From positions 1 through 62,533 of the forward strand of contig NZ_VUYS01000021.1 of assembly GCF_008389435.1 (NCBI RefSeq): a DNA stretch of 62,533 nucleotides. Direction: 5' to 3'. The notes beneath the pieces were generated by a model. That model was not told the DNA's origin. It saw only the letters and a program-made list of their open reading frames with translations, and made no database searches. Positions 1-62,533 of the stretch are shown here, in pieces. Positions within the stretch are counted from its first letter, which is position 1. Each line of letters opens with the position of its first letter. The stretch comes from Candidatus Nitrosocosmicus agrestis (GTDB lineage: Archaea > Thermoproteota > Nitrososphaeria > Nitrososphaerales > Nitrososphaeraceae). Both the position numbers and the translations under genes were made by a program.

Positions 1-123
1 AAACACAAGCAAAGGATCTCCCAATCAAAGATTGCTGCAGCAGCCAATATCAATATCATGACTTTGAGAAAGAGGCTATCTGAAACTAGAACCATTCTTA
101 TGAACACGCAGTTCTTGAATTAA
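1..123 (+). CDS. tfb: Transcription initiation factor B (TFB), C-terminal fragment cut by the window edge
   Basis: An open frame runs from base 1 to a TAA at 121-123 (40 residues). It contains the stretch RISQSKIAAAANINIMTLRK. This matches the last helices of the second cyclin repeat in the complete TFB at 58101-59054, which has EITQSKIAEIAGVTEVTLRH in the same place. TFB recruits RNA polymerase to TATA/BRE promoters, and nitrososphaeria usually carry several copies. The N-terminus lies outside the window, so zinc ribbon integrity cannot be judged. The sequence differs clearly from the other copy, so this is a divergent paralogue and not a recent duplicate. Confidence 0.75.
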   Translation, partial: KHKQRISQSKIAAAANINIMTLRKRLSETRTILMNTQFLN

Positions 124-337
124 CAAAAAGTATTAACTATTTGTGCCTAAGAAGATGATCATAAATGATAACCCTCCAAATACCTTATCAACCAATCATA
201 TCTTTTATCTATGGATACTTTGTGTTAAAACCATTCAAGTATTATTTTACCACATAAAATATATGAAAAAATATTGCAGTATTATAAATCCCTATGGCTT
301 TTAAGGATCATGATAATTTGGATATGGGTATTTCATC

Positions 338-637
338 ATGGCTCTAGTTCCAAAAAATAATCATTTCAAATATAATAAAGAGTATAATACCCACTATGAT
401 TCCCTTTATGAAACTCTAACATATCTAAGTCAATACCCAGTTCCACTAACCAAACACCGAATCGCAACTAATAGAAAGGTGTTGATTTTATTACTTTCAA
501 AAGGGCTAATTAAACCCGTAGTAAACAAAAATCTTTTAATTAATAGAGAATATGAAAACGTTCCACACTATGTTATATCGATAAAGGGTATGGAATATAT
601 AAAAAGATATGAATCTCTACATGAACTGCTTGTGTAA
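338..637 (+). CDS. Small winged-helix DNA-binding protein
   Basis: A 99-residue protein starting at ATG. The middle and end (VLILLLSKGLIKPVV, then YVISIKGMEYIKRYESLHEL) have the recognition-helix plus wing pattern of the small archaeal winged-helix regulators (HTH_45-like, common in nitrososphaeria). It is a single domain with no sensor, so a transcription factor role is inferred from fold only. It stands alone between a TFB tail and a convergent small frame. Target genes are unknown. Confidence 0.65.
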   Translation: MALVPKNNHFKYNKEYNTHYDSLYETLTYLSQYPVPLTKHRIATNRKVLILLLSKGLIKPVVNKNLLINREYENVPHYVISIKGMEYIKRYESLHELLV

Positions 638-664
638 ATTAATCTGCCTCCAGCATTATGCATT

Positions 665-832
665 TCATAATTTTTCATTTATCAATCCTAAATCTACTTC
701 ATATGTTCCTAGCTTACGGACACAATAAAGAGTATTTAGTATAATTCCTTGAGATTGATGTGTATTAATATCTAATTTAAGAGAAACAATATTATCAAAG
801 ATGATTACTTTTAACTTTGCTGAATAAAACAT
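665..832 (-). CDS. Possible small protein, 55 residues
   Basis: The frame runs from an ATG at 832 to a TGA at 665 on the minus strand and is convergent with the winged-helix gene. The composition looks coding, with alternating hydrophobic strands (LKVIIFDNIVSLKLDI) and one Cys, not low-complexity AT translation. No family is recognised, and there is no signal peptide or membrane segment. Support is only the open frame and composition. Confidence 0.3.
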   Translation of the reverse strand: MFYSAKLKVIIFDNIVSLKLDINTHQSQGIILNTLYCVRKLGTYEVDLGLINEKL

Positions 833-1176
833 TTTCTCTTGAATCTATGGTTTTTTTTAGGCAAGAGAGTAGAGAACTAAAACCCAGTTCAAAATGGATT
901 TCTAAACTAATCTGCAAATCAATGAATGAATATTTTTTATAGGTTAAGTATTTTGAAGAAATAGTCTATTTTTCAATTCTTTTGAGAATAGCAATAGTAT
1001 TTCACTTTCATACGTTTTCATTAAACTCTAAAGGTATTTTTAAAATTTTCAACTCTGTGATCGGCATATATCAGAAAGAATCCGATCTTAAGAGCGCTAT
1101 CAATATTAATCCCATCATGACCATATTATTTCTGTAAGAAATTATTTCTTTACATATGGATTGGATCATCTTTTTC
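833..1176. other. Intergenic, no gene seen
   Basis: AT-rich sequence with only short open frames. The longest notable one is 31 codons from the ATG at about 847. I see no tRNA, repeat or clear terminator. Confidence 0.5.
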
Positions 1177-1707
1177 CTATTGTGTTACCATACCGGTAAT
1201 TGAGTGGTTACCAAAATGGTTATTGATCTTGGATGTATCAAAATATACCGAAATATTCCTTTCACCCAGTTTGATGGTGGTGGGATCTTCAGAAACAAAA
1301 AACCCATTTTCCATTGTAATGGTTGTTGTTCCTTTTATTATGGTGGAATTAGTTTGCTTAATTGGAGCGTATGAAATTGTAAGATCACCGACTCTGTGTA
1401 TATGCTCTTCCGAGCCGTTAGGCTTTGCCATACTTATGACTGCATCAAAGGCAATTACTTCAGACGGAGACTTTTTCAACGACCAATTCCCGGTATTTAT
1501 CCAATCCGGATTGCCCGATGTGTCAGTTTGGGTGTAATTAAATGTCCCTTGTTTTGTGATATTTTGAACTTGGGCATAGACTAAATACGGGTAAATTGCA
1601 GTAGTAGATAATACAATATCCAAAGATAAAGCCAACATCACTACGACTAATAATACTATCAGATTGCTTCGATTATCTGATTTTTTTTTAGAATTATGTT
1701 TTAGCAT
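1177..1707 (-). CDS. Secreted or membrane-anchored protein of unknown function
   Basis: A 176-residue protein with a basic N-terminus (KHNSKKKSDNR) followed by a hydrophobic segment at about residues 16-40 ending near VYAQ. That is a signal peptide or single anchor. The exported part is rich in Thr, Asn and Ser and looks beta-structured (GTTTITMENGFFVSEDP). It starts 12 bases after the stop of the upstream minus-strand frame 1719-2066, so the two are probably co-transcribed. No catalytic motif is recognised. Confidence 0.6.
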   Translation of the reverse strand: MLKHNSKKKSDNRSNLIVLLVVVMLALSLDIVLSTTAIYPYLVYAQVQNITKQGTFNYTQTDTSGNPDWINTGNWSLKKSPSEVIAFDAVISMAKPNGSEEHIHRVGDLTISYAPIKQTNSTIIKGTTTITMENGFFVSEDPTTIKLGERNISVYFDTSKINNHFGNHSITGMVTQ

Positions 1708-1718
1708 ATTTTATTTCA

Positions 1719-2066
1719 CTAGTATCCTGTCACTTGGGTGACGGTTTTTATTACTCTTAAATCTGTCAGATTTTGTTGTGCCTTTTGCCCAATTGCATAT
1801 ATTTTATTACCCCTATTAGCGGCGGATCCTATTATTTTTGTTGGCATTGATTCATTTTGGATCCAGTTACAACTTTTGGGAGGATAAAGTTCATTTTCTT
1901 TAAAGGTTTCTTGAATCATTTTGCAACCTGTAGCATGAATGGAACCATTTGATGGTGTTCCAACTGTGCGATCTCTTTTCGATGGTTTAGGTTCAAGAGC
2001 CAATGTCCGATTATTCAAGACTAGTCTGTATTTTTCAATCATATCCACATTATTTAATTCTCTCAT
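1719..2066 (-). CDS. Hypothetical protein, 115 residues
   Basis: The frame starts at ATG 2066 and ends 12 bases before the secreted-protein gene 1177-1707 on the same strand. It has two Cys (GCKMIQ and KSCNWIQ) and a basic, proline-containing middle, but no signal peptide or membrane segment. The operon-like spacing favours this strand over the overlapping plus-strand frame. No family is recognised. Confidence 0.45.
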   Translation of the reverse strand: MRELNNVDMIEKYRLVLNNRTLALEPKPSKRDRTVGTPSNGSIHATGCKMIQETFKENELYPPKSCNWIQNESMPTKIIGSAANRGNKIYAIGQKAQQNLTDLRVIKTVTQVTGY

Positions 2067-2217
2067 TCACTTTATCTTCCGAATTTCGATTTTTCCATTA
2101 ATATTGCTGAAACCGACTAATAATAAGGTCAAAGCGAAAATTTGTTTTCTCAAAGGTTATCTAACATACCCTACACATCTTTCTATCCGTAATCCAATCT
2201 ATTTCACAGTTCTTATT

Positions 2218-2379
2218 TTAATACAAATTATTACTATGACTCCGATGTCTAATTTTTTCATAAAGTTTTCTAAATCCTGCTATACCTACAAACACTAGAA
2301 ACACTGCCACAAATCCTATAGAAAACAACAAAAAAGCTGGATGTACTATTTTGATTTCACCTTTTATTACTTTGGTCAT
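2218..2379 (-). CDS. Small single-pass membrane protein, 53 residues
   Basis: The frame runs from ATG 2379 to TAA 2218 on the minus strand. Residues 13-37 form one hydrophobic segment (PAFLLFSIGFVAVFLVFVG) followed by a basic tail (RKLYEKIRHRSHS). This is a textbook positive-inside topology that random AT-rich sequence seldom gives. It lies upstream of the two other minus-strand genes and may be first in a three-gene unit. Function unknown. Confidence 0.5.
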   Translation of the reverse strand: MTKVIKGEIKIVHPAFLLFSIGFVAVFLVFVGIAGFRKLYEKIRHRSHSNNLY

Positions 2380-2663
2380 TTACAACTTCATATCTGATTA
2401 GCTTTGCTATTTTTCCATTTTGTGTGAAAAGTTTGCAACAATTTTCAGGGCATTATTATTTAGCAAATCCTGCAATCTGTCTCTTTGGGAAGGGGACATA
2501 TCCGTTCAATTCCAAATTGACACGGTTATACTTTTTTACTTTATCTAGTCTTAGTGTTTTAAGATCTAGATTAGATATTTGCTAGTCTTTTTGGAATTAG
2601 TTAGTTATTTTTAATAATAAACTCGATTAGCATCTATTAAATTTGAATGGAGATCAGTTAAAA

Positions 2664-2816
2664 TTAGTTGCTATTGCTTCTCACACGCCGATTATTTGGA
2701 ATTTCATTATCTTTTATTTTTTGATTATACCCATTCAACTTTACCTCTACATGAGGTTCGGAAAATGACGATTTGTTATATCTAATTGTCATAATCAAGT
2801 TTGTGCTGGTAAACAT
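2664..2816 (-). CDS. Possible small protein, 50 residues
   Basis: ATG at 2816, TAA ending at 2664. The N-terminal half reads like a beta-strand pair (TNLIMTIRYNKSSF, then PHVEVKLNG) and the tail is polar and basic (NNRRVRSNSN). It lies in the otherwise empty 2.38-3.17 kb gap on the same strand as its downstream neighbour at 2218. No family is recognised. Confidence 0.3.
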   Translation of the reverse strand: MFTSTNLIMTIRYNKSSFSEPHVEVKLNGYNQKIKDNEIPNNRRVRSNSN

Positions 2817-3173
2817 TAGTTATTGTTTTTTTAACATTACCATTCCTCGCATTGTAAAAATCTGAAAAAGCCATAATAGTAGGAACAAACCAATTATAAG
2901 TATCTAGAACAATAAACGAAATGGGCAGGAACATTATGTTTCAGTAACCTTGGAGTCGCTCTTTTGATGAGCATCTTCCTCAATTCATTCGAAAGTTATT
3001 GCTCCTTGTAGTTTTATGATCGGTAGCAGGAAATATCAGAAACTTGCTACATTTGAAACAGGAGGAATGACTAAAATTATTTATGAGCATAATATTTGTA
3101 TAGGAAAACAAGGGATTTTTATACAGTAGGATGTAGAGAATCTTTTATGTTATAGAATCCTAATTAAGTTTCT

Positions 3174-3341
3174 ATGGTAAGAATGACCCAAGAGCTGACA
3201 AATCAAGTCGATAGGAAAGGGCTTCGAATTGACTTTGCTTTCTGCAGTAGGTGCCTAAAATTCCTAAACCTGGATTATTACAAAATCGGTCAAGAGATAA
3301 TCTGTAATTATTGTAATAGGGGTGACAAAGTTCTTGCATAA
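3174..3341 (+). CDS. Small zinc-ribbon-like protein, 55 residues
   Basis: The frame starts at ATG 3174 and ends with TAA at 3339-3341. It contains two CxxC knuckles, FCSRC and ICNYC, 21 residues apart, followed by a short basic tail (NRGDKV). This is the spacing of a zinc ribbon. Such mini zinc-binding proteins are common in nitrososphaeria and are easily missed by size cut-offs. Nucleic-acid binding is inference. It is flanked by long gaps and seems monocistronic. Confidence 0.6.
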   Translation: MVRMTQELTNQVDRKGLRIDFAFCSRCLKFLNLDYYKIGQEIICNYCNRGDKVLA

Positions 3342-4204
3342 GCATTTTGGTTTATGATTTGATTTCGTTAAATTCTTCTCTAAAAAGAATTCAATTATAA
3401 GAGATTGATTTGTTTCTGTAGCGTCGACAGTCTTTGAGTAATCAGTAGACTAGTTATTTCAAAATAAGAATGTAAATGGGCTTTAAATTTTTTTTATGAT
3501 GTATATCTATACCCTACTATCTAGATGAGTTGGTACGTATCTAATATGTAATGGATGAATCCTATTTTAGACAAAATAAAAATAAATTTCTATTCTTAAG
3601 GAAAAATCAATTTTTAGGTTTTTTGTGCTGTTATATTAAAGTATAGTTAATTTATAATAATATTTGACAGGTGTGTTATCAGCTTGACGGCGGTAACAAC
3701 CGGTTTATATTTAAAATTTTTGCTGGGACGATTAATTTCCTTTTGCCTAAAATTTCTGCTTGCTCAATCAATAGAGTTACCTTTCATTTTAGCCTTTTTA
3801 ACGATAATATGGTAAAAACAATGCTACTATGAAAGATTAATAATATTACCAAAAGATAATCTAACCGAATTAGGATTATTAATTACTTTTTGATATTTAG
3901 TTAATTGTATCATAATCTTTTAAGTCCTTTCCATCAAGTATTATCTGAGGATGAAAAATTAATTTATGACAAGTTTATCTTTGTTTATATGCAGATTGTC
4001 AAAAAAAGAGGGTTAAAAATTTAGTGACAGTTCCAAGGCTTTCCGTTGATTTAAGATAAATAGTGATAATAAGATGAAAAATTCATACAAATTTCAATAT
4101 ATTTCCAGCGGGGATAATAAAATTCGTGATTATATGGTTTTATCCATTTTTTAATAATTCCGAATAGTCTTTATTTGTACTCAAAATGAAATTATTTGAC
4201 AAAC
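3342..4204. other. Long intergenic region, no supported gene
   Basis: About 0.86 kb of AT-rich sequence. A 43-codon hydrophobic frame from a TTG (3684-3815) is the only notable candidate; I give it little weight. No tRNA, array or obvious repeat. The promoter of the dehydrogenase fusion gene must lie near its right end. Confidence 0.5.
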
Positions 4205-5914
4205 ATGTTTCAATTAAAATTTTTTAAATTAAATTTTCTGATGTTATTTATGTCGGTACTGTTGGTATCAATGATTACTTCTTCTTCGCTAGTGGGGATA
4301 AGCAAATTCACTTACGGTGCGTATGTTAAAGCTCCACAGGCACCTAATGGTCCAACAGTGGAGGATGACCGGTTAAAGGTTGAAAAAGTAGTTGATGGGT
4401 TAAACGCTCCCACTAGTATGGCATTTTTGGGACCAAATGATATTTTAGTAACTGAGAAAGAGACTGGGAAAGTAATGAGAGTTTTAGATGGTCAGTTACA
4501 GGATGAACCCGCGTTAGATGTAAATGTTGCTACAAGCATAGAACGTGGGCTGTTAGGGATAGCTATTTCTAAACAAACTGACGGTAAAATTTATGTATTT
4601 ACTTCTTATACGGAATCTGGAAATAATGAGGATGGAAGCGATGTAACGGGTAAAATAGACCCTGCTGGTAATCGATTATACAGATATGAATATGTAAATG
4701 GTCATTTAGAAAATCCAGTGCTTTTGCTCGATTTGCCTGCAATTCCTGATAATGGGCGGGGAGAACATAATGGTGGAAAGATCAGGATTGGTCCAGACAA
4801 TAACATCTATTACGTTATAGGAGAAGTAGGTGGACATAGAACTCAGGCTCAAAATACGGCCAATGGTCCCGAGCCTAATGGTCTTGGTGGTGTTTTGAGA
4901 ATAACTCAAGACGGACAGATTGTTGACGATCCAATATTTGGGGATTCTCTTCCACTAAGTTTGTACTATGCCATGGGTATACGCAACAGTTTTGGGATAG
5001 ACTTTGATCCTGTAACTGGTAATTTATGGGATACAGAAAATGGGCCATTTACTGGCGACGAAATTAATTTGGTATATCCTGGCTTTAACAGTGGGTGGGC
5101 CCTAATCCAGGGCCCTTCTTATGATGATCTCCTGGGAAATGGTGCTGGTCCGGACGAATTAGTGATGTTCGGTAAAAGCTCTTATTCTGAACCAAAGTTA
5201 ACTTGGATTACTCCAATAGGAATTACTGCACTAAAGTTTATGAATTCAGACAAAATGGGCAAAGAATACCAAAATGATATGTTTGTAGGGGACATAAACA
5301 ACGGATTATTGTATAGGTTTATTTTGAATAATGCCCGAGATGATTTAAGTGCCACCAATACAAATTCCACAGACACCAATCCATTGTCCGATAAGGAGAT
5401 AAATGATCCTAGGGAAAATCAACCATTAGTTTTTGGGCAGGGTTTTGGCGGAATAACTGATATAGAAGTTGGACCTGACGGATATTTGTATGTATTAAGC
5501 TATACTGGTACCCTATTTAAGATCGTGCCTTCAACAAATAACATGACAGCTGATGAGAGTCTTGGAAATAATTCTCAAGAAAATATTTCTGCTCAGGAAA
5601 ATGGTGATGATCAAAACCCTACACCACCTAATGGCTCAAATTCTGTAATTATTATGGGTCTAAAGGGAGATAAATCATACTCACCCAACCCAATAACAGT
5701 AGAAAGAGGACAAACCATAACATGGTACAATGGGGATACGATATCACATACCGTAACTTCTGGGCATGACAATGAAGGAGATTCAGGACAAGCATTTGAT
5801 TCAAAAGCAATTATACCCAATCAGTATTATAGTCTAACATTTGATAACTCAGGTACCTATCCATATTATTGCTTCTATCATCCATCAATGGTTGGTGAAA
5901 TTATAGTAAATTGA
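4205..5914 (+). CDS. Secreted glucose/sorbosone dehydrogenase-type beta-propeller fused to a cupredoxin domain
   Basis: I chose ATG 4205; a TTG nine bases upstream is also in frame. Residues about 8-42 form a signal peptide. Residues about 60-440 have the hallmarks of the soluble aldose sugar dehydrogenase family: RGLLGIAI, GEHNGGKIRIGPDNNIYY, NSFGIDFDPVTGNLW and DEINLVYPGFNSGW. These enzymes oxidise sugars with PQQ and pass electrons outward. An Asn/Gln-rich linker leads to a C-terminal plastocyanin-like domain with intact type 1 copper ligands: His in ISHTVTSG, then Cys, His and Met in CFYHPSM. A fused dehydrogenase and electron carrier outside the cell is inferred. The substrate is unknown and PQQ use is uncertain. 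Confidence 0.8.
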   Translation: MFQLKFFKLNFLMLFMSVLLVSMITSSSLVGISKFTYGAYVKAPQAPNGPTVEDDRLKVEKVVDGLNAPTSMAFLGPNDILVTEKETGKVMRVLDGQLQDEPALDVNVATSIERGLLGIAISKQTDGKIYVFTSYTESGNNEDGSDVTGKIDPAGNRLYRYEYVNGHLENPVLLLDLPAIPDNGRGEHNGGKIRIGPDNNIYYVIGEVGGHRTQAQNTANGPEPNGLGGVLRITQDGQIVDDPIFGDSLPLSLYYAMGIRNSFGIDFDPVTGNLWDTENGPFTGDEINLVYPGFNSGWALIQGPSYDDLLGNGAGPDELVMFGKSSYSEPKLTWITPIGITALKFMNSDKMGKEYQNDMFVGDINNGLLYRFILNNARDDLSATNTNSTDTNPLSDKEINDPRENQPLVFGQGFGGITDIEVGPDGYLYVLSYTGTLFKIVPSTNNMTADESLGNNSQENISAQENGDDQNPTPPNGSNSVIIMGLKGDKSYSPNPITVERGQTITWYNGDTISHTVTSGHDNEGDSGQAFDSKAIIPNQYYSLTFDNSGTYPYYCFYHPSMVGEIIVN

Positions 5915-6223
5915 AATAAGTTAAAAACATAAAAAATAATGAAACTCATTATCATTTGTAAACTCTACTGTAAAATAGTGCTGTTTAATCAAGTTGCTTT
6001 TTTAAAACCTTTTTTTGAAAATATCAAGAATTCAATTATCACTATCTTTAATGAATTATTTCCAGTATCTTCCTTAGGGAAACTTTTTTTCTAAACTTTC
6101 CATTGCTTGAATATTTAGTATATGACTATGGAATATAAAAAAAACTCGTTCTTATTCTCCCTTAGATATCTTCGCAATATATGATCATCAATATATACTA
6201 GACAATATTCTACCAGATTAATC

Positions 6224-8353
6224 ATGAAGGTGACTATTACTTTGAACAGTATGATGTTGGTTCTAGTCTTGTTTTTTTCTTATATAAATCCCGCTTTTTC
6301 TCAGACAGGGTCATTGATTATTTCAATTAACCCCGGGGCCACTGATAGTAGAAGCCAAAATCCTATTTGGCCTACTAATGCTACCGTTAATTCAGGTACA
6401 ACGATCCTTTGGCTAAACAAGGACTCCACATATCATCAAATAGTCTCAGGAACTCCGGATCAGGGTCCATCTAACGAATTTTATGGTGATTACTTTGGTC
6501 CAGGGGAATCTTACAATATAACTTTGCAAAACCCGGGTAATTATGATTACTATGATCCGGTCTGGAATCACATAAAAGGTCATATTATTGTGACATCTGA
6601 CACTGGGTTCAATGTCAGTGAGAATTTGTTATTAACCAATAATACGACACCGTCTTCACCTGATAAAACTACAGTTAACTTTACTCAACCAGTAGTGGCA
6701 GATCAAACAGATCTAGCATCCGACGAGAAAACCAATGAATCAAGTTCTGCATCAGGTTTATTTTCAAACGGTGGAATTTTGGGAAAAGCACATCAGCTAC
6801 TTAACAAACTACTTGGGGGTGAAAATAACAAAAATGTAAAGGATTCAATGTCCCTTGAAATTTCCCCACTAGGAACTTTTGAATCATTTTTCTCAGGTCA
6901 TATGTTTGGTGACACCGATTCACAAACAAACAGCACATTTGAATCTCTGTATAATCTTTCTAACTCTTTATCACTTTCAGAATACTATCCCAAGGCTTAT
7001 TGGGGCACTAATGGAACAGGGAACGGACAGGTCATTTCGCCTGTTGGTATAACCTTTGACAAAGATGGAAACTTGTATGTTGCTGACTATGTTGGAAACC
7101 GGGTCATAAAGTACTTATCCACTGATAATGGATCGTATGTTTCTAGTGAAGTGACACTCGGTTCTCCTGGTATTGACGAAGGCCAATTTTTAGGACCCCG
7201 AAACCTTATCACGGATTCGTCAAATGACATTTTTGTTGTGGACTCTGTCAATAATAGAATTCAAAAATTCGATAATAACGGAACCTTTATCACTCAGTGG
7301 GGATCTGCGGGCATTAAAGATGGTCAGTTCTCTCTCCCTATTGCTATTGATGTAGATTCAAATAACAATCTCTACGTAATTGATGATGGCACAGATCGCA
7401 TTCAAAAATTCGATAATAACGGAAACTTTTTGTCGGTTTGGCATACCGGAATTCAAAGTGACGGGTCAAATCACAAAGATATTTCGATAAATTATTTGGA
7501 CAAAATCTACATTTCTGACCCAGTTAACAATAGAATATATACTTTTAATCCTGACGGTTTACAACTGAGTACGTGGTCATCTGATTCCTTGTATCCTGTA
7601 TTTTTACAGTCCCCAACCTCAATTGCTACGGGTCCAAATAGCGACATTTATGTTATAGATAATGATTATACTCGGATTCAAAAATTCGATAATAATGGAA
7701 CATTTGTCAATGAATACCATACATCGGATGCAGAATCCAATTTGAGGCTTTCAGATCTAGATGTTAATCAGCTGGGAAACATTGTTGCTACAACGGATCC
7801 TAGGGGATATGGCTCAGGGATTTTTGGGGTTTCATTTAAGATAATCCAGTTCTCTCCACAACAGGATGGATCAAATTCATTGTTGGAAAAACCTGAAAAC
7901 GTTAACGAAACTGGACATTCTAAATTACCTGCCATTTCAAATTATACTTCTACTAGCAAAAATATTTCTGATTTTCATACCATAAATATTACTTCCGAAA
8001 ATGAGCAGAGTATTGATAGAACGTCACCAGAACTGATAACTGCTACGATAACCATTAACCCTGGGGCAACAAACAGTGCAAGTCAGAACCCCATTTCACC
8101 GAGGAATCTGACAGTTAGCGAAGGAACGGTAATCAATTGGCTAAACAAGGACTCCACATATCATCAAATAGTCTCAGGAACTCCGGATCAGGGTCCATCT
8201 AACGAATTTTATGGTGATTACTTTGGTCCAGGGGAATCTTACAATATAACTTTGCAAAACCCGGGTAATTATGATTACTATGATCCAGCCTGGAGTCATT
8301 TGTATGGAAGTATTGTGGTGACTGCATCAAACCTTAAGGACTTGAATGGATAA
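6224..8353 (+). CDS. Secreted protein: cupredoxin-like domain, NHL beta-propeller, second cupredoxin-like domain
   Basis: A 709-residue protein with a signal peptide ending near AFSQ. Residues about 30-122 and 606-700 are cupredoxin-like. Between them, after a Ser/Asn-rich linker, are about six NHL propeller blades (GNLYVADYVGNRVIKY, NRIQKFDNNGTF, DRIQKFDNNGNF). The two cupredoxin domains are nearly identical in their second half. Each keeps one His (STYHQIVSG), but where a copper-binding loop would read C-x2-H-x2-M they have DPVWNHI or DPAWSHL. The usual Cys, His and Met are therefore gone. Blue-copper function is unlikely; another metal, a different geometry or a purely structural role is possible. 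The gene follows the cupredoxin fusion at 4205 by about 300 bases. Confidence 0.75.
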   Translation: MKVTITLNSMMLVLVLFFSYINPAFSQTGSLIISINPGATDSRSQNPIWPTNATVNSGTTILWLNKDSTYHQIVSGTPDQGPSNEFYGDYFGPGESYNITLQNPGNYDYYDPVWNHIKGHIIVTSDTGFNVSENLLLTNNTTPSSPDKTTVNFTQPVVADQTDLASDEKTNESSSASGLFSNGGILGKAHQLLNKLLGGENNKNVKDSMSLEISPLGTFESFFSGHMFGDTDSQTNSTFESLYNLSNSLSLSEYYPKAYWGTNGTGNGQVISPVGITFDKDGNLYVADYVGNRVIKYLSTDNGSYVSSEVTLGSPGIDEGQFLGPRNLITDSSNDIFVVDSVNNRIQKFDNNGTFITQWGSAGIKDGQFSLPIAIDVDSNNNLYVIDDGTDRIQKFDNNGNFLSVWHTGIQSDGSNHKDISINYLDKIYISDPVNNRIYTFNPDGLQLSTWSSDSLYPVFLQSPTSIATGPNSDIYVIDNDYTRIQKFDNNGTFVNEYHTSDAESNLRLSDLDVNQLGNIVATTDPRGYGSGIFGVSFKIIQFSPQQDGSNSLLEKPENVNETGHSKLPAISNYTSTSKNISDFHTINITSENEQSIDRTSPELITATITINPGATNSASQNPISPRNLTVSEGTVINWLNKDSTYHQIVSGTPDQGPSNEFYGDYFGPGESYNITLQNPGNYDYYDPAWSHLYGSIVVTASNLKDLNG
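6409..6558 (+). repeat. 150-bp perfect direct repeat, copy 1 (partner 8137-8286)
   Basis: Base-for-base identical to 8137-8286, offset 1728 bases (576 codons, in frame). It covers the distal part of the first cupredoxin-like domain. Flanking codons of the two domains differ at many positions, so identity over 150 bases including third positions indicates recent gene conversion or duplication. Confidence 0.95.
8137..8286 (+). repeat. 150-bp perfect direct repeat, copy 2 (partner 6409-6558)
   Basis: Second copy of the internal repeat, in the C-terminal cupredoxin-like domain. Identity stops sharply at both ends, at ttgg on the left and gatcc on the right. Confidence 0.95.
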
Positions 8354-8677
8354 TTCCTTTATTGTTGAATATATGGATAGTTTAAATTCTTGCATGAATT
8401 TGAATCTGAAAAGTATCAAGGCAAGTCTGTACATCGCAAGATTTTTTTATTTTTTAATTCTCAAGTGTACATATTTGCTAATCACACTAATTTGCCAAGA
8501 ACTTAGATTTAATTGTAATATATTTTTAAAAAATAATAAAAAAATAGTCGTACTAATAATAACAATATTTTATCTTTTTTCTAATTTTTATTCTCTTTGA
8601 TAGAATCTAGATATTTTTGAAAGAGGTGATGATCTAAAAAAAATAATGTTAAGTTTCTACTTGATACTCGACTGGAA
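8354..8677. other. Intergenic, no convincing gene
   Basis: Very AT-rich convergent gap with long A and T runs (about 8520-8590) that could end transcription from both sides. An 84-codon plus frame starting inside the previous gene is discussed under rejected items. Confidence 0.5.
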
Positions 8678-9280
8678 CTAAAATGAATCAAATCCCCCGG
8701 TATCAAATCCCCCGGTATCAAATCCTGCATTATCAAATCCGCCTGAATCAACATCACCTGCACCGCCCGTATCTCCCGTGTCGGCTGCTCCCGAGTCTGC
8801 AGCCCCACTTGAATCGTCCACCTGACCTTCGGTTTGGGCACTTTCGGCGGGGCTCATCGCCATTCCCATAAATGACATCATAGAAGCAAACATTACCATA
8901 TTCAGTATACCGGAGAATAACATCATCGGCATCCACATTCTATTGTCATCCATATAACTCTGCATCTGGGTCCTGTTCCCGCTCTCATATAGCTGTTGAA
9001 GTTTTTGAGATTTATAGGATAGTTCCTCTTTTTTTGAATTCAAAAGTTTGTCGCCAGTCTCAGTGATATAGAATTCAATTTTCTTATTACCAAAAAAGCC
9101 TTTCTTAATTACTACGTTGACTAGTTTTTGATTTTTCAGATCATTTACTATGAGTTCAATTTGATCTTTTGATAATTTTGTAACTTTTGCTATACTGTCT
9201 ATTTTTTTCATTCCTCGCGAAATGGCATCAAGCACCATAAAATGATTAGGGCTCTCATTAAAACTAGGGTTCGACGACAC
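8678..9280 (-). CDS. Membrane-anchored winged-helix protein with Gly/Asp-rich tail
   Basis: A 200-residue protein starting at GTG 9280. Residues about 10-85 form a winged helix (FMVLDAISRGMKKIDSIAKV, then LIVNDLKNQKLVNVVIKK). Residues about 115-140 are a Met-rich hydrophobic segment (MMLFSGILNMVMFASMMSF). The last 60 residues are acidic and Gly-rich, ending in repeats of GGFDT. The order DNA-binding domain, membrane segment, disordered acidic tail suggests a regulator tethered to the membrane with an exposed sensor tail. This is inference. The repeated tail corresponds to a 15-base tandem repeat near 8690-8725. Confidence 0.7.
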   Translation of the reverse strand: MSSNPSFNESPNHFMVLDAISRGMKKIDSIAKVTKLSKDQIELIVNDLKNQKLVNVVIKKGFFGNKKIEFYITETGDKLLNSKKEELSYKSQKLQQLYESGNRTQMQSYMDDNRMWMPMMLFSGILNMVMFASMMSFMGMAMSPAESAQTEGQVDDSSGAADSGAADTGDTGGAGDVDSGGFDNAGFDTGGFDTGGFDSF

Positions 9281-9529
9281 AGTATTATTTAATAATGAAA
9301 ATATTTAAACTATCAAATTACTAATATTTCAGGTTATTATTTTATTTATTTTTTATATTTACTTTATTGTTTTTATCTAATTATTGCATGATATGATAAA
9401 TTTTATTTATACCTTAACAAATTTTAATAGTCAATCGGTCCAGGTTCCAAAATAATCTTTCTGCCTGTTGTCTCAATATTTAAATCTTGTAAAGGCTTGA
9501 CAAAAAAACTGTTCTACCTCAGCAGAATT

Positions 9530-9739
9530 TCACCTGTATGTGTTTGCATTTCCTGTTGGAGTAGTAATGTTTGACATATTAGAGCCATTCATTAGGGATG
9601 TATTTGTAAGATTCAACTTCTGCCCTAGAGTATCAGAATTATTGTTACTACCATTGTCTGTTTGTGCTAAAGCTACATTTATGGTGAAACTTGATATGGC
9701 AGCAAGGCCTATTATAACAAAAATAAAAGTTGTTATCAT
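9530..9739 (-). CDS. Small secreted Asn/Ser/Thr-rich protein, 69 residues
   Basis: Starts at ATG 9739. Residues 1-25 are a clear signal peptide (TTFIFVIIGLAAISSF, cleavage near VALAQ). The mature part is about 44 residues rich in Asn, Ser and Thr, with NxS/T sequons, consistent with glycosylation or a surface coat. No family is recognised. Confidence 0.6.
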   Translation of the reverse strand: MITTFIFVIIGLAAISSFTINVALAQTDNGSNNNSDTLGQKLNLTNTSLMNGSNMSNITTPTGNANTYR

Positions 9740-9968
9740 ACTTTGTACTTGTAAACATAGTATTTAATGACCAGATCATAAAATAGTGAATCACATTTAA
9801 AGTATTGATATTTTTAGAATCTTAATTGATTCTGAGGCGAATGCCTAAAAGGAATACCATTTTGTCCGTATTAATATATATGCATATTTAGAGAAGACGA
9901 TGCTTTTGATTGCATTTGCTTGCAAACGAGACTCAATCTTTAATTCTGTTAGTCTTGGCATTTGCATA

Positions 9969-10136
9969 TTGGTTTGTAAAGGCTTATGTGTTAGGTTTGA
10001 CAGAACCGGAGGAGGAAAAGAATCTGTGTATGCCTTAGGATATAAGAGATGCACAGGTTGTAGCTTGTATATTAAATATAATGGGATAAGATGCCCCTGT
10101 TGCAATTATCCATTGCGAACCAGAAAGAGAAACTAA
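9969..10136 (+). CDS. Small zinc-binding protein with three Cys pairs, about 55 residues
   Basis: The recognisable part begins at the TTG at 9969 (VCKGLCVRFDRTGGG) and continues with RCTGCSLYIKY and RCPCCNYPLRTRKRN. An in-frame ATG at 9900 would add 23 residues that do not look conserved, so I prefer 9969. CxxxC, CxxC and CPCC motifs predict one or two zinc sites. The basic tail suggests RNA or DNA binding. It resembles a short Cys-rich protein widespread in nitrososphaeria, recalled from memory. The gene precedes the RHH-type gene at 10194. Confidence 0.6.
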   Translation: MVCKGLCVRFDRTGGGKESVYALGYKRCTGCSLYIKYNGIRCPCCNYPLRTRKRN

Positions 10137-10193
10137 TTTTCATGTTGATTGGGAAACAAAAGATATTATTATATTAAATACAAATATTTTTGG

Positions 10194-10745
10194 ATGCATG
10201 ATCCTGACAACGCTGGTTATGGTGATTCCAAAAAAACTGCTACAATGACATTCAGACTTGATGAATATGTCTTAAAGGTATTGAGAAATGAATCTGAACG
10301 AAATCAAATCACTTTAAACAGTCTGGTCAATCAGCTTTTAAAGCGGTATGTAGAGTGGGATATGTTTGAACCGAAGGTGGGAATGATACCTATTGCCAAA
10401 CCGATAGTAGTCCAGCTTTTCAGTAAGATGACTAAAGAAGATATTGAAAATATGGCCAAAGAAATAGGAAAAGATGTAGTTCATGATATCGCTTTATTTA
10501 TGAAAAATCGTATGGATCTTGATTCTTTTTTGTCGTGGTTTGAGACCCGAATGACTAGCTCACTTACAGAAACTAACCATACAATTCAGGATGGCTACCA
10601 TATATACGTACTTAAACATGAGTTAGGTGAAAACTGGTCTTTATACCATAAAATAGTAATTGAACTAATGTTTAATGAAATTTTCAACAAGACTGTTAAC
10701 GTGACTATCAGCAGCACAACAATCAGGTTTAGATTTAAGGATTAA
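10194..10745 (+). CDS. Ribbon-helix-helix (CopG-like) protein with C-terminal domain
   Basis: I prefer ATG 10194 (183 residues); a TTG at 10149 would add 15 residues. Near the N-terminus TATMTFRLDEYVLKVLRN followed by ITLNSLVNQLLKRYVEW is the strand-helix-helix signature of an RHH DNA-binding domain. The remaining 120 residues form an alpha/beta domain ending in alternating strands (NVTISSTTIRFRF). The layout matches a nitrososphaerial family of RHH proteins with a conserved extra domain, probably regulators. Target unknown. Confidence 0.65.
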   Translation: MHDPDNAGYGDSKKTATMTFRLDEYVLKVLRNESERNQITLNSLVNQLLKRYVEWDMFEPKVGMIPIAKPIVVQLFSKMTKEDIENMAKEIGKDVVHDIALFMKNRMDLDSFLSWFETRMTSSLTETNHTIQDGYHIYVLKHELGENWSLYHKIVIELMFNEIFNKTVNVTISSTTIRFRFKD

Positions 10746-10917
10746 ACTCTAACAGAAAGGGTATTCCAAAATCTACAGCTAATATTTATCTTGTTTTTTT
10801 TCGCTACTATTTAGTAATATTTTTAATTGTACTTTGGGATTAAGAACTTTTAACTATTTTAAACAATGATTATCTTCGTAAAAGTTTTCTTTGACATACT
10901 GTAGTACTCCTATGTAA

Positions 10918-11667
10918 ATGGATAGGTCTTTGAAATCTGGCAAAATGAATGATGTTAATTCCTTGAATTTGGATCGAGTAGTTTTCATTGGGCGGACATT
11001 TTCAGAATATGTTGATATGTTCGATCTTGATGTGCAAAAGATTAAAGATTTAGAAATATTAGATTGCCCTGCTGGATCGTCATCATTTGTCTGCGAGTCA
11101 TTTTGGGAGCAAGGGATAAGATTTGTAACCGGCTGCGACGTTATGTATAATTCAAGGGATTTGTCAAACTTGGAAAATATTGCTAGTAATGACTTGAAAC
11201 ATATGGCCAGGATATTGTCTGAAACTTCGTACTACTATAAATGGGAACATTATCATAATATTGATGGACTGCTTAAAGCGAGGAGATTACCATTGCAAAA
11301 ATTTTTGACAGATTATCAAGCTGGGTTAATAGAAAAACGTTATGTGTATGCAAAATTGCCAAAACTATCTTTTAAGGATAAGACCTTTGATCTTGTATTA
11401 AGCGGCAATTTGTTATTTTACTATCACGATGTTTTAGACTATGAATTTCATTTACAATCAATTCTTGAATTCATTCGCGTTTCAACAAAGGAAGTTAGAA
11501 TTTTCCCAGTTGTTACTCCAAATGGGAAATTGCCTGTATTCTTTGAGAAATTGATGAGCGACTTAAAACGATTAACTAGTACCAGCCTAAACTATGAAAT
11601 TAAAGATGTCAAGTATAATTTTCGTAAGGGAGTTAACAAGATGATTCTACTTAACGGCTATAATTAG
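10918..11667 (+). CDS. Predicted SAM-dependent methyltransferase, class I
   Basis: A 249-residue protein from ATG 10918. DLEILDCPAGSSSFVCE is motif I of a Rossmann methyltransferase, and GCDVMYNS follows as the acidic end of strand 2. LPKLSFKDKTFDLVLSGNLL is the motif IV region with the common pattern LPF..ESFDLV. The loop between motifs carries Trp and Tyr residues that may set substrate choice. Substrate unknown. It stands alone, flanked by AT-rich gaps. Confidence 0.7.
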   Translation: MDRSLKSGKMNDVNSLNLDRVVFIGRTFSEYVDMFDLDVQKIKDLEILDCPAGSSSFVCESFWEQGIRFVTGCDVMYNSRDLSNLENIASNDLKHMARILSETSYYYKWEHYHNIDGLLKARRLPLQKFLTDYQAGLIEKRYVYAKLPKLSFKDKTFDLVLSGNLLFYYHDVLDYEFHLQSILEFIRVSTKEVRIFPVVTPNGKLPVFFEKLMSDLKRLTSTSLNYEIKDVKYNFRKGVNKMILLNGYN

Positions 11668-12052
11668 TCCTTTGATTAGCTATATCATAATATTTTATGT
11701 ATATATTCATATCTAAATAGTATTATAAAATTAGGATATTTCGTGTCCTTGAAGTAAAAGTTTATAACTTAATTATACAAATTTTAATTAAAATATAATT
11801 TATTAACTAAAATTTGATAATTTTATTTTCGAAACGATTTACTTGACAAAACTGTTTCAAATGAAAAAAGAAATATCAATCACTATGAGTGAATTGGTGG
11901 CAATATATGGTGATTTGGATACAGCTAAAGCAAATATTGGTAATTATTTGAGCTTTATGCTGATTTATCTGCAAATCTTTAATATTTTAAAAACTTTTGT
12001 TTAAAATACCAATTGAGTGGAACCCTCAATGTTCTCGATTATGGTATAATTT
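11668..12052. other. Intergenic with one very weak small frame
   Basis: AT-rich gap. A 47-codon frame (11861-12004, ATG start, containing ITMSELVAIYGDLDTAKANI) has some coding-like composition but no family and no neighbour support, so I do not list it separately. Confidence 0.4.
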
Positions 12053-12101
12053 TCTAGAAATGTTTTACATAATAATTCTCTAGAAATGTCTTTATATACT
12101 T
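12053..12101 (+). promoter_or_regulatory. Promoter with duplicated 11-bp site before the repeat-protein gene
   Basis: The sequence tctagaaatgt occurs at 12053-12063 and again at 12079-12089, 26 bases apart. A TATA-like box (tttatatac) follows at about 12091-12099, some 25 bases before the ATG at 12121, which fits a leaderless archaeal promoter. The second copy abuts the TATA box at the BRE position and the first lies upstream, so they could be regulator sites. The role is inferred from position only. Confidence 0.5.
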
Positions 12102-12120
12102 TTTCGCCTAAGATAACTAA

Positions 12121-12951
12121 ATGATTAGTACAGCATCAAAGAATGGAATACTATCAGTTTCTGCAGTAATAGCTTTAGCATTTATCATGCTAGCAGCACC
12201 AGCATCAATAACTACAAATGCATTCGCACAAGGCAACGACCTGAATCAAGGTATAGGTCAATCTCAAGCATCAACACAGCTAGGAATATGTGTGTCTGGG
12301 GATGGTACTTTATTCTCTTGTAACAACTTGAGTTTCCAAAACCAAGAAAATGAAGGAAACAACGCAGCAGCACAAAGCAGTGGAAGTGATGATGATGATG
12401 ACGATGATGACGGTAACAGTGCAAGTCAAGGTATAGGCCAATCACAATCTTCTGATCAAAGTGCATTATGTGTATCTGGTGAAGGTACATTCCTTTCATG
12501 CAACAATGTCAACGTACAAAACCAAGAAAATGAAGGAAACAATGCAATTGCACAACAAAGCGGTGGAAATAACAATGGTGATGGCAATGGTGGAAACAGT
12601 GCAAGTCAAGGTATAGGCCAATCACAATCTTCAAGTCAGCGAAGCGGAGTAGTTTCAGGTGATGACACAGCCTTTTCAGGAAACAACATTAACGTACAAA
12701 ACCAAGAAAATGAAGGAAACAACGCAGCAGCACAAAGCAGTGGAAATAACAATGACGATGATGATAACCACGGAAATCATCATGACAAAAACGACAACGG
12801 AAACAGTGCAAGTCAAGGTATAGGCCAATCACAGGATTCTGACCAAAGAAGCAATGTAGCTTCTGGCGATGATTCTGAAGGTTCAGGTAACAACGTCAAC
12901 GTTCAAAACCAAGATAACGAAGGAAACAACGCAGCAGCACAAGATAACTGA
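12121..12951 (+). CDS. Secreted Q/N-rich four-repeat protein, possible surface fibre or amyloid-like coat
   Basis: A 276-residue protein. Residues 1-36 are a signal peptide ending AFAQ. Four repeats follow at about 39-88, 99-148, 159-208 and 228-276. Each has QGIGQSQ, then a variable Ser/Gln stretch, then NVQNQENEGNNAAAQ, separated by Asp- or Asn-rich linkers (eight Asp in a row after repeat 1, a His/Asp run before repeat 4). Repeats 1 and 2 carry a Cys pair (CVSGDGTLFSC and CVSGEGTFLSC); repeats 3 and 4 lack both Cys. Regularly spaced Gln and Asn recall curlin-type repeats, but homology is not shown. Acidic linkers could bind Ca2+ or other cations. Confidence 0.75.
   Translation: MISTASKNGILSVSAVIALAFIMLAAPASITTNAFAQGNDLNQGIGQSQASTQLGICVSGDGTLFSCNNLSFQNQENEGNNAAAQSSGSDDDDDDDDGNSASQGIGQSQSSDQSALCVSGEGTFLSCNNVNVQNQENEGNNAIAQQSGGNNNGDGNGGNSASQGIGQSQSSSQRSGVVSGDDTAFSGNNINVQNQENEGNNAAAQSSGNNNDDDDNHGNHHDKNDNGNSASQGIGQSQDSDQRSNVASGDDSEGSGNNVNVQNQDNEGNNAAAQDN
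12235..12948 (+). repeat. Four tandem coding repeats of about 150 bases plus linkers
   Basis: Units begin near 12235, 12415, 12595 and 12802. Blocks such as gtgcaagtcaaggtatagg and aaccaagaaaatgaaggaaa recur almost unchanged, showing DNA-level conservation of the units and potential for copy-number change. Confidence 0.85.
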
Positions 12952-13104
12952 TATATATTATTGGGGTTACCCAATAAATCCTAATTTTTATTTAAATTAT
13001 TATTTTAATTTAAGTATTCGGTAAATTCCGGTTTTATGCTAAAATAAAGGTAGAATGAAGCATTTGTATATGGCCAAATCACATAGACAAGGAAAGAGGC
13101 TATT

Positions 13105-14538
13105 TTGAATTACAAATGGGTTGCGTTAAGTAACACAACTTTGGGAACCTTGATGGCGGCTTTGGATAGGAACATTATTGTAATTGCACTTCCTTCTATT
13201 TCCTCTGACCTTCACACTTCTTTGATAACTTTGGTTTGGATTACCATTGGTTATTGGGTAGTAACATCCTCAGTCTTGCTAACATTTGGTCGTCTGGCAG
13301 ATATGTTTGGACGAGTTAGACTTTATAATCTTGGATTTGCACTCTTTACAATTGGTTCGGGCCTCTGTTGCATCTCCTCCACAGGCGAACAGCTTATCAT
13401 GTTCAGGATCGTCCAGGGCATAGGTGCCGCATTTATTTTTTCAAATGGTTCTGCCATTTTATCTGACTCTTTTCCTGAGTCTGAAAGAGGGAGAGCGTTG
13501 GGCATAAACCAAATAGCAATAGTGATAGGTTCAGTGATAGGTCTTGTCCTTGGTGGGGTATTAACTTCTTACCTTGGATGGAGGAGCATATTTTGGATAA
13601 ATATACCTATAGGAATTCTCGCTACCGTGTGGGCTTTTGTCAAATTAAAAGAATTGGGTTCAATTAAAAAGGAGAAAGTTGACTATGTTGGTAACATTTT
13701 AATGACTTTGTCAATGCTGTTTATATTAGTAGGAATTACATTCGGATCCTTTCATTTGATTGATGCATTCATTGTTTTATTATTAATCTTAGTGGGAGTC
13801 ATCTTGTTAATAATATTCTATTATGCTGAGAAAAAAATCTTACATCCTATGATTGATCTAACGCTTTTTCGCATCAAGAATTTTACTAGCAACAATTTGA
13901 CTATTTTCTTGAATTCTATGGCTAGGGGTGCATTTTCTTTTGTAATAGTTTTTTACCTACAGGGGCCAAGTATGATGCTTAGTCCATTAGATGCAGGCAT
14001 TTATTTGATACCAGTATCTTTTACACTTGCTATTTTTGCTCCCATTACTGGGTGGTTTTATGACAAATTTCGTTCGCCTGTGATTTCACAAATAGGTCTA
14101 TTGGTTTCAGCCGCGGGTTTTTTACTATTGACTACATTGGGAAATCAAGTTTCATTTTCTGAGTTAGTTCTACCTTTATCCTTAATAGGTAGTGGAATGG
14201 GAATATTTAATTCCCCTAATCGAGCTGCGATAATGAACTCGGTTTCTCCAAATAACCGGGGTATAGCTGCGGGGATAAGCACGACTCTGGTCATGACAGG
14301 AAGCGCTTTTAGCATAGCACTTATCTTTATCATATTTTCACTAATTTTGCCACCTGGAGAAACTAGCAAGATTTTTACAGGTTCATTTGCAGATATTAAT
14401 AATAATCCTAATAATAGCATTGAAAGGGATATATTATTTGAAAAATTTATGAATGCACTTCATTCAGTTTTTCTTATCTCGGCATTGTTGATGATTTCGT
14501 CAGTATTTATTCAATATTTATTAAGACAGAAACCTTGA
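13105..14538 (+). CDS. MFS transporter of the drug:H+ antiporter DHA2 type (14 membrane segments)
   Basis: A 477-residue protein from TTG 13105. The first helix carries the DHA motif LMAALDRNIIVIALPSI. Motif A appears as GRLADMFGRVRLY and motif C as GLVLGGVLTSYLGWRSIFWI. Length and hydrophobic pattern fit 14 helices. Export of toxic small molecules by proton exchange is the family role; the substrate is unknown. There is no adjacent regulator. Confidence 0.85.
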   Translation: MNYKWVALSNTTLGTLMAALDRNIIVIALPSISSDLHTSLITLVWITIGYWVVTSSVLLTFGRLADMFGRVRLYNLGFALFTIGSGLCCISSTGEQLIMFRIVQGIGAAFIFSNGSAILSDSFPESERGRALGINQIAIVIGSVIGLVLGGVLTSYLGWRSIFWINIPIGILATVWAFVKLKELGSIKKEKVDYVGNILMTLSMLFILVGITFGSFHLIDAFIVLLLILVGVILLIIFYYAEKKILHPMIDLTLFRIKNFTSNNLTIFLNSMARGAFSFVIVFYLQGPSMMLSPLDAGIYLIPVSFTLAIFAPITGWFYDKFRSPVISQIGLLVSAAGFLLLTTLGNQVSFSELVLPLSLIGSGMGIFNSPNRAAIMNSVSPNNRGIAAGISTTLVMTGSAFSIALIFIIFSLILPPGETSKIFTGSFADINNNPNNSIERDILFEKFMNALHSVFLISALLMISSVFIQYLLRQKP

Positions 14539-14672
14539 CTCTGCAAAAGCCAATAGTTTTGAATTAACTATATGGGTTAAATAAGGTTTTCTTCTTTGGG
14601 TTTTAGAAGATTACCTAATAGTAACTATACAATTTATATCTGATTACCGTGATAAATTAACTAGTGATTTGT

Positions 14673-14780
14673 ATGAATGCTAAAGGCTGGGTTAAAAGTG
14701 GCGGAAGAGAGGCTGCTAGAATAAATGATGTCAAACACTATTTCCAATTTTTTGGATACGTTTTAGGAGGAGTAGTTTAA
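14673..14780 (+). other. 35-codon open frame in phase with the protease gene, ended by a single TAA
   Basis: ATG 14673 opens a frame (starting NAKGWVKSGGREAARI, ending GYVLGGVV) that stops at TAA 14778-14780. Reading continues in the same phase straight into the HtrA-like sequence, which has no ATG, GTG or TTG before 14871. It may be a separate small protein or the former N-terminus of the protease. The sequence does not resemble a signal peptide. Confidence 0.4.
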
Positions 14781-14870
14781 ATAATTCCACTAGATGGTAA
14801 TAATGAAAATATAGTCATAGATGCGGTTGAAAAAATAGGCAAAAATGTTGTAAATATCGCAAGCGTCCGA

Positions 14871-15740
14871 ATGGTCAAAGATCAACTTTTACGTGTCTTT
14901 CCTGTTGAAGGTGTTGGTTCTGGAGTCATAATCGACAAGAAAGGTTATATTCTTACCAATAACCATGTCATAGAAAAGGCCAACAAATTACGAGTTACCA
15001 CACCAGATGGCAATGTTTATGACGGGAATTTAGTTGGTAACGACAGACATACTGACTTGGCAATTATAAAAATTGATTCTACAGACGCCCTTTCTCACGC
15101 GATATTAGGTGATTCCGATGAATTAAAGATTGGTCAGATTGTTATAGCAATTGGAAACCCATTTGGTCTGGAAGGTGGACCATCTGTTACTGCTGGGATT
15201 ATCAGCTCTTTGAATAGGAGACTTCGCTTTGAAAATAGTGCAATGGAATTAATACAAACAGATGCTGCTATTAATCCTGGAAACTCGGGGGGACCATTGG
15301 TTAACACAAAAGGTGAGGTTATAGGTATTAACACTGCAAAAATGCCATATGCTCAAGGAATTGGATTTGCTGTACCAATTAATGTTGCAAAGATGATTAT
15401 AAATGACTTGATTAGTAATGGCAGAGTAACGAATAGACCTTGGATTGGCATTTCTACAATTAAAATTACAAACGAACTTGCGAAAGCATATAGTCTACCT
15501 ACAACCGAGGGATCGTTAATAGCAGAAGTTCAAAAGGATAGTCCAGGTTATTTTGCAGATCTGCGCAAAGGTGATATAATCGAATTAGTTGATGGGATAC
15601 GAATCCGGGATCCTTTTCAAATATCTACACACATTAGCAAAATGGCAGTTAAAGACAAAATAACTATAAGCATTAACAGGTATGGAAAGAAAATTGACAA
15701 AGAAATAGTCTTGATGCCGTATCCTAATAACTTTAACTAA
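14871..15740 (+). CDS. HtrA/Deg-type serine protease with PDZ domain
   Basis: From ATG 14871 it is 289 residues. The trypsin-like triad is visible: His32 (LTNNHVIE), Asp62 (NDRHTDLAIIKID) and Ser139 (NPGNSGGPLV). A PDZ domain covers about residues 190-285 (LIAEVQKDSPGYFADLRKGD). The frame stays open upstream to a TAA at 14778, and that stretch reads VIDAVEKIGKNVVNIASVRM. It looks like the usual N-terminal helix of Deg proteases, so the real protein probably starts before 14871, perhaps at ATA 14781. No signal peptide is seen, so it may act in the cytoplasm on misfolded proteins. Confidence 0.85.
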   Translation: MVKDQLLRVFPVEGVGSGVIIDKKGYILTNNHVIEKANKLRVTTPDGNVYDGNLVGNDRHTDLAIIKIDSTDALSHAILGDSDELKIGQIVIAIGNPFGLEGGPSVTAGIISSLNRRLRFENSAMELIQTDAAINPGNSGGPLVNTKGEVIGINTAKMPYAQGIGFAVPINVAKMIINDLISNGRVTNRPWIGISTIKITNELAKAYSLPTTEGSLIAEVQKDSPGYFADLRKGDIIELVDGIRIRDPFQISTHISKMAVKDKITISINRYGKKIDKEIVLMPYPNNFN

Positions 15741-16155
15741 TCATTTTCTCTCTTAGCATCCTTGCTTTTGAAAATAGATTGCTTTTTTCCCTGAATGTAT
15801 GTACGGATACTGACAAATTCGATAACATTTTGAGGAAACAATCATTTCTTTAGATTTTTTCTTTTGTGATATTGTCGAATAATAATCCGCAAATAATCTT
15901 TAATACAAAGAAATAGTCTTGACGTCCTTTTTTTCGAACCTCAGTCAGATTATGAATTTCTAAATTATCTTCAAATCAATCAGGCAAAGGTTTTAAGCAA
16001 AACCTTGAATCCAAAAAATTCTGCATAAATCAATATATAGAAATTAGTCGTGTTTTTATTTTTTTATTTTTATTCAAAAAAAATGATTATAGATTAAAAT
16101 AATTGGTTATAGGACTACTTTTCCCCACCCTCATGTCTCTGTCTTTTTTACACTT
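15741..16155. other. Intergenic, no gene seen
   Basis: Convergent gap with T-rich stretches (about 15849-15860 and 16050-16085) that may terminate transcription from both sides. No ORF, tRNA or repeat of note. Confidence 0.5.
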
Positions 16156-16614
16156 CTATGCTTTTGAAAAGGAATTTTTTCTTCTCTTTTGGTTAGTAAT
16201 CCTTTTTACTTGTTGACCTTCTTCTTCTAAATCTGAATCCAAAGTCCTGTTTTCGATATTTAATTTAGCTACTCTGGGAGTTGCCATTGCAAATTGTATG
16301 TGAAAACAATCAAAGGATGTGCATAAGGTGCAGTATAACTTGTTATTATTAAGGTGTATTTCAGTAACTCTGTTTTCCTTATAGTCTTTAATATATAACG
16401 TATCTCGAGTGCATCCTTCCTCTGAGAGAAATGGAGCATAGTGCTTCAAAAACTCGTCTTTTTCGAGAATGTCATGCAAAAGCTCATTTACAAACCCGCC
16501 AAAATGCTCATTAACAAATGGATTTCTTTCCCTTTCCCTTTTCCACTTTTCTCTCAACTCTTTGACTATGTTAACTCTTAATGTGATTAGTTCAGCTGAA
16601 TTGGATCTTGGCAT
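16156..16614 (-). CDS. RHH-like protein with SWIM-type Cys/His motif
   Basis: A 152-residue protein from ATG 16614. The N-terminus (ELITLRVNIVKELREKWKRE) looks like a DNA-binding strand-helix unit. In the middle, LYCTLCTSFDCFHIQFAM has the order C-x2-C-x4-C-x-H, close to a SWIM zinc motif, followed by PRVAKLNI. The last 30 residues are charged and basic (KRITNQKRRKNSFSK), probably disordered. I recall similar nitrososphaerial proteins but no assigned function. A DNA-binding role is inferred. Confidence 0.65.
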   Translation of the reverse strand: MPRSNSAELITLRVNIVKELREKWKRERERNPFVNEHFGGFVNELLHDILEKDEFLKHYAPFLSEEGCTRDTLYIKDYKENRVTEIHLNNNKLYCTLCTSFDCFHIQFAMATPRVAKLNIENRTLDSDLEEEGQQVKRITNQKRRKNSFSKA

Positions 16615-16705
16615 ATATGTATTTTAATAGTGTATGGGGATTATTTAACTTTAGTATACTGAGTAGTACTATATACAGCAATTATGCCATCAGGTTCATC
16701 TGCAA

Positions 16706-17005
16706 ATGTCGATTCTCAATAACATTCCGGTTTCCAAATACAAAGTATGTCAGATACTAATTTATCATAACCTTATCTCAAATAATTCCAAATCAAATAA
16801 TTTTGAACAAAATCAAAGCTACCAAAATAATAATAATTTACTTGCACAACGGCAAGTTAGAAAAGTATTCCTGCAATTTGTTTATCTTTTATCGAACATG
16901 TCATTTAAGGAAAAGTTTATAAAAAAAATCAAAAGTCTCCACCAGATCAAATCGCGAAGTAAAAGAAGAAGATACAGAGGTGCATCGGTGAAGCGCATTC
17001 TCTGA
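16706..17005 (+). CDS. Doubtful hypothetical protein, 99 residues
   Basis: ATG 16706, divergent from the SWIM-type gene. The middle is low-complexity Asn/Gln and the C-terminus is strongly basic (KSRSKRRRYRGASVKR). The basic end would suit an RNA-binding tail, but the frame could be chance. No family recognised. Confidence 0.25.
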   Translation: MSILNNIPVSKYKVCQILIYHNLISNNSKSNNFEQNQSYQNNNNLLAQRQVRKVFLQFVYLLSNMSFKEKFIKKIKSLHQIKSRSKRRRYRGASVKRIL

Positions 17006-17468
17006 GACAAATAAATTCGACAGCAAAAGAAAGCTATTGACACCTATTTAGGAATCCTTGGCAACATGGCATATATGAATATATTTAGAACTAATGTTGT
17101 CAATTACTACTGTATATTACGCTCAATCATTTCCAAAACTATCCGATCATAATTTGATTAGCTGGGTTTAAGTAACACCATTGTCTCTCGATTAGTACAG
17201 GTCAAATGAATTTTTTTGAATTATTTTCAGAACAAAAAGGCTGTATCCATACGTGGCAACAATATTTTTTTCCATAGTAACAGTAATGGTACTATTCAAA
17301 GCTTCGGATGAATTAACTCAATTAGAAATGTCACCAAATCCTATCGATAATACTTTTTGAGGATTTATTTGACCTCCTTGCGCACCTACGCAATCGATGC
17401 TAACTTTGCCTGATTCTGCATAGGTAATGATGAAAAGTGTGACTAATATTCCTATTGAAATAATAATG

Positions 17469-17476
17469 ATTGAAAA
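17469..17476. repeat. 8-bp target-site duplication, left copy
   Basis: attgaaaa directly precedes the left inverted repeat of the IS; the same 8 bases follow the right inverted repeat at 18167-18174. Eight-base duplications are typical of the IS6 family. Confidence 0.85.
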
Positions 17477-18166
17477 GGCTCTGTTCACTTAATATGTTTT
17501 ATTTCATTGTTATGATAGTCTACAAAGAGCCGCAGCCAATTCCGTACATGCTTTAACTTGCAATTCTTTATTCTACACGGAAAGTAATCATCAAAACTTT
17601 CAGTTCTGTCTTTTATGCATTGCATCTTTCTTTCAATCAGACTTTTCTCCAGAGAGGAATGAATGTGATGATCGAGATTTAAGAATCTACAACCCATTGG
17701 ATACCATGTACCACCGCCATCGGTAGAAACTGGATGAATTCCATGAATCTTGACTAGATCAGACATAAATCTTTCAGCTACAAACATGTTTCTTTCTTTA
17801 GATTTATTAGCAAAAGAAGTGCGAGAATTTGCCTGTTTTCTGGCTCTATTGATTGCAACAAAGAGCCAGACAAACTCTGATCCCACCTTCAACATGGTCT
17901 CATCTATTATATACTCTAGAACTCTTCTTCTAGTTGACTTCAGCTTTTGAGGCTTGTACTTTTGAATCCAATTCCACTTTTGGCAAAGAAAACGTGATTT
18001 CTCTTGTATATCTGAGATAATCTTTCCGAGGCTTTCTTTAAGGATAGGCCTGAAAAGTACAAATACAAACCGTAGCCAATGTACTTTGAAGGCGTTCTGT
18101 TTCTAGTAAGCATAAAAGAAATGGAATGCTTTCAAGCTATAGGCTTATCGTTAACTGAACAGAGCC
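17477..18166 (-). mobile_element. IS6-family-like insertion sequence, 690 bp, defective
   Basis: Terminal inverted repeats are ggctctgttcacttaa at 17477-17492 and, reversed, ggctctgttcagttaa at 18166-18151 (15 of 16 match). Both ends touch the 8-bp duplication attgaaaa. The single transposase frame lies on the minus strand and is frameshifted, so the copy is probably not self-mobile. The end sequence closely matches the second element starting at 62408. Confidence 0.85.
17485..18113 (-). pseudogene. IS6-type DDE transposase, frameshifted
   Basis: From ATG 18113 one frame reads MLTRNRTPSKYIGYGLYLYF and SGLSLKKASERLSQIYKRNH. It loses sense near 17960-18000, where the next frame takes over with WNWIQKYKPQKLKSTRRRVL. 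The second part holds the catalytic residues: Asp in YIIDETMLKVGSEF, Asp in STDGGGTWYP and Glu in EKSLIERKMQ, ending at TAA 17485. The intact-looking 136-residue frame 17485-17895 alone lacks the helix-turn-helix and first Asp. IS6-type transposases cut and join DNA by a cointegrate route. Confidence 0.8.
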
Positions 18167-18174
18167 ATTGAAAA
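18167..18174. repeat. 8-bp target-site duplication, right copy
   Basis: attgaaaa, identical to 17469-17476. Confidence 0.85.
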
Positions 18175-18308
18175 TGATAATACTTTTATCATTGCTGAAA
18201 TTTTTTTAAAATACTGAATAAAATTTTCAAATTGGGTATTTATTATATACAGAAATATGTGTATATTTGATTTAGATTGATGTTGTTATTGAAAATGGAA
18301 CAAGGATA

Positions 18309-19145
18309 CTAACTACTCATTTTTTTTAACATGTTATGAAAATCTTCATCAGAAAGCTTTTCTTTAGCTTCTAAAATCTGTTCAACGTCCTGACCTGCTA
18401 AATACCTAAGCTTTGGGTTATTGTCCTGAATTGCAGAGAGGATGATATCTGCTACATATTCGGGTGCTTGACCACATTCAATAAGCTTTTTCATACCTTT
18501 TTCCATGTTCTCCATATACTTTCTATATGGTGAGGTTATATCCTTTGATTTTCGTGCAAGCTTTGAAGATTGAATAAATTTGGTCCTTATGATACCTGGT
18601 TCAATTAATACAGTCCTAATTCCAAACTGTTTAAGCTCAGGCGACATAGATTCTGTTAGTCCCTCAACTGCAAATTTTGAACTAGCATAAGCTGAATTTG
18701 TTGCAACGCCAAATCTACCTAGGCCTGAACTAATGTTTACTATCACTCCAGAGTGCTGGGATCTCATATAAGGTAATACTCCTTGTGTGACTCTGATTAG
18801 TCCAAAGAAGTTTGTTTCAAATTGCTGTTTTATTTCATCAACAGTGAGATCTTCAAATGCCCCAGTAATGCCAAAGCCGGCATTATTAACCAAAATGTCA
18901 ATCCTACCTGATTTCTCAATAATGTCCTTAATGGCGCGGGTCACGGATTTGTCTTCTATAACATCTAATTGGATGATTGAAATTGGTAGTTTTTCTTTTT
19001 CTAAAATAGATTGCAATAGTTTAGATTTGCTTAAATCTCTCATAGTAGCATAGGTAGTACAACCTGATCGGGCAAGGGCAACTGAAGTAGAAAGACCAAT
19101 ACCACTAGAACATCCGGTTATTAGCGCTACCTTTTTGTCATCCAT
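18309..19145 (-). CDS. Short-chain dehydrogenase/reductase (SDR)
   Basis: I chose ATG 19145 (MDDKKVALITGCSSGIGLS); a TTG at 19163 adds six residues. The Rossmann nucleotide motif TGCSSGIG, NNAGFG, the catalytic Ser (VNISSGLGRFG) and the YxxxK pair (SAYASSKFAVEG) are all present. About 278 residues is typical of a classical SDR. NADPH preference and substrate cannot be read from sequence. The gene is flanked by the IS on one side and a long gap on the other. Confidence 0.85.
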   Translation of the reverse strand: MDDKKVALITGCSSGIGLSTSVALARSGCTTYATMRDLSKSKLLQSILEKEKLPISIIQLDVIEDKSVTRAIKDIIEKSGRIDILVNNAGFGITGAFEDLTVDEIKQQFETNFFGLIRVTQGVLPYMRSQHSGVIVNISSGLGRFGVATNSAYASSKFAVEGLTESMSPELKQFGIRTVLIEPGIIRTKFIQSSKLARKSKDITSPYRKYMENMEKGMKKLIECGQAPEYVADIILSAIQDNNPKLRYLAGQDVEQILEAKEKLSDEDFHNMLKKMSS

Positions 19146-19163
19146 GCTATAGTCATTTCTCAA

Positions 19164-20309
19164 ACGAATTAATAAATTATTCAGCGCCTTCCAACTTTTG
19201 TAACTGCATCTTACGTATTTTGTCCTATATAATTAGAACATTGAAAAAGGATATACAAATCTACTTTGGCGAAGTCTTGGTAAAAGCCTCCAAGTTAAGA
19301 TTTATTAGCAAGTTTAGAATGTACTATCTTTTGTAGTGGTAACATACTAAATTGACTTGTCTATGCTGATACCTTTTCATCTTTTTGAGCCTAAATTTGC
19401 TATTTTAATAATTTTTTAAAAATAGAATCAGTTTCCAAGTAAAAAAATATACTTATGAAAAAAGAAATAAATCATCTGGCAGAAAAAATTTATTCATACT
19501 GTATGATATCTTAGGCTTGCTGTACCATTTTACAAACAGAATGGATTCAATTCTGCGATCTTGGTTGATTAGACAGGTATAGTAACAGTATCACAAAATA
19601 TTGCAATTGTTTTATTATTATTGTTAGCTAAAACTAAACGCTAGAACACACAATGAAATTGCTGTATTAAGTAAAGTTATTGCAAGATATGATTACAAGG
19701 GAAATGTTTTATATAATTCAAAAGTATTTTTTTATATGGTATCATTTACAGAATATAAGTAAATCTGTCAATTTCTTTATGTGATAGACTCTAGGAAACT
19801 CAGACAATACTTGGGGACGAAAATTCAATTCGTTTGAATTTATTTCGTATACTGGATCACTAAGGGGTTTGTGTGATAAAACATCAAATTTTTTAAAACC
19901 TAAAAGATGCAAAAAAAACTGCCATTTCGCACTGCCTAACTAAATTAAATAATGCTCAAAATCTTTTCATTGCTGGTATGGAAGTATTGGGTAATCCGAT
20001 CTTTTTAGATGATCCGGATTCTTTATCATTATCTCAAAACTGTAAACCTAATAAAATATATTTTTATAAACAACTCTTCATCTCCGGTCAATGACTTTGC
20101 GCCCTTTGTTTTTCTTCACTCTGAAATAAAATGTCGCTATATGAGAGGCTCCTAGGTACCCAATGGATTTTTGCTGTGCCTTATGACGGGAGATTGGCAT
20201 GACTGCCTAAAAATTCCATTCTTATTTGAGTTTCTTTACTGTAACCTTGAGCCTATCCCGATTTCGCAATGCTTATCTATTATGGCAAATCAACAATTGA
20301 GGTATTAAT
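19164..20309. other. Long intergenic region with a possible decayed gene
   Basis: About 1.1 kb without a confident gene. Around 19912-20094 the plus strand reads KTAISHCLTKLNNAQNLFIA then GMEVLGNPIFLDDPDSLSLS without interruption, but the only ATG is at 19978, giving just 38 codons. This looks like a fragment of a former gene. I see no tRNA or repeat. Confidence 0.4.
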
Positions 20310-20591
20310 ATGGCTGATAAGATAAAATGTTCTCATATACTAGTAAAGAAACAAAGTGAAGCATTTGCAATATTGGAAAGATTGAAAAAGGGAGAAGGAT
20401 TTGCTAATTTGGCTAGAGATCTTTCTATAGACAAAGGAAGTGGAAAAAAGGGTGGAGATTTAGGTTCATTCGGTAGAGGTATGATGGTAAAGCCGTTTGA
20501 AGAAGCGGCATTTAAACTCCAGAAAGGAGAGATGACGCTCGAACCAGTAAAAACCGAATTTGGGTATCATATTATTAAGAGAGCAGGTTAA
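20310..20591 (+). CDS. Parvulin-type peptidyl-prolyl cis-trans isomerase
   Basis: A 93-residue single-domain parvulin: [58 protein letters not shown] and [10 protein letters not shown]. It has no signal peptide, so it is a cytoplasmic folding helper, as described for nitrososphaerial parvulins. It is monocistronic. Confidence 0.9.
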
Positions 20592-21295
20592 GTGACCTGG
20601 ATTCCGCTTTTATCAGGGCAAATCGGTTTGATGCATATTAATCTGCTTAAATGGATTTTTGAAGTCCCCTGGTAAACTTGAACGGTGATACAAATCCAGG
20701 AGGGCAGACAGTTGTTTATTCCGCTTCTACTTTTTTTGCCATTAACCAGTTAACGATAAACATATCTCGTAAAAATATAAAAAAGACTAATTCATATCCA
20801 CTAGGTGTAATATTGTTTATGTGCATTGTAATTGCATGATTACAATTTTTAATACCATCTTTTCACAAATATCTTGCAAATACTTCAAGACATGCTAATG
20901 AAGTCTGAAAAATATTGATGACGGAATTTTTAGTTACAGCTTCGCCAATAGAAATACTTGTAATATAATAATTAGTTATCATCAATTTGATTAGTTTTAA
21001 AGGAAAATTTGCATTATGACAGCAGTCCTCAGAGAAGAGTTATCTCGGGAACACAAGCAACTTTCCCTCTCCTTGGGATCATAATGCAAATATTATAAAT
21101 TACTTTTAGCGTAATATAAATTAAAAGTTAACCGAATCCATAGAACTAGCGCTATTTCTCGTTTTAATTGATGTTGTGGTACATTATTTTTTGGGACCCT
21201 AAAACCACAAAGTGAATGCTGAATATTAGTTTGAATATTAAAAAATAAACTTTATGGATATTATTGTTGCAAAGGATAACAAATTCATCTCCTTA
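20592..21295. other. Intergenic, decayed-looking, no supported gene
   Basis: A TTG-start 53-codon frame (20678-20839) with a hydrophobic end is the only candidate and is weak. The stretch also holds the 13-bp inverted repeat at 21007-21091. Confidence 0.4.
21007..21091. repeat. 13-bp perfect inverted repeat around a 59-base spacer
   Basis: atttgcattatga at 21007-21019 and tcataatgcaaat at 21079-21091 are exact reverse complements. The spacer is less AT-rich than its surroundings. It could be a transposon footprint or an RNA hairpin. No transposase frame fits inside. Confidence 0.5.
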
Positions 21296-21830
21296 TGTCC
21301 GAATTACTGAGGGAATTTTACTATACCAAAGAGAAAAAATACATGAGGATTAGATTTGTGCATCTTCTGTCCTTCATGTTTCTTGCTTAAAAATCGCTAT
21401 TGATGGTGAATCTCTAAAAAACTTTTAACCAGTAGATAAGGATGGGGATAAATTTGTACTAGGGGTAATATCCGGTAATTCAATCTTCTATAAACAAATG
21501 TTGCAATTGAGTAATTATGAACCTCATTTAAAGGATGACCCTTTTGCATGACCTGACCTTATGAACGGTAAGAAAATTAGTTAAACTACGAGTCCACAAA
21601 AAAACATGGAAAGCACTTTGAGTCGACATATCAATGAAATTGCGATACAAAATGTGTAATGTGACTACCCTTTCAACGATGACTTCAAATTATTAAAGAT
21701 ACCTATTTTTCTATCTGGGTATATCAAATTAAGCTACAGGCAAAAAGTCCATCTGACGTATCAACATACCAACAATCGTCTTATAGTGTATTCGAGTGTG
21801 TTTCAACAAACGATTGTTATTTCTTGAACC
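21296..21830 (+). pseudogene. Decayed coding remnant, family not recognised
   Basis: Coding-like peptide pieces run along the plus strand, broken by frame changes and stops: SELLREFYYTKEKKYMRIR from ATG 21296, then in another phase CLKIAIDGESLKNF, a stop, VDKDGDKFVLGVISGNSIFY, and further on YPFNDDFKLLKIPIFLSGYI. Such runs between isolated stops suggest one or two dead genes. I cannot name the family. Confidence 0.3.
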
Positions 21831-21903
21831 TGCCAAATGACGAAGGGCAGCACCCACAGTCAGCAGACTATCAAGCTAATTGCAATAACAAAAAGGATTT
21901 CTG

Positions 21904-22068
21904 ATGCGTGAAATACTATTCTTTAGCAGGAAACTAATCTTAGTTAAATTAAAGATACGTTATTTAATTTGTAAATGTATTGAATTACACGATGTATCGG
22001 AAGAAAGGAATGAATGTATACACTGCCACTATTTTGAAGGGTGCATTCTGATTAGCATAGATAAGTAG
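21904..22068 (+). CDS. Possible small Cys-rich protein, 54 residues
   Basis: ATG 21904 to TAG 22066-22068. It has CKC near residue 23, then ECIHCHYFEGC near residue 38: four Cys and one His in a compact arrangement that could hold a metal. The basic N-terminal half is helical. It sits in a decayed area, so it could also be a remnant. Confidence 0.4.
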   Translation: MREILFFSRKLILVKLKIRYLICKCIELHDVSEERNECIHCHYFEGCILISIDK

Positions 22069-22243
22069 ATACTAAAACTGATCCATTGGAAGCATGGAAA
22101 TGGTTACGTTTACGATATTGTTTACTTAAATTAGGGAGTTCATTGAACGTTATAAATATAAGTTTGAAACTTACGTCAAAATGTATTATTTATGAATATT
22201 TAAAAAATGAAATTTAATTGAAGCAAAAACTTACACTGTAAAT

Positions 22244-22771
22244 TTATATCTTTTTGTATACCCAAACTAATTTTTCGTCCCCTTTAATCATCTTAAAATT
22301 ATATTTTAAACAGTAGATCTTTTGTGCCAAAGACTTTGTAGTCCTGAATAACACAATATCAAACTTTTCAATTTCTTTCAAATTTATTGCTAGTCCAATA
22401 CAATATTGCAAAATATATTTGCCCAGTCCAAAGCACCTATAATTTTGATCAATGCCTATTTTGGAAATAAGGAGTGCTCTAATTAATGAGTTCTTGCCTT
22501 GAGTAATTGGATTATCCACATTCGCGAAATCAGGTTCCACTGTTGCTGATGCAATGCAAAAAAAACCTATTGTCTCGGTTTTATATTTTATAACATAAAG
22601 TAACTCATTGTTAAACGAATTTCCTTTAATTATGCTTTCATAATAACTTTGAACCTCAAGCGGGTCTTCGCCATTTGATTGTTTTAACTGCATCTTAGGT
22701 AAAATGTGGATTTTCGGATCAAATACTAAAAACCTGATCGAATCTAAATTAAAGTTATCTATCATTGTCAT
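22244..22771 (-). CDS. GNAT-family N-acetyltransferase
   Basis: Possible starts are TTG 22786, ATG 22771 and ATG 22765; I list 22771. Motif A of the acetyl-CoA site is ISKIGIDQNYRCFGLGKYIL (residues about 105-125). IGFFCIASATVEPDF is the central strand and SLAQKIYCLKYNFKMIKG fits the C-terminal motif B. Its start overlaps the end of the 53-residue gene 22755-22916, so translation is probably coupled. The substrate could be a protein, a metabolite or, as in TacT-like toxins, aminoacyl-tRNA; nothing in the sequence decides this. Confidence 0.75.
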   Translation of the reverse strand: MTMIDNFNLDSIRFLVFDPKIHILPKMQLKQSNGEDPLEVQSYYESIIKGNSFNNELLYVIKYKTETIGFFCIASATVEPDFANVDNPITQGKNSLIRALLISKIGIDQNYRCFGLGKYILQYCIGLAINLKEIEKFDIVLFRTTKSLAQKIYCLKYNFKMIKGDEKLVWVYKKI

Positions 22772-22916
22772 TTCTGTGTTTCTCAAAAAAGGATTTGGAC
22801 TCTAAGATGAATTTTAGATCTAATTCATCATATGGCTGCTCGAGATCCTTATGTACATCAGGTAATCTCAGAGAGTCAATTCGTATCCTAACAACATTCG
22901 TTAGAAGACCTGACAT
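22755..22916 (-). CDS. 53-residue protein overlapping the GNAT gene start
   Basis: ATG 22916 to TAA 22755, ending inside the start region of the GNAT gene. It reads MSGLLTNVVRIRIDSLRLPD with a strand then a charged helical part (KFILESKSFFEKHRNDNDR). The frame stays open for about 23 codons upstream without a normal start. A short strand plus helix before a GNAT enzyme recalls antitoxin-toxin pairs, but the RHH pattern is not convincing. It is not covered by the opposite-strand frame, which I regard as a shadow. Confidence 0.5.
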   Translation of the reverse strand: MSGLLTNVVRIRIDSLRLPDVHKDLEQPYDELDLKFILESKSFFEKHRNDNDR

Positions 22917-23088
22917 GCTTAAATATACCAGTCGCCCTATTAAAAGGTCAGCATCTCTTCTAAAGGTTAAAATTAATAATCTCGATTACAAAGTTGACTC
23001 TATTTTGAATTTTGGCCTCGACGCTAACCATTTAATCCATATTTAAAAAAAATATGAGCCGCTGAACTAACCTTTTCTAACAACAAAA

Positions 23089-23100
23089 TCTTTATAAATA
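23089..23100 (+). promoter_or_regulatory. TATA-like box for the secreted protein gene at 23120
   Basis: tctttataaata lies 20-31 bases before the ATG, as expected for a leaderless archaeal transcript. Confidence 0.5.
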
Positions 23101-23119
23101 TAGAGCTTAAAAATTTGTC

Positions 23120-23491
23120 ATGAGAAAAAATCATATTGTCATAGCCATGGCAACCGCATTTACATTTTTGGCCTTGGTACTAACAATTGCAGGTACCAAT
23201 CCTTCGAATTTTGCCTTCGCACAAGGTGATCCCGCAGCAACCGGTGAAGTGGACCCTGGAACACCCGGTGAAGTTGGTACAACAAATAATTCTGAAGTAG
23301 ATTACAAACCACTCAACCTGACCGGACCAGAAACAATCGAATCCTTAGAAGGAATAGAAGGAAGCAATGCAGCATTCCTTGACAATGATACATCCATCAG
23401 TAATCCAAACAACACTGCAATTGACGCAACTGATGTGAACGAACAAGAAGCTTGCATACCTACATCCAATCAAACTGACGATTGTATTTAA
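23120..23491 (+). CDS. Small secreted acidic protein, 123 residues
   Basis: ATG 23120. Residues 1-35 are a signal peptide (MATAFTFLALVLTIAG, ending FAFAQG). The mature part is acidic, rich in Gly, Asn and Thr, with two Cys near the C-terminus (EQEACIP and TDDCI) that could form a disulfide. The signal peptide end closely resembles that of the repeat protein at 12121, so they may share an export route. No catalytic motif is seen. Confidence 0.65.
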   Translation: MRKNHIVIAMATAFTFLALVLTIAGTNPSNFAFAQGDPAATGEVDPGTPGEVGTTNNSEVDYKPLNLTGPETIESLEGIEGSNAAFLDNDTSISNPNNTAIDATDVNEQEACIPTSNQTDDCI

Positions 23492-23638
23492 TCAATTATT
23501 TTTTTTAGATACATATCCTAAATTTTTATTCTTTGAATCTTTTGCTTTAAATTATAAATTGGACTCAATAACAAGTGCTGCTCTGAGTACGGTTTAAATG
23601 TTATTCCCATTTAAACATTAAAACTCACTCAGTTCAAT

Positions 23639-23899
23639 TTAAAAAATAAAATCAAACAATGACAAGTTTTTAAATGAATTATCTTGCTCTATTTCGCGAA
23701 CAGGCTTAATATTGGATATGTAATATGTTAAACCAACAATTTGCCTTTTGATATATAACTTAATTCTGTAGTAATTTGAACTAACCCGATTTATATTTAA
23801 AATGTTTAATAACTTTAAATATTTGATGAGATCAACTGCGTCAGTCTTAGATAAAAAGGGTAAAACGTGATTAGTTGATTTTTTGAAGCATAGAAACAA
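23639..23899 (-). CDS. Doubtful hypothetical protein, 86 residues
   Basis: The only start is TTG 23899. The middle (KTDAVDLIKYLKLLNILNIN) could be a helix-turn-helix, but the composition is strongly AT-driven (Ile, Lys, Asn, Tyr). It is divergent from the Nudix gene. Listed with low weight. Confidence 0.3.
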   Translation of the reverse strand: MFLCFKKSTNHVLPFLSKTDAVDLIKYLKLLNILNINRVSSNYYRIKLYIKRQIVGLTYYISNIKPVREIEQDNSFKNLSLFDFIF

Positions 23900-23945
23900 T
23901 ATTATATTTATAACTTATCAATCTACGTAATTGGGATAGAGAAGA

Positions 23946-24371
23946 GTGACGATAGAGCTATCAGTTGGTGGAATAATAAGATATCAATCAACGGAATTCA
24001 ATAAAGATCATTCCGAATTTCTTCTTTTAAGAAATAAACGGGGATTTTGGGGATTCCCCCAAGGTCATAAAGAGAGGGGTGAAAATGAGATACAGACGCT
24101 CCAAAGAGAAGTGCAAGAAGAAACAGGAATCACTATATTGGAAATTCATCAGTATATTGGTAAAATACAATACAAATACTTTAGGGCAGATGGCATTAGA
24201 TCTGAGAAAGAAGTAAAATTTTATTTTGCTACAACACCTGAGAGAGAGGTCACAATTTCTAATGAACATGAGGGCTTTAAGTGGACTACCTATCAAGAAG
24301 CTTTATCGATTTTAGATCATCGTCAACTCAAATCTATAATATTAAAAGGTAGACGACGCGGATTATACTAA
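23946..24371 (+). CDS. Nudix hydrolase (Ap4A hydrolase-like)
   Basis: A 141-residue protein from GTG 23946. The Nudix box is complete: GHKERGENEIQTLQREVQEE followed by TGI, matching G-x5-E-x7-REU-x-EE-x-GU with the Mg-binding glutamates. The short fold and WGFPQGHKE lead-in fit bis(5'-nucleosyl)-tetraphosphatases that remove Ap4A or other nucleotide by-products. The substrate assignment is tentative. Confidence 0.85.
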   Translation: MTIELSVGGIIRYQSTEFNKDHSEFLLLRNKRGFWGFPQGHKERGENEIQTLQREVQEETGITILEIHQYIGKIQYKYFRADGIRSEKEVKFYFATTPEREVTISNEHEGFKWTTYQEALSILDHRQLKSIILKGRRRGLY

Positions 24372-24466
24372 TTACGGGATTAAATGTCCTACTCAGCATA
24401 CTCTAAATGCTATGAAAATAATTTTATACCCACGTCTTATAATTAGAAGCGGATATAGATTAAAAG

Positions 24467-26041
24467 ATGGTTGCTGGTAAAAGAATTGTTCTAACTGCCG
24501 ATCGTAGTTTAATGACTAATTATCGAGGTAATTTCCTTTATGGATTTATTGCATGTGGACCGTATGAATTGGTTCCTGAATTTGTATTTGATAAATTGTT
24601 TTGTCCCAGTGTCGAAACCGATAAAAATACTGGTGAAATTAAGGTGGCTCAATGTGGGTTACGACGAATTGAGAGTGCTTTAATCAGAGAATACGATAAG
24701 AATGAAGTATTTTTGGCACACCCTGAAATGCTTGATAAATGTATTGGACCTCAAACTAAGGTAGTAGGTATTAATGTAATGGATCCTCTGGGTATGGCTC
24801 CTGTAACAACTACCATGTCGCCGGAAAAATTATCCTATGTTGCAATGAAATTTAAGAAAATGTGTGCTTCCATTATTCAACTGAAAAAGAAATATGATTT
24901 TAAAGTAGTTGTTGGTGGAAATGGATCATGGGAACTAGCTAAACCGGAAAGAATGAAAATTCATGGAATCGATACTGTGGTAATAGGAGAAGCTGATGAA
25001 CTGGCGCTTGACCTGTTCCATGACCTTGAAGCAGGCGATGCACCAGAATTATTGCATACATTTGTTCGAAATATAGAGAATATTCCTACAATACGAGGTC
25101 CTACCATAAATTCACTAATAGAGGCAATGCGCGGTTGTGGTCGCGGATGTGATTTTTGCGATGTAAACAAGCGTTCCAAAAAGGACATTCCTCTTGAAAG
25201 ATTACAAGAGGAAGCCAAAATTAACATAAAATACGGATTCGATTCAATTTGGCTACAATCTGATGAGATGCTCCTGTATGGATGTGATAATAAGGACTTT
25301 ATTCCTAATCATGATGCCATATTAGGAGTATGGAAAGGACTTAAATCCGTAGGTGCAAATTTCGTTGGAACAACCCATATGACTCTATCTGCAGTGGCTT
25401 CATCACCCGATCTTATAAAAAAAATCTCTCAAGTAAACGATATGGAAAACAATGGTCGTTGGCTTGCAACTAATTTGGGAGTTGAAACAGTCGCACCACG
25501 AATGGTTAAGAAACACCTCGGGGTAAAAACAAGGCCATATCAGCCAGAGGAATGGGGTGCAGTTGTTAGAGAAGGGTGTAAAATATTGAATCAAAATCAT
25601 TGGTTCCCAGCATTGACCCTTATTATTGGATGGCCAGATGAGACGCCGGATGAAACTCAATATACCATAGATTTGATTCAAGATTTCAAGCATATGAACA
25701 TGAGGGGACTTGTAGCACCTTTGCTTTATCAGGACTTCTCTGAGAAAAATTCTATGCACTTTGGGAACCTTAATGAATCTCAATTCGCTTTATTTTGGAC
25801 TTGTTGGCAACATAACCTTCGAGTTATCAGTGATATAATTCCCATAATTATAAGAAACAAATCTTACGGCCCTGCAATGAAGGTCTTTATGGCCTTGTTG
25901 ATAAAGTTTGGAACGTGGGCAATAATGAAGTATTTGCGAGGGTTATCAAAAGGCTTGTTTGAAGGAAAGCCTGCTGAAGACATTGTCGCAAAATATATTC
26001 GACCTAGATCAGTTACAGCCCCAATGCCTCCAAAACTTTAA
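24467..26041 (+). CDS. B12-binding-type radical SAM enzyme, candidate for membrane lipid modification
   Basis: A 524-residue protein. Residues about 1-200 form a Rossmann-like cobalamin-binding region (VGINVMDPLGMAP, VVVGGNGSWE, IDTVVIGEADELALDLFHDL). The radical SAM cluster motif is CGRGCDFC (C-x3-C-x2-C), followed by IKYGFDSIWLQSDEMLLYGC. The C-terminal part is hydrophobic (MKVFMALLIKFGTWAIMKYL), suggesting membrane contact. The order and length fit the archaeal group containing the GDGT ring synthases GrsA/GrsB and calditol synthase, but related enzymes of unknown role exist. Lipid work is inference. Confidence 0.7.
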   Translation: MVAGKRIVLTADRSLMTNYRGNFLYGFIACGPYELVPEFVFDKLFCPSVETDKNTGEIKVAQCGLRRIESALIREYDKNEVFLAHPEMLDKCIGPQTKVVGINVMDPLGMAPVTTTMSPEKLSYVAMKFKKMCASIIQLKKKYDFKVVVGGNGSWELAKPERMKIHGIDTVVIGEADELALDLFHDLEAGDAPELLHTFVRNIENIPTIRGPTINSLIEAMRGCGRGCDFCDVNKRSKKDIPLERLQEEAKINIKYGFDSIWLQSDEMLLYGCDNKDFIPNHDAILGVWKGLKSVGANFVGTTHMTLSAVASSPDLIKKISQVNDMENNGRWLATNLGVETVAPRMVKKHLGVKTRPYQPEEWGAVVREGCKILNQNHWFPALTLIIGWPDETPDETQYTIDLIQDFKHMNMRGLVAPLLYQDFSEKNSMHFGNLNESQFALFWTCWQHNLRVISDIIPIIIRNKSYGPAMKVFMALLIKFGTWAIMKYLRGLSKGLFEGKPAEDIVAKYIRPRSVTAPMPPKL

Positions 26042-26134
26042 TTCTATACTTTTATTTGACTTTTTTTTATTTTATAAAACATTGTTCAATAATAAAGGAT
26101 CGATTTTAAAATATTTGATTAATAAATATAAAAA

Positions 26135-26464
26135 TTAACTGCTGATCTGCCCCAGCGCTGCATCAGCAATAGTGTCTCTTTTTGGTGTAATAACAATGAA
26201 ATAATTCTTGTCTGCTCTCTCCATTACGTTTACAAGTTTGTGTTTCTTGGCAGAAATGTCAAATTCATACATACCTTGATCTAGGGTCCCTTTGGTATAG
26301 ATCATCAAGAGTGTTTCGCCAGATAGAGGTGTAATTGGTACCATAGAAAACACATATCCTTTATACGAACTAATAGGGAGGATTTGTTTCATATACGGGG
26401 CCACAGAAACCAAATAAACCAAAACATCTTCAATGGTTTCAAACTCTTCAAATTCAAATTTCAT
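26135..26464 (-). CDS. Conserved hypothetical protein, 109 residues
   Basis: ATG 26464. An alpha/beta protein with an acidic N-terminus (KFEFEEFETIEDVLVYLVSV) and strands (YVFSMVPITP, TLLMIYTKGTL, NYFIVITPKRD). No signal peptide and no catalytic signature. It begins 57 bases downstream of the reductase gene 26522-27361 on the same strand, so it is probably co-transcribed with it. Confidence 0.6.
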   Translation of the reverse strand: MKFEFEEFETIEDVLVYLVSVAPYMKQILPISSYKGYVFSMVPITPLSGETLLMIYTKGTLDQGMYEFDISAKKHKLVNVMERADKNYFIVITPKRDTIADAALGQISS

Positions 26465-26521
26465 TTATGTAAAGTATTTGGAGTGAGGTTAAATAAACTT
26501 TATAAAATTAAAAGAAAAGGC

Positions 26522-27361
26522 TTAGCCATAAGATTCGAATTTAACGTCAAAAGTTCCATCTTTTCTCTTATTTCTTTCAGTTACAAACCCTTTGGGAACA
26601 AGGGAATCTAGTACTCCATCGACAGTTCCTTGCCAACCGCAAACGTAAAATGATGTATTTTGAGGTGTAATTTTTTCTCCTACTAATTCTTCCAAAGGCG
26701 ACATATCTTTACCCGGCTTTGGTCTCAAAAATGTTTCTACTCGGCCTTTATGTCCATTCCAAGATCTATTGAACCATTCTTGTGGTCTGCTAATACTTGC
26801 TCTATACCTAAAATTCCAATTTCCATTTCCATCCAAACTTTCATGTTCTAGTTCGGTTAATAACTCTCTATAGCTCAACTCGTCTACGTAACTAGCACCG
26901 TGCAACACTATGATTTGTCTCTTACTGCCTTTGGATTTTAAGTGAAGTGAATAAGATATAAATGGGGCCAATCCGGTTCCACCACCAATTAGTACTAGCC
27001 GTCTATTATCTGGACTGCCATCAGACATCTTTTCATTTATTGTAAATATTCCTGTCGGTTTAACCCAACTAATCTCATCACCCTCTCTCTTGTTAAATAA
27101 CTCTGTAGTCAATCTGCCAGGAAGAGGTTTTTTGACCCATCGAACTACCAATTCAAAATGTTTCTTTTGCTCAGGAGGCGAAGCTATTGAATAAGCCCTC
27201 CTTATCACTTTGCCTTCCTTTGGAACATTCAAGCCCAATGTCACAAATTGACCTGGCTTAAAATCGGGAACTTGACCCTCAATTGGCTTTATATGAAAAA
27301 TCGCAAGATCTTCCTTTAATACTCTTATATAAGAAATCGTCGCCTTATTATCAACTACCAT
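26522..27361 (-). CDS. Ferredoxin/flavodoxin-NADP(H) reductase-like flavoprotein
   Basis: A 279-residue protein from ATG 27361. The FAD site RRAYSIASPP (R-x-Y-S), the phosphate motif LPGRLTTELF, the pyridine nucleotide motif GGGTGLAPFISY and YVCGWQGTVDGVL near the end match the Fpr-type FNR family. It moves electrons between NAD(P)H and small carriers in the cytoplasm. Complex I here lacks an NADH module, so this enzyme is one possible link between pyridine nucleotides and ferredoxin. That link is inference. Confidence 0.85.
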   Translation of the reverse strand: MVVDNKATISYIRVLKEDLAIFHIKPIEGQVPDFKPGQFVTLGLNVPKEGKVIRRAYSIASPPEQKKHFELVVRWVKKPLPGRLTTELFNKREGDEISWVKPTGIFTINEKMSDGSPDNRRLVLIGGGTGLAPFISYSLHLKSKGSKRQIIVLHGASYVDELSYRELLTELEHESLDGNGNWNFRYRASISRPQEWFNRSWNGHKGRVETFLRPKPGKDMSPLEELVGEKITPQNTSFYVCGWQGTVDGVLDSLVPKGFVTERNKRKDGTFDVKFESYG

Positions 27362-27539
27362 AATATTTTTTGTTTTAAGTCAAGTTAGTTAAATATTTTG
27401 TTCTGGGCATTACATTCAGACTTTCAAATTTAATTTTAATAGGTATGATCAAATAATGTATTAAGAAATATCTAAAATCTCCATGAACAACAGACTACGA
27501 TGTTTGAATTTGCGGCATATAAACAATATATCAATATCA

Positions 27540-27701
27540 CTAATTGAATTTTTTCATAATATTATAGTATGGTGAACCTTTATGCCTCTCTATGCATTTT
27601 TGACACATTGATTTTTCCCCATATTTTTTGTGGCAAGGGCAATCACAAATAGAACTTATATTGGCACCCAAATAGTAATTGACAAGAGGTTCATAAAACA
27701 T
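27540..27701 (-). CDS. Small Cys-rich protein, 53 residues
   Basis: ATG 27701 to TAG 27540. The core CDCPCHKKYGEKSMCQKC followed by IERHKG has five Cys and two His, spaced like a compact zinc knuckle. The N-terminus is aromatic (MFYEPLVNYYLG). It lies divergently from the gene at 27892. Metal binding is inferred. Family not recognised. Confidence 0.55.
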   Translation of the reverse strand: MFYEPLVNYYLGANISSICDCPCHKKYGEKSMCQKCIERHKGSPYYNIMKKFN

Positions 27702-27891
27702 ATAAATTGTTTTCGAAATCTAATTATTCTTATCATTAGGAACTTTGATACCTAACCATATTTTTTCTTGTTGTTATATTGTGAAAACACTTTAGCTACA
27801 AAGGCCGATTTCTCACCTAATCAATAGTGCAGTTTTGAGTGTGGAATAACCTATAAATACATATCAAATAGTTTGCATAACATCGATCATT

Positions 27892-28527
27892 TTGCATTCT
27901 GAATTGAGTATTTTGATATCACAAATCTTGTCTACTTCTAAACCATGTAAGAAACAACTGGAATTTGATGGGATATCATCTAATAGGTTTATCTTAAGAA
28001 ATCAGGTTGGCAAATTAATTTTGGGTATCAAAAATGTTCCAATTTTAAAAGACAAAATAATTGGGTTGGGGAATTCAATTACAATAGTAAAAAATTTTGA
28101 CGAATACCAATACTTGCTATGCTCTCATATCCCTACATTAAGTGATGAGAGTATATGGAAATTCAAATTTCAAAAGATTCGGATCTTGATTTATCTTTAC
28201 ATTGACAAGATGACAAGGCTCCTAGTTGATCGTCAGCCCAAAACTATACGCGATAAAACCTTCGACACTTTGAATACAACTGGAAATAATATCTTGCTAG
28301 AAACATCTGAATTAATTCAACAATTCCGTGAAACCAAACCGGCCGAAATTCCAAAACTGGATGCAAAAAAAGATATGAACCTTCAAATAAACTTAAAAAA
28401 GGATCACTTTGCAATTTTTCAAATAAAAGAAAAGGAAATTAATGATATCCTGTTTTCCTACTATGGATTCGGCGTAGAGGCAATCAAAAGAGGACCTGAA
28501 TTGGATGATGATAATTATGATGAATAA
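27892..28527 (+). CDS. Conserved hypothetical protein, 211 residues
   Basis: TTG 27892; a second TTG 12 bases on is possible. It has a mixed alpha/beta N-terminal half (LILGIKNVPILKDKIIGLGN), a helical middle (FQKIRILIYLYIDKMTRLLV) and an acidic end. There is no Cys cluster, signal peptide or membrane span. It is convergent with the peroxiredoxin gene. I do not recognise a family. Confidence 0.5.
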   Translation: MHSELSILISQILSTSKPCKKQLEFDGISSNRFILRNQVGKLILGIKNVPILKDKIIGLGNSITIVKNFDEYQYLLCSHIPTLSDESIWKFKFQKIRILIYLYIDKMTRLLVDRQPKTIRDKTFDTLNTTGNNILLETSELIQQFRETKPAEIPKLDAKKDMNLQINLKKDHFAIFQIKEKEINDILFSYYGFGVEAIKRGPELDDDNYDE

Positions 28528-28548
28528 TAATAATAATAAAAATATGGA

Positions 28549-29052
28549 TTACTGAATAGACTTGAAAAACTCTAGTACTTCCTTGGAATGTCCCTTTGGT
28601 TTAACTTTATTATACATCTTTACTACATTACCTGACTTGTCTACGAGAAAGGTTGATCTGTTGACGCCGAGGTACTCTTTACCCATAAATTTCTTTAATC
28701 CATACACACCATAATCTTTGGAAATTTCATTTCTTGTATCTGCGGCTAGCATATATGGAATTTTCATCTTTTCTCTAAATTTTGAATGTGACTCGTTTGA
28801 ATCAGGACTAATGCCTACAATTTCAATTTCCGCGGTCTTAAAACTTTCATAGTCTCTGCTAAATTCCTCTGCTTCGATAGTACAACCAGGAGTGAAATCC
28901 TTTGGATAGAAATAAATAACTATATTTTTATTTCCCTTCAGGTCAGAAATTCTATGACTTTTGTTATTGCTGTCTTGAAACTCAAAATCTACCGGAGGCT
29001 GTCCTAACTTTATTTTTGAAATTACCTTTTCCTTGTCCCCATCTTCTTCCAT
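28549..29052 (-). CDS. Peroxiredoxin of the BCP/PrxQ type, 1-Cys
   Basis: A 167-residue protein from ATG 29052. The peroxidatic Cys lies in YPKDFTPGCTIEAEEFSRDY. The position five residues on, where many PrxQ proteins have the resolving Cys, is Glu, and no other Cys is evident, so it is a 1-Cys type needing an external thiol. It reduces H2O2 and organic peroxides. The thioredoxin-fold gene next upstream on the same strand (29118) is an attractive partner. Confidence 0.9.
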   Translation of the reverse strand: MEEDGDKEKVISKIKLGQPPVDFEFQDSNNKSHRISDLKGNKNIVIYFYPKDFTPGCTIEAEEFSRDYESFKTAEIEIVGISPDSNESHSKFREKMKIPYMLAADTRNEISKDYGVYGLKKFMGKEYLGVNRSTFLVDKSGNVVKMYNKVKPKGHSKEVLEFFKSIQ

Positions 29053-29117
29053 AAAACAATATGAAAAAAAATCTCTTATTATTGTGTTTATTTTAGTGTG
29101 TTTTATGGTATGGCGGC

Positions 29118-30197
29118 CTAACCAAAAACAAAAGTATAGAAATAAAAATTATCGGATTTTGGCCTAATTTCCAGTTTATGTGACGATGGTTTAGGAGTCT
29201 TGACTATGTTAAGAATATGGGGCCAAGTAATATTTACAAGGCTTATATCGCCTTCCTTCTTCGAATCGACTCCTAACTGTTCAGTCTGCAGATAGTTGCC
29301 ATCCAAAAGTATCTCTGCAATAGTTGGTTTTCCATCAGTTGAACCTGCTATTATGTTCACATTGGAAGCTGAATTGTATTTGAAGATTATTGCCGGAGAT
29401 TTATCCTTATGCTCTAATGTGACGCCCACTCCTTCCCTTCCCCAAATCCACTTACCTTTTAGATACACTACATTATCCATTACTGTGGGCGAATCGCTAA
29501 AGACATTAAATTCATCTATTTTTACTTTTTGATTATTTCCAAACCTTCTCATTCTAGAATAACCTACACATATTTCAGGCGCCATTCCCGGAAAATGCAT
29601 TCCATATTGTTTGGTAATTCTGTTTTGCTCGAAAGCATTAGAATCTGATTCTGGTTCCAAAAGAGGTTGACCATCTATTTGGCCTTCTGTATTTGAAGAA
29701 TTATTCTGGTTGCTATTTGTGGTGTCTAATGGGCTATGTGACTCTGTAATATCAAAAAGGTCATTTAAGGCGTCATAAAATTCGTCTGGAGTTCCATATC
29801 CTGGATGTTCGTATCTGACAAACCCTTCTTTGTCAATTAATACATGCTTTGGCCAATACGAATTTCCGTATGCCTCCCAGGTTTTATTACTTGTATCAAA
29901 TCCTGTTAGATAATTTTCCAAATTATAAGTTTTGAGAGCCCTTTTTATATTATCTTCTTCTTTTGCAAACTCGTATTCTGCTGAATGTAAGCTAATTACC
30001 TCCAAGCCGTGATTATCATATTTTTCCTTTAATGTTTCAATCGTCGGTATAGTTCTTAAACAAAATATACAAGTATATGTCCAAAAGTCCAAAAGGACTA
30101 CTTTCCCTTTGTATTCCTTTAAATTATAATTTAATTCATCGCTCCATCTTACTATGCCTTTAAACTCGGGGGCAGGAGTTGCTGGAATAATATTCAA
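29118..30197 (-). CDS. Thioredoxin-fold protein with C-terminal DipZ-like domain
   Basis: A 359-residue protein from TTG 30197. Residues about 10-150 are a TlpA/DipZ-type thioredoxin domain with active site WTYTCIFCLRTIPTIE (CxxC = CIFC) and the cis-Pro region SYWPKHVLID. A polar linker leads to a beta-rich domain (PEICVGYSRMRRFGNNQ, later EILLDGNYLQ) as in the soluble C-terminus of DipZ/YghU-like proteins. No signal peptide or membrane helix is seen, so it is probably cytoplasmic. Disulfide reduction is inferred; partner of the peroxiredoxin 66 bases downstream. Confidence 0.8.
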   Translation of the reverse strand: MNIIPATPAPEFKGIVRWSDELNYNLKEYKGKVVLLDFWTYTCIFCLRTIPTIETLKEKYDNHGLEVISLHSAEYEFAKEEDNIKRALKTYNLENYLTGFDTSNKTWEAYGNSYWPKHVLIDKEGFVRYEHPGYGTPDEFYDALNDLFDITESHSPLDTTNSNQNNSSNTEGQIDGQPLLEPESDSNAFEQNRITKQYGMHFPGMAPEICVGYSRMRRFGNNQKVKIDEFNVFSDSPTVMDNVVYLKGKWIWGREGVGVTLEHKDKSPAIIFKYNSASNVNIIAGSTDGKPTIAEILLDGNYLQTEQLGVDSKKEGDISLVNITWPHILNIVKTPKPSSHKLEIRPKSDNFYFYTFVFG

Positions 30198-30293
30198 TTT
30201 TTATTATCACTGTTTTTTGTAATTTAATCCTATATTCAATATTATGTATTAACCTAAAATTTAAGGTTGCCAATCATAAACGAAAAATTTGTA

Positions 30294-30378
30294 TGCGGGA
30301 GATGGGATTTGAACCCACGAACCCCTTAGGGATAAGGCCCTCAACCTTACGCCTTTGGCCAAGCTGGGCGACTCCCGC
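30294..30378 (-). tRNA. tRNA-Leu (anticodon GAG)
   Basis: The minus strand folds as a class II tRNA. The acceptor stem GCGGGAG pairs with CTCCCGC, with A as discriminator. The anticodon stem is TAAGG/CCTTA with loop TTGAGGG (anticodon GAG). A long variable arm (TCCCTAAGGGG) and a T-loop TTCAAAT complete it. The CCA end is not encoded and no intron is seen. A TATA-like ttataaaa lies upstream (about 30386-30394). Confidence 0.95.
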
Positions 30379-30477
30379 TTTACGATTTTATAATTGGAGG
30401 GATAATTTGAATATTCCCACGAGTTTGAATTGTACCTGTATGAATGATTTTTATTAAGGAAATAATTTTTTTATAAT

Positions 30478-30714
30478 GTGCTTGTTCCTGTAAGATGTTT
30501 TACGTGCGGAAAGCTCATCGCTAATATCTATAATGAATTTTTGTCTCGAGTAAAACAAGGTGAAGAACCTAACAAAGTCATGGACTCTTTAAAGATCAAT
30601 AGATATTGTTGCAGGAGAATGTTTGTATCAAGTGTAGAAACTATCTATCAAGTGATCCCATATTACGAAGCTCTGAGAAAGAGAAGAGCTGAAATACAAT
30701 CTGAGATGGAATGA
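30478..30714 (+). CDS. rpoN: DNA-directed RNA polymerase subunit N (Rpo10)
   Basis: A 78-residue protein from GTG 30478. PVRCFTCGK at the start and NRYCCRRMF in the middle give the C-x2-C and CC zinc ligands of Rpb10/RpoN. It stabilises the polymerase platform. It is followed after six bases by enolase, the usual archaeal order. Confidence 0.95.
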   Translation: MLVPVRCFTCGKLIANIYNEFLSRVKQGEEPNKVMDSLKINRYCCRRMFVSSVETIYQVIPYYEALRKRRAEIQSEME

Positions 30715-30720
30715 TAGTTT

Positions 30721-31971
30721 TTGCCTAAAATAACAGCAATATACGAAAGATTAGTTTTTAATAGTCGCGGAGACCAAGCCCTGGAAATAGATGTTATTTC
30801 TGATAACAAGTACCTTGGCAGGGCCTGTGCTCCTTCTGGTGCAAGTGTGGGTAAGTTTGAAGCTCAGAGTTTTGTGCAAAATGATCCCTCTGCAACCCTG
30901 GAGAAATTTAAAAGTATGAAGAATAAATTTATTGGGTTAGATTCGTCTGATCTTAAGGGCCTTCACGAAGCTATTCGAGCAGTTGATTCTTCTAACAATT
31001 ATTCCAATATTGGTGGATCTGTAGCATACGCTTTAACAATTGCAAGTATTGATTCTGCATCAAAGTCACTTGACACTCCATTTTATAAGGTTTTAAATCC
31101 CTCCAAAAGTTCTGTAAATCTGCCTTTTCCATTAGGTAACATCCTAGGCGGAGGTGCACATGCCGGTCCAGGGACTCCTGATATACAGGAGTTTTTGGTC
31201 TGTCCTATTTCCGCCAAATCCATGATGGAGGCAGTTACAATTAATTCGCAAATTCACAAGGAACTAAAAAAAACTGTGGAAAAAATTGATAAGAAATTTA
31301 CATATGGAAAAGGAGACGAAGGTGCCTGGGCACCAAACGTGTTAAACGACGCCGCGGCCCAGCTAGTTGAAAAATCTATTATAGAGTGCGGTTACGACCC
31401 AAAAAGAGAGGTTAGAATGGGGATAGATTTTGCAAGCTCCTCGATTTGGAATAAAGAAAAGAAGATTTATGATTACAACCGTGAAGGCATAACTCGAACA
31501 ACCGATCAGCAAGTTGAATATGTCAATTCTCTAATAAGAAATTACAATTTGATATATGCAGAGGATCCAGTTCACGAGGAGGATTTTGAAAATATGGCAA
31601 TAATAACTAAAAATAGCCCTGACTGTTTGGTTACCGGAGATGATTTGCTTGTTACCAACTCCGAGAGGATAAAAATTGCAGCCTCAAAGAAAGCCTGTTC
31701 TGGAGCAATATTAAAGGTTAACCAGGCAGGCTCTTTATATGACGCTATGAATTTTGCAAGAGACTGCAATTCTCACAATATTAAAATCATTACCTCTCAT
31801 AGATCTGGGGAATCGGTTGATAATCACATATCTCATATAGCCATTGCTACAGATTCTGTCATGATTAAAACCGGCGTGGTAGGCGGAGAACGAATTTCAA
31901 AATTAAACGAACTTTTGAGGATTTCAGAGTATGGTTTAATAGAAGGAATGGCTAAATGGAGCAGTGTATAA
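30721..31971 (+). CDS. eno: Enolase
   Basis: A 416-residue protein from TTG 30721. It starts with ERLVFNSRGDQALEIDV and carries the catalytic signatures GDDLLVTNSERI, GAILKVNQAGSLYDA and HRSGES. It interconverts 2-phosphoglycerate and phosphoenolpyruvate, and in autotrophic nitrososphaeria it serves gluconeogenesis. The stop codon is close to the start of uS2, so the genes are in one unit. Confidence 0.95.
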   Translation: MPKITAIYERLVFNSRGDQALEIDVISDNKYLGRACAPSGASVGKFEAQSFVQNDPSATLEKFKSMKNKFIGLDSSDLKGLHEAIRAVDSSNNYSNIGGSVAYALTIASIDSASKSLDTPFYKVLNPSKSSVNLPFPLGNILGGGAHAGPGTPDIQEFLVCPISAKSMMEAVTINSQIHKELKKTVEKIDKKFTYGKGDEGAWAPNVLNDAAAQLVEKSIIECGYDPKREVRMGIDFASSSIWNKEKKIYDYNREGITRTTDQQVEYVNSLIRNYNLIYAEDPVHEEDFENMAIITKNSPDCLVTGDDLLVTNSERIKIAASKKACSGAILKVNQAGSLYDAMNFARDCNSHNIKIITSHRSGESVDNHISHIAIATDSVMIKTGVVGGERISKLNELLRISEYGLIEGMAKWSSV

Positions 31972-31976
31972 CAAAT

Positions 31977-32867
31977 ATGAACCTTGATGAATTGAATTCT
32001 GCTAATGTGTCTAAAGATGAAATTATTAATGATTCTAGTGATAATTCAAATATTGATTCTGAAAGTGCCACATCACCAGATTCTGAAATAAACGCTTCGA
32101 CTGCTAGTATCAATGATAATGATTCCACTAATGCTGAAGGAAGTGGACCTGACGATGAAGTGGATCAAAAGAAAGACAAGATGGGAAGTGATGACTCTCT
32201 TGTTAATTCAACTGATTCTGATTCTGATTCTATTACTGACGATGACGATCAGAATCTTGAGGATCCAAACAATTTGGAAAAAATGATATTATCTACCGGA
32301 ATACGAGTAGGTACACCCATAAAAACAAAATTTATGAATTCCTTTATTACCCGAGCTAACCCAGAAGGGCTTTATATTCTCGATATTAGTAAAACTTTAG
32401 CAAGAATTGATGTAGCTGCCAAGTTTATTGGCAGAACAAACATTGCAAATGTTGCAGTCACATCGGCTAGAGAATATGGAAAAACACCTATCGAAAAGTT
32501 TTGTGAACTGACAGGCGCTAGAGGTATATTTGGGAGATTTATGCCAGGCACTTTTACTAACCCCTCATTACCAAAATATATGGAACCCGAAATAGTTATT
32601 GTAACAGATCCACAAGCTGATGAGCAAGCCGTTTTGGAAGCCACAAGAGCAGGAGTACCTGTAATTGCACTTTCAAATAGTGATAACATTACTTCAAAGG
32701 TTGATTTAGTGATTCCATCTAACAACAGAGGAAGGAAAGCACTAGCAACCGTTTACTGGTTACTTACAAAGGAAGTCTTAAAAAAACAAGGCAAAATCAA
32801 ATCCGATTCTGATATGCCGCTAGCAATCGATGACTTTGAGGCAAAATTGGTTGAAGAATTGATTTGA
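31977..32867 (+). CDS. rpsB: Ribosomal protein uS2 with long acidic N-terminal extension
   Basis: Two in-frame ATGs exist, at 31956 (overlapping enolase) and 31977; I prefer the second. Residues about 100-290 are canonical archaeal uS2 (RANPEGLYILDISKTLARID, ATRAGVPVIALSNSDN, NNRGRKALATVYWLL). Before this come about 95 residues dominated by Ser, Asp, Asn and Glu (DSSDNSNIDSESATSPDSE, then NSTDSDSDSITDDDDQN). Ordinary archaeal uS2 is about 200 residues, so the tail is extra. It is predicted disordered and strongly negative, unusual for a ribosomal protein. Confidence 0.9.
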   Translation: MNLDELNSANVSKDEIINDSSDNSNIDSESATSPDSEINASTASINDNDSTNAEGSGPDDEVDQKKDKMGSDDSLVNSTDSDSDSITDDDDQNLEDPNNLEKMILSTGIRVGTPIKTKFMNSFITRANPEGLYILDISKTLARIDVAAKFIGRTNIANVAVTSAREYGKTPIEKFCELTGARGIFGRFMPGTFTNPSLPKYMEPEIVIVTDPQADEQAVLEATRAGVPVIALSNSDNITSKVDLVIPSNNRGRKALATVYWLLTKEVLKKQGKIKSDSDMPLAIDDFEAKLVEELI

Positions 32868-32875
32868 CATAAGTA

Positions 32876-33742
32876 TTGATTCGTGAACATAATTTTAGTG
32901 GGGTTTTTTATCCCAAAAATTATGCCGATTTGATTGCCGAGATGGAAAAAACATATGATACGTTGACATCTTCTTCTCAGAATCAAGAATTTTTACAGAT
33001 GATCAGAGAATATATGAAAAATAAAAGAATTCTCTCATTTCTTATTCCTCATGCATCACTCAAATATAGTGGCCTAGTATCTGCATTTGCATACTTGCTT
33101 ATCCGACAGTTTGACTGTAATACTTTCATAATTCTTTCTTCGGATCATAAGGGTACCAGTCCCGGGCTTTCTGTTAATAATAGCGAATACTGGACTACAC
33201 CTTTGGGAAAAGTCAAGACTAACCAAAAAATAATATCTGATTTAGTGAATGGAATTGGCAATGGCTTTTTAGTAAACGATCAACTCTCTTTTGAAATTGA
33301 TCATACTATCGAATTACAATTGCCTTTTATTCAATTTGGAAACATTACCGGAGAATTTGATATAGTGCCTATCCTGCAGAAGAATCAGGACAAATTAACA
33401 TCCAAGAAACTAGCTAAATTATTGACTAGTGTATTGCCAAAGGAACAAAAAATCGTATTATTATGCACTTCTAATTTGACTCATTATTTGAATTATGATG
33501 AGTGTTATAATGCTGACAAATTGATCATATCTGAAATACTTAAACTTGATGTGGACTCCTTTTATGAAATATTGGAAAAGTATTCTAGATTGATATGTGG
33601 CTATGGTTGTATTGCTACCGCAATGGAATTTTCAAAGATTATAGGAAATTCTGATGCGATCCTTCTGAATCAGTCTAATAGTGGTGATATAGACGGTAAC
33701 AAGTCGTCTGTAGTAGGATATACATCGATAATGATGGTTTAG
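32876..33742 (+). CDS. MEMO-like protein (AmmeMemoRadiSam system protein B family)
   Basis: A 288-residue protein from TTG 32876. FLIPHASLKYSGLVSAFAYL has the conserved His and YSG motif; ILSSDHKGT, EIDHTIELQLPFIQ and GYGCIATAMEFSKII are further family signatures around the metal-like site. The gene is embedded between uS2 and mevalonate kinase, a context seen across archaea. A link to the mevalonate pathway has been proposed from neighbourhood, but the reaction is unknown. Confidence 0.9.
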   Translation: MIREHNFSGVFYPKNYADLIAEMEKTYDTLTSSSQNQEFLQMIREYMKNKRILSFLIPHASLKYSGLVSAFAYLLIRQFDCNTFIILSSDHKGTSPGLSVNNSEYWTTPLGKVKTNQKIISDLVNGIGNGFLVNDQLSFEIDHTIELQLPFIQFGNITGEFDIVPILQKNQDKLTSKKLAKLLTSVLPKEQKIVLLCTSNLTHYLNYDECYNADKLIISEILKLDVDSFYEILEKYSRLICGYGCIATAMEFSKIIGNSDAILLNQSNSGDIDGNKSSVVGYTSIMMV

Positions 33743-33749
33743 TAGAGTA

Positions 33750-34787
33750 TTGATTCGTATGGTTGTATTTGATGAAGGGATTTATCAGAAAGTTAGTGCG
33801 GTAACCCCTGGCAAAGTAATACTTTTTGGTGAACATTTTGTGGTTTATGGATATCCTTCAATCATTGCATCTATTGAAAGGTATTTTTCTGTAGATATCT
33901 CATTTTATCCAGAAGCTAAAGGAGCAGTACAAATTATTTCTAACTTGGGGTTTTCGGCTACAAAGATGGGTATCGATATTAAGTTTGAAACCACGCCATC
34001 TAAGGACCATTTGGAAATAGTAAGTAAGCTATACAAAATTATAGATTATCTAAATGGGGTTGAAGTAATTCAAAAAGATCCTAAAAAAGGTAAATTTATT
34101 ATAAAACTTGATTCCCAATTACCACTAGGAGGAGGCTTGGGTTCATCATCTGCATTTTGCGTGGCACTTGCGGCATCTTTTGTTTACTATAATCAAAGAG
34201 TAATTGATAAGGTCAAGATATGCAAAACTTCGATTGATGCTGAAAAGTTGATCAATATTGACACATCGGGTGCGGATTGTACTGTTTCTACTTTTGGGGG
34301 ACTAGGTAGGTATGATAAGAAATATGGATACACGAGGATCGATTCTCAATGCAGTGACATAGAGTTTTTGGTCGTCGATACTGGAAATGCCCATGATACA
34401 TATACTATGATTCAAAAAGTATCAAAGATTAAGGAAAATAATCCCACAATGTTTTCAGAAGTCTGTGATTCTTATTCTGTGATCTACCAAGAGGGACTCA
34501 AATGCTTACAAGAAAATAATTTGGAAAGATTAGGTATTTTGTTAAGTAAAAACCATGCACTTTTATCTAAACTCTCTGTCTCAAATAATATTATTGAAAA
34601 AATAGTGGATATATGTCAGAGCCATGGCGCCTTTGGAACGAAGATTACAGGGGCCGGTGGGGGCGGATGTATAATATCATTAATCGATAAAAAGAAGGAT
34701 AATAAGACACTCGAAAATAGATTAAAGGACCTTAATTTAAGGTATTTTTTCACGGGATTGAATTCAACCGGAATTAGAATTATCTAA
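33750..34787 (+). CDS. mvk: Mevalonate kinase
   Basis: TTG 33750 or ATG 33759. GHMP kinase motifs are present: GKVILFGEHFVVYGYPSI, PLGGGLGSSSAFCVALAASF (ATP phosphate loop) and TGAGGGGCIISL at the C-terminus. It phosphorylates mevalonate, the first kinase step toward isopentenyl diphosphate. Neighbours downstream are the next enzymes of the archaeal route. Confidence 0.9.
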   Translation: MIRMVVFDEGIYQKVSAVTPGKVILFGEHFVVYGYPSIIASIERYFSVDISFYPEAKGAVQIISNLGFSATKMGIDIKFETTPSKDHLEIVSKLYKIIDYLNGVEVIQKDPKKGKFIIKLDSQLPLGGGLGSSSAFCVALAASFVYYNQRVIDKVKICKTSIDAEKLINIDTSGADCTVSTFGGLGRYDKKYGYTRIDSQCSDIEFLVVDTGNAHDTYTMIQKVSKIKENNPTMFSEVCDSYSVIYQEGLKCLQENNLERLGILLSKNHALLSKLSVSNNIIEKIVDICQSHGAFGTKITGAGGGGCIISLIDKKKDNKTLENRLKDLNLRYFFTGLNSTGIRII

Positions 34788-34980
34788 TATCCATTAAATT
34801 AGTGATAATCAACTTTTTCACTGTATATTCTGATACTTTCGATCCTTTTGATACTTCTAATTCTAACTTAAACAAAATTACCTTGCATTAAGAACCGAAA
34901 AAAATCTTTACATTTACTTGGGATACCAACTAACAATCACATGGTTAATAATGTCTCCTATCAATCTAAATACTTGACAA

Positions 34981-35805
34981 ATGACTAGACCTGATTTGAT
35001 TATTATGAAGATGGGTGGGTCAGTAGTAACAGTTAAGGATTCGCCCCTGACAGCAAATCTCACTGCTATTGATGGTATTTCAAAGATAGTATTAGAACTG
35101 CGTAAAAAATACAAGGTAATAATAGTACACGGCGGTGGTTCTTTTGGTCATTATTGGTCGGTAAAGTACGATATGCATACTAAACCACTCCCATATTCGG
35201 ACGAAGGAATATCAATAGTCCATGAGTCTATGCTTCAACTTAATCATATAATTATCAAAAAATTCATTGAGAATAGATTAAAACCATATACTTTACAACC
35301 TTCAACCTTTGTTTACCGTGGATTGCCTGATTCAGACAAGATTGAATCAATTTTAGACATTACCACAAAAAATGATATTGTTCCGGTTACATTCGGAGAT
35401 GTGATACATACCACTGAAAATAATTTCTCTATTCTTTCGGGTGATACTATAATGTCATTACTCGCCACCAATCTTCATCCAAAGTATTGTATGTTTTTGA
35501 CAAATGTTGATGGATTGTTTGGCGACATAAACAAACGGAATCTGCTTCATGAGGTCCAGTTAGATAATTTGGATAGCCTAATAACAAAAACTGATACCCG
35601 ATCTTCCGATGGTGATACAGATAATTCACCTTTTGATGTAACAGGGGGAATGAAAAGAAAAGTGTCAGAATCGATTCCTATCGTGAAATCTGGCACACCA
35701 GTCTATTTTTTAAACGGATTTGAACCTCAGAGAATGTTGGATATAATAGAGGGAAAGGACTATGTGGGCACTTGTTTTAAATTAAAACCTATAAGCCAAA
35801 TATAA
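34981..35805 (+). CDS. ipk: Isopentenyl phosphate kinase
   Basis: A 274-residue amino acid kinase-fold protein from ATG 34981. MKMGGSVVTVKD is the N-terminal phosphate loop. VIIVHGGGSFGHYW has the extra His typical of isopentenyl phosphate kinase and absent in other fold members. TNVDGLFGD and FDVTGGMKRKV close the nucleotide site. It converts isopentenyl phosphate to isopentenyl diphosphate in the archaeal mevalonate pathway. A 193-base gap before it may hold its own promoter. Confidence 0.9.
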   Translation: MTRPDLIIMKMGGSVVTVKDSPLTANLTAIDGISKIVLELRKKYKVIIVHGGGSFGHYWSVKYDMHTKPLPYSDEGISIVHESMLQLNHIIIKKFIENRLKPYTLQPSTFVYRGLPDSDKIESILDITTKNDIVPVTFGDVIHTTENNFSILSGDTIMSLLATNLHPKYCMFLTNVDGLFGDINKRNLLHEVQLDNLDSLITKTDTRSSDGDTDNSPFDVTGGMKRKVSESIPIVKSGTPVYFLNGFEPQRMLDIIEGKDYVGTCFKLKPISQI

Positions 35806-35841
35806 TTGGATTACAACTAGAGAAATAATGGTGAATTAGAT

Positions 35842-36963
35842 TTGACTTCAAAAAACGGTGATCTTTCTCCTGAAGAAAAGATAGAACAAATAAGACAAAG
35901 GAAGAAAGAAGGAATAGATATTCCACTCAATAATCAAGTACAGGGTAAGAAGAACTCTACTCTATTCGAAGATGTTGTTTTATTACATTCTGCTTTACCT
36001 GAACTAGATTATGATAAAATCGATTTAACTACTACTTTTCTTAAAGCGAAATTCTCTGCACCAATAATTATTGATTCAATGACTGGAGGAACCGATGAAG
36101 CCACAATTATTAATAAGAGACTGGGTCATATCGCTGAAAAATATGGACTCGGAATGGGTTTGGGAAGCCAGAGAGCCGGATTAAGGAGTGAAAAACTGGT
36201 TGAGAGCTATTCAGTAGCCAGAACCAATGCACCGAATGCTTTTTTGATTGCTAATATAGGAGGTGCACAACTAGCAGAAGGGCTGACTAAAGAAGAAGTC
36301 TTTAGGATTATCAAAATGATAGATGCTAATGCTTTGGCCATACATCTAAACCCATTACAAGAGTTAATTCAACCCGAAGGTGAACCTAAATTCGCTGGTG
36401 TATTAAAAAAGATTCAAGACCTGATTGAAGCTGTTGATATTCCTGTAATAGTAAAAGAAGTAGGTTCTGGAATTTCAGATAGAGTTGCTGTAAAACTTGA
36501 ACAAGTTGGGACTCATTGCATTAATGTTGCGGGCTCAGGTGGCACTAGTTGGGCTGGAATTGAAAAGATTAGGGCAGATAATGTAAATGATTACATCAAA
36601 GGCGAATTAGGTAAATTATTTTGGGACTGGGGTATACCAACGGCCCTTAGTATTATAATGACCTCACAAGTCGTAAAAATACCAATTATAGCATCCGGTG
36701 GATTGAGAAATGGCATGGAGATAGCAAAGTCGATTGTTTTGGGGGCTAACATGAGTGCAATGGCATACCCATTTCTTAAGAAAGCTTCAGAGTCTGAGGA
36801 AAACTTGGATGAATTCACACAACTTGTCATAGCACAACTAAAAAGTACCATGTTCTTGGTCGGCTCTGGAAACATCGAGTCTTTAAAAAATACAAGATAT
36901 ATATTGAAAGAAAATTTAGCAAGTATGTTAAATGATTATGAGCTCAGAAGAGATAGTCAATGA
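35842..36963 (+). CDS. fni: Type 2 isopentenyl-diphosphate delta-isomerase (FMN-dependent)
   Basis: A 373-residue protein from TTG 35842. Signatures are APIIIDSMTGGTDEATIINK, GLGMGLGSQRAGL, HLNPLQELIQPEGEP (diphosphate/Mg site), IVKEVGSGISDRVAVKL and IIASGGLRNGMEIAKSI (FMN phosphate site). It converts IPP to DMAPP. The last 32 bases overlap the next gene. Confidence 0.95.
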   Translation: MTSKNGDLSPEEKIEQIRQRKKEGIDIPLNNQVQGKKNSTLFEDVVLLHSALPELDYDKIDLTTTFLKAKFSAPIIIDSMTGGTDEATIINKRLGHIAEKYGLGMGLGSQRAGLRSEKLVESYSVARTNAPNAFLIANIGGAQLAEGLTKEEVFRIIKMIDANALAIHLNPLQELIQPEGEPKFAGVLKKIQDLIEAVDIPVIVKEVGSGISDRVAVKLEQVGTHCINVAGSGGTSWAGIEKIRADNVNDYIKGELGKLFWDWGIPTALSIIMTSQVVKIPIIASGGLRNGMEIAKSIVLGANMSAMAYPFLKKASESEENLDEFTQLVIAQLKSTMFLVGSGNIESLKNTRYILKENLASMLNDYELRRDSQ

Positions 36964-37945
36964 AATTAGTAATGTGGCTTCTGAAATAAATCGATTTATC
37001 AATGAAAATGTCTCTGGTAAACCAGATGAGCTGTACTTATCATCTTTACACTACATAAAAAGTGGTGGAAAAAGACTTCGGCCATTTATGGCAGTCAAAT
37101 CAAGTGAGTTATTCAATGGAACTCTTGAATCAGCCCTTCCTGCAGCTTGTGCAGTGGAACTTATTCACAATTTTACTTTAGTACATGATGATATAATGGA
37201 TAACGATAACATTCGACACAATGTACCTACCGTACATCGCCAATTTGGGATTCCTCTGGCTATTTTGTCAGGTGATGTGTTGTTCTCTAAGGCATTTCAT
37301 TTAATTTCTTTTAATGGAAAAAAATCGAATATCCAAGAATCTAGATTATTAACTATGATTGAATTGCTTTCATCGGCCTGTATGGATGTATGCGAGGGAC
37401 AGGCATTGGATATTAAGATGGCAAAAGATGTTGATTTTTCTTCAAAGGAACAGTATATTGAGATGATAGGAAAAAAAACAGCTGCCTTGTTTAGGGTTTC
37501 ATGCGAGCTAGGGACTCTCTCCTCGAAAGATTTCACAAGAAATGATTTGGAAAATTTATCGGAATATGGTGAAAAAATTGGAATTTCTTTTCAACTAATT
37601 GACGATCTAATTGGTATTCATGGAGATACTCAAATAACCGGAAAATTTGTTGGTAATGATATTCGAGAAGGTAAAAAAACTTTACCTATACTATTAGCAT
37701 TTGAAAGTTTAGACACCAAAGGAAGAGAGGAATTAACTTCAGTTTTTGGAAACCCCAATTCTACTAACAGTGAAATTGAATTAGTAGTTGAAAAGATATC
37801 TAAAAGCAGCATTGATGAGGAAGTACGAAATATCGCCAATACTTTCACACAATCAGCATTTGATAAATTGTCAATTTATGATAATTCAAGAGCAAAAAGC
37901 TCACTTGAAAGATCAGCCAGATTTATCGTTGAACGGAGTCTTTAA
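36932..37945 (+). CDS. Polyprenyl (geranylgeranyl-type) diphosphate synthase
   Basis: A 337-residue protein from ATG 36932 (a second ATG lies six bases on), overlapping fni. The first Asp-rich motif is LVHDDIMDND (DDxxD) and the second lies in FQLIDDLIGI; SGGKRLRPFMAV binds the diphosphate of IPP. The residues before the first motif (LIHNFTL) do not let me fix chain length, but C20 for archaeal lipids is most likely. Confidence 0.9.
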   Translation: MIMSSEEIVNEISNVASEINRFINENVSGKPDELYLSSLHYIKSGGKRLRPFMAVKSSELFNGTLESALPAACAVELIHNFTLVHDDIMDNDNIRHNVPTVHRQFGIPLAILSGDVLFSKAFHLISFNGKKSNIQESRLLTMIELLSSACMDVCEGQALDIKMAKDVDFSSKEQYIEMIGKKTAALFRVSCELGTLSSKDFTRNDLENLSEYGEKIGISFQLIDDLIGIHGDTQITGKFVGNDIREGKKTLPILLAFESLDTKGREELTSVFGNPNSTNSEIELVVEKISKSSIDEEVRNIANTFTQSAFDKLSIYDNSRAKSSLERSARFIVERSL

Positions 37946-37951
37946 GCAATC

Positions 37952-39847
37952 TTGATACCAGACGAAAAGTTTGTCAATACAATAAAAATAATTGCTCTAA
38001 AAAATGCTTTAGACTTTGACAATATAATAAAATTAGAGGTAGTCATCTCAAAGTCATTCTCATTTTCAAAATTTTTAAAAGAAAATAAAAATGTCAAGGA
38101 TTTTATTCCTGATATAAAAGAAATTGTAAAAGCCCTTGACCCGTTAACAATTGAAGACAAAAGGAAATTACATAAAGAGCTATTGACCAGCGGTAATAGC
38201 TATTTAAGCAATGACAGCAGCCTTAGCAAAGGCCCTAGTACAGCTACCTCATCAAAAGCAATACTGGAAGAATCCCTTGATAAAGGTGTTTCATCTCAGA
38301 AAATTCCTAAATTATCCAAAAAATTTATGGAATTTGAGCTGCCTGATTTAGAAGACGCAGTAGATGGAGCCGTTGTGACTCGGTTTCCACCAGAACCAAA
38401 TGGTTATCCTCACGTTGGACATGCTAAGGCAGCTATAATTGATGAGGAATATGCAAAGAAATATCACGGCAAGTTGATTTTACGTTATGATGATACGAAT
38501 CCGCTGAAGGAAAAACTTGAATATTATGATGCAATACGGGATGGTCTTGATTGGTTACAGGTAAAACCTCAATTGATCAAGAATACGTCTGATGATATTG
38601 AAAAACTCTATGACTATGCCCGAAAGCTTATTGAAAAGAATTTTGCATATGTTTGTACTTGCGCACCCGAACTGATAAAAGAAAATAGAATAAAGTCCGT
38701 AGCCTGTGATTGTACACTTAACTCCGTTAAAGATAACTTGGCTAAATTCCAAAGTATGATTTTGTCAGAACCCGAAAGCAGAAAATCTATTTTAAGATAC
38801 AGGGGGAATATGGCGAGTCTAAATACCGCAATGAGAGACCCTACGCTTTTTAGGTCAATAGAGGGTGGCAATCATCCCAAGGTAGGTACAAAGTATTCTT
38901 TATGGCCCACCTACGATTTTGCAGCTCCAATCGAGGATAGTTTGGATGGAGTAACACATGCCTTAAGAACAAAAGAATATGAATTGCGAAATGAACTATA
39001 CTATTCAATTTTAGATAACCTTGGTTTAGTTAAGCCTAAATTAATTGAATTTTCTCGGCTTGAATTCGAAGGTATTCCGGTTTCAAAAAGAAAAATTACT
39101 CCTCTAATCGAGCAAGGGGTAATTAATAGATGGGATGATCCCAGGTTACCTACACTATTGGCTCTAAAAAGACGGGGTTTTCTTCCAGAGGCTATTAGAA
39201 AATTCGTACTCTCACTTAGTATCACTTTGTCTGAAACAAAACCTTCTATCGAAATACTAGAATCCTTTAACCGCAAATTATTAGATCCTATATCATTGAG
39301 GCTCTTTTTCGTTAGAAATCCAGTTAAACTGTTAATTGATTCATTGGGTATTAATTCAACCGAGCTTAAAAATCACCCGACCTTGGATATGGGTCGAAGA
39401 CAAGTGTCGGTTGAAAATATAATTTATATATCTAACGATGATGCAATTAGAATTAAAACTGGAGATACATTAAGATTAATGGACCTGTGCAATATTGAGA
39501 TTTTATCAATAAAAAATTCCACCAATGACAAACATGGTGATTCCACTGATAATGGTGATTATAAAACTAATGAAAGAATAATTCTTGCAAAAAATGTTGG
39601 AAATGAAATAAGTCACAGTATTCCAAAAATTCAATGGGTTTCTGATATGGACAAGGTAAGTTTCACTATCCTAAAACCACTGCCTCTTTACAAGGGGGAC
39701 AACTATAATGAAAACAATTTGATAGTTGATACTGGATATGCTGAGTCTTATGCCTCAACACTTCCTGTTGGAACCTCTATTCAATTCGTACGGTACGGTT
39801 TTTGTAGGATTGATGACCATAAAACTGCAGTTTTTACTCATAGGTGA
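37952..39847 (+). CDS. gltX: Glutamyl-tRNA synthetase, archaeal type
   Basis: A 631-residue protein from TTG 37952, six bases after the synthase. A helical N-terminal part of about 110 residues precedes the catalytic core. The core has FPPEPNGYPHVGHAKAAIID (HIGH-type motif), LRYDDTNP, a Cys motif (CTCAPE, later CDCT) and VSKRK as the KMSKS equivalent. A beta-barrel anticodon-binding domain follows. It charges tRNA-Glu, and probably also tRNA-Gln for later amidation as in most archaea. Confidence 0.95.
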   Translation: MIPDEKFVNTIKIIALKNALDFDNIIKLEVVISKSFSFSKFLKENKNVKDFIPDIKEIVKALDPLTIEDKRKLHKELLTSGNSYLSNDSSLSKGPSTATSSKAILEESLDKGVSSQKIPKLSKKFMEFELPDLEDAVDGAVVTRFPPEPNGYPHVGHAKAAIIDEEYAKKYHGKLILRYDDTNPLKEKLEYYDAIRDGLDWLQVKPQLIKNTSDDIEKLYDYARKLIEKNFAYVCTCAPELIKENRIKSVACDCTLNSVKDNLAKFQSMILSEPESRKSILRYRGNMASLNTAMRDPTLFRSIEGGNHPKVGTKYSLWPTYDFAAPIEDSLDGVTHALRTKEYELRNELYYSILDNLGLVKPKLIEFSRLEFEGIPVSKRKITPLIEQGVINRWDDPRLPTLLALKRRGFLPEAIRKFVLSLSITLSETKPSIEILESFNRKLLDPISLRLFFVRNPVKLLIDSLGINSTELKNHPTLDMGRRQVSVENIIYISNDDAIRIKTGDTLRLMDLCNIEILSIKNSTNDKHGDSTDNGDYKTNERIILAKNVGNEISHSIPKIQWVSDMDKVSFTILKPLPLYKGDNYNENNLIVDTGYAESYASTLPVGTSIQFVRYGFCRIDDHKTAVFTHR

Positions 39848-39859
39848 AAAATATTCAGA

Positions 39860-40732
39860 ATGAAAATAGCTAGAATACGACTAAAAAAAAATTCAATGGA
39901 AACTTATGGAATCGTATCAGATGATTTCAAGAGGATAATTACAAAGGAACATATCCAAGAGGACACTGGAATTCCAATCCCGCCTAAAATAAAAGAATTT
40001 TTGTTTGATGGATGGTTGGCGGAAATAACAAACAGTGATTTAAAAATGGATGGTGGACTCTCTTTAGAAGAAGTAGAGTTATTAGCACCCTTGCCGGATC
40101 CACCGAAAATAATTTGTCTTGCTTTTAACTACTACGATCATGCCAGGGACGCCGGACTTACCCCTTCTGAAGAGCCAGTCATATTTTTGAAGCCGAGAAC
40201 TGCACTGAATACTCCGCACGGTGATGTAATTTCTCCTTCGTATGTGAAAAGGTTAGACTATGAAGCAGAAATCGCAGTTGTTATGGGATCTCAAGTGAAA
40301 AAGGTATCTGAAGAACAATCTCTTGATTCTATCTTTGGATATATGGTGTTTCACGATGTCTCTGCACGAGATATTCAGTTTCGTGACAAACAGTTTACGC
40401 GTGGCAAAGGAATTGACACATTTGCACCATGTGGACCATGGATTACTACAAAAGACGAAATTAAAGATCCTCAGAATTTGCGAATTACAACTAAGGTCAA
40501 TGGAGAAATTAGACAAAATTCATCAAGCAGCAATATGGTCATTCCCATAAAGAAAATAATTTCATCTCTGAGCAATCTGATGACTATCGAACCAGGTGAT
40601 ATTATTTCAACAGGCACTCCTGCTGGTGTTGCCATGTCAATGAAGGAGCCACGGTATTTAAAACAAGATGATATAGTTGAAATATCTATTGAATGCCTCG
40701 GTACGATTAGAAACAAGATTCAATTCGTTTAA
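39860..40732 (+). CDS. Fumarylacetoacetate hydrolase-family protein
   Basis: A 290-residue protein from ATG 39860, 12 bases after gltX. CLAFNYYDHARDAG, FLKPRTALN, RLDYEAEIAVVMG (metal-binding glutamates), GYMVFHDVSARDIQ and STGTPAGVAM are family signatures. Members hydrolyse or decarboxylate acyl-pyruvates and related diketo acids with Mg2+. The substrate here is unknown. Confidence 0.9.
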   Translation: MKIARIRLKKNSMETYGIVSDDFKRIITKEHIQEDTGIPIPPKIKEFLFDGWLAEITNSDLKMDGGLSLEEVELLAPLPDPPKIICLAFNYYDHARDAGLTPSEEPVIFLKPRTALNTPHGDVISPSYVKRLDYEAEIAVVMGSQVKKVSEEQSLDSIFGYMVFHDVSARDIQFRDKQFTRGKGIDTFAPCGPWITTKDEIKDPQNLRITTKVNGEIRQNSSSSNMVIPIKKIISSLSNLMTIEPGDIISTGTPAGVAMSMKEPRYLKQDDIVEISIECLGTIRNKIQFV

Positions 40733-40824
40733 CTGAATTCATGTACATTTACAAAGTAGGTTTTCTCTTGTATCTGTATATAGGTGATGGGACGAGTACT
40801 ACTTCTACTAATACTATTTTTTAT

Positions 40825-41139
40825 TTACTTGTTTGAATCACCATTATTTTTTAGTGATGTTTTTAGCTCAGATTCTAGTATGGATATGTATTGTTTGTAG
40901 GTTTCTAATAGTTGCTCTCGAATGTTTGCTAATTGCATAGAAAGGTTTAGGGCTTTAACACAACTTTCAAGGGATCTTTCAGTTACAAAGTTTTCCATCT
41001 CCAATCTAAATTTCCTTACAATCTCTCTTTGCTCGTCGCTGCTTTCTTCGATTGACTTTATTATGGGCTTCAAATTATTGTTAAGAATCTTTGTTTCTTT
41101 AGTTGGATTTTGACTGTTATCCTTTTTCCTTAGAAACAT
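40825..41139 (-). CDS. Coiled-coil hypothetical protein, 104 residues
   Basis: ATG 41139. Mostly helical with heptad-like charged stretches (SIEESSDEQREIVRKFRLEM, LANIREQLLETYKQYISILE). The N-terminus is basic (FLRKKDNSQNPTKETK). No signal peptide. It is convergent with the FAH gene and divergent from the geranylgeranyl reductase. A structural or partner-binding role is possible but unproven. Confidence 0.6.
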   Translation of the reverse strand: MFLRKKDNSQNPTKETKILNNNLKPIIKSIEESSDEQREIVRKFRLEMENFVTERSLESCVKALNLSMQLANIREQLLETYKQYISILESELKTSLKNNGDSNK

Positions 41140-41454
41140 AGTTAATTTAACAAGCCCATAGTTATTTCTGTTTTAGCATGCAATATCAATATGAATTTGG
41201 ACTACCAAATATCTATTTTGAGTTGATTGTCTTTTATATGATGACAAAAAAAGGTATTGTATATCTATTTGACTAATCTAATGTCATTTGCCATATGAAT
41301 AGGTAAATAAAAAACGAGATACCTGCTAAATTTATCAGGTTCGGGCTCCAAATGCCTAGACAATTTATTTATCTACCTTTACCTAAACGTCCAATTATTG
41401 CACTCTTACAAAACTATAAAACTATAAAACTTTGATTTAGAGTGAAATCAATTT
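41140..41454. other. Divergent intergenic region, no gene seen
   Basis: AT-rich; it must hold promoters for the coiled-coil gene and the geranylgeranyl reductase. A short tandem of aaaactat occurs at about 41409-41430. Confidence 0.5.
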
Positions 41455-42663
41455 TTGAGATATGACATTTCTATCGTGGGGGGCGGGCCTGCTGGACTTT
41501 CGGCCGCCTATGCCGCAGCAAAACATGGCGCAAAAGTTGTTCTTTTTGAAAAAGATCCCTCCATCGGCCATAATGTACGAACAAGTGGTGTTAGCTGGAT
41601 AAAAGAGATGAATGAATTTGGGATTACAGACCAATATTTTAATCCGATCCGAAACTTCTCTTTCATATCGCCAGGCAACGAAATCAAAATTTCAGGGGAT
41701 AAAAATTCTGCATGTGTTCTGGATGTAAAAAAAACTTACCAATTGCTTGCTAGTTTGGCTGCTTCTGAAGGTTGTGAAATATATATCAAAAGCCAAGTAA
41801 TTGATGTTTCGCATAAAAAAGATGATAAATTTAATTTACTTAGGGTTAGTACTCCACAAGGGCAGTTGGATGTCGAGTCTACCCTTGTCATTGATGCATC
41901 GGGTTTTAACAGTGTCGTTGCAAAAAAACTCGGATTAGTAACGGAATGGAAGCGCTATGGTGTGGGTGCCGAATATGAGTGTTATTGTGATGGTGTTGAC
42001 GCAGAAACTTTGGTGTTAATGGTTGGCAACAAATATTCTGAAGCAGGGTACGCCTGGGTTTTTCCTTTGTCTAAAAACAGGGTAAGAATAGGTGTCGGCA
42101 TAGGAAAACCCGATTCTAGTGTAGATCCGTTGAAAAAATTAAATTCGATTATTCAGAATCGTGAACCTCCACTCACGGCTTTGGGCAAAATACAACCACT
42201 CGAGCTTCACTATGGTCTTATTCCAAACCAAGGATTGAGAACAAAATGCACTTTTGATGGGCTGATCATGGTTGGAGACACAGTGGGTCAAGCTAATCCA
42301 CTTGTGCTAGAGGGAATAAGATATGCGATAGAGTTTGGTAGATTGGCTGGAAAGATAGGGGCAGAGTCTCTTCATTCTAATTCTACAGCCGAATCTTTGA
42401 AACCTTATGAGACCGCAAACCAGGAGATTTTAGAAAAAAAAATAAAATCTGCGCTAAAAGTTCAAGGAAGATGGCTAGGGCTATCGGATTCGGAGTGGGA
42501 CAAAGAAATTGAAATAATAAAAGGATTGTCGATAGATGAATTCTTGGACTTTATAAAATCTGATTTTACTGCTTCTAAGATGTTAAAACTTGCTTTAAAT
42601 CACCCAAGGTTGATAGCAAAGCAACTATTTAGCCTTGTACTAAATAAGAATAATAACACTTGA
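41455..42663 (+). CDS. Geranylgeranyl reductase-family FAD enzyme (lipid saturation)
   Basis: A 402-residue protein from TTG 41455. The N-terminal FAD fold is ISIVGGGPAGLSAAYAAAKH then VVLFEKD. A second site includes VIDASGFNS and MVGDTVGQANPLVLEGIRYA, the family signature near the flavin. Archaeal members saturate the double bonds of geranylgeranyl chains in membrane lipids. It lies near the isoprenoid cluster but is separated by the coiled-coil gene, so it is its own unit. Confidence 0.9.
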   Translation: MRYDISIVGGGPAGLSAAYAAAKHGAKVVLFEKDPSIGHNVRTSGVSWIKEMNEFGITDQYFNPIRNFSFISPGNEIKISGDKNSACVLDVKKTYQLLASLAASEGCEIYIKSQVIDVSHKKDDKFNLLRVSTPQGQLDVESTLVIDASGFNSVVAKKLGLVTEWKRYGVGAEYECYCDGVDAETLVLMVGNKYSEAGYAWVFPLSKNRVRIGVGIGKPDSSVDPLKKLNSIIQNREPPLTALGKIQPLELHYGLIPNQGLRTKCTFDGLIMVGDTVGQANPLVLEGIRYAIEFGRLAGKIGAESLHSNSTAESLKPYETANQEILEKKIKSALKVQGRWLGLSDSEWDKEIEIIKGLSIDEFLDFIKSDFTASKMLKLALNHPRLIAKQLFSLVLNKNNNT

Positions 42664-42699
42664 TGTATTGGAAACAGAATTGAAAGTTTGATACTAATT

Positions 42700-42861
42700 T
42701 CAGCATCCACTCCCATCAGATTCTATTTGATAGGCAAAAAAAGGCGTTAACATTATCTTTTCACCGCCAAAATGGTAATTCAGCTGCTTGTAAAGCCTCC
42801 ACGATGTGAGTACATATGTACTTGACTCTTCAATAAGGGTGGTTAAGATTTGCAAATTCAT
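42700..42861 (-). CDS. Small conserved-looking protein, 53 residues
   Basis: ATG 42861 to TGA 42700, convergent with the reductase. It reads NLQILTTLIEESSTYVLTSW, then RLYKQLNYHFGGEKIMLTPF and FAYQIESDGSGC. The composition is clearly protein-like (Trp, Tyr, Gly, Pro at sensible places), unlike chance AT-rich frames. Amphipathic helix then mixed strand. Function unknown. Confidence 0.55.
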   Translation of the reverse strand: MNLQILTTLIEESSTYVLTSWRLYKQLNYHFGGEKIMLTPFFAYQIESDGSGC

Positions 42862-43379
42862 TGTGCTGGGGATTATTTAGACTCAAATTGAATAAATCGA
42901 TGAGGTAACGGGAGGGGACAGTATATGTCAATCATACTTTTGGAGACAAGTATGTAAGAAGACGTATCAAAAAAATAAGGGTATTTTCTTTAAATATATT
43001 TTTTGATATTATTACTATAATTACTATATCGTATTTTAGTAGAATTTGACTCATTGTAGAGGGGATGAAAAGAGATACATGTATCACAATATTATAATGA
43101 ATCAACCATAAATATACTATATAATAATCAAATTTGCTTATAAAGGAATTATTTACTACCCTCTTGTTAACTGCGCGGTTTTTTTCACCTTAGAGGAGTT
43201 ATATCTAAGACAATTGCTATATCTTTTTTTTGGACTATCAATTCGTATTTTAATACAAGTGGGTAGGGGGTTGCTTATCTGCCTAACTATTCGATATCTG
43301 CTATCACAGGGACTTTTGTAATTTGGTTTGTCATTTCGCTGGGTGACCAAAAAAATTCTCTGTATCTTGATTCATTTTA
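42862..43379. other. Upstream region of the complex I operon, no gene supported
   Basis: About 0.5 kb holding the likely nuo promoter. Noted inside are a 12-bp perfect palindrome (gatacatgtatc, 43074-43085) and a loose A/T hairpin at about 42967-43010. A 64-codon minus frame at 43156-43350 looks like chance. Confidence 0.45.
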
Positions 43380-43820
43380 TTGGTTACAAACGCCGTCAGC
43401 CTAACAATAAGATATTTATATCTTCTATTCTCAGCCACTTTTAATTTGGCAGGAGAAACCGCTACACAATTTCTTCCAATTTTATACTTGTTTGGATTTG
43501 GAATCTTGGCCGGAGTTCCCTCAATTGTCTTGTCCCGTTTATTGATGACCAGGAGAAGATATAATCCGGTTAAATTCCTTCCAATGGAGTGTGGTCAAGT
43601 TCCTTCAGGAGGAGGAAGATCACATTTCATGATGCAATATTATTCGTATATCCTGATGTTCGTTGTTTTTGACGTAATGTCTATTTTCCTGTACGCGTGG
43701 GGTACTACATTCTTTTCAATTCCAAGGGAAGCAACATTACCGATGATAGGATTTCTGGGTATAATGTTTGCAGCAATGGGGTATGCACTGTTTTTGGCAG
43801 GGAGGAAAGGAATTTGGTAA
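43380..43820 (+). CDS. nuoA: Complex I subunit A
   Basis: A 146-residue membrane protein from TTG 43380 with three hydrophobic segments. The conserved loop PMECGQVPSGGGRSHFMMQY lies between helices 1 and 2, and FDVMSIFLYAWGTTFF follows. Part of the membrane arm next to the quinone site. First gene of the A-B-C-D-H-I-J-K-M-L-N set. Confidence 0.95.
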   Translation: MVTNAVSLTIRYLYLLFSATFNLAGETATQFLPILYLFGFGILAGVPSIVLSRLLMTRRRYNPVKFLPMECGQVPSGGGRSHFMMQYYSYILMFVVFDVMSIFLYAWGTTFFSIPREATLPMIGFLGIMFAAMGYALFLAGRKGIW

Positions 43821-43881
43821 AATGGCAAAGCACAATAGGTATTAATAACTTGAACTCTCAAAGATTACCAAGTGTAGAGGT

Positions 43882-44397
43882 ATGATAAAAGATCTCGTTA
43901 ACCCTACCAATTTTAATGTTTTAGTGTCAAAGCTAGGTGATGTTCTTGTCAAAGCTTTGGATGAACCTTTAGGATATGCTATTAACTGGGGACGTGTTTG
44001 GTCCCTGTGGCCTGTTCACTTGGAGACTGCATGTTGCAGTGTAGAATTCGGTGGAGTGTCTAGCCCTCGTTATGATGCTGAAAGGTTTGGTGTTCTGGAG
44101 GCATTTGGTTCGTTGCGTCAATGTGATCTCATTGTGGTTCAGGGAACCGTAACAAGAAAGATGGCTCCTAGGCTGCGAATGGTTTATGATCAAATGCCAG
44201 AACCAAAGTATGTAATAGCTATGGGGGCCTGTGCTATTACTGGCGGACTATATCTTGACTCTTACAATGTTTTGCCTGGATGTGACAGTATTATTCCTGT
44301 TGATGTATATGTCCCAGGATGTCCTCCGAGACCTGAGACTTTGATTCAAGGAACCATGTTATTGCAAGAAAAAATTAAAAGGTCGAAAATAAAATAA
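43882..44397 (+). CDS. nuoB: Complex I subunit B (N2 cluster)
   Basis: A 171-residue protein. The [4Fe-4S] N2 ligands are Cys51-Cys52 (HLETACCSVEFGG), Cys117 (AMGACAITGG) and Cys147 (YVPGCPPRPE). N2 hands electrons to quinone. Its last base overlaps the nuoC ATG, indicating translational coupling. Confidence 0.95.
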   Translation: MIKDLVNPTNFNVLVSKLGDVLVKALDEPLGYAINWGRVWSLWPVHLETACCSVEFGGVSSPRYDAERFGVLEAFGSLRQCDLIVVQGTVTRKMAPRLRMVYDQMPEPKYVIAMGACAITGGLYLDSYNVLPGCDSIIPVDVYVPGCPPRPETLIQGTMLLQEKIKRSKIK

Positions 44398-44969
44398 TGG
44401 AAAAAGCAAATTCAAATTCAAATTCAAATTCAAATTCAAATTCAAATAATAATAATAATATCGGTCAATCTCAAGCGATTGAAGTCAGGGACAATGACAA
44501 TTATCCTCTGTCTAAAGAAATAATCTCTTCTCTTTCAATCAACTTTGGTGAAAAAGTCAAAGTCGTTTACAAAAAAGAGTTTCGCTCCAAATTAATGGTG
44601 GCTCCGGAAAATCTCGTGGAGACGGCCCTGTTCTTGCGAAACAATCATGGGTTTGATCATGCCGAATCAGCATCAGGAACTGATTATCCTGCTGATAACG
44701 AAATTGAGTTAAACTATCACTTGGGTTCCTATAGCAATATTGATTATTATCCTTACATTGTTATTCTGTCCACAAGAGTTAATAGGGATGACCCAAAATC
44801 GAACAGTTTGATAAATATATTTCCAAGCGTAGAGTATCATGAACGCGAGACATATGAAATGCTCGGAGTTTATTTCTTGGGGCATCCAAGGAATGAGCGA
44901 TTTATTTTGCCTGAGGATTGGGCAGATATACCTCCTTTGAGGAAGGACTTTAGGATCAAGGGGAGATAA
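44397..44969 (+). CDS. nuoC: Complex I subunit C with Asn/Ser-repeat N-terminus
   Basis: A 190-residue protein. The core is a standard 30-kDa subunit: LVETALFLRNNHGFDHAES, VILSTRVNRDDPKSN, FPSVEYHERETYEMLGVYF and EDWADIPPLRKDF. The first 27 residues are low complexity (six SN pairs then Asn run) coded by a hexanucleotide repeat, not part of the usual fold. The peripheral arm near subunit D is its place. Confidence 0.95.
   Translation: MEKANSNSNSNSNSNSNNNNNIGQSQAIEVRDNDNYPLSKEIISSLSINFGEKVKVVYKKEFRSKLMVAPENLVETALFLRNNHGFDHAESASGTDYPADNEIELNYHLGSYSNIDYYPYIVILSTRVNRDDPKSNSLINIFPSVEYHERETYEMLGVYFLGHPRNERFILPEDWADIPPLRKDFRIKGR
44408..44446 (+). repeat. Hexanucleotide microsatellite in nuoC (aaattc, six copies plus aaa)
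   Basis: Six perfect copies of aaattc, followed by a short aat tract (to about 44460). Slippage would change the protein by two residues per unit without a frameshift. Confidence 0.95.
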
Positions 44970-44974
44970 ATGGA

Positions 44975-46135
44975 ATGAGTAATTTAGATGGAATTATTGA
45001 TGAGGCAAAAAAACTGTCTCTTCAAATAACAAAAGAGAATGAGGAAGATAGGTTGATGACCCTAAGCGTCGGACCTCAGCATCCTGGTTCTGGTCACTTT
45101 AGATTCACGATAAAAGTTGATGGAGACTACATTGTATTTGTTGATCCTGACCCTGGCTATGTCCATAGGGGACACGAAAAAATGTGTGAATACCGAAATC
45201 ATTTTCAGAATATTCCTCACTTAGAGCGTCCCGTCATTCATGACTCATGCAATATAACCTATTCATATAGTTTAGCTGTTGAAGATTTGGTTGGTATTAC
45301 GGTGCCAAGACGAGGTCAGTTTCTGAGAGCATTGGCGTCTGAACTCAATAGGCTTTCTTACACCTTGTACTGGCTTGCTATTTATGGTATATTTTTAGGA
45401 CATTCTACGATGTTCATGTGGCCAGCAGGTGATAGAGAATTATTGATTGATTTATTGGAGCGAATGTCAGGACAGCGTATTACAAACGCATATAACATTC
45501 CCGGAGGTGCGAGGGCCGATATTCCTTATAACTTTAAGGAAAGATGTCTCTCTCAAGTCAATTACTTTGAAAAGAGATTGAATGAATATGATGATATTTT
45601 TTATAATAATCCTCTCTTGAGACAAAGAACTGAAGGTGTTGGAATCTTGAGTAAAGAGGATGCAATAAGGTTGGGAGTTACTGGCTCTGTTCTTAGAGCG
45701 TCGGGTGTTCCGTTTGATGTAAGAAAGGTTGAACCTTATGATATCTATGATGAACTTGACTTTAAAGTTCAGTATATGAAAACTTGTGACTCTTTTGCAA
45801 GAGCTTATGTTCCAATGCTCGATATGCGTGAATCCTGTCATATAATAAGACAAATAATTGACAAGATGCCCGAATCAGGACCTGTCAGAGAGAAACTACA
45901 ATTTAACATCAAGAACCCTCCGGGAGAAACCTATAAGAGAGTAGAATCGGGAAGAGGTGCGTTAGGATATCATTTAGTAGGCGATGGATCTCCTAAACCC
46001 TATAGGGTAAAAGCCTCAGTTGGTTCATTTAGAAATCTGCTCGCTTTACCCTTCTTACTCACTGGATCAAAACTAGGTGATATGCCTGCCGTATATTGGT
46101 CATTAAATTACTGGCCTGTGGAGGCTGATAGGTAA
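44975..46135 (+). CDS. nuoD: Complex I subunit D (49-kDa type)
   Basis: A 386-residue protein. VGPQHPGSGHFRFTIKVDGD is the family start; GYVHRGHEKMCEYRNHFQNI, YNIPGGARADIP and the C-terminal SFRNLLALPFLLTGSKLGDM match NuoD. Hydrogenase-type metal Cys are absent, so it is a quinone-reducing and not H2-forming subunit. Together with nuoB it forms the quinone chamber. Confidence 0.95.
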   Translation: MSNLDGIIDEAKKLSLQITKENEEDRLMTLSVGPQHPGSGHFRFTIKVDGDYIVFVDPDPGYVHRGHEKMCEYRNHFQNIPHLERPVIHDSCNITYSYSLAVEDLVGITVPRRGQFLRALASELNRLSYTLYWLAIYGIFLGHSTMFMWPAGDRELLIDLLERMSGQRITNAYNIPGGARADIPYNFKERCLSQVNYFEKRLNEYDDIFYNNPLLRQRTEGVGILSKEDAIRLGVTGSVLRASGVPFDVRKVEPYDIYDELDFKVQYMKTCDSFARAYVPMLDMRESCHIIRQIIDKMPESGPVREKLQFNIKNPPGETYKRVESGRGALGYHLVGDGSPKPYRVKASVGSFRNLLALPFLLTGSKLGDMPAVYWSLNYWPVEADR

Positions 46136-47436
46136 TGGGCTCCTTAACTCCTGATTTCAGATTTGGAAATTTTGTTGGAAGCGTAGTATGGTTGGTATTT
46201 GTAGTACTTGTATTGGTAACACTTCTTATTCTTCCAATCATATTTTTCGTATTGTTTTATGTACCATTACCTGAAGTCGATGGCCAAGTCCTTACACCAT
46301 ATCTATTCTTCTCTATGATGGTCGATCCTTCCAGAACCTTGCCTGTGATTCAATTTTTTATGCATCTTGATATCTTCAGGGCAGCCGTCTTTCCAGGTTT
46401 TGCATTTGCAGCTTTGATTGCAGCAGCAACAATATTCGTAGAACGAAAATTACTTGCTAAAATGCAGTTACGTGTGGGTCCATTGTATGCTGGTAAGGTA
46501 GAAGGAATATTCCAGTTGCTTGCTGATGGTCTGAAGCTGCTTACTAAGGAAATTATCGTCCCATCTGGGGCCGATAAACCTATCTTTTGGTTGGCTCCAA
46601 TTGCGTTTGTATCGACCGCTGCAGCCGTTGTAGCACTGATTCCAGTTGCTTCTGGATGGGTTGTTGCCGACGTAGATGTTGGACTCATAGCGGCTTTTGC
46701 CATTCTTGGGTTCTTCCCACTAATCGCGTTGTTGTTCTCTTGGGCCAGCAATAGCAAATATCCATTCCTTGGTGGGCTTAGAGCATTACATCAAATGATT
46801 GCCTTTGAAATTCCATTCTTTCTCTCTGCAATACCTGTTGTAATACTCTCATCATCTCTCAATTTGTCAGATATTGCAAGATCTCAAACAGCATTTTGGA
46901 ATATCTTTATTATGCCAATTAACGCGTTTGTATTTTTTATTTCTTCACTTGCAGAACTTGAAAGAATTCCATTTGATTTGCCAGAAGCAGAAAGTGAAAT
47001 TGTAGCTGGTTGGTTAACTGAGACTAGTGGAATGATATATGGCCTTATACAACTAGGAAGTTATCTTAAACTATACGCACTGGCTGGCTTGTTTGTGATA
47101 TTATTTATGGGGGGATGGTACGGCCCACAAATATTCCCACAGGAGCTAATTCCAGGTGCTCATGATTCTAATTTGCCTTTGTTACAAATGTTGGCGCTTG
47201 ATGGCCTTTACAATCCGGTGACTGTAAACAGTATTTTCTGGTTCTTGATTAAGACTATAGTAATAATATTTTTGTTCTTGATAATCAGGGGTATCAATCC
47301 TAGAATCAGAATCGATATCTTGTTGCATACTGGGTGGTATAAGCTAATTGTTTTAACATTCATAAATCTGTTCGTTGTATTGATGCTGATTTATGGTGGA
47401 GTTATCGGACCGGGAGGAATGATTTCAGCAAGATGA
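46135..47436 (+). CDS. nuoH: Complex I subunit H
   Basis: A 433-residue membrane protein whose ATG overlaps the nuoD stop by one base. VERKLLAKMQLRVGPLYAG, LKLLTKEIIVPSGADKPIF and ERIPFDLPEAESEIVAGWLT are the conserved quinone-channel loops. It is longer than bacterial NuoH (about 325 residues) owing to extra N-terminal sequence of about 80 residues including a further hydrophobic segment. Confidence 0.95.
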   Translation: MGSLTPDFRFGNFVGSVVWLVFVVLVLVTLLILPIIFFVLFYVPLPEVDGQVLTPYLFFSMMVDPSRTLPVIQFFMHLDIFRAAVFPGFAFAALIAAATIFVERKLLAKMQLRVGPLYAGKVEGIFQLLADGLKLLTKEIIVPSGADKPIFWLAPIAFVSTAAAVVALIPVASGWVVADVDVGLIAAFAILGFFPLIALLFSWASNSKYPFLGGLRALHQMIAFEIPFFLSAIPVVILSSSLNLSDIARSQTAFWNIFIMPINAFVFFISSLAELERIPFDLPEAESEIVAGWLTETSGMIYGLIQLGSYLKLYALAGLFVILFMGGWYGPQIFPQELIPGAHDSNLPLLQMLALDGLYNPVTVNSIFWFLIKTIVIIFLFLIIRGINPRIRIDILLHTGWYKLIVLTFINLFVVLMLIYGGVIGPGGMISAR

Positions 47437-47933
47437 ATACTGCAACTGGATTTATTAAAGCATTAGAATCGGGGTCAAAGCATATTGTTATGAAACGCTT
47501 TACGTTCCGCTATCCACAAGAAAAGCTGAAATTTGTCGGTGATGGATATCAATTCGACCCAAAGAAAGGCGTAGGATTAGCCGGAACGAGGGGTAGACAT
47601 ATCCTCTTTCATGATAAGTGTACTGGATGTCAGCTTTGCGCTATTGCATGCGAAGGAATTGCTGAAGCAATCACAATGCCAAAGGTTGATGAACAATGGA
47701 AACAGAATAAAAAATCCATCATGCCTCAGATTGATTATGGTAAATGTGTTTTTTGTGGATTATGCGTAGATGCTTGTCCATTTTATGCACTCTTTATGAC
47801 AAATGATTATGAACTGGCCTCATATACAAAATCTCATTTGATATATACTCCTGCTCAGCTTTCTGTAAAGCCAAAATACGATGGAGATGTGGAAATTAAA
47901 ATAGGTAAACGCGGTGCTCATCATGGTAGATAG
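47433..47933 (+). CDS. nuoI: Complex I subunit I (two [4Fe-4S] ferredoxin-type)
   Basis: A 166-residue protein starting inside the nuoH end (ATGA overlap). Cluster ligands are Cys63/66/69/73 (CTGCQLCAIACEG) and Cys105/108/111/115 (CVFCGLCVDACPF). The first motif ends CE where most have CP. It passes electrons to N2. With no NuoE, F or G genes nearby, the electron source is probably ferredoxin or another carrier. Confidence 0.95.
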   Translation: MNTATGFIKALESGSKHIVMKRFTFRYPQEKLKFVGDGYQFDPKKGVGLAGTRGRHILFHDKCTGCQLCAIACEGIAEAITMPKVDEQWKQNKKSIMPQIDYGKCVFCGLCVDACPFYALFMTNDYELASYTKSHLIYTPAQLSVKPKYDGDVEIKIGKRGAHHGR

Positions 47934-48444
47934 CGTATTTGTTGGTTTATCCATAATTACTGTGGGGTCAGCAATTCTTTCATTAGAAAGTAGGGAGTTA
48001 CTTTATGGAGGAATAGCTTTGGCCATTTCTATGCTCGGTATAGCTGGTTATTTTATCATCTTAGATGCACCCTTTGTTGCAATGTTTCAAATAGCTGTGT
48101 ATGTCGGGGCAGTCGCTGTTCTTATTATTTTCACTGTAATGTTAGTACGGGCACCTAATACAGTAACTAAAAAAGAAACAAAAAAGAGAAAGATTGCAGG
48201 TATTTTAATTGGCTTGGCGTTCTTAGGATTAGCTAGCTCTGTACTAGGCAGCTCTACAGCCACTCAGCTAAAGTTTAATGATACTGCACCAGTTTTTGAT
48301 GTCAAAGCTATTGGGAAAGAATTATTAACTTATTATTCACCGGTATTGATAGCATTGGCGCTTACATTAGCAGGTGCTGTCATCGGTGCCATGGCATTAG
48401 CACGAAGGGAGGATATAGAGGAGAAAAATGAATCAACCAACTGA
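47914..48444 (+). CDS. nuoJ: Complex I subunit J
   Basis: A 176-residue, five-helix membrane protein. GTG 47914 or ATG 47923 could start it; the second begins MVDSVFVGLSIITVGSAI. The conserved helix MFQIAVYVGAVAVLIIFTVM (the pi-bulge helix of NuoJ) is present. Overlaps nuoI and nuoK. Confidence 0.93.
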   Translation: MLIMVDSVFVGLSIITVGSAILSLESRELLYGGIALAISMLGIAGYFIILDAPFVAMFQIAVYVGAVAVLIIFTVMLVRAPNTVTKKETKKRKIAGILIGLAFLGLASSVLGSSTATQLKFNDTAPVFDVKAIGKELLTYYSPVLIALALTLAGAVIGAMALARREDIEEKNESTN

Positions 48445-48730
48445 TTTTCTTTATATCGCAGTAATCCTAGTATCTATCGGGATCTATGGTTTAGTTGTAA
48501 AGCGTAATGCTTTAAGATTGATTTTTTCAATCGAGCTTATAGCAAACGCTGTAAACTTGGCACTGATCGCGTTTTCCAGGATGTTACCAAGTCCTCAAGG
48601 TCAAATATTTGTCCTTTTTTCAATCGCGATCTCTGCTGCAGAAGTAGCTGTAGGCCTTGGAATTATTATAATCGCATATAGGTTCTACAAAGACATAGAT
48701 ATTACAGAGTTTAGAAATCTAAAGAACTAG
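48428..48730 (+). CDS. nuoK: Complex I subunit K
   Basis: A 100-residue, three-helix protein. LRLIFSIELIANAVNLALIA carries the conserved Glu of helix 2, and SIAISAAEVAVGLGIIIIAY the Glu of helix 3, both part of the proton path. It starts 17 bases before the nuoJ stop. Confidence 0.95.
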   Translation: MNQPTDFLYIAVILVSIGIYGLVVKRNALRLIFSIELIANAVNLALIAFSRMLPSPQGQIFVLFSIAISAAEVAVGLGIIIIAYRFYKDIDITEFRNLKN

Positions 48731-48786
48731 TTTTTTTTAGTAAGTTATTTCTTTTTTTTATTGTCCAACCGTATAATATATAAAAG
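48731..48786 (+). promoter_or_regulatory. T-tract and TATA-like box between nuoK and nuoM
   Basis: Eight T at 48731-48738 and eight more near 48752-48759 are archaeal terminator-like. gtataatatataaaagg at 48771-48787 resembles a TATA box, about 50 bases before nuoM. A partial terminator plus internal promoter would allow separate control of the antiporter subunits M, L and N. Confidence 0.4.
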
Positions 48787-48832
48787 GAGATACTGTCGTT
48801 GAGGTAAGGGTATTCGGAGCAAGAGAATGTAG

Positions 48833-50647
48833 ATGGTGGATTCTTCCTATTATCTTATGGTGGCAACATTTATGCCCTTGATATTATCTCCGGTAGTTTA
48901 TTTTTTAGGTAAGCGTAAGGGAATAAACATTACAACGTGGTTGACTTTTGGAATATTGGCTATCTCCACAATACTTGTAATTATTCCGTCCATTGGCCTG
49001 GGGTCTGGAGGCAATTATCAAGAAATCTTTGATTGGAGTCAGTTGGGTCATTTCGGATTAAAGCTAGATGGTTTGAGTATTCCATTCGCAATTACAATTT
49101 ATCTGTTATCGACTATAATTGTCATATATTCTAAACCTTATATGGTTAGAAAAATATTAATTCAATTTGACCAAGTTAAGAATTCGTTAGGAAATAAATC
49201 TCAATTTGATGACGTTGAGAATGAGAGCTATTCTGCAACAGATGGTAAATCGTTATCTACTCTTGTTTTAAATGCGGATCAGAAAAATTATCTGAATGAG
49301 CAATTGGCTCTTTATTATACACTATACTTGGTTTTTGCCATGGGTATGTTGGGGACTGTACTGGCCACCAATCTTTTTGAATTTTATGTATTCTTTGAAC
49401 TAATGTTAGTTCCCTCCTTCTTTTTGATTGCTTTCTTTGGATATGGAAATAGAAAGCGAACTTCTATAATGTTCTTTTTCTGGGCTCATGTTGGAGCAGT
49501 TGTAATGTTACTTGGCCTTATGGCAATGGGATTTCTGAGTGGTGGATTTGATTACGATGTTGTTAAAGCAAATGTTTCACAAATTCCACCTGCTTGGATA
49601 GCTGTCATTGTTGCTTCTTTGATTATAGGCTTTGGTGTGAAATTGGCCGCATTTTTAGTCCATGTTTGGTTACCTGATTCGTATACTGATGCTCCTACCC
49701 CTATTACCGTTTTGATTTCATCAGTCATGACGGGGATCGGTGCCTATGGATTGATTAGACTCTGGATCGAACTACTTTCTGGTCCTGGAAATTATACTGA
49801 TTATAGTATTTACGTCAACATTTGGGGGTTGGCTACTATGATCTATGGTGGGGCAATGGCTCTCATGCAAAAAGACATCAAAAGAGTTTTGGCATATTCT
49901 AGTATCAGTTCAATGGGTTATCTTCTCTTTGGAATCGGTTCGGAAAGTGTGCTCGGAATTAGCGGGGCAATTTTCATGTTTGTCACACACGCTTTAGGTA
50001 AAGGGATATTGTTTATGATGGCAGGTTCTATAATTCTGCAGACCGGAACAAGAAATATGGATAAACTTGGTGGTTTAGGGGGTAAAATGCCATACACTGC
50101 TGTTTTTGCTATGATCGGAGGACTTACTATCATAGGTGTGCCTATCACAAGTGGATTTATGTCTGAGTGGGTCCTCTTTAATGGGGCGTTGCAAAACGCA
50201 GTAGTTGATTGGAGTTCACTCAAAGCAATTTCGTTTGCCTTGGCGATTACTGCCACAATACTGACGTCTGCCTATATTCTATGGATGTACAAAAGAATCT
50301 TTTATGGTGTAGTTCCAGAAACTTTAAAAAACATACGCGATTCGAGTATGTATATTCTGGTAACTATGGGAATCTTGGCTTCGTTAACACTGGTTCTAGG
50401 ATTATATCCTGATTTGTTTTACAAGCCAATTATAGGATATGTTGAAAGTCTATATGATCATAGTCCAAGCGAAATAATTCCGGTCAAAATTAAGGCCGGA
50501 ACCGGCCAAGAGCCGGTGGGACAGGCCGGCGTATCTCCTGACCAAGGACAAAGCACCAGTAACGTTACTAATGTTTCTTATTTTGGTTCGGCGCAAAAGA
50601 CACATTTAATTTCGGGCAACCAATTGGTTTCCTTTGTAACAATATAG
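48833..50647 (+). CDS. nuoM: Complex I subunit M (antiporter-like)
   Basis: A 604-residue membrane protein from ATG 48833. ELMLVPSFFLIAFFGYGNRK carries the helix 5 Glu; VKLAAFLVHVWLPDSYTDAP the helix 7 Lys/His region; MQKDIKRVLAYSSISSMGYL the broken helix. Residues about 105-160 form a polar insertion before helix 4 and the last 60 residues are an extra polar tail, both beyond the usual NuoM. Pumps H+ or Na+ in the membrane arm. Confidence 0.95.
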   Translation: MVDSSYYLMVATFMPLILSPVVYFLGKRKGINITTWLTFGILAISTILVIIPSIGLGSGGNYQEIFDWSQLGHFGLKLDGLSIPFAITIYLLSTIIVIYSKPYMVRKILIQFDQVKNSLGNKSQFDDVENESYSATDGKSLSTLVLNADQKNYLNEQLALYYTLYLVFAMGMLGTVLATNLFEFYVFFELMLVPSFFLIAFFGYGNRKRTSIMFFFWAHVGAVVMLLGLMAMGFLSGGFDYDVVKANVSQIPPAWIAVIVASLIIGFGVKLAAFLVHVWLPDSYTDAPTPITVLISSVMTGIGAYGLIRLWIELLSGPGNYTDYSIYVNIWGLATMIYGGAMALMQKDIKRVLAYSSISSMGYLLFGIGSESVLGISGAIFMFVTHALGKGILFMMAGSIILQTGTRNMDKLGGLGGKMPYTAVFAMIGGLTIIGVPITSGFMSEWVLFNGALQNAVVDWSSLKAISFALAITATILTSAYILWMYKRIFYGVVPETLKNIRDSSMYILVTMGILASLTLVLGLYPDLFYKPIIGYVESLYDHSPSEIIPVKIKAGTGQEPVGQAGVSPDQGQSTSNVTNVSYFGSAQKTHLISGNQLVSFVTI

Positions 50648-50657
50648 GTGATGTGAG

Positions 50658-52757
50658 ATGGTTGGCGCTATTGGTTTTGAAGGATTGGGTGTAAATGCTT
50701 GGCTCATTTGGATGCTACCCTTTATTGGTGCAGCTTTTATTCCAATTTTACGAAATAAGAATGAAAAACTGAAAAGTTATGTTGCAGTTGGGTTTTCGTT
50801 ATTAAGTGCATTTTTGGCATTAAGTATACTTCCTGTTGGGTTATCTAATGGTGAAATTCACAGTCAGATTCCCTGGTTTTCGGCTTTGAATTTGGATGCT
50901 GGAGTGCTTGCTGATCCACTTGCAATTATTATGAGTAATCTAGTGGCCTGGATTTCTGCAGCTATTTTTGTATATTCTATTTCGTATATGCATAAAGAAA
51001 AGTCTTTGATAAGATATTGGTTCTTTATGTTATTCTTTATAGGATCGATGCAGCTTATTGTACTTTCTGATAATCTTTTGATGGTCTTCTTTGGTTGGGA
51101 GGGTGTTGGACTTGCGTCATACGCATTGATTGGATTTTGGTATCAGGATCGCAAAAAAGACTATGTTGGCAAAGAAGGTCACACCGTATGGGGCATACCC
51201 ATGTGGACTTCTCCAACACATGCGGGAATTAAAGCATTCTTGCAAAACCGAGCTGGAGACATAATGATGCTTTCTGGAATGTTCCTTATCTTTATGTATT
51301 CAGGAACGTTTGGATTTAGAGAACTTTTAACTGATCAAACTTGGGCTCATGCGATGATGCAGCAGAACCTCCTGGTCCCTGCCGCTGTACTAATATTTGG
51401 AGGTGCGATAGGTAAGTCAGCTCAATTTCCATTAAATGAGTGGTTGCTTGAGGCGATGACTGGTCCTACCTCTGTTTCTGCATTAATCCATGCTGCTACT
51501 ATGGTAAAGGCAGGTGTTTTTCTAGTGGCTAGAATTGGCCCACTGTTTTTTGCACTTTCTGTCTTTAATATGCAACAGTTCTTTGAAATAGTCGCTTGGG
51601 TTGGAGCAATAACCGCGATGCTGTTGGCTACGCAAGCTTTGGTAAACCCTGAAATAAAAAAAGTCCTTGCTTATTCTACAGGTTCACAAATTGGATATAT
51701 GATGATGGCTTTGGGGATTGCAGGACTAACAACTAACTTCATTGATGGATATACCGCGGGATTCTTCCATCTGATAAGTCACGCGCTATTCAAAGCATCA
51801 TTGTTCATGGCAGCAGGTGCGATACTGCATACCGTGCATTCTAGATTTATGACGGATATGGGTGGACTAAGGAAAAATATGAAAAGAACTTATATTTTCA
51901 TGCTTTTGGCTAGCTTATCTCTTGCAGGGGCTCCGCTAATAACCTCTGGATTCTGGAGTAAAGATGCCATTTTTGCTTCAATTTTGGATAGCAATTACGA
52001 ATTTTCATCCTATCTATTCTTTATTGCGGTAACTGTAGCAGTGATGACTGCATTTTACACTTTTAGAATGGTCGGACTGGTATTCTTTGGAAAGCCTAGC
52101 CAAAATATTGTAAACATGGAAAACAAAGGTCATCGTATCAGAGAAGTCAATCAACTTATGTGGCTTCCATTTGCTGTTTTAGCCGTGGCATCAGTGGTGA
52201 TAGGACTGGTTGGATTTGCTTTTGAAGGCCAATTGCATCATGTATTTGCGACTTACTTGTCCAGTACATTTGGAATTACAGAAAATGGTGTTATACCATT
52301 ATCAGAGGTCCAAGATACAACAGGTACAGTAGAAGGAGAAGGTCAACACGAAGCAACATCAGGTGGTTCAGAAATGAATCCCGTGGCGGTCGCAGCCTCA
52401 GTTACGGCATTTGGTGTAGGTGGATTCTTGGGTTATCTATTTTACATCCGTAGATCAGTAGACCCTGCAAAGATCAACGAAAATGTCGTATCCAAAGGAT
52501 TATGGCGATTTCTTTACAACCGATGGTACCTTAACTCCATTTTGTATTGGATGGGAGTGGTTATTCCACTTGGCTTCTACAGGAGAGTAAACAAGTACTT
52601 TGAGCATCTACTAATGTACGGTATTAATCCATCCGTACAGCACTCTATGGTTTTTATGTCTAAAGTGGCAAAGATGGCGCAATCCGGAGATGTACAAATC
52701 TATCTATATGTATTTTCAGCGGGCATTATTGTCATTACAATGCTTTTGCTAAGTTAG
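50658..52757 (+). CDS. nuoL: Complex I subunit L (antiporter-like, with lateral helix)
   Basis: A 699-residue membrane protein from ATG 50658. MVFFGWEGVGLASYALIGFW, KSAQFPLNEWLLEAMTGPTS, VSALIHAATMVKAGVFLVAR and KKVLAYSTGSQIGYMMMALG are NuoL signatures. The C-terminal part (about residues 560-699) fits the long lateral helix and final transmembrane helix. Start lies 11 bases after nuoM. Confidence 0.95.
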   Translation: MVGAIGFEGLGVNAWLIWMLPFIGAAFIPILRNKNEKLKSYVAVGFSLLSAFLALSILPVGLSNGEIHSQIPWFSALNLDAGVLADPLAIIMSNLVAWISAAIFVYSISYMHKEKSLIRYWFFMLFFIGSMQLIVLSDNLLMVFFGWEGVGLASYALIGFWYQDRKKDYVGKEGHTVWGIPMWTSPTHAGIKAFLQNRAGDIMMLSGMFLIFMYSGTFGFRELLTDQTWAHAMMQQNLLVPAAVLIFGGAIGKSAQFPLNEWLLEAMTGPTSVSALIHAATMVKAGVFLVARIGPLFFALSVFNMQQFFEIVAWVGAITAMLLATQALVNPEIKKVLAYSTGSQIGYMMMALGIAGLTTNFIDGYTAGFFHLISHALFKASLFMAAGAILHTVHSRFMTDMGGLRKNMKRTYIFMLLASLSLAGAPLITSGFWSKDAIFASILDSNYEFSSYLFFIAVTVAVMTAFYTFRMVGLVFFGKPSQNIVNMENKGHRIREVNQLMWLPFAVLAVASVVIGLVGFAFEGQLHHVFATYLSSTFGITENGVIPLSEVQDTTGTVEGEGQHEATSGGSEMNPVAVAASVTAFGVGGFLGYLFYIRRSVDPAKINENVVSKGLWRFLYNRWYLNSILYWMGVVIPLGFYRRVNKYFEHLLMYGINPSVQHSMVFMSKVAKMAQSGDVQIYLYVFSAGIIVITMLLLS

Positions 52758-52779
52758 TGAGGGAGGATGAGATAAAAAA

Positions 52780-54279
52780 ATGATAGATATTTTCTCAACA
52801 CCCGCACTTGTAACAATAATCTTAGGCAGTGTAGCACTCCTCATACCAATTCTAGATGCCCTTAACAAAGAGAGAGGTTCAAAGAATAAAGTCTATAGTG
52901 CTATTGCCTTTGGTGCATTAGCATTAGCATTAGCAGTAGTCATATCTAGAATATTTACCGGTGAAAATCTTCCGGCTTTGTCTCTTACTAATAATGGTGT
53001 GATTGCGGATGATATTTTTGGGGCATTCTTCTCAATTGCCTTTTTGATAGTTTCCATCATGGTTACTGTTTCCTCATGGAGCTATATGAAGAAGAAGAGC
53101 AATCACGCTGCCTATTATTCATTGATATTGCTTTCTAGCATTGGTATGATACTCATTGGGTATTCAACAGACTTTGTAATGCTATTGGTTGCATGGGAGC
53201 TTATGTCAATTCCAACCTACGCACTGGCTGCATTTTCAAAAAGGGATCCAGTTTCAAACGAAGCTGCGATAAAATACTTTTTGTTTGGGGCACTCTCTTC
53301 AGCTATCATAATTCTGGGTATGGGAATCGTATATGGATTGACTGGAACTACCAACATCTATGACTCTGTGGTGGGCATGACTACCCTAAATCCTGATTTG
53401 ATGCCTTTTGCCCTGTTGGCCGTAGCGCTATTCATAGCAGGATTTGGGTTCAAAATGGGATTGGTTCCCTTCCACATGTGGTTGCCAGATACCTATTCGG
53501 GGGCTCCAACGACGATTGCCACTCTGCTGGCTGCAGGTACCAAAAAGGCAGGTTTTGCGGCTGCTATACGGGTTATTGTAATAGGGTTAATAGCTTTGAA
53601 TGTCCATTGGACTATTACTCTTGCTATAATTGCCATATTCACAATGACTTTGGGTAATCTTGGTGCTCTAACACAAAAAAGTATTCCACGAATCTTGGCT
53701 TATTCTAGTATCGCGCAGGCCGGGTACATCTTAATTGGTCTAGCAGTAGCTCCGTATACAAATTACGGACTAGACGCATCCCTGTTGCAAATATTAAATC
53801 ATGCTGTAATGAAGTCTGCTGCCTTTGTGGCAGCCGCCGCTGTAATCATTACAATTGGTGCTTACACTATTGAAAAATACAGGGGTCTAGGATATAGAAT
53901 GCCTATAACAGCATTGGTACTTGCCGTTGCTTTACTTTCTCTCGCAGGAGTTCCTCCCCTTAACGGATTTTGGGGTAAATATTTGATTTTTGGTTCTGCC
54001 ATTGACGCTGGGGATCAAGCTTGGTGGGCTCCATACCTTGCGATAGCCGGTGTTCTTAACAGTGCATTATCGCTGGGCTATTACATATGGATAATCAGAA
54101 AGATGTACATGGAAGAAGGAGAAAACAGAATAAGGCAGAAGGAACCGCGTCCTATTGTTGCTGTTCTTTTGTTTGCGCTTGGCTTCATGGTCTTATTCGG
54201 CATATGGTATGGTCCATTATTGGACCTGGCATCCATGGCTGTGCCAAACGATTTGACTCATTTGATTGCAGCCCGGTAG
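52780..54279 (+). CDS. nuoN: Complex I subunit N (antiporter-like)
   Basis: A 499-residue membrane protein from ATG 52780. LVAWELMSIPTYALAAFSKR has the helix 5 Glu, FKMGLVPFHMWLPDTYSGAP the helix 7 Lys, and KSIPRILAYSSIAQAGYILI the broken helix. It ends the operon, convergent with the uracil-DNA glycosylase gene. Confidence 0.95.
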   Translation: MIDIFSTPALVTIILGSVALLIPILDALNKERGSKNKVYSAIAFGALALALAVVISRIFTGENLPALSLTNNGVIADDIFGAFFSIAFLIVSIMVTVSSWSYMKKKSNHAAYYSLILLSSIGMILIGYSTDFVMLLVAWELMSIPTYALAAFSKRDPVSNEAAIKYFLFGALSSAIIILGMGIVYGLTGTTNIYDSVVGMTTLNPDLMPFALLAVALFIAGFGFKMGLVPFHMWLPDTYSGAPTTIATLLAAGTKKAGFAAAIRVIVIGLIALNVHWTITLAIIAIFTMTLGNLGALTQKSIPRILAYSSIAQAGYILIGLAVAPYTNYGLDASLLQILNHAVMKSAAFVAAAAVIITIGAYTIEKYRGLGYRMPITALVLAVALLSLAGVPPLNGFWGKYLIFGSAIDAGDQAWWAPYLAIAGVLNSALSLGYYIWIIRKMYMEEGENRIRQKEPRPIVAVLLFALGFMVLFGIWYGPLLDLASMAVPNDLTHLIAAR

Positions 54280-54507
54280 TAGCAAATCTTCAAATTCTAT
54301 CTCCCTTTAATTTTGATGAATCCAGAAAGATGAACTTACTAATTGATTTTAAACGTCTTTTATTTTAATTCTGTAACAGAAATGTAATTATCTATAGATA
54401 GATTTCCACGAATTGACTGCATCAGGGTTGGATAAAACAGGTTTGATACTTAAAATGTATTACCCAGTTCATAAACATGAATATGGAATTCATAGAAAAT
54501 TTAAAAA

Positions 54508-55095
54508 TTAGGCAAAATCATTTAAAGTCTTATTTTCACCCTTGATCAAACTATACAATCTCTTGATATCTGAATCAAAAGTCTCCTTCAATTTGTTATT
54601 GTATATTGTAGCGGCGGGATGATATGTGACAAAATACCTATACGGTGGTCTAGTAATAATTTTGCCTCGATATAATGTCATATGTCCTAATCCTAGCAGA
54701 GATTTTAGCGCTGTAGCCCCTAATATACAAACAATTTTTGGTGATAGTACCTGTAATTCGACTTTAAGGTGGGCTGAAGTACAAGTTTCAATCTCAAATT
54801 CGTTTGGAATGCGATTATTTGGTGGACGACATTTTACTACGTTTGTTATGTAAACTTCTTTCCTATCAAACCCAGCTTCCCTTAAAGCTTTTTCCAAAAT
54901 CTTGCCAGCACTTCCAACAAAAGGCACACCTGTTTCATCTTCATTTTTTCCAGGAGCTTCTCCTACAAAAACTACTTTGGATTTAATGTCTCCATTTCCT
55001 GGGACTGCGTTTATACGGGACTTTGCCAAATCACACAGGAGGCAATTGACAACTTGTTTACTAATACTTTCCAAAGTATCAACACGATTATCCAA
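54508..55095 (-). CDS. Uracil-DNA glycosylase, family 4 ([4Fe-4S])
   Basis: A 195-residue protein from TTG 55095. Cys in VVNCLLCDLA and two further Cys (VVKCRPPNN, IETCTSAH) bind the cluster. The active-site motif VFVGEAPGKNEDETGVPF and the C-terminal TYHPAAT loop match family 4. It removes uracil from DNA after cytosine deamination. Confidence 0.92.
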   Translation of the reverse strand: MDNRVDTLESISKQVVNCLLCDLAKSRINAVPGNGDIKSKVVFVGEAPGKNEDETGVPFVGSAGKILEKALREAGFDRKEVYITNVVKCRPPNNRIPNEFEIETCTSAHLKVELQVLSPKIVCILGATALKSLLGLGHMTLYRGKIITRPPYRYFVTYHPAATIYNNKLKETFDSDIKRLYSLIKGENKTLNDFA

Positions 55096-55202
55096 CTATT
55101 GATTTATGAAAATGCATCGTGATAAGCCTTTCGTAAATATAATTAAAAAATATGAGTAGTCAAAAAGAAAGTTTTGGAGCAATTGTATTATTTATGCAAA
55201 AA

Positions 55203-55535
55203 CTAATATTTCGCTTCTGTTACTGATTCTGGAGACAAACCACCTGTATTATTCGAAGAATCTGTCGTGTTTAGCGCTTGATTAGTTCCGTTGGATGTGG
55301 CTAAATCTACTGATTCTGGAGACAAACCTCCTGCATTATTCGAAGAATCTGTCGTGTTTAGCGCTTGATTAGTTCCGTTGGATGTGGCTAAATCTACTGA
55401 TTCTGGAGACAAACCTCCTGCATTATTGAGGTCATTCCCAGTGGCATTGTCATTAGAATTTTGTGCTGAGACCATTGAGGGAGCCATTATCAAAAAACTG
55501 CTCAATACTGAAAAAATGACTAATATTATCTTCAT
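55203..55535 (-). CDS. Small secreted protein with 29-residue tandem repeats
   Basis: A 110-residue protein from ATG 55535. Residues 1-24 are a signal peptide (IILVIFSVLSSFLIMA, ending VSAQ). Two full repeats and part of a third follow, each NNAGGLSPESVDLATSNG then TNQALNTTDSS. Repeats are nearly identical in DNA. The sequons NGT and NTT suggest glycosylation. Surface display is inferred. Confidence 0.7.
   Translation of the reverse strand: MKIILVIFSVLSSFLIMAPSMVSAQNSNDNATGNDLNNAGGLSPESVDLATSNGTNQALNTTDSSNNAGGLSPESVDLATSNGTNQALNTTDSSNNTGGLSPESVTEAKY
55222..55427 (-). repeat. 87-bp tandem repeat, 2.4 copies
   Basis: Units 55222-55308 and 55309-55395 differ at only two bases; a partial third copy runs to 55427. 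Unit length is a multiple of three, so copy-number change keeps the frame. Confidence 0.95.
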
Positions 55536-55543
55536 TGTTTATT

Positions 55544-55582
55544 AAAACGTAAGAAAGTATAAATAATTACTATATACGTTTT
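55544..55582. promoter_or_regulatory. 8-bp inverted repeat around the promoter of the tandem-repeat protein
   Basis: aaaacgta (55544-55551) and tacgtttt (55575-55582) are exact reverse complements with a 23-base AT-rich spacer containing a TATA-like sequence, just upstream of ATG 55535. A regulator could bind here; role inferred. Confidence 0.35.
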
Positions 55583-55775
55583 TTATAATTTATATACCGA
55601 ATTAAAAAAACTATAATTGTTTTAAACCTTAGACTGAGTATAAACTGATTTTTTTCCTATATTTGAGTGGTCTTAATTAACGGTAATATAAAAAAACCCT
55701 TGTTCATCAAGGTGATGTTTATTTGATTTAAGCGATCTTAAATTAAAATTATTGAAAGTAGAGAAATCAATTCTT

Positions 55776-55949
55776 ATGTCAAACAATAAAAATGACAAAA
55801 ATAGTAGTAGAGGATTGGCCTCAGCCAACAAAGAAACAGGAGCGCGAGGAGGACGTGCAGGTGGAGAGCCGCCACATGATGAAAGAGAACTTCAAGCAGC
55901 TGATGAACAAACCAGGAAAAGGATTGCTAAAGAGGGCGATAGGGCCTAA
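55776..55949 (+). CDS. Small Gly/Arg-rich stress-type protein, 57 residues
   Basis: I prefer ATG 55776 over TTG 55752. RGLASANKETGARGGRAGGE followed by DERELQAADEQTRKRIAKEG resembles short hydrophilic KGG-type stress proteins (pattern G-x-A-R-x-x-G-G). Strongly charged and probably disordered. A TATA-like box (ggtaatataaaaaa) lies upstream at about 55681. The stress role rests on resemblance only. Confidence 0.6.
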   Translation: MSNNKNDKNSSRGLASANKETGARGGRAGGEPPHDERELQAADEQTRKRIAKEGDRA

Positions 55950-56176
55950 AAAATAAACCTTTATATTTTTATTTTCTTACTATGTTCCAGGTACGACTAC
56001 ATACTAATCACCTTTTATATTATCTTCCTAAATTCAATCGACTGAACAACCAGTAAATCTCTTATTTTAAATCAAATTTAGAGAATATTTTACAAGACCT
56101 TTAAACTAATTTGAGACCATATCAATATTGTTGCTCAGTTTAGTAGCAAGTCTGCTAAGCCAATAAATTTTCAATA

Positions 56177-57439
56177 TTATGTTAAATTGTGATAGACGCC
56201 AAAAGAAGTATAGTCTATCCCATTAAGTAAATCAAGTACGAGCTTCTTTATTTTTGCCTTATAACACTGTGTGGAAAACTGTCTTACTGAGTTACTTGTT
56301 CTAATCCTTTCAATATCTTTTATATTTTGAAATTTTTGTATGATTTTAACAGCTGTTTCAATTGAGTCGTATTGATTTTCTATTGGAACGAACTCAGTCG
56401 GCCCGCCAACTGAGGGGACAACAGGCACTAATCCAGCACTCATTGCTTCGACAATGGAAATGCCAAAGTGTTCCCCAGGTTTTGGATGAAAAATAATTCC
56501 TGATTTACTTAGGATGACGAATAGATCTTCTAAACTAGCATCAGTCTTAAAAAAGATCCTATCTTCCAAATTCAGATCAATAATAGTCTTCTTCAATTTC
56601 TTATAGTAGTAGTGATGATATGGATCCAAATTACCTACAATAGTTATTTTCAAATTGACTCCTGCTTCTCTCAATTTTTGCGCCAAAAAAATGACGTTTT
56701 CGACTTTTTTTGCCGGGTCGATCCTACATATAACTACGATATCATTTTCCTTAATCCCTTTATTTAGCGATGGAATTAAAGACATGTCTCGAAATTTATC
56801 AACATCAACAGGAGGATATATTACCATAGTATCTGATATCCCTAATGTCTTGGTAATCTGATTATGGCTATATTGGGAATTGGTAACCAAGGATGAATTC
56901 ATTAACATATTATCATATGTTTGCTCTAGCCATTGAAGGTGCTTGTTATTATTGATTTGTAACAAGCTAACCTGATTATTTGAACGTGGTATTGTTATGC
57001 TTTCTATGCCATTGTCACCAGATCTTTCGAATCTTGATATTTTTAGATATCTTTCAAGATATTCTTCGTCTCTTGATTTTATCAAAAACTTTGCAGTAGG
57101 ATAATGGCAATATGTAATTGTATTAAATTTATTCCGACTCTTATGATAATATGGGTCAATATCACCATGAGAGTTAAACACCAACTTATAGTCGTTGAGA
57201 ATATTCTTTTCTATACTTTTTTCGTTAAACGTATCTAGAATATGGATTTCTCTGATGCACTCTAATACGGAGGCCAATTCTTTACCAAATGCGTTTTGAA
57301 TTCTTTTTGAATCTGGGAATTCTAATGAAGTTAAATCAATATTAATTCCAAGTTCTATGAAGGATTGCATCGTAATCAACGATAGTTTTTCTGCTCCGCC
57401 ACAAGGATTTAGATCCGAATATACAAAGTTTACTTTCAA
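56177..57439 (-). CDS. Glycosyltransferase family 4 (ALG11/WbdA-like)
   Basis: A 420-residue protein from TTG 57439. DLNPCGGAEKLSLITMQSFI is the N-terminal glycine-rich loop and FNSHGDIDPYY the acceptor side. VICRIDPAKKVENVIFLAQK and PKPGEHFGISIVEAMSAGLV (E-x7-E donor site) then PVVPSVGGPTEFV form the GT-B donor domain. It transfers a nucleotide- or lipid-linked sugar, probably for N-glycans or surface glycans. Stands alone, cytoplasmic. Confidence 0.88.
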   Translation of the reverse strand: MKVNFVYSDLNPCGGAEKLSLITMQSFIELGINIDLTSLEFPDSKRIQNAFGKELASVLECIREIHILDTFNEKSIEKNILNDYKLVFNSHGDIDPYYHKSRNKFNTITYCHYPTAKFLIKSRDEEYLERYLKISRFERSGDNGIESITIPRSNNQVSLLQINNNKHLQWLEQTYDNMLMNSSLVTNSQYSHNQITKTLGISDTMVIYPPVDVDKFRDMSLIPSLNKGIKENDIVVICRIDPAKKVENVIFLAQKLREAGVNLKITIVGNLDPYHHYYYKKLKKTIIDLNLEDRIFFKTDASLEDLFVILSKSGIIFHPKPGEHFGISIVEAMSAGLVPVVPSVGGPTEFVPIENQYDSIETAVKIIQKFQNIKDIERIRTSNSVRQFSTQCYKAKIKKLVLDLLNGIDYTSFGVYHNLT

Positions 57440-58100
57440 TCTATTTCATCTTCCTTAGTTTTGAACTTTAAGCCTTGGATTTATTCCAACACCTGAAAAC
57501 CATGTAAGTGGAAATTTACTTTATCTTTAACCATTTCAGTGGCAATTAATCTTACTAAAGATCCTCTATTTGTTAAATAACCCAAGAAGTATGAATTTGT
57601 TGATATATTTATGCTTGATTTCAAACTATTATCACTGCGAAGTTATATGTGCATAAAATTTTATATCTATGTTAAAGGGATTAAAAAAATAAAGTATCAT
57701 AAACAAGAACAATGGTGCTGTTATAAAAACAGTCTAAAGTTAAGATTTTAGATCAGGAAGTCCATATATTTTTTATATATGATAATTTAACATTGCATAC
57801 TATATTGCAAATTTGTAGGTATTCAACCATCTACATATGCCTGTGCATATATTATCCATTAGGGCTGTTATTGAAAAGGCGATGTTCATTGATGGGTGGA
57901 TATCAGAACCAGTCTGAACCTTTCCGGCTTTGTGGTGCTAAAAACATGTATATTTTATATTATAATCTATCATATTTTATAAATTTTAACATTGTAAGCA
58001 GAAAGTACCAAAAAAAAGTAATCAATTAACCCGCTGAATAATGATTTTCATAATGGAAACGATAAAATGCAGGTGATGGTTTATAATAAAGACTCGAAAT
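57440..58100. other. Intergenic, no supported gene
   Basis: About 0.66 kb between divergent genes. A 78-codon frame at 57793-58029 has the composition of translated AT-rich noise. Promoters for the GT4 and TFB genes should lie at the two ends. Confidence 0.5.
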
Positions 58101-59054
58101 GTGGAGGAAAATAAAATGAGTCAAAAATTAATGAATTCGTTATCATCTATCTTATGTCCATTATGCAATAAACAAACTAATATAATTACCGATCAAGAAT
58201 CAGGCGAAATTATTTGTACGGCCTGTGGTAGCGTAATTACAAATAAATTCCATTTAGATAATGTCGACTGGTTAAGCACGGATTCTGAAGAGATTAATTA
58301 TAGAGATAGAACTGGTGCACCAACATCTTTGGCGAAATATGATCGAGGCCTCTCAACCGTTATTGGTAAAATAAACCGAGATGCTTCTGGTCGACAAATA
58401 GAAATGTCGATGAGAGGCCGTATCGGTAGGTGGAGAACTTGGGATGCAAGGACCCAGACGAATGATTCTGCTAAAAGGAATCTTCAAGCTGCCTTCATAC
58501 AGCTTTACATGATGAAAGATGCACTCGGTTTGCCTGAACCTGCTATTGAAAAGGTAGCCTATCTATACAGAAAAATTCAAGAGCGGAAATTAGTGAAGGG
58601 AAGGACAATAAGGGGCGCCTTGGCAGTTGCTTCTTACATAGCTTGTAGAGAAATGGGTATACCTAGATCATTGAGAGAAATATCCAAGATAGCAAATACT
58701 AAGGAAAAGGAAGTGGCTCGCATATATCGCAAAGTAATGTTTGAACTGGATCTGAAGGTTCCACAGGTGGATGCAGTTAAAGAGGTCATTAAAATAGGTA
58801 ATCTTTGTGGACTATCAGAAAAAACCAAACGGGCTGCTACAAAGTTGATGGTATCAATTATGAAGACTGAAGTATTTGCAGGGAAGAATCCAATGGGATT
58901 AGCTGGTGCTGCCATTTACATTTCATCAAAAAACAATAATGAGGAAATAACTCAATCTAAAATTGCAGAAATTGCTGGTGTTACTGAAGTTACTTTACGT
59001 CACGATTTGGATATTCTACTATCTATCAGCGAAAGCATCGCTATCCCCAAATAA
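58101..59054 (+). CDS. tfb: Transcription initiation factor B (TFB), complete
   Basis: A 317-residue protein from GTG 58101; ATG 58116 is also possible. The zinc ribbon is LCPLCNKQ and IICTACGSV. The B-finger/linker follows (DRTGAPTSLAKYDRGLSTVI), then two cyclin repeats (LQAAFIQLYMMKDALGLPEP; KRAATKLMVSIMKTEVFAGK) ending in the BRE-contacting helix-turn-helix. Pairs with TBP for promoter recognition. A second TFB ends at base 123 of this window. Confidence 0.95.
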   Translation: MEENKMSQKLMNSLSSILCPLCNKQTNIITDQESGEIICTACGSVITNKFHLDNVDWLSTDSEEINYRDRTGAPTSLAKYDRGLSTVIGKINRDASGRQIEMSMRGRIGRWRTWDARTQTNDSAKRNLQAAFIQLYMMKDALGLPEPAIEKVAYLYRKIQERKLVKGRTIRGALAVASYIACREMGIPRSLREISKIANTKEKEVARIYRKVMFELDLKVPQVDAVKEVIKIGNLCGLSEKTKRAATKLMVSIMKTEVFAGKNPMGLAGAAIYISSKNNNEEITQSKIAEIAGVTEVTLRHDLDILLSISESIAIPK

Positions 59055-59423
59055 ATTTATTTTTTTTAAAATTCCAGGTTCTAAATAACATTTTTTTAAT
59101 GCAATATTCAAACAAAGCACTGATAAGCCTTTGAGTTGTTACGAATCTAATACTCTAAGAAGATTCTGTACTTTTGTAAAAAGAATATTATGTGGTGGCG
59201 ATTGAACCACGAAAACCAATCAGAAAATTTTCAACATATTTGTCAATTAGATGCAACTTGAAGGTGATCTCCCTAGTTAGAGCATCTGAAGGACAACATC
59301 CTAATTCGTTATTTTTCTTACGATGGTGATTGAATAATGGTTGGGTTAAATAGATGTGGATAAGATTAAACTGATCATTGAGGTAGTTTTTTAATTATTA
59401 TTTTATCTGTTTGTAGTAATTGT
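59055..59423. other. Intergenic, no gene seen
   Basis: Sequence after TFB with a T-tract at about 59058-59066. A stretch around 59270-59310 faintly resembles a tRNA D-arm, but no cloverleaf forms. Confidence 0.45.
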
Positions 59424-59448
59424 AGAAAATCCTCTCAAAAGTATTAAA
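59424..59448 (+). repeat. 25-bp imperfect direct repeat, copy 1 (partner 59712-59736)
   Basis: agaaaatcctctcaaaagta, continuing ttaaa; 22 of 25 bases match the second copy 288 bases downstream. Confidence 0.6.
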
Positions 59449-59480
59449 CTAAAAAAACATCCTTATGTTCCCTTACCTAT

Positions 59481-59600
59481 GGAAGGAATGTTACGATAGA
59501 GGGGCTATTATCAGCCAATTCCGTGTTTGGCTTTTCCCCTCTACCACAATAATGATCCGGTGAACGGAATAGAAACCCGGACCATCCTTTTGTAATATTC
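59481..59600. ncRNA. Candidate structured RNA (nested hairpins)
   Basis: The stem tagagggg (59497-59504) pairs with cccctcta (59536-59543) and encloses a second perfect hairpin agccaa (59513-59518)/ttggct (59527-59532). A further stem tccgg (59556-59560)/ccgga (59577-59581) follows. Base composition is clearly richer in G and C than the surroundings. Both strands can fold, so the strand is undecided. It matches no RNA family I can recall. Confidence 0.35.
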
Positions 59601-59711
59601 TATATGTAACATGCTTTATAACTATGGTAATCTATGGGGGATACAAATCGAGTACCCATATTTCATTACATGAATGTGGGTATATATTAGTTAGAATTCT
59701 TATAGTAAATC

Positions 59712-59736
59712 AGAAAATCCTCCTTAAAGTATTAAA
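59712..59736 (+). repeat. 25-bp imperfect direct repeat, copy 2 (partner 59424-59448)
   Basis: agaaaatcctccttaaagta, continuing ttaaa; together the copies bracket the candidate structured RNA. Confidence 0.6.
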
Positions 59737-59796
59737 AATGTGATTACAATCACTTTGTTCAAACTACTTACATAATATAGTAGATATTGAATTATC

Positions 59797-60114
59797 TCAT
59801 TTATCTGGATAGTACTCCTTGATATTTTTCATAAATTTCTCAAACTCTTTTTGGTCCATTTGAATTTGAAGTAATTTCTCTAGTATTTTCTCCTTTCTCT
59901 GATCTCCTATTCTATCCTCTGGTGATGCCACTGCATACAATATCATCAAACCTCCAACTTGCCAGGATAATTGCAAAAACTCTGATTGCCAATTCTCCAT
60001 AGTCTGTCGAATAAACTCATTCCAAAAACTATTCATAATGATCGGTTGATCATGTTCTTTTTGTTCTTCTGTATACTGATTGTATGCAGTTATTCCATGA
60101 ATAAGCCAAGACAC
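59797..60114 (-). CDS. DUF6766-like small membrane protein, start uncertain
   Basis: From the first normal start (GTG 60114) it is 105 residues. FWNEFIRQTMENWQSEFLQL and GGLMILYAVASPEDRIG match the signature ENWQSE(F/Y)LQ plus membrane helix that I recall for DUF6766. The frame stays open upstream, reading REFKKRGYLYVTISFFAVSW, which supplies the missing first membrane helix. An ATA at 60168 (or CTG 60141) would be the start. Two helices with a charged coiled tail. Function unknown; the family occurs in bacteria too. Confidence 0.7.
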   Translation of the reverse strand: MSWLIHGITAYNQYTEEQKEHDQPIIMNSFWNEFIRQTMENWQSEFLQLSWQVGGLMILYAVASPEDRIGDQRKEKILEKLLQIQMDQKEFEKFMKNIKEYYPDK

Positions 60115-60406
60115 AGCAAAAAAACTGATAGTTACATACAGGTATCCACGTTTCTTAAACTCTCTTATAACAAGACGTGTATCACATAATAAATAAACCG
60201 ACTAAAAGATAATTATTAAAAAAATAACATCCATCAAGTTAGGATAGAATTCATAATTCTTAAATAATGCTTAAACATTTTTTCCATAGTATGCTTTTGT
60301 TTCTATTTGAGTATGTCTTGTAAAAAACAATTACTGAATTACAAATCCGATGGAAAAATAAATCTCTGAATCTGCAACAAATGATTAGTGATATGACTAC
60401 TAATAT

Positions 60407-60589
60407 TTATGCAGGTTCGCTTTTTTTATCTTCTTGATCCGAGTCTTCGTATGCACTTTCTCTTACTTTGTCTGTTGGTCCTGAAGTCTCGGGATTATTC
60501 TCTGCATCACCAACTTGGTTTTGATTGTCCTGTGCTGATTGCAATTGTTTATCCTTCTTATTATTTTCTTCAGTATTGTTGTTGCTCAT
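60407..60589 (-). CDS. Small hydrophilic disordered protein, about 60 residues
   Basis: ATG 60589 (a TTG two codons upstream is possible). Rich in Asn, Gln, Asp, Glu and Lys (NNNTEENNKKDKQLQSAQDN, ending DQEDKKSEPA), with no hydrophobic core. It resembles the general type of stress-related hydrophilins, without a recognised family. Confidence 0.45.
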   Translation of the reverse strand: MSNNNTEENNKKDKQLQSAQDNQNQVGDAENNPETSGPTDKVRESAYEDSDQEDKKSEPA

Positions 60590-60853
60590 TAGCAATAGTT
60601 ATTATTTAACAAAAGATAATAATATCCTCATATTACCGCACAAAAACAAATTTGGTATATCCATGGATTGGATTAATAATTGCGAATTTACACAAATAAT
60701 GATTTTGATTGCCAAATTATAAACAAAAAAGCATATAGACTCAACTGCATTGATGACATTCATCAGCCTAACCAAAAGCTAACGTCAATTGTTGGAATTT
60801 ATTTTTAACGTGCTATTACCTTGAAGGTGACTATTTTAATACTAAAACAAGTA

Positions 60854-60867
60854 CTATATTATATAAT
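60854..60867 (+). promoter_or_regulatory. TATA-like box for the Mn catalase gene
   Basis: ctatattatataat lies 20-33 bases before the ATG at 60887, fitting a leaderless transcript. Confidence 0.5.
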
Positions 60868-60886
60868 TTGATGTTCAAAAAAAATT

Positions 60887-61765
60887 ATGTTCCTAGCAGT
60901 AAACCGATTACCTCATCCAATACCCCAAGCCGACAAACCCGATCCTAAAGCTGCTCAAGCATTAAAGGAAGGCCTAGGAGGTCAGTTTGGAGAAATGCGT
61001 ACCATGATGCAATATTTCTTCCAAAACATGAATTTCAGAGGATATGCAAAACCGTATCAGGACCTTGTAAGAAGCATGGCAGCTGGGGAAATGGGACATG
61101 TTGAGCAGATTACCAATACGATTAATGTTCTTCTGGATGGTGCCTCAAGAACTTCCAACAATCCAAATGATCTTCCATTGGAGATAGCTTTGGAATCACC
61201 AAATATTCATCACTTTCTGGTCGCGGCCCAAAGTGCCAGTCCTGTAGATGCTGCAGGAAACCCCTGGTCTGCCTCCTATGTCTACAACAGCGGTAATTTG
61301 GTCCTTAATATGTTGTATAACTTGATGCTTGAAGCGACAGGCAGGCTACAGAAGTGTAGACTTTACGAAATGTGCCATAATAAGGCCTTTAGATCCACGG
61401 TATCGTACTTGATTGTCAGAGATTTGGTCCATGAGAAAGTCTTTGCAAAAGCTTTGGAAACGCTGGGTGTAGATTGGGGAAAATCACTTCCTGTCCCTCG
61501 AATAGATACTTCTGATATGCCAAAGGTAAAGGCTTTAGAAAGTAACAATCTTCACAACGTTATGTGGACATTTTCTAATAAAGGTAAAACAACATTGCCT
61601 GATAAAATCTTCAAAGGTGATTCTCCATTTGACGATGGTGGGAAATTAGAAGTTATTGATGGTTTTCCGCAAGGCGTCGATATACCAAACATGCCAGAAA
61701 CTCCACAAGAGTTCTCTCCAGGACTAGATTCTGATTTGAAGGAGTTGGCTAACAAATTACAATAA
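60887..61765 (+). CDS. katN: Manganese catalase
   Basis: A 292-residue protein. The dimanganese ligand helices are GGQFGEMRTMMQYFFQNMNF, AAGEMGHVEQITNTINVLL, LEATGRLQKCRLYEMCHNKA and DLVHEKVFAKALETLGVDWG, giving the Glu/His pairs of the ferritin-like fold. It splits H2O2 to water and O2 without haem. It complements the peroxiredoxin at 28549. A Mn catalase is a known trait of many Nitrososphaerales and not of most marine relatives. Confidence 0.95.
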   Translation: MFLAVNRLPHPIPQADKPDPKAAQALKEGLGGQFGEMRTMMQYFFQNMNFRGYAKPYQDLVRSMAAGEMGHVEQITNTINVLLDGASRTSNNPNDLPLEIALESPNIHHFLVAAQSASPVDAAGNPWSASYVYNSGNLVLNMLYNLMLEATGRLQKCRLYEMCHNKAFRSTVSYLIVRDLVHEKVFAKALETLGVDWGKSLPVPRIDTSDMPKVKALESNNLHNVMWTFSNKGKTTLPDKIFKGDSPFDDGGKLEVIDGFPQGVDIPNMPETPQEFSPGLDSDLKELANKLQ

Positions 61766-61892
61766 GGGTAGCCAGGTTAATGAATTTGGATAAATCTTTA
61801 GTGCAATTATCTGAATATTTGATCTGCCAAAGAAAGACAAGTATGTACAGTAAACAAAAGTACCACTTACTTCTCTTTTGGAATAAATAATA

Positions 61893-62225
61893 ATGAACTT
61901 CCAAAATAAGACATCCTCTAAAATGGAAACATCATATGCAATCAAAAAAATCATGACTTCTTTATACTTTATTTTAAATGAGGAGCCTCAGCGAAACAAT
62001 ACCTTTAATTCTAGTAAGGAAATGCATGAAAAACTCGAAGTTTATTTTCAGCGATTTGTAAAAACCGATAAAAAAGGGAATATCAGTGATGAAATATTAA
62101 AACACTTTACAAGTGCAATAAATGAGATGGTTGACATGGGGATAATCCTGTATGACACAAAAGATGAAAATAGTCCCGTACTAATTGTGAAAGAGAAATT
62201 AATTCAACAAATAGCACACATCTGA
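61893..62225 (+). CDS. Hypothetical protein, 110 residues
   Basis: ATG 61893. Mostly helical with a loop in the middle; the end (EMVDMGIILYDTKDENSPVL then IVKEKLIQQI) could be a small winged or helical domain. No Cys, signal or membrane span. It follows the Mn catalase by 127 bases on the same strand. Not recognised. Confidence 0.5.
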   Translation: MNFQNKTSSKMETSYAIKKIMTSLYFILNEEPQRNNTFNSSKEMHEKLEVYFQRFVKTDKKGNISDEILKHFTSAINEMVDMGIILYDTKDENSPVLIVKEKLIQQIAHI

Positions 62226-62407
62226 TATTGTTAACAACGTAACCTTAATGATCTCAATGATTCCAACAAATAATCCCTCCTCAGATTGTTATTGTTATTA
62301 TTATTATCTACCTTATTAGCAACAGTGATTGTATAACACAATTTAAATAAAATATTGTATGTTTGTCAACATTGGTGATTAATGTCTCTTTGTGTATAGT
62401 TATTTTT
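62226..62407. other. Short gap before the right-edge IS, no gene seen
   Basis: Contains an ATT/TTA triplet run at about 62288-62308. Nothing else noted. Confidence 0.5.
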
Positions 62408-62533
62408 GGCTCTGTAAAGTTAACGAAAAATCCATAGCTTTGATTTGCACTTACTATTCATGATTTACCAAATAAGACATAGAACTTCTATGGAAGATAT
62501 CGTATTTGCTGTTAATCTATATTTTGACGGTTT
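62408..62533 (+). mobile_element. IS6-family-like element, left end only (cut by window edge)
   Basis: ggctctgtaaagttaacgaa at 62408 matches the inverted repeat of the first IS (ggctctgttcagttaacgat, read outward from 18166), and homology continues toward the start codon. Distance from the end to the ATG is 52 bases, against 53 in the first element. Confidence 0.75.
62460..62533 (+). CDS. IS6-type transposase, N-terminal fragment (runs off the window)
   Basis: ATG 62460 opens a frame to the window end: RHRTSMEDIVFAVNLYFDG. The block VNLYFDG aligns with LYLYFSGLS near the N-terminus of the transposase at 17485-18113. No stop or frameshift is seen in the available 24 codons, so this copy may be intact. 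Confidence 0.65.
   Translation, partial: MIYQIRHRTSMEDIVFAVNLYFDG

Follow-up and report, generated by a model that had tools for sequence, protein, structure and literature searches.

A new family of secreted proteins with predicted beta modules in Candidatus Nitrosocosmicus

We sought to identify what kind of protein is encoded by a four-repeat gene in a 62,533-nt stretch of Candidatus Nitrosocosmicus agrestis DNA (the window), which a sequence-only reading had taken to be secreted, rich in Gln and Asn, and built like a functional amyloid of the curlin type. The first part of that description was borne out. The product begins with a putative signal peptide followed by four 47-residue modules (Table 1), the GIGQSQ and NVQNQENEGNNA blocks noticed earlier are real and form the opening and closing parts of one such unit, and Asn, Ser, Gln and Gly together make up 61% of module residues. 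The repeats had also been called even; module length is indeed constant, but the spacing is uneven since the linkers differ in length. A profile built from family modules, some of the protein's own copies included, matched each of the four copies with E-values of 1.9e-18 to 2.1e-21, and Tandem Repeats Finder also detected the array (period 180, score 524). Given these E-values for every copy, and an order and Cys pattern that are conserved in seven other genomes, the four-repeat array is far beyond chance. The protein has a net charge of about -32 at pH 7 and a pI of 4.05. No cell anchor was seen in it, which counts against a role in a wall or matrix.

Table 1. Coordinates of the four-module gene and its parts in the window.
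Feature	Position	Strand	Remarks
Four-module secreted protein ORF	12121..12951	+	ATG start, 276 aa; syntenic orthologs in 7 congeners
Putative Sec-type signal peptide, residues 1-36	12121..12228	+	Ends ...NAFA before Q; read from sequence
Module 1, residues 39-85	12235..12375	+	Cys pair, type STQLGICVSG; module profile
Linker 1, acidic poly-Asp, 13 aa	12376..12414	+	
Module 2, residues 99-145	12415..12555	+	Cys pair, type SALCVSG; module profile
Linker 2, Asn/Gly/Asp, 13 aa	12556..12594	+	
Module 3, residues 159-205	12595..12735	+	Val/Gly replacing Cys pair; module profile
Linker 3, Asp/His, 22 aa	12736..12801	+	
Module 4, residues 228-274	12802..12942	+	Val/Gly replacing Cys pair; module profile
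Putative promoter region; TTCTAGAAATG element present as two direct 26-bp copies	12046..12098	+	Tandem repeat

The immediate neighbours of the gene are a methyltransferase-like gene, an MFS transporter and an HtrA-like protease. The orthologs share this setting, with the MFS transporter and the HtrA-like protease downstream and, in five of them, a 198-aa gene upstream. The module order Cys, Cys, none, none was identical in all eight syntenic orthologs, and the hydrophobic stretch of the signal peptide and its [A/V]-F-A end were preserved in 8 of the 8 compared. The gene is old within the genus. Upstream, the second TTCTAGAAATG copy continues into TTTATATA about 26 bases 5' of the ATG. This element and a TATA-like box are conserved 5' of the orthologs, the TTCTATAAATG/TTTATATA stretch being recognisable in 7 of 7 comparable ortholog sequences, and the conserved element may have a regulatory role. 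Comparison with the ortholog of genome WA-bin7 gave a dN of 0.09 and a dS of 0.82 to 1.34 for the modules, as against a dN of 0.35 for the linkers and signal peptide, so that selection holds the modules while the linkers drift. The modules are under purifying selection, with dN/dS of about 0.1. Also in this region of the window, at 8678-9280 on the minus strand, lies a gene for a winged-helix-like protein whose Gly/Asp-rich tail is encoded by a 15-bp repeat; this gene is present twice at the WA-bin7 locus.

To describe the module across the family we aligned 180 distinct hits from 107 loci, of which 167 were full length and 12 truncated at one end. Not one of the 180 had an internal deletion, and two had an insertion, one of them also being cut at an end. 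Among the 167 distinct full modules, 100 carried Cys at positions 19 and 29, 2 carried Cys at 19 and 28, 65 had no Cys, and none had a single unpaired Cys. On a module tree built with the Cys columns excluded the pair changed 13 times, and both sites changed together in every independent comparison, of which only four fall on supported branches. Since the cysteines are always paired, 10 residues apart and never single, the simplest reading is that they would form an intramodule C19-C29 disulfide that is retained or dropped as a unit. A link between molecules could exist, but it alone would not require such strict pairing. An extracellular route of oxidative folding appears plausible since the genome encodes two DsbA-like thioredoxin-fold proteins; VKOR was not found in the genome. 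The sequence-only reading had proposed a cross-linkable half followed by a half that had lost its cysteines. The pair in repeats 1 and 2 is indeed C19/C29, repeats 3 and 4 have V19/G29 in its place, and this order is kept by selection; cross-linking between molecules is not required, however, and to speak of loss presumes a direction of change.

The remaining conserved positions of the module point to its probable layout. Invariant or nearly so are N1, Q5, I7, Q9, Q11, Q15, S21, G22, S28, N30, N31, Q35, Q37, N39, G41, N43 and Q47, and odd columns are conserved while even columns vary, both in residues 4-21 (permutation p 0.0001) and in residues 32-42 (p 0.007). This alternation of conserved Gln, Asn and Ile columns indicates that each module would contain a pair of extended beta strands in which one face is held constant. 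For a single module the AlphaFold model, a beta hairpin with predicted strands at 9-22 and 25-39, agrees with this layout in outline and at low confidence (mean pLDDT 57), and the model of the whole protein, for which the input alignment came from three loci only, is all beta with a mean pLDDT of 37. At these values we claim no fold for either the module or the protein, and the low model confidence counts against the surface-module proposal made below. No model in Pfam or NCBIfam matched the protein, even at an E-value of 10, and a PDB search returned no relative, its hits being chance matches to a poly-Asp stretch and a single weak designed repeat. If the modules were disordered, low-complexity sequence that had grown by repeat slippage and had no defined fold, their polar composition and the pLDDT of 37 would be in keeping with it. 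We regard this as highly improbable, because the length of 47 residues is fixed in the 167 full modules, Cys is never single, dN/dS is about 0.1 and the beta-type alternation is present.

How widely the module occurs was determined in nested samples of genomes. It was found in 15 of 15 Ca. Nitrosocosmicus genomes with 13 to 113 matches each, the five best assemblies having 76-113 and the lowest counts belonging to fragmented drafts. A sample of the class (300 genomes) yielded 14 with the module, all of them Ca. Nitrosocosmicus, and none among the 286 genomes outside the genus. In a phylum sample of 398 genomes the only match outside the genus was weak and partial (E 0.0066). Within the same family we covered 70 genomes, 15 of the genus and 55 others, and the module was absent from 54 of the 55. 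The single exception (G642) is a draft MAG of 400 contigs with 4% contamination and nine matches; other listed genomes of its genus are without the module, and its four-module protein is 49% identical and lies on a 5.3-kb contig without the neighbours of the N. agrestis gene. These matches may reflect contamination or real presence in a sister genus. Near-restriction of the family to Ca. Nitrosocosmicus is well supported. A viral origin was rejected, as no viral contig encodes a relative. No earlier description of the family was found in open papers, subscription papers and supplements lying outside the search.

The family is large within the N. agrestis genome. A search with the four-module protein matched 62 places, and the module profile gave 99 matches with E below 1e-6 in about 45 separate genes, a count read from match coordinates in which at least two genes look truncated or broken. 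Most members consist of the 47-residue module only, and they span secreted proteins with one module and about 90 aa (29 of 88 distinct family proteins), two-module members of 143-160 aa that occur as near-identical copies, and proteins of eight or nine modules. The near-identical 143-aa genes (L017-L021, L023 and relatives) are scattered over several contigs and have in common an upstream block, GCTAGAATATTAGAGTATTGCACCTAGTTAGCAAAT..ATATATTTTTTC, also found in other species; from their sequences they are probably co-regulated copies, recently duplicated or converted. TCTAGAA was rejected as a family-wide promoter element, being present in few upstream regions. The many single-module proteins, together with upstream sequences that differ among subfamilies and gene copies that are dispersed, could be taken to suggest small secreted kin-recognition factors, receptor ligands or antimicrobial peptides. 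Such a recognition or signalling role seems very unlikely to us, since the long members of eight or nine modules, like the collagen fusion, point to a structural role, the residues are conserved with no hypervariable faces, and no partner or immunity gene was recognised beside the four-module gene.

Two members of the same genome carry a further domain behind one module, and in this they recall collagen-like and NosD/beta-helix surface proteins. One is a collagen-like Gly-Pro-Pro protein with a partial module at its N-terminus (L047 1459-2301, on a contig of about 3 kb, C28), and the other is a secreted protein that combines a module with a NosD/right-handed beta-helix domain (L050 1293-2327, on a contig of about 73 kb, C15), its NosD domain passing the Pfam cut-off. 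The nosD gene has been listed among genes unique to Nitrosocosmicus (PMC11559005), and matches of this kind may mark beta-helix proteins of the surface and not maturation factors of nitrous oxide reductase. Fusions of these two kinds are typical of extracellular proteins.

We then compared the module with known repeat proteins. The likeness to curlin (CsgA/CsgB, PF07012) lies in secretion, repetition, Q/N ladders at strand ends, beta-type alternation and a biofilm context. However, the curlin repeat has about 22 residues with the pattern Q-x4-N-x5-Q, whereas the module has 47 with Q5-I7-Q9-Q11-Q15 and Q35-Q37-N39-G41, and unlike curlin it comes with paired Cys and acidic linkers. In the curlin-repeat profile search PF07012 (Curlin_rpt) matched neither the four-module protein, at E up to 10, nor anything in the whole genome, while the E. 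coli control was positive. An hhalign comparison of the module profile with the CsgA/CsgB repeats of E. coli K-12 gave a probability of 1.5% and a score of 9.5, bracketed by the scores of column-shuffled module controls (4.2 to 10.8). The curlin-type relationship suggested earlier was rejected on these two results. Membership in curlin is not supported by sequence comparison; single motifs such as GNNA..Q are still alike, so the module could yet work in a curlin-like way.

The broader idea of a functional amyloid does not depend on curlin kinship, and of the architecture first proposed the beta-like alternation stood. Modules might assemble into cross-beta fibres in the manner of curli subunits, one half of the four-module protein being locked by Cys and the other free, and the Q/N ladder composition, the alternation and the repeated units are all compatible with this. 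The genus also aggregates into biofilm, as the sequence-only reading had assumed (PMC12448741), and archaeal sheath proteins, amyloid-like, of many copies and with putative Cys links, offer a precedent (PMC10593813, PMC11576556). We nonetheless hold amyloid fibres to be doubtful: hydrophobicity is low, the AlphaFold models lend no support, curlin searches found no match, and the strong negative charge would hinder self-association without cations. The sheath (SH) proteins of Methanospirillum and Methanothrix resemble the present family in being archaeal, secreted, beta-rich, Cys-containing and represented by many paralogs; their cysteines are thought important, and they make a resistant cell covering (PMC10593813, PMC11576556). 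They differ, by description, in being roughly 40 kDa with a cap domain and two six-stranded sheets, where the family here has small independent modules, and in being reported from methanogens, ANME-1 and Thermofilales rather than ammonia oxidisers.

Nitrosocosmicus is a widespread ammonia oxidiser of soil, wastewater and skin, and the literature leaves unanswered how its cells, lacking an S-layer, are covered and stick to one another (PMC11559005, PMC12448741). Cultured members are without S-layer and anchoring genes, and cryo-tomography revealed a wall of about 18 nm that has no lattice, along with hair-like filaments of unknown make-up (PMC11559005). The biofilm of Ca. N. franklandianus arises from aggregates that have formed beforehand, without known adhesins, and attachment of the aggregates was stated to be unclear (PMC12448741). 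Since the family is secreted and almost restricted to a genus without the protein coat usual in archaea, it is a good candidate for part of the surface or biofilm material, and because it is genus-specific, secreted, multi-copy, beta-type and under strong selection it fits the gap in wall and attachment components, for which the approximately 45 secreted genes are named candidates. The existence of a new family of secreted beta-module proteins in Ca. Nitrosocosmicus is well supported, and we lean, by a little, towards the view that it contributes to building the cell surface or the matrix of the aggregates in this S-layer-less genus. Against this we count that its link with the missing S-layer amounts to one correlation on a single branch, and that such proteins are not named among the biofilm-induced genes in the main text of PMC12448741.

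In the proposed mechanism the proteins would be exported by an ordinary signal peptide, and each 47-residue module would form two long beta strands (approximately residues 5-21 and 31-43) with a turn between them, and a ladder of Gln, Asn, Ile and Ser side chains would lie on one strand face. A C19-C29 disulfide would lock some modules, others having Val/Gly, and acidic or Gly-rich linkers would space the modules apart. Modules of the same and of other family members might then stack or associate laterally, so that the secreted proteins could contribute to the thick wall, the surface filaments or the aggregate matrix. A stronger version, that the family is a main protein of the 18-nm wall and of the hair-like filaments, a covering evolved in place of the S-layer whose stiffness is set by locked and unlocked modules, we judge to be unlikely. 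Acidic linkers and polar modules could instead make a soluble cation-binding and hydration coat that traps ammonium, copper or calcium and has no ordered polymer. Poly-Asp linkers in many members and the low pI are consistent with such a coat, the charge of the S-layer in other AOA has been put forward as a means of concentrating ammonium, and the genus itself has been suggested to have a glycocalyx (PMC11559005). We find the coat quite improbable, as linkers evolve fast and are Gly/Lys or Gly/Ser rich in other members, and selection acts on the module.

Contribution to surface or matrix, the reading we prefer, concerns proteins that standard tryptic proteomics would largely miss, because the modules are nearly without Lys and Arg (1.5% of residues); this may explain how proteins of this kind could escape notice in proteomics. 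For the mature four-module protein the predicted tryptic peptides are of 138, 49, 20 and 33 residues.

Elsewhere in the window, an ORF at 44397-44969, amid genes resembling respiratory complex I, begins with an Asn/Ser simple repeat (CAAATT x 6.8) that is followed by NNNNNIGQSQ, and an 87-bp tandem repeat of 2.4 copies with 98% identity occupies 55221-55427. At 6224-8353 a secreted 709-aa protein is encoded in which two cupredoxin-like domains flank NHL beta-propeller repeats, and long identical stretches are common to both copper domains, as from duplication.
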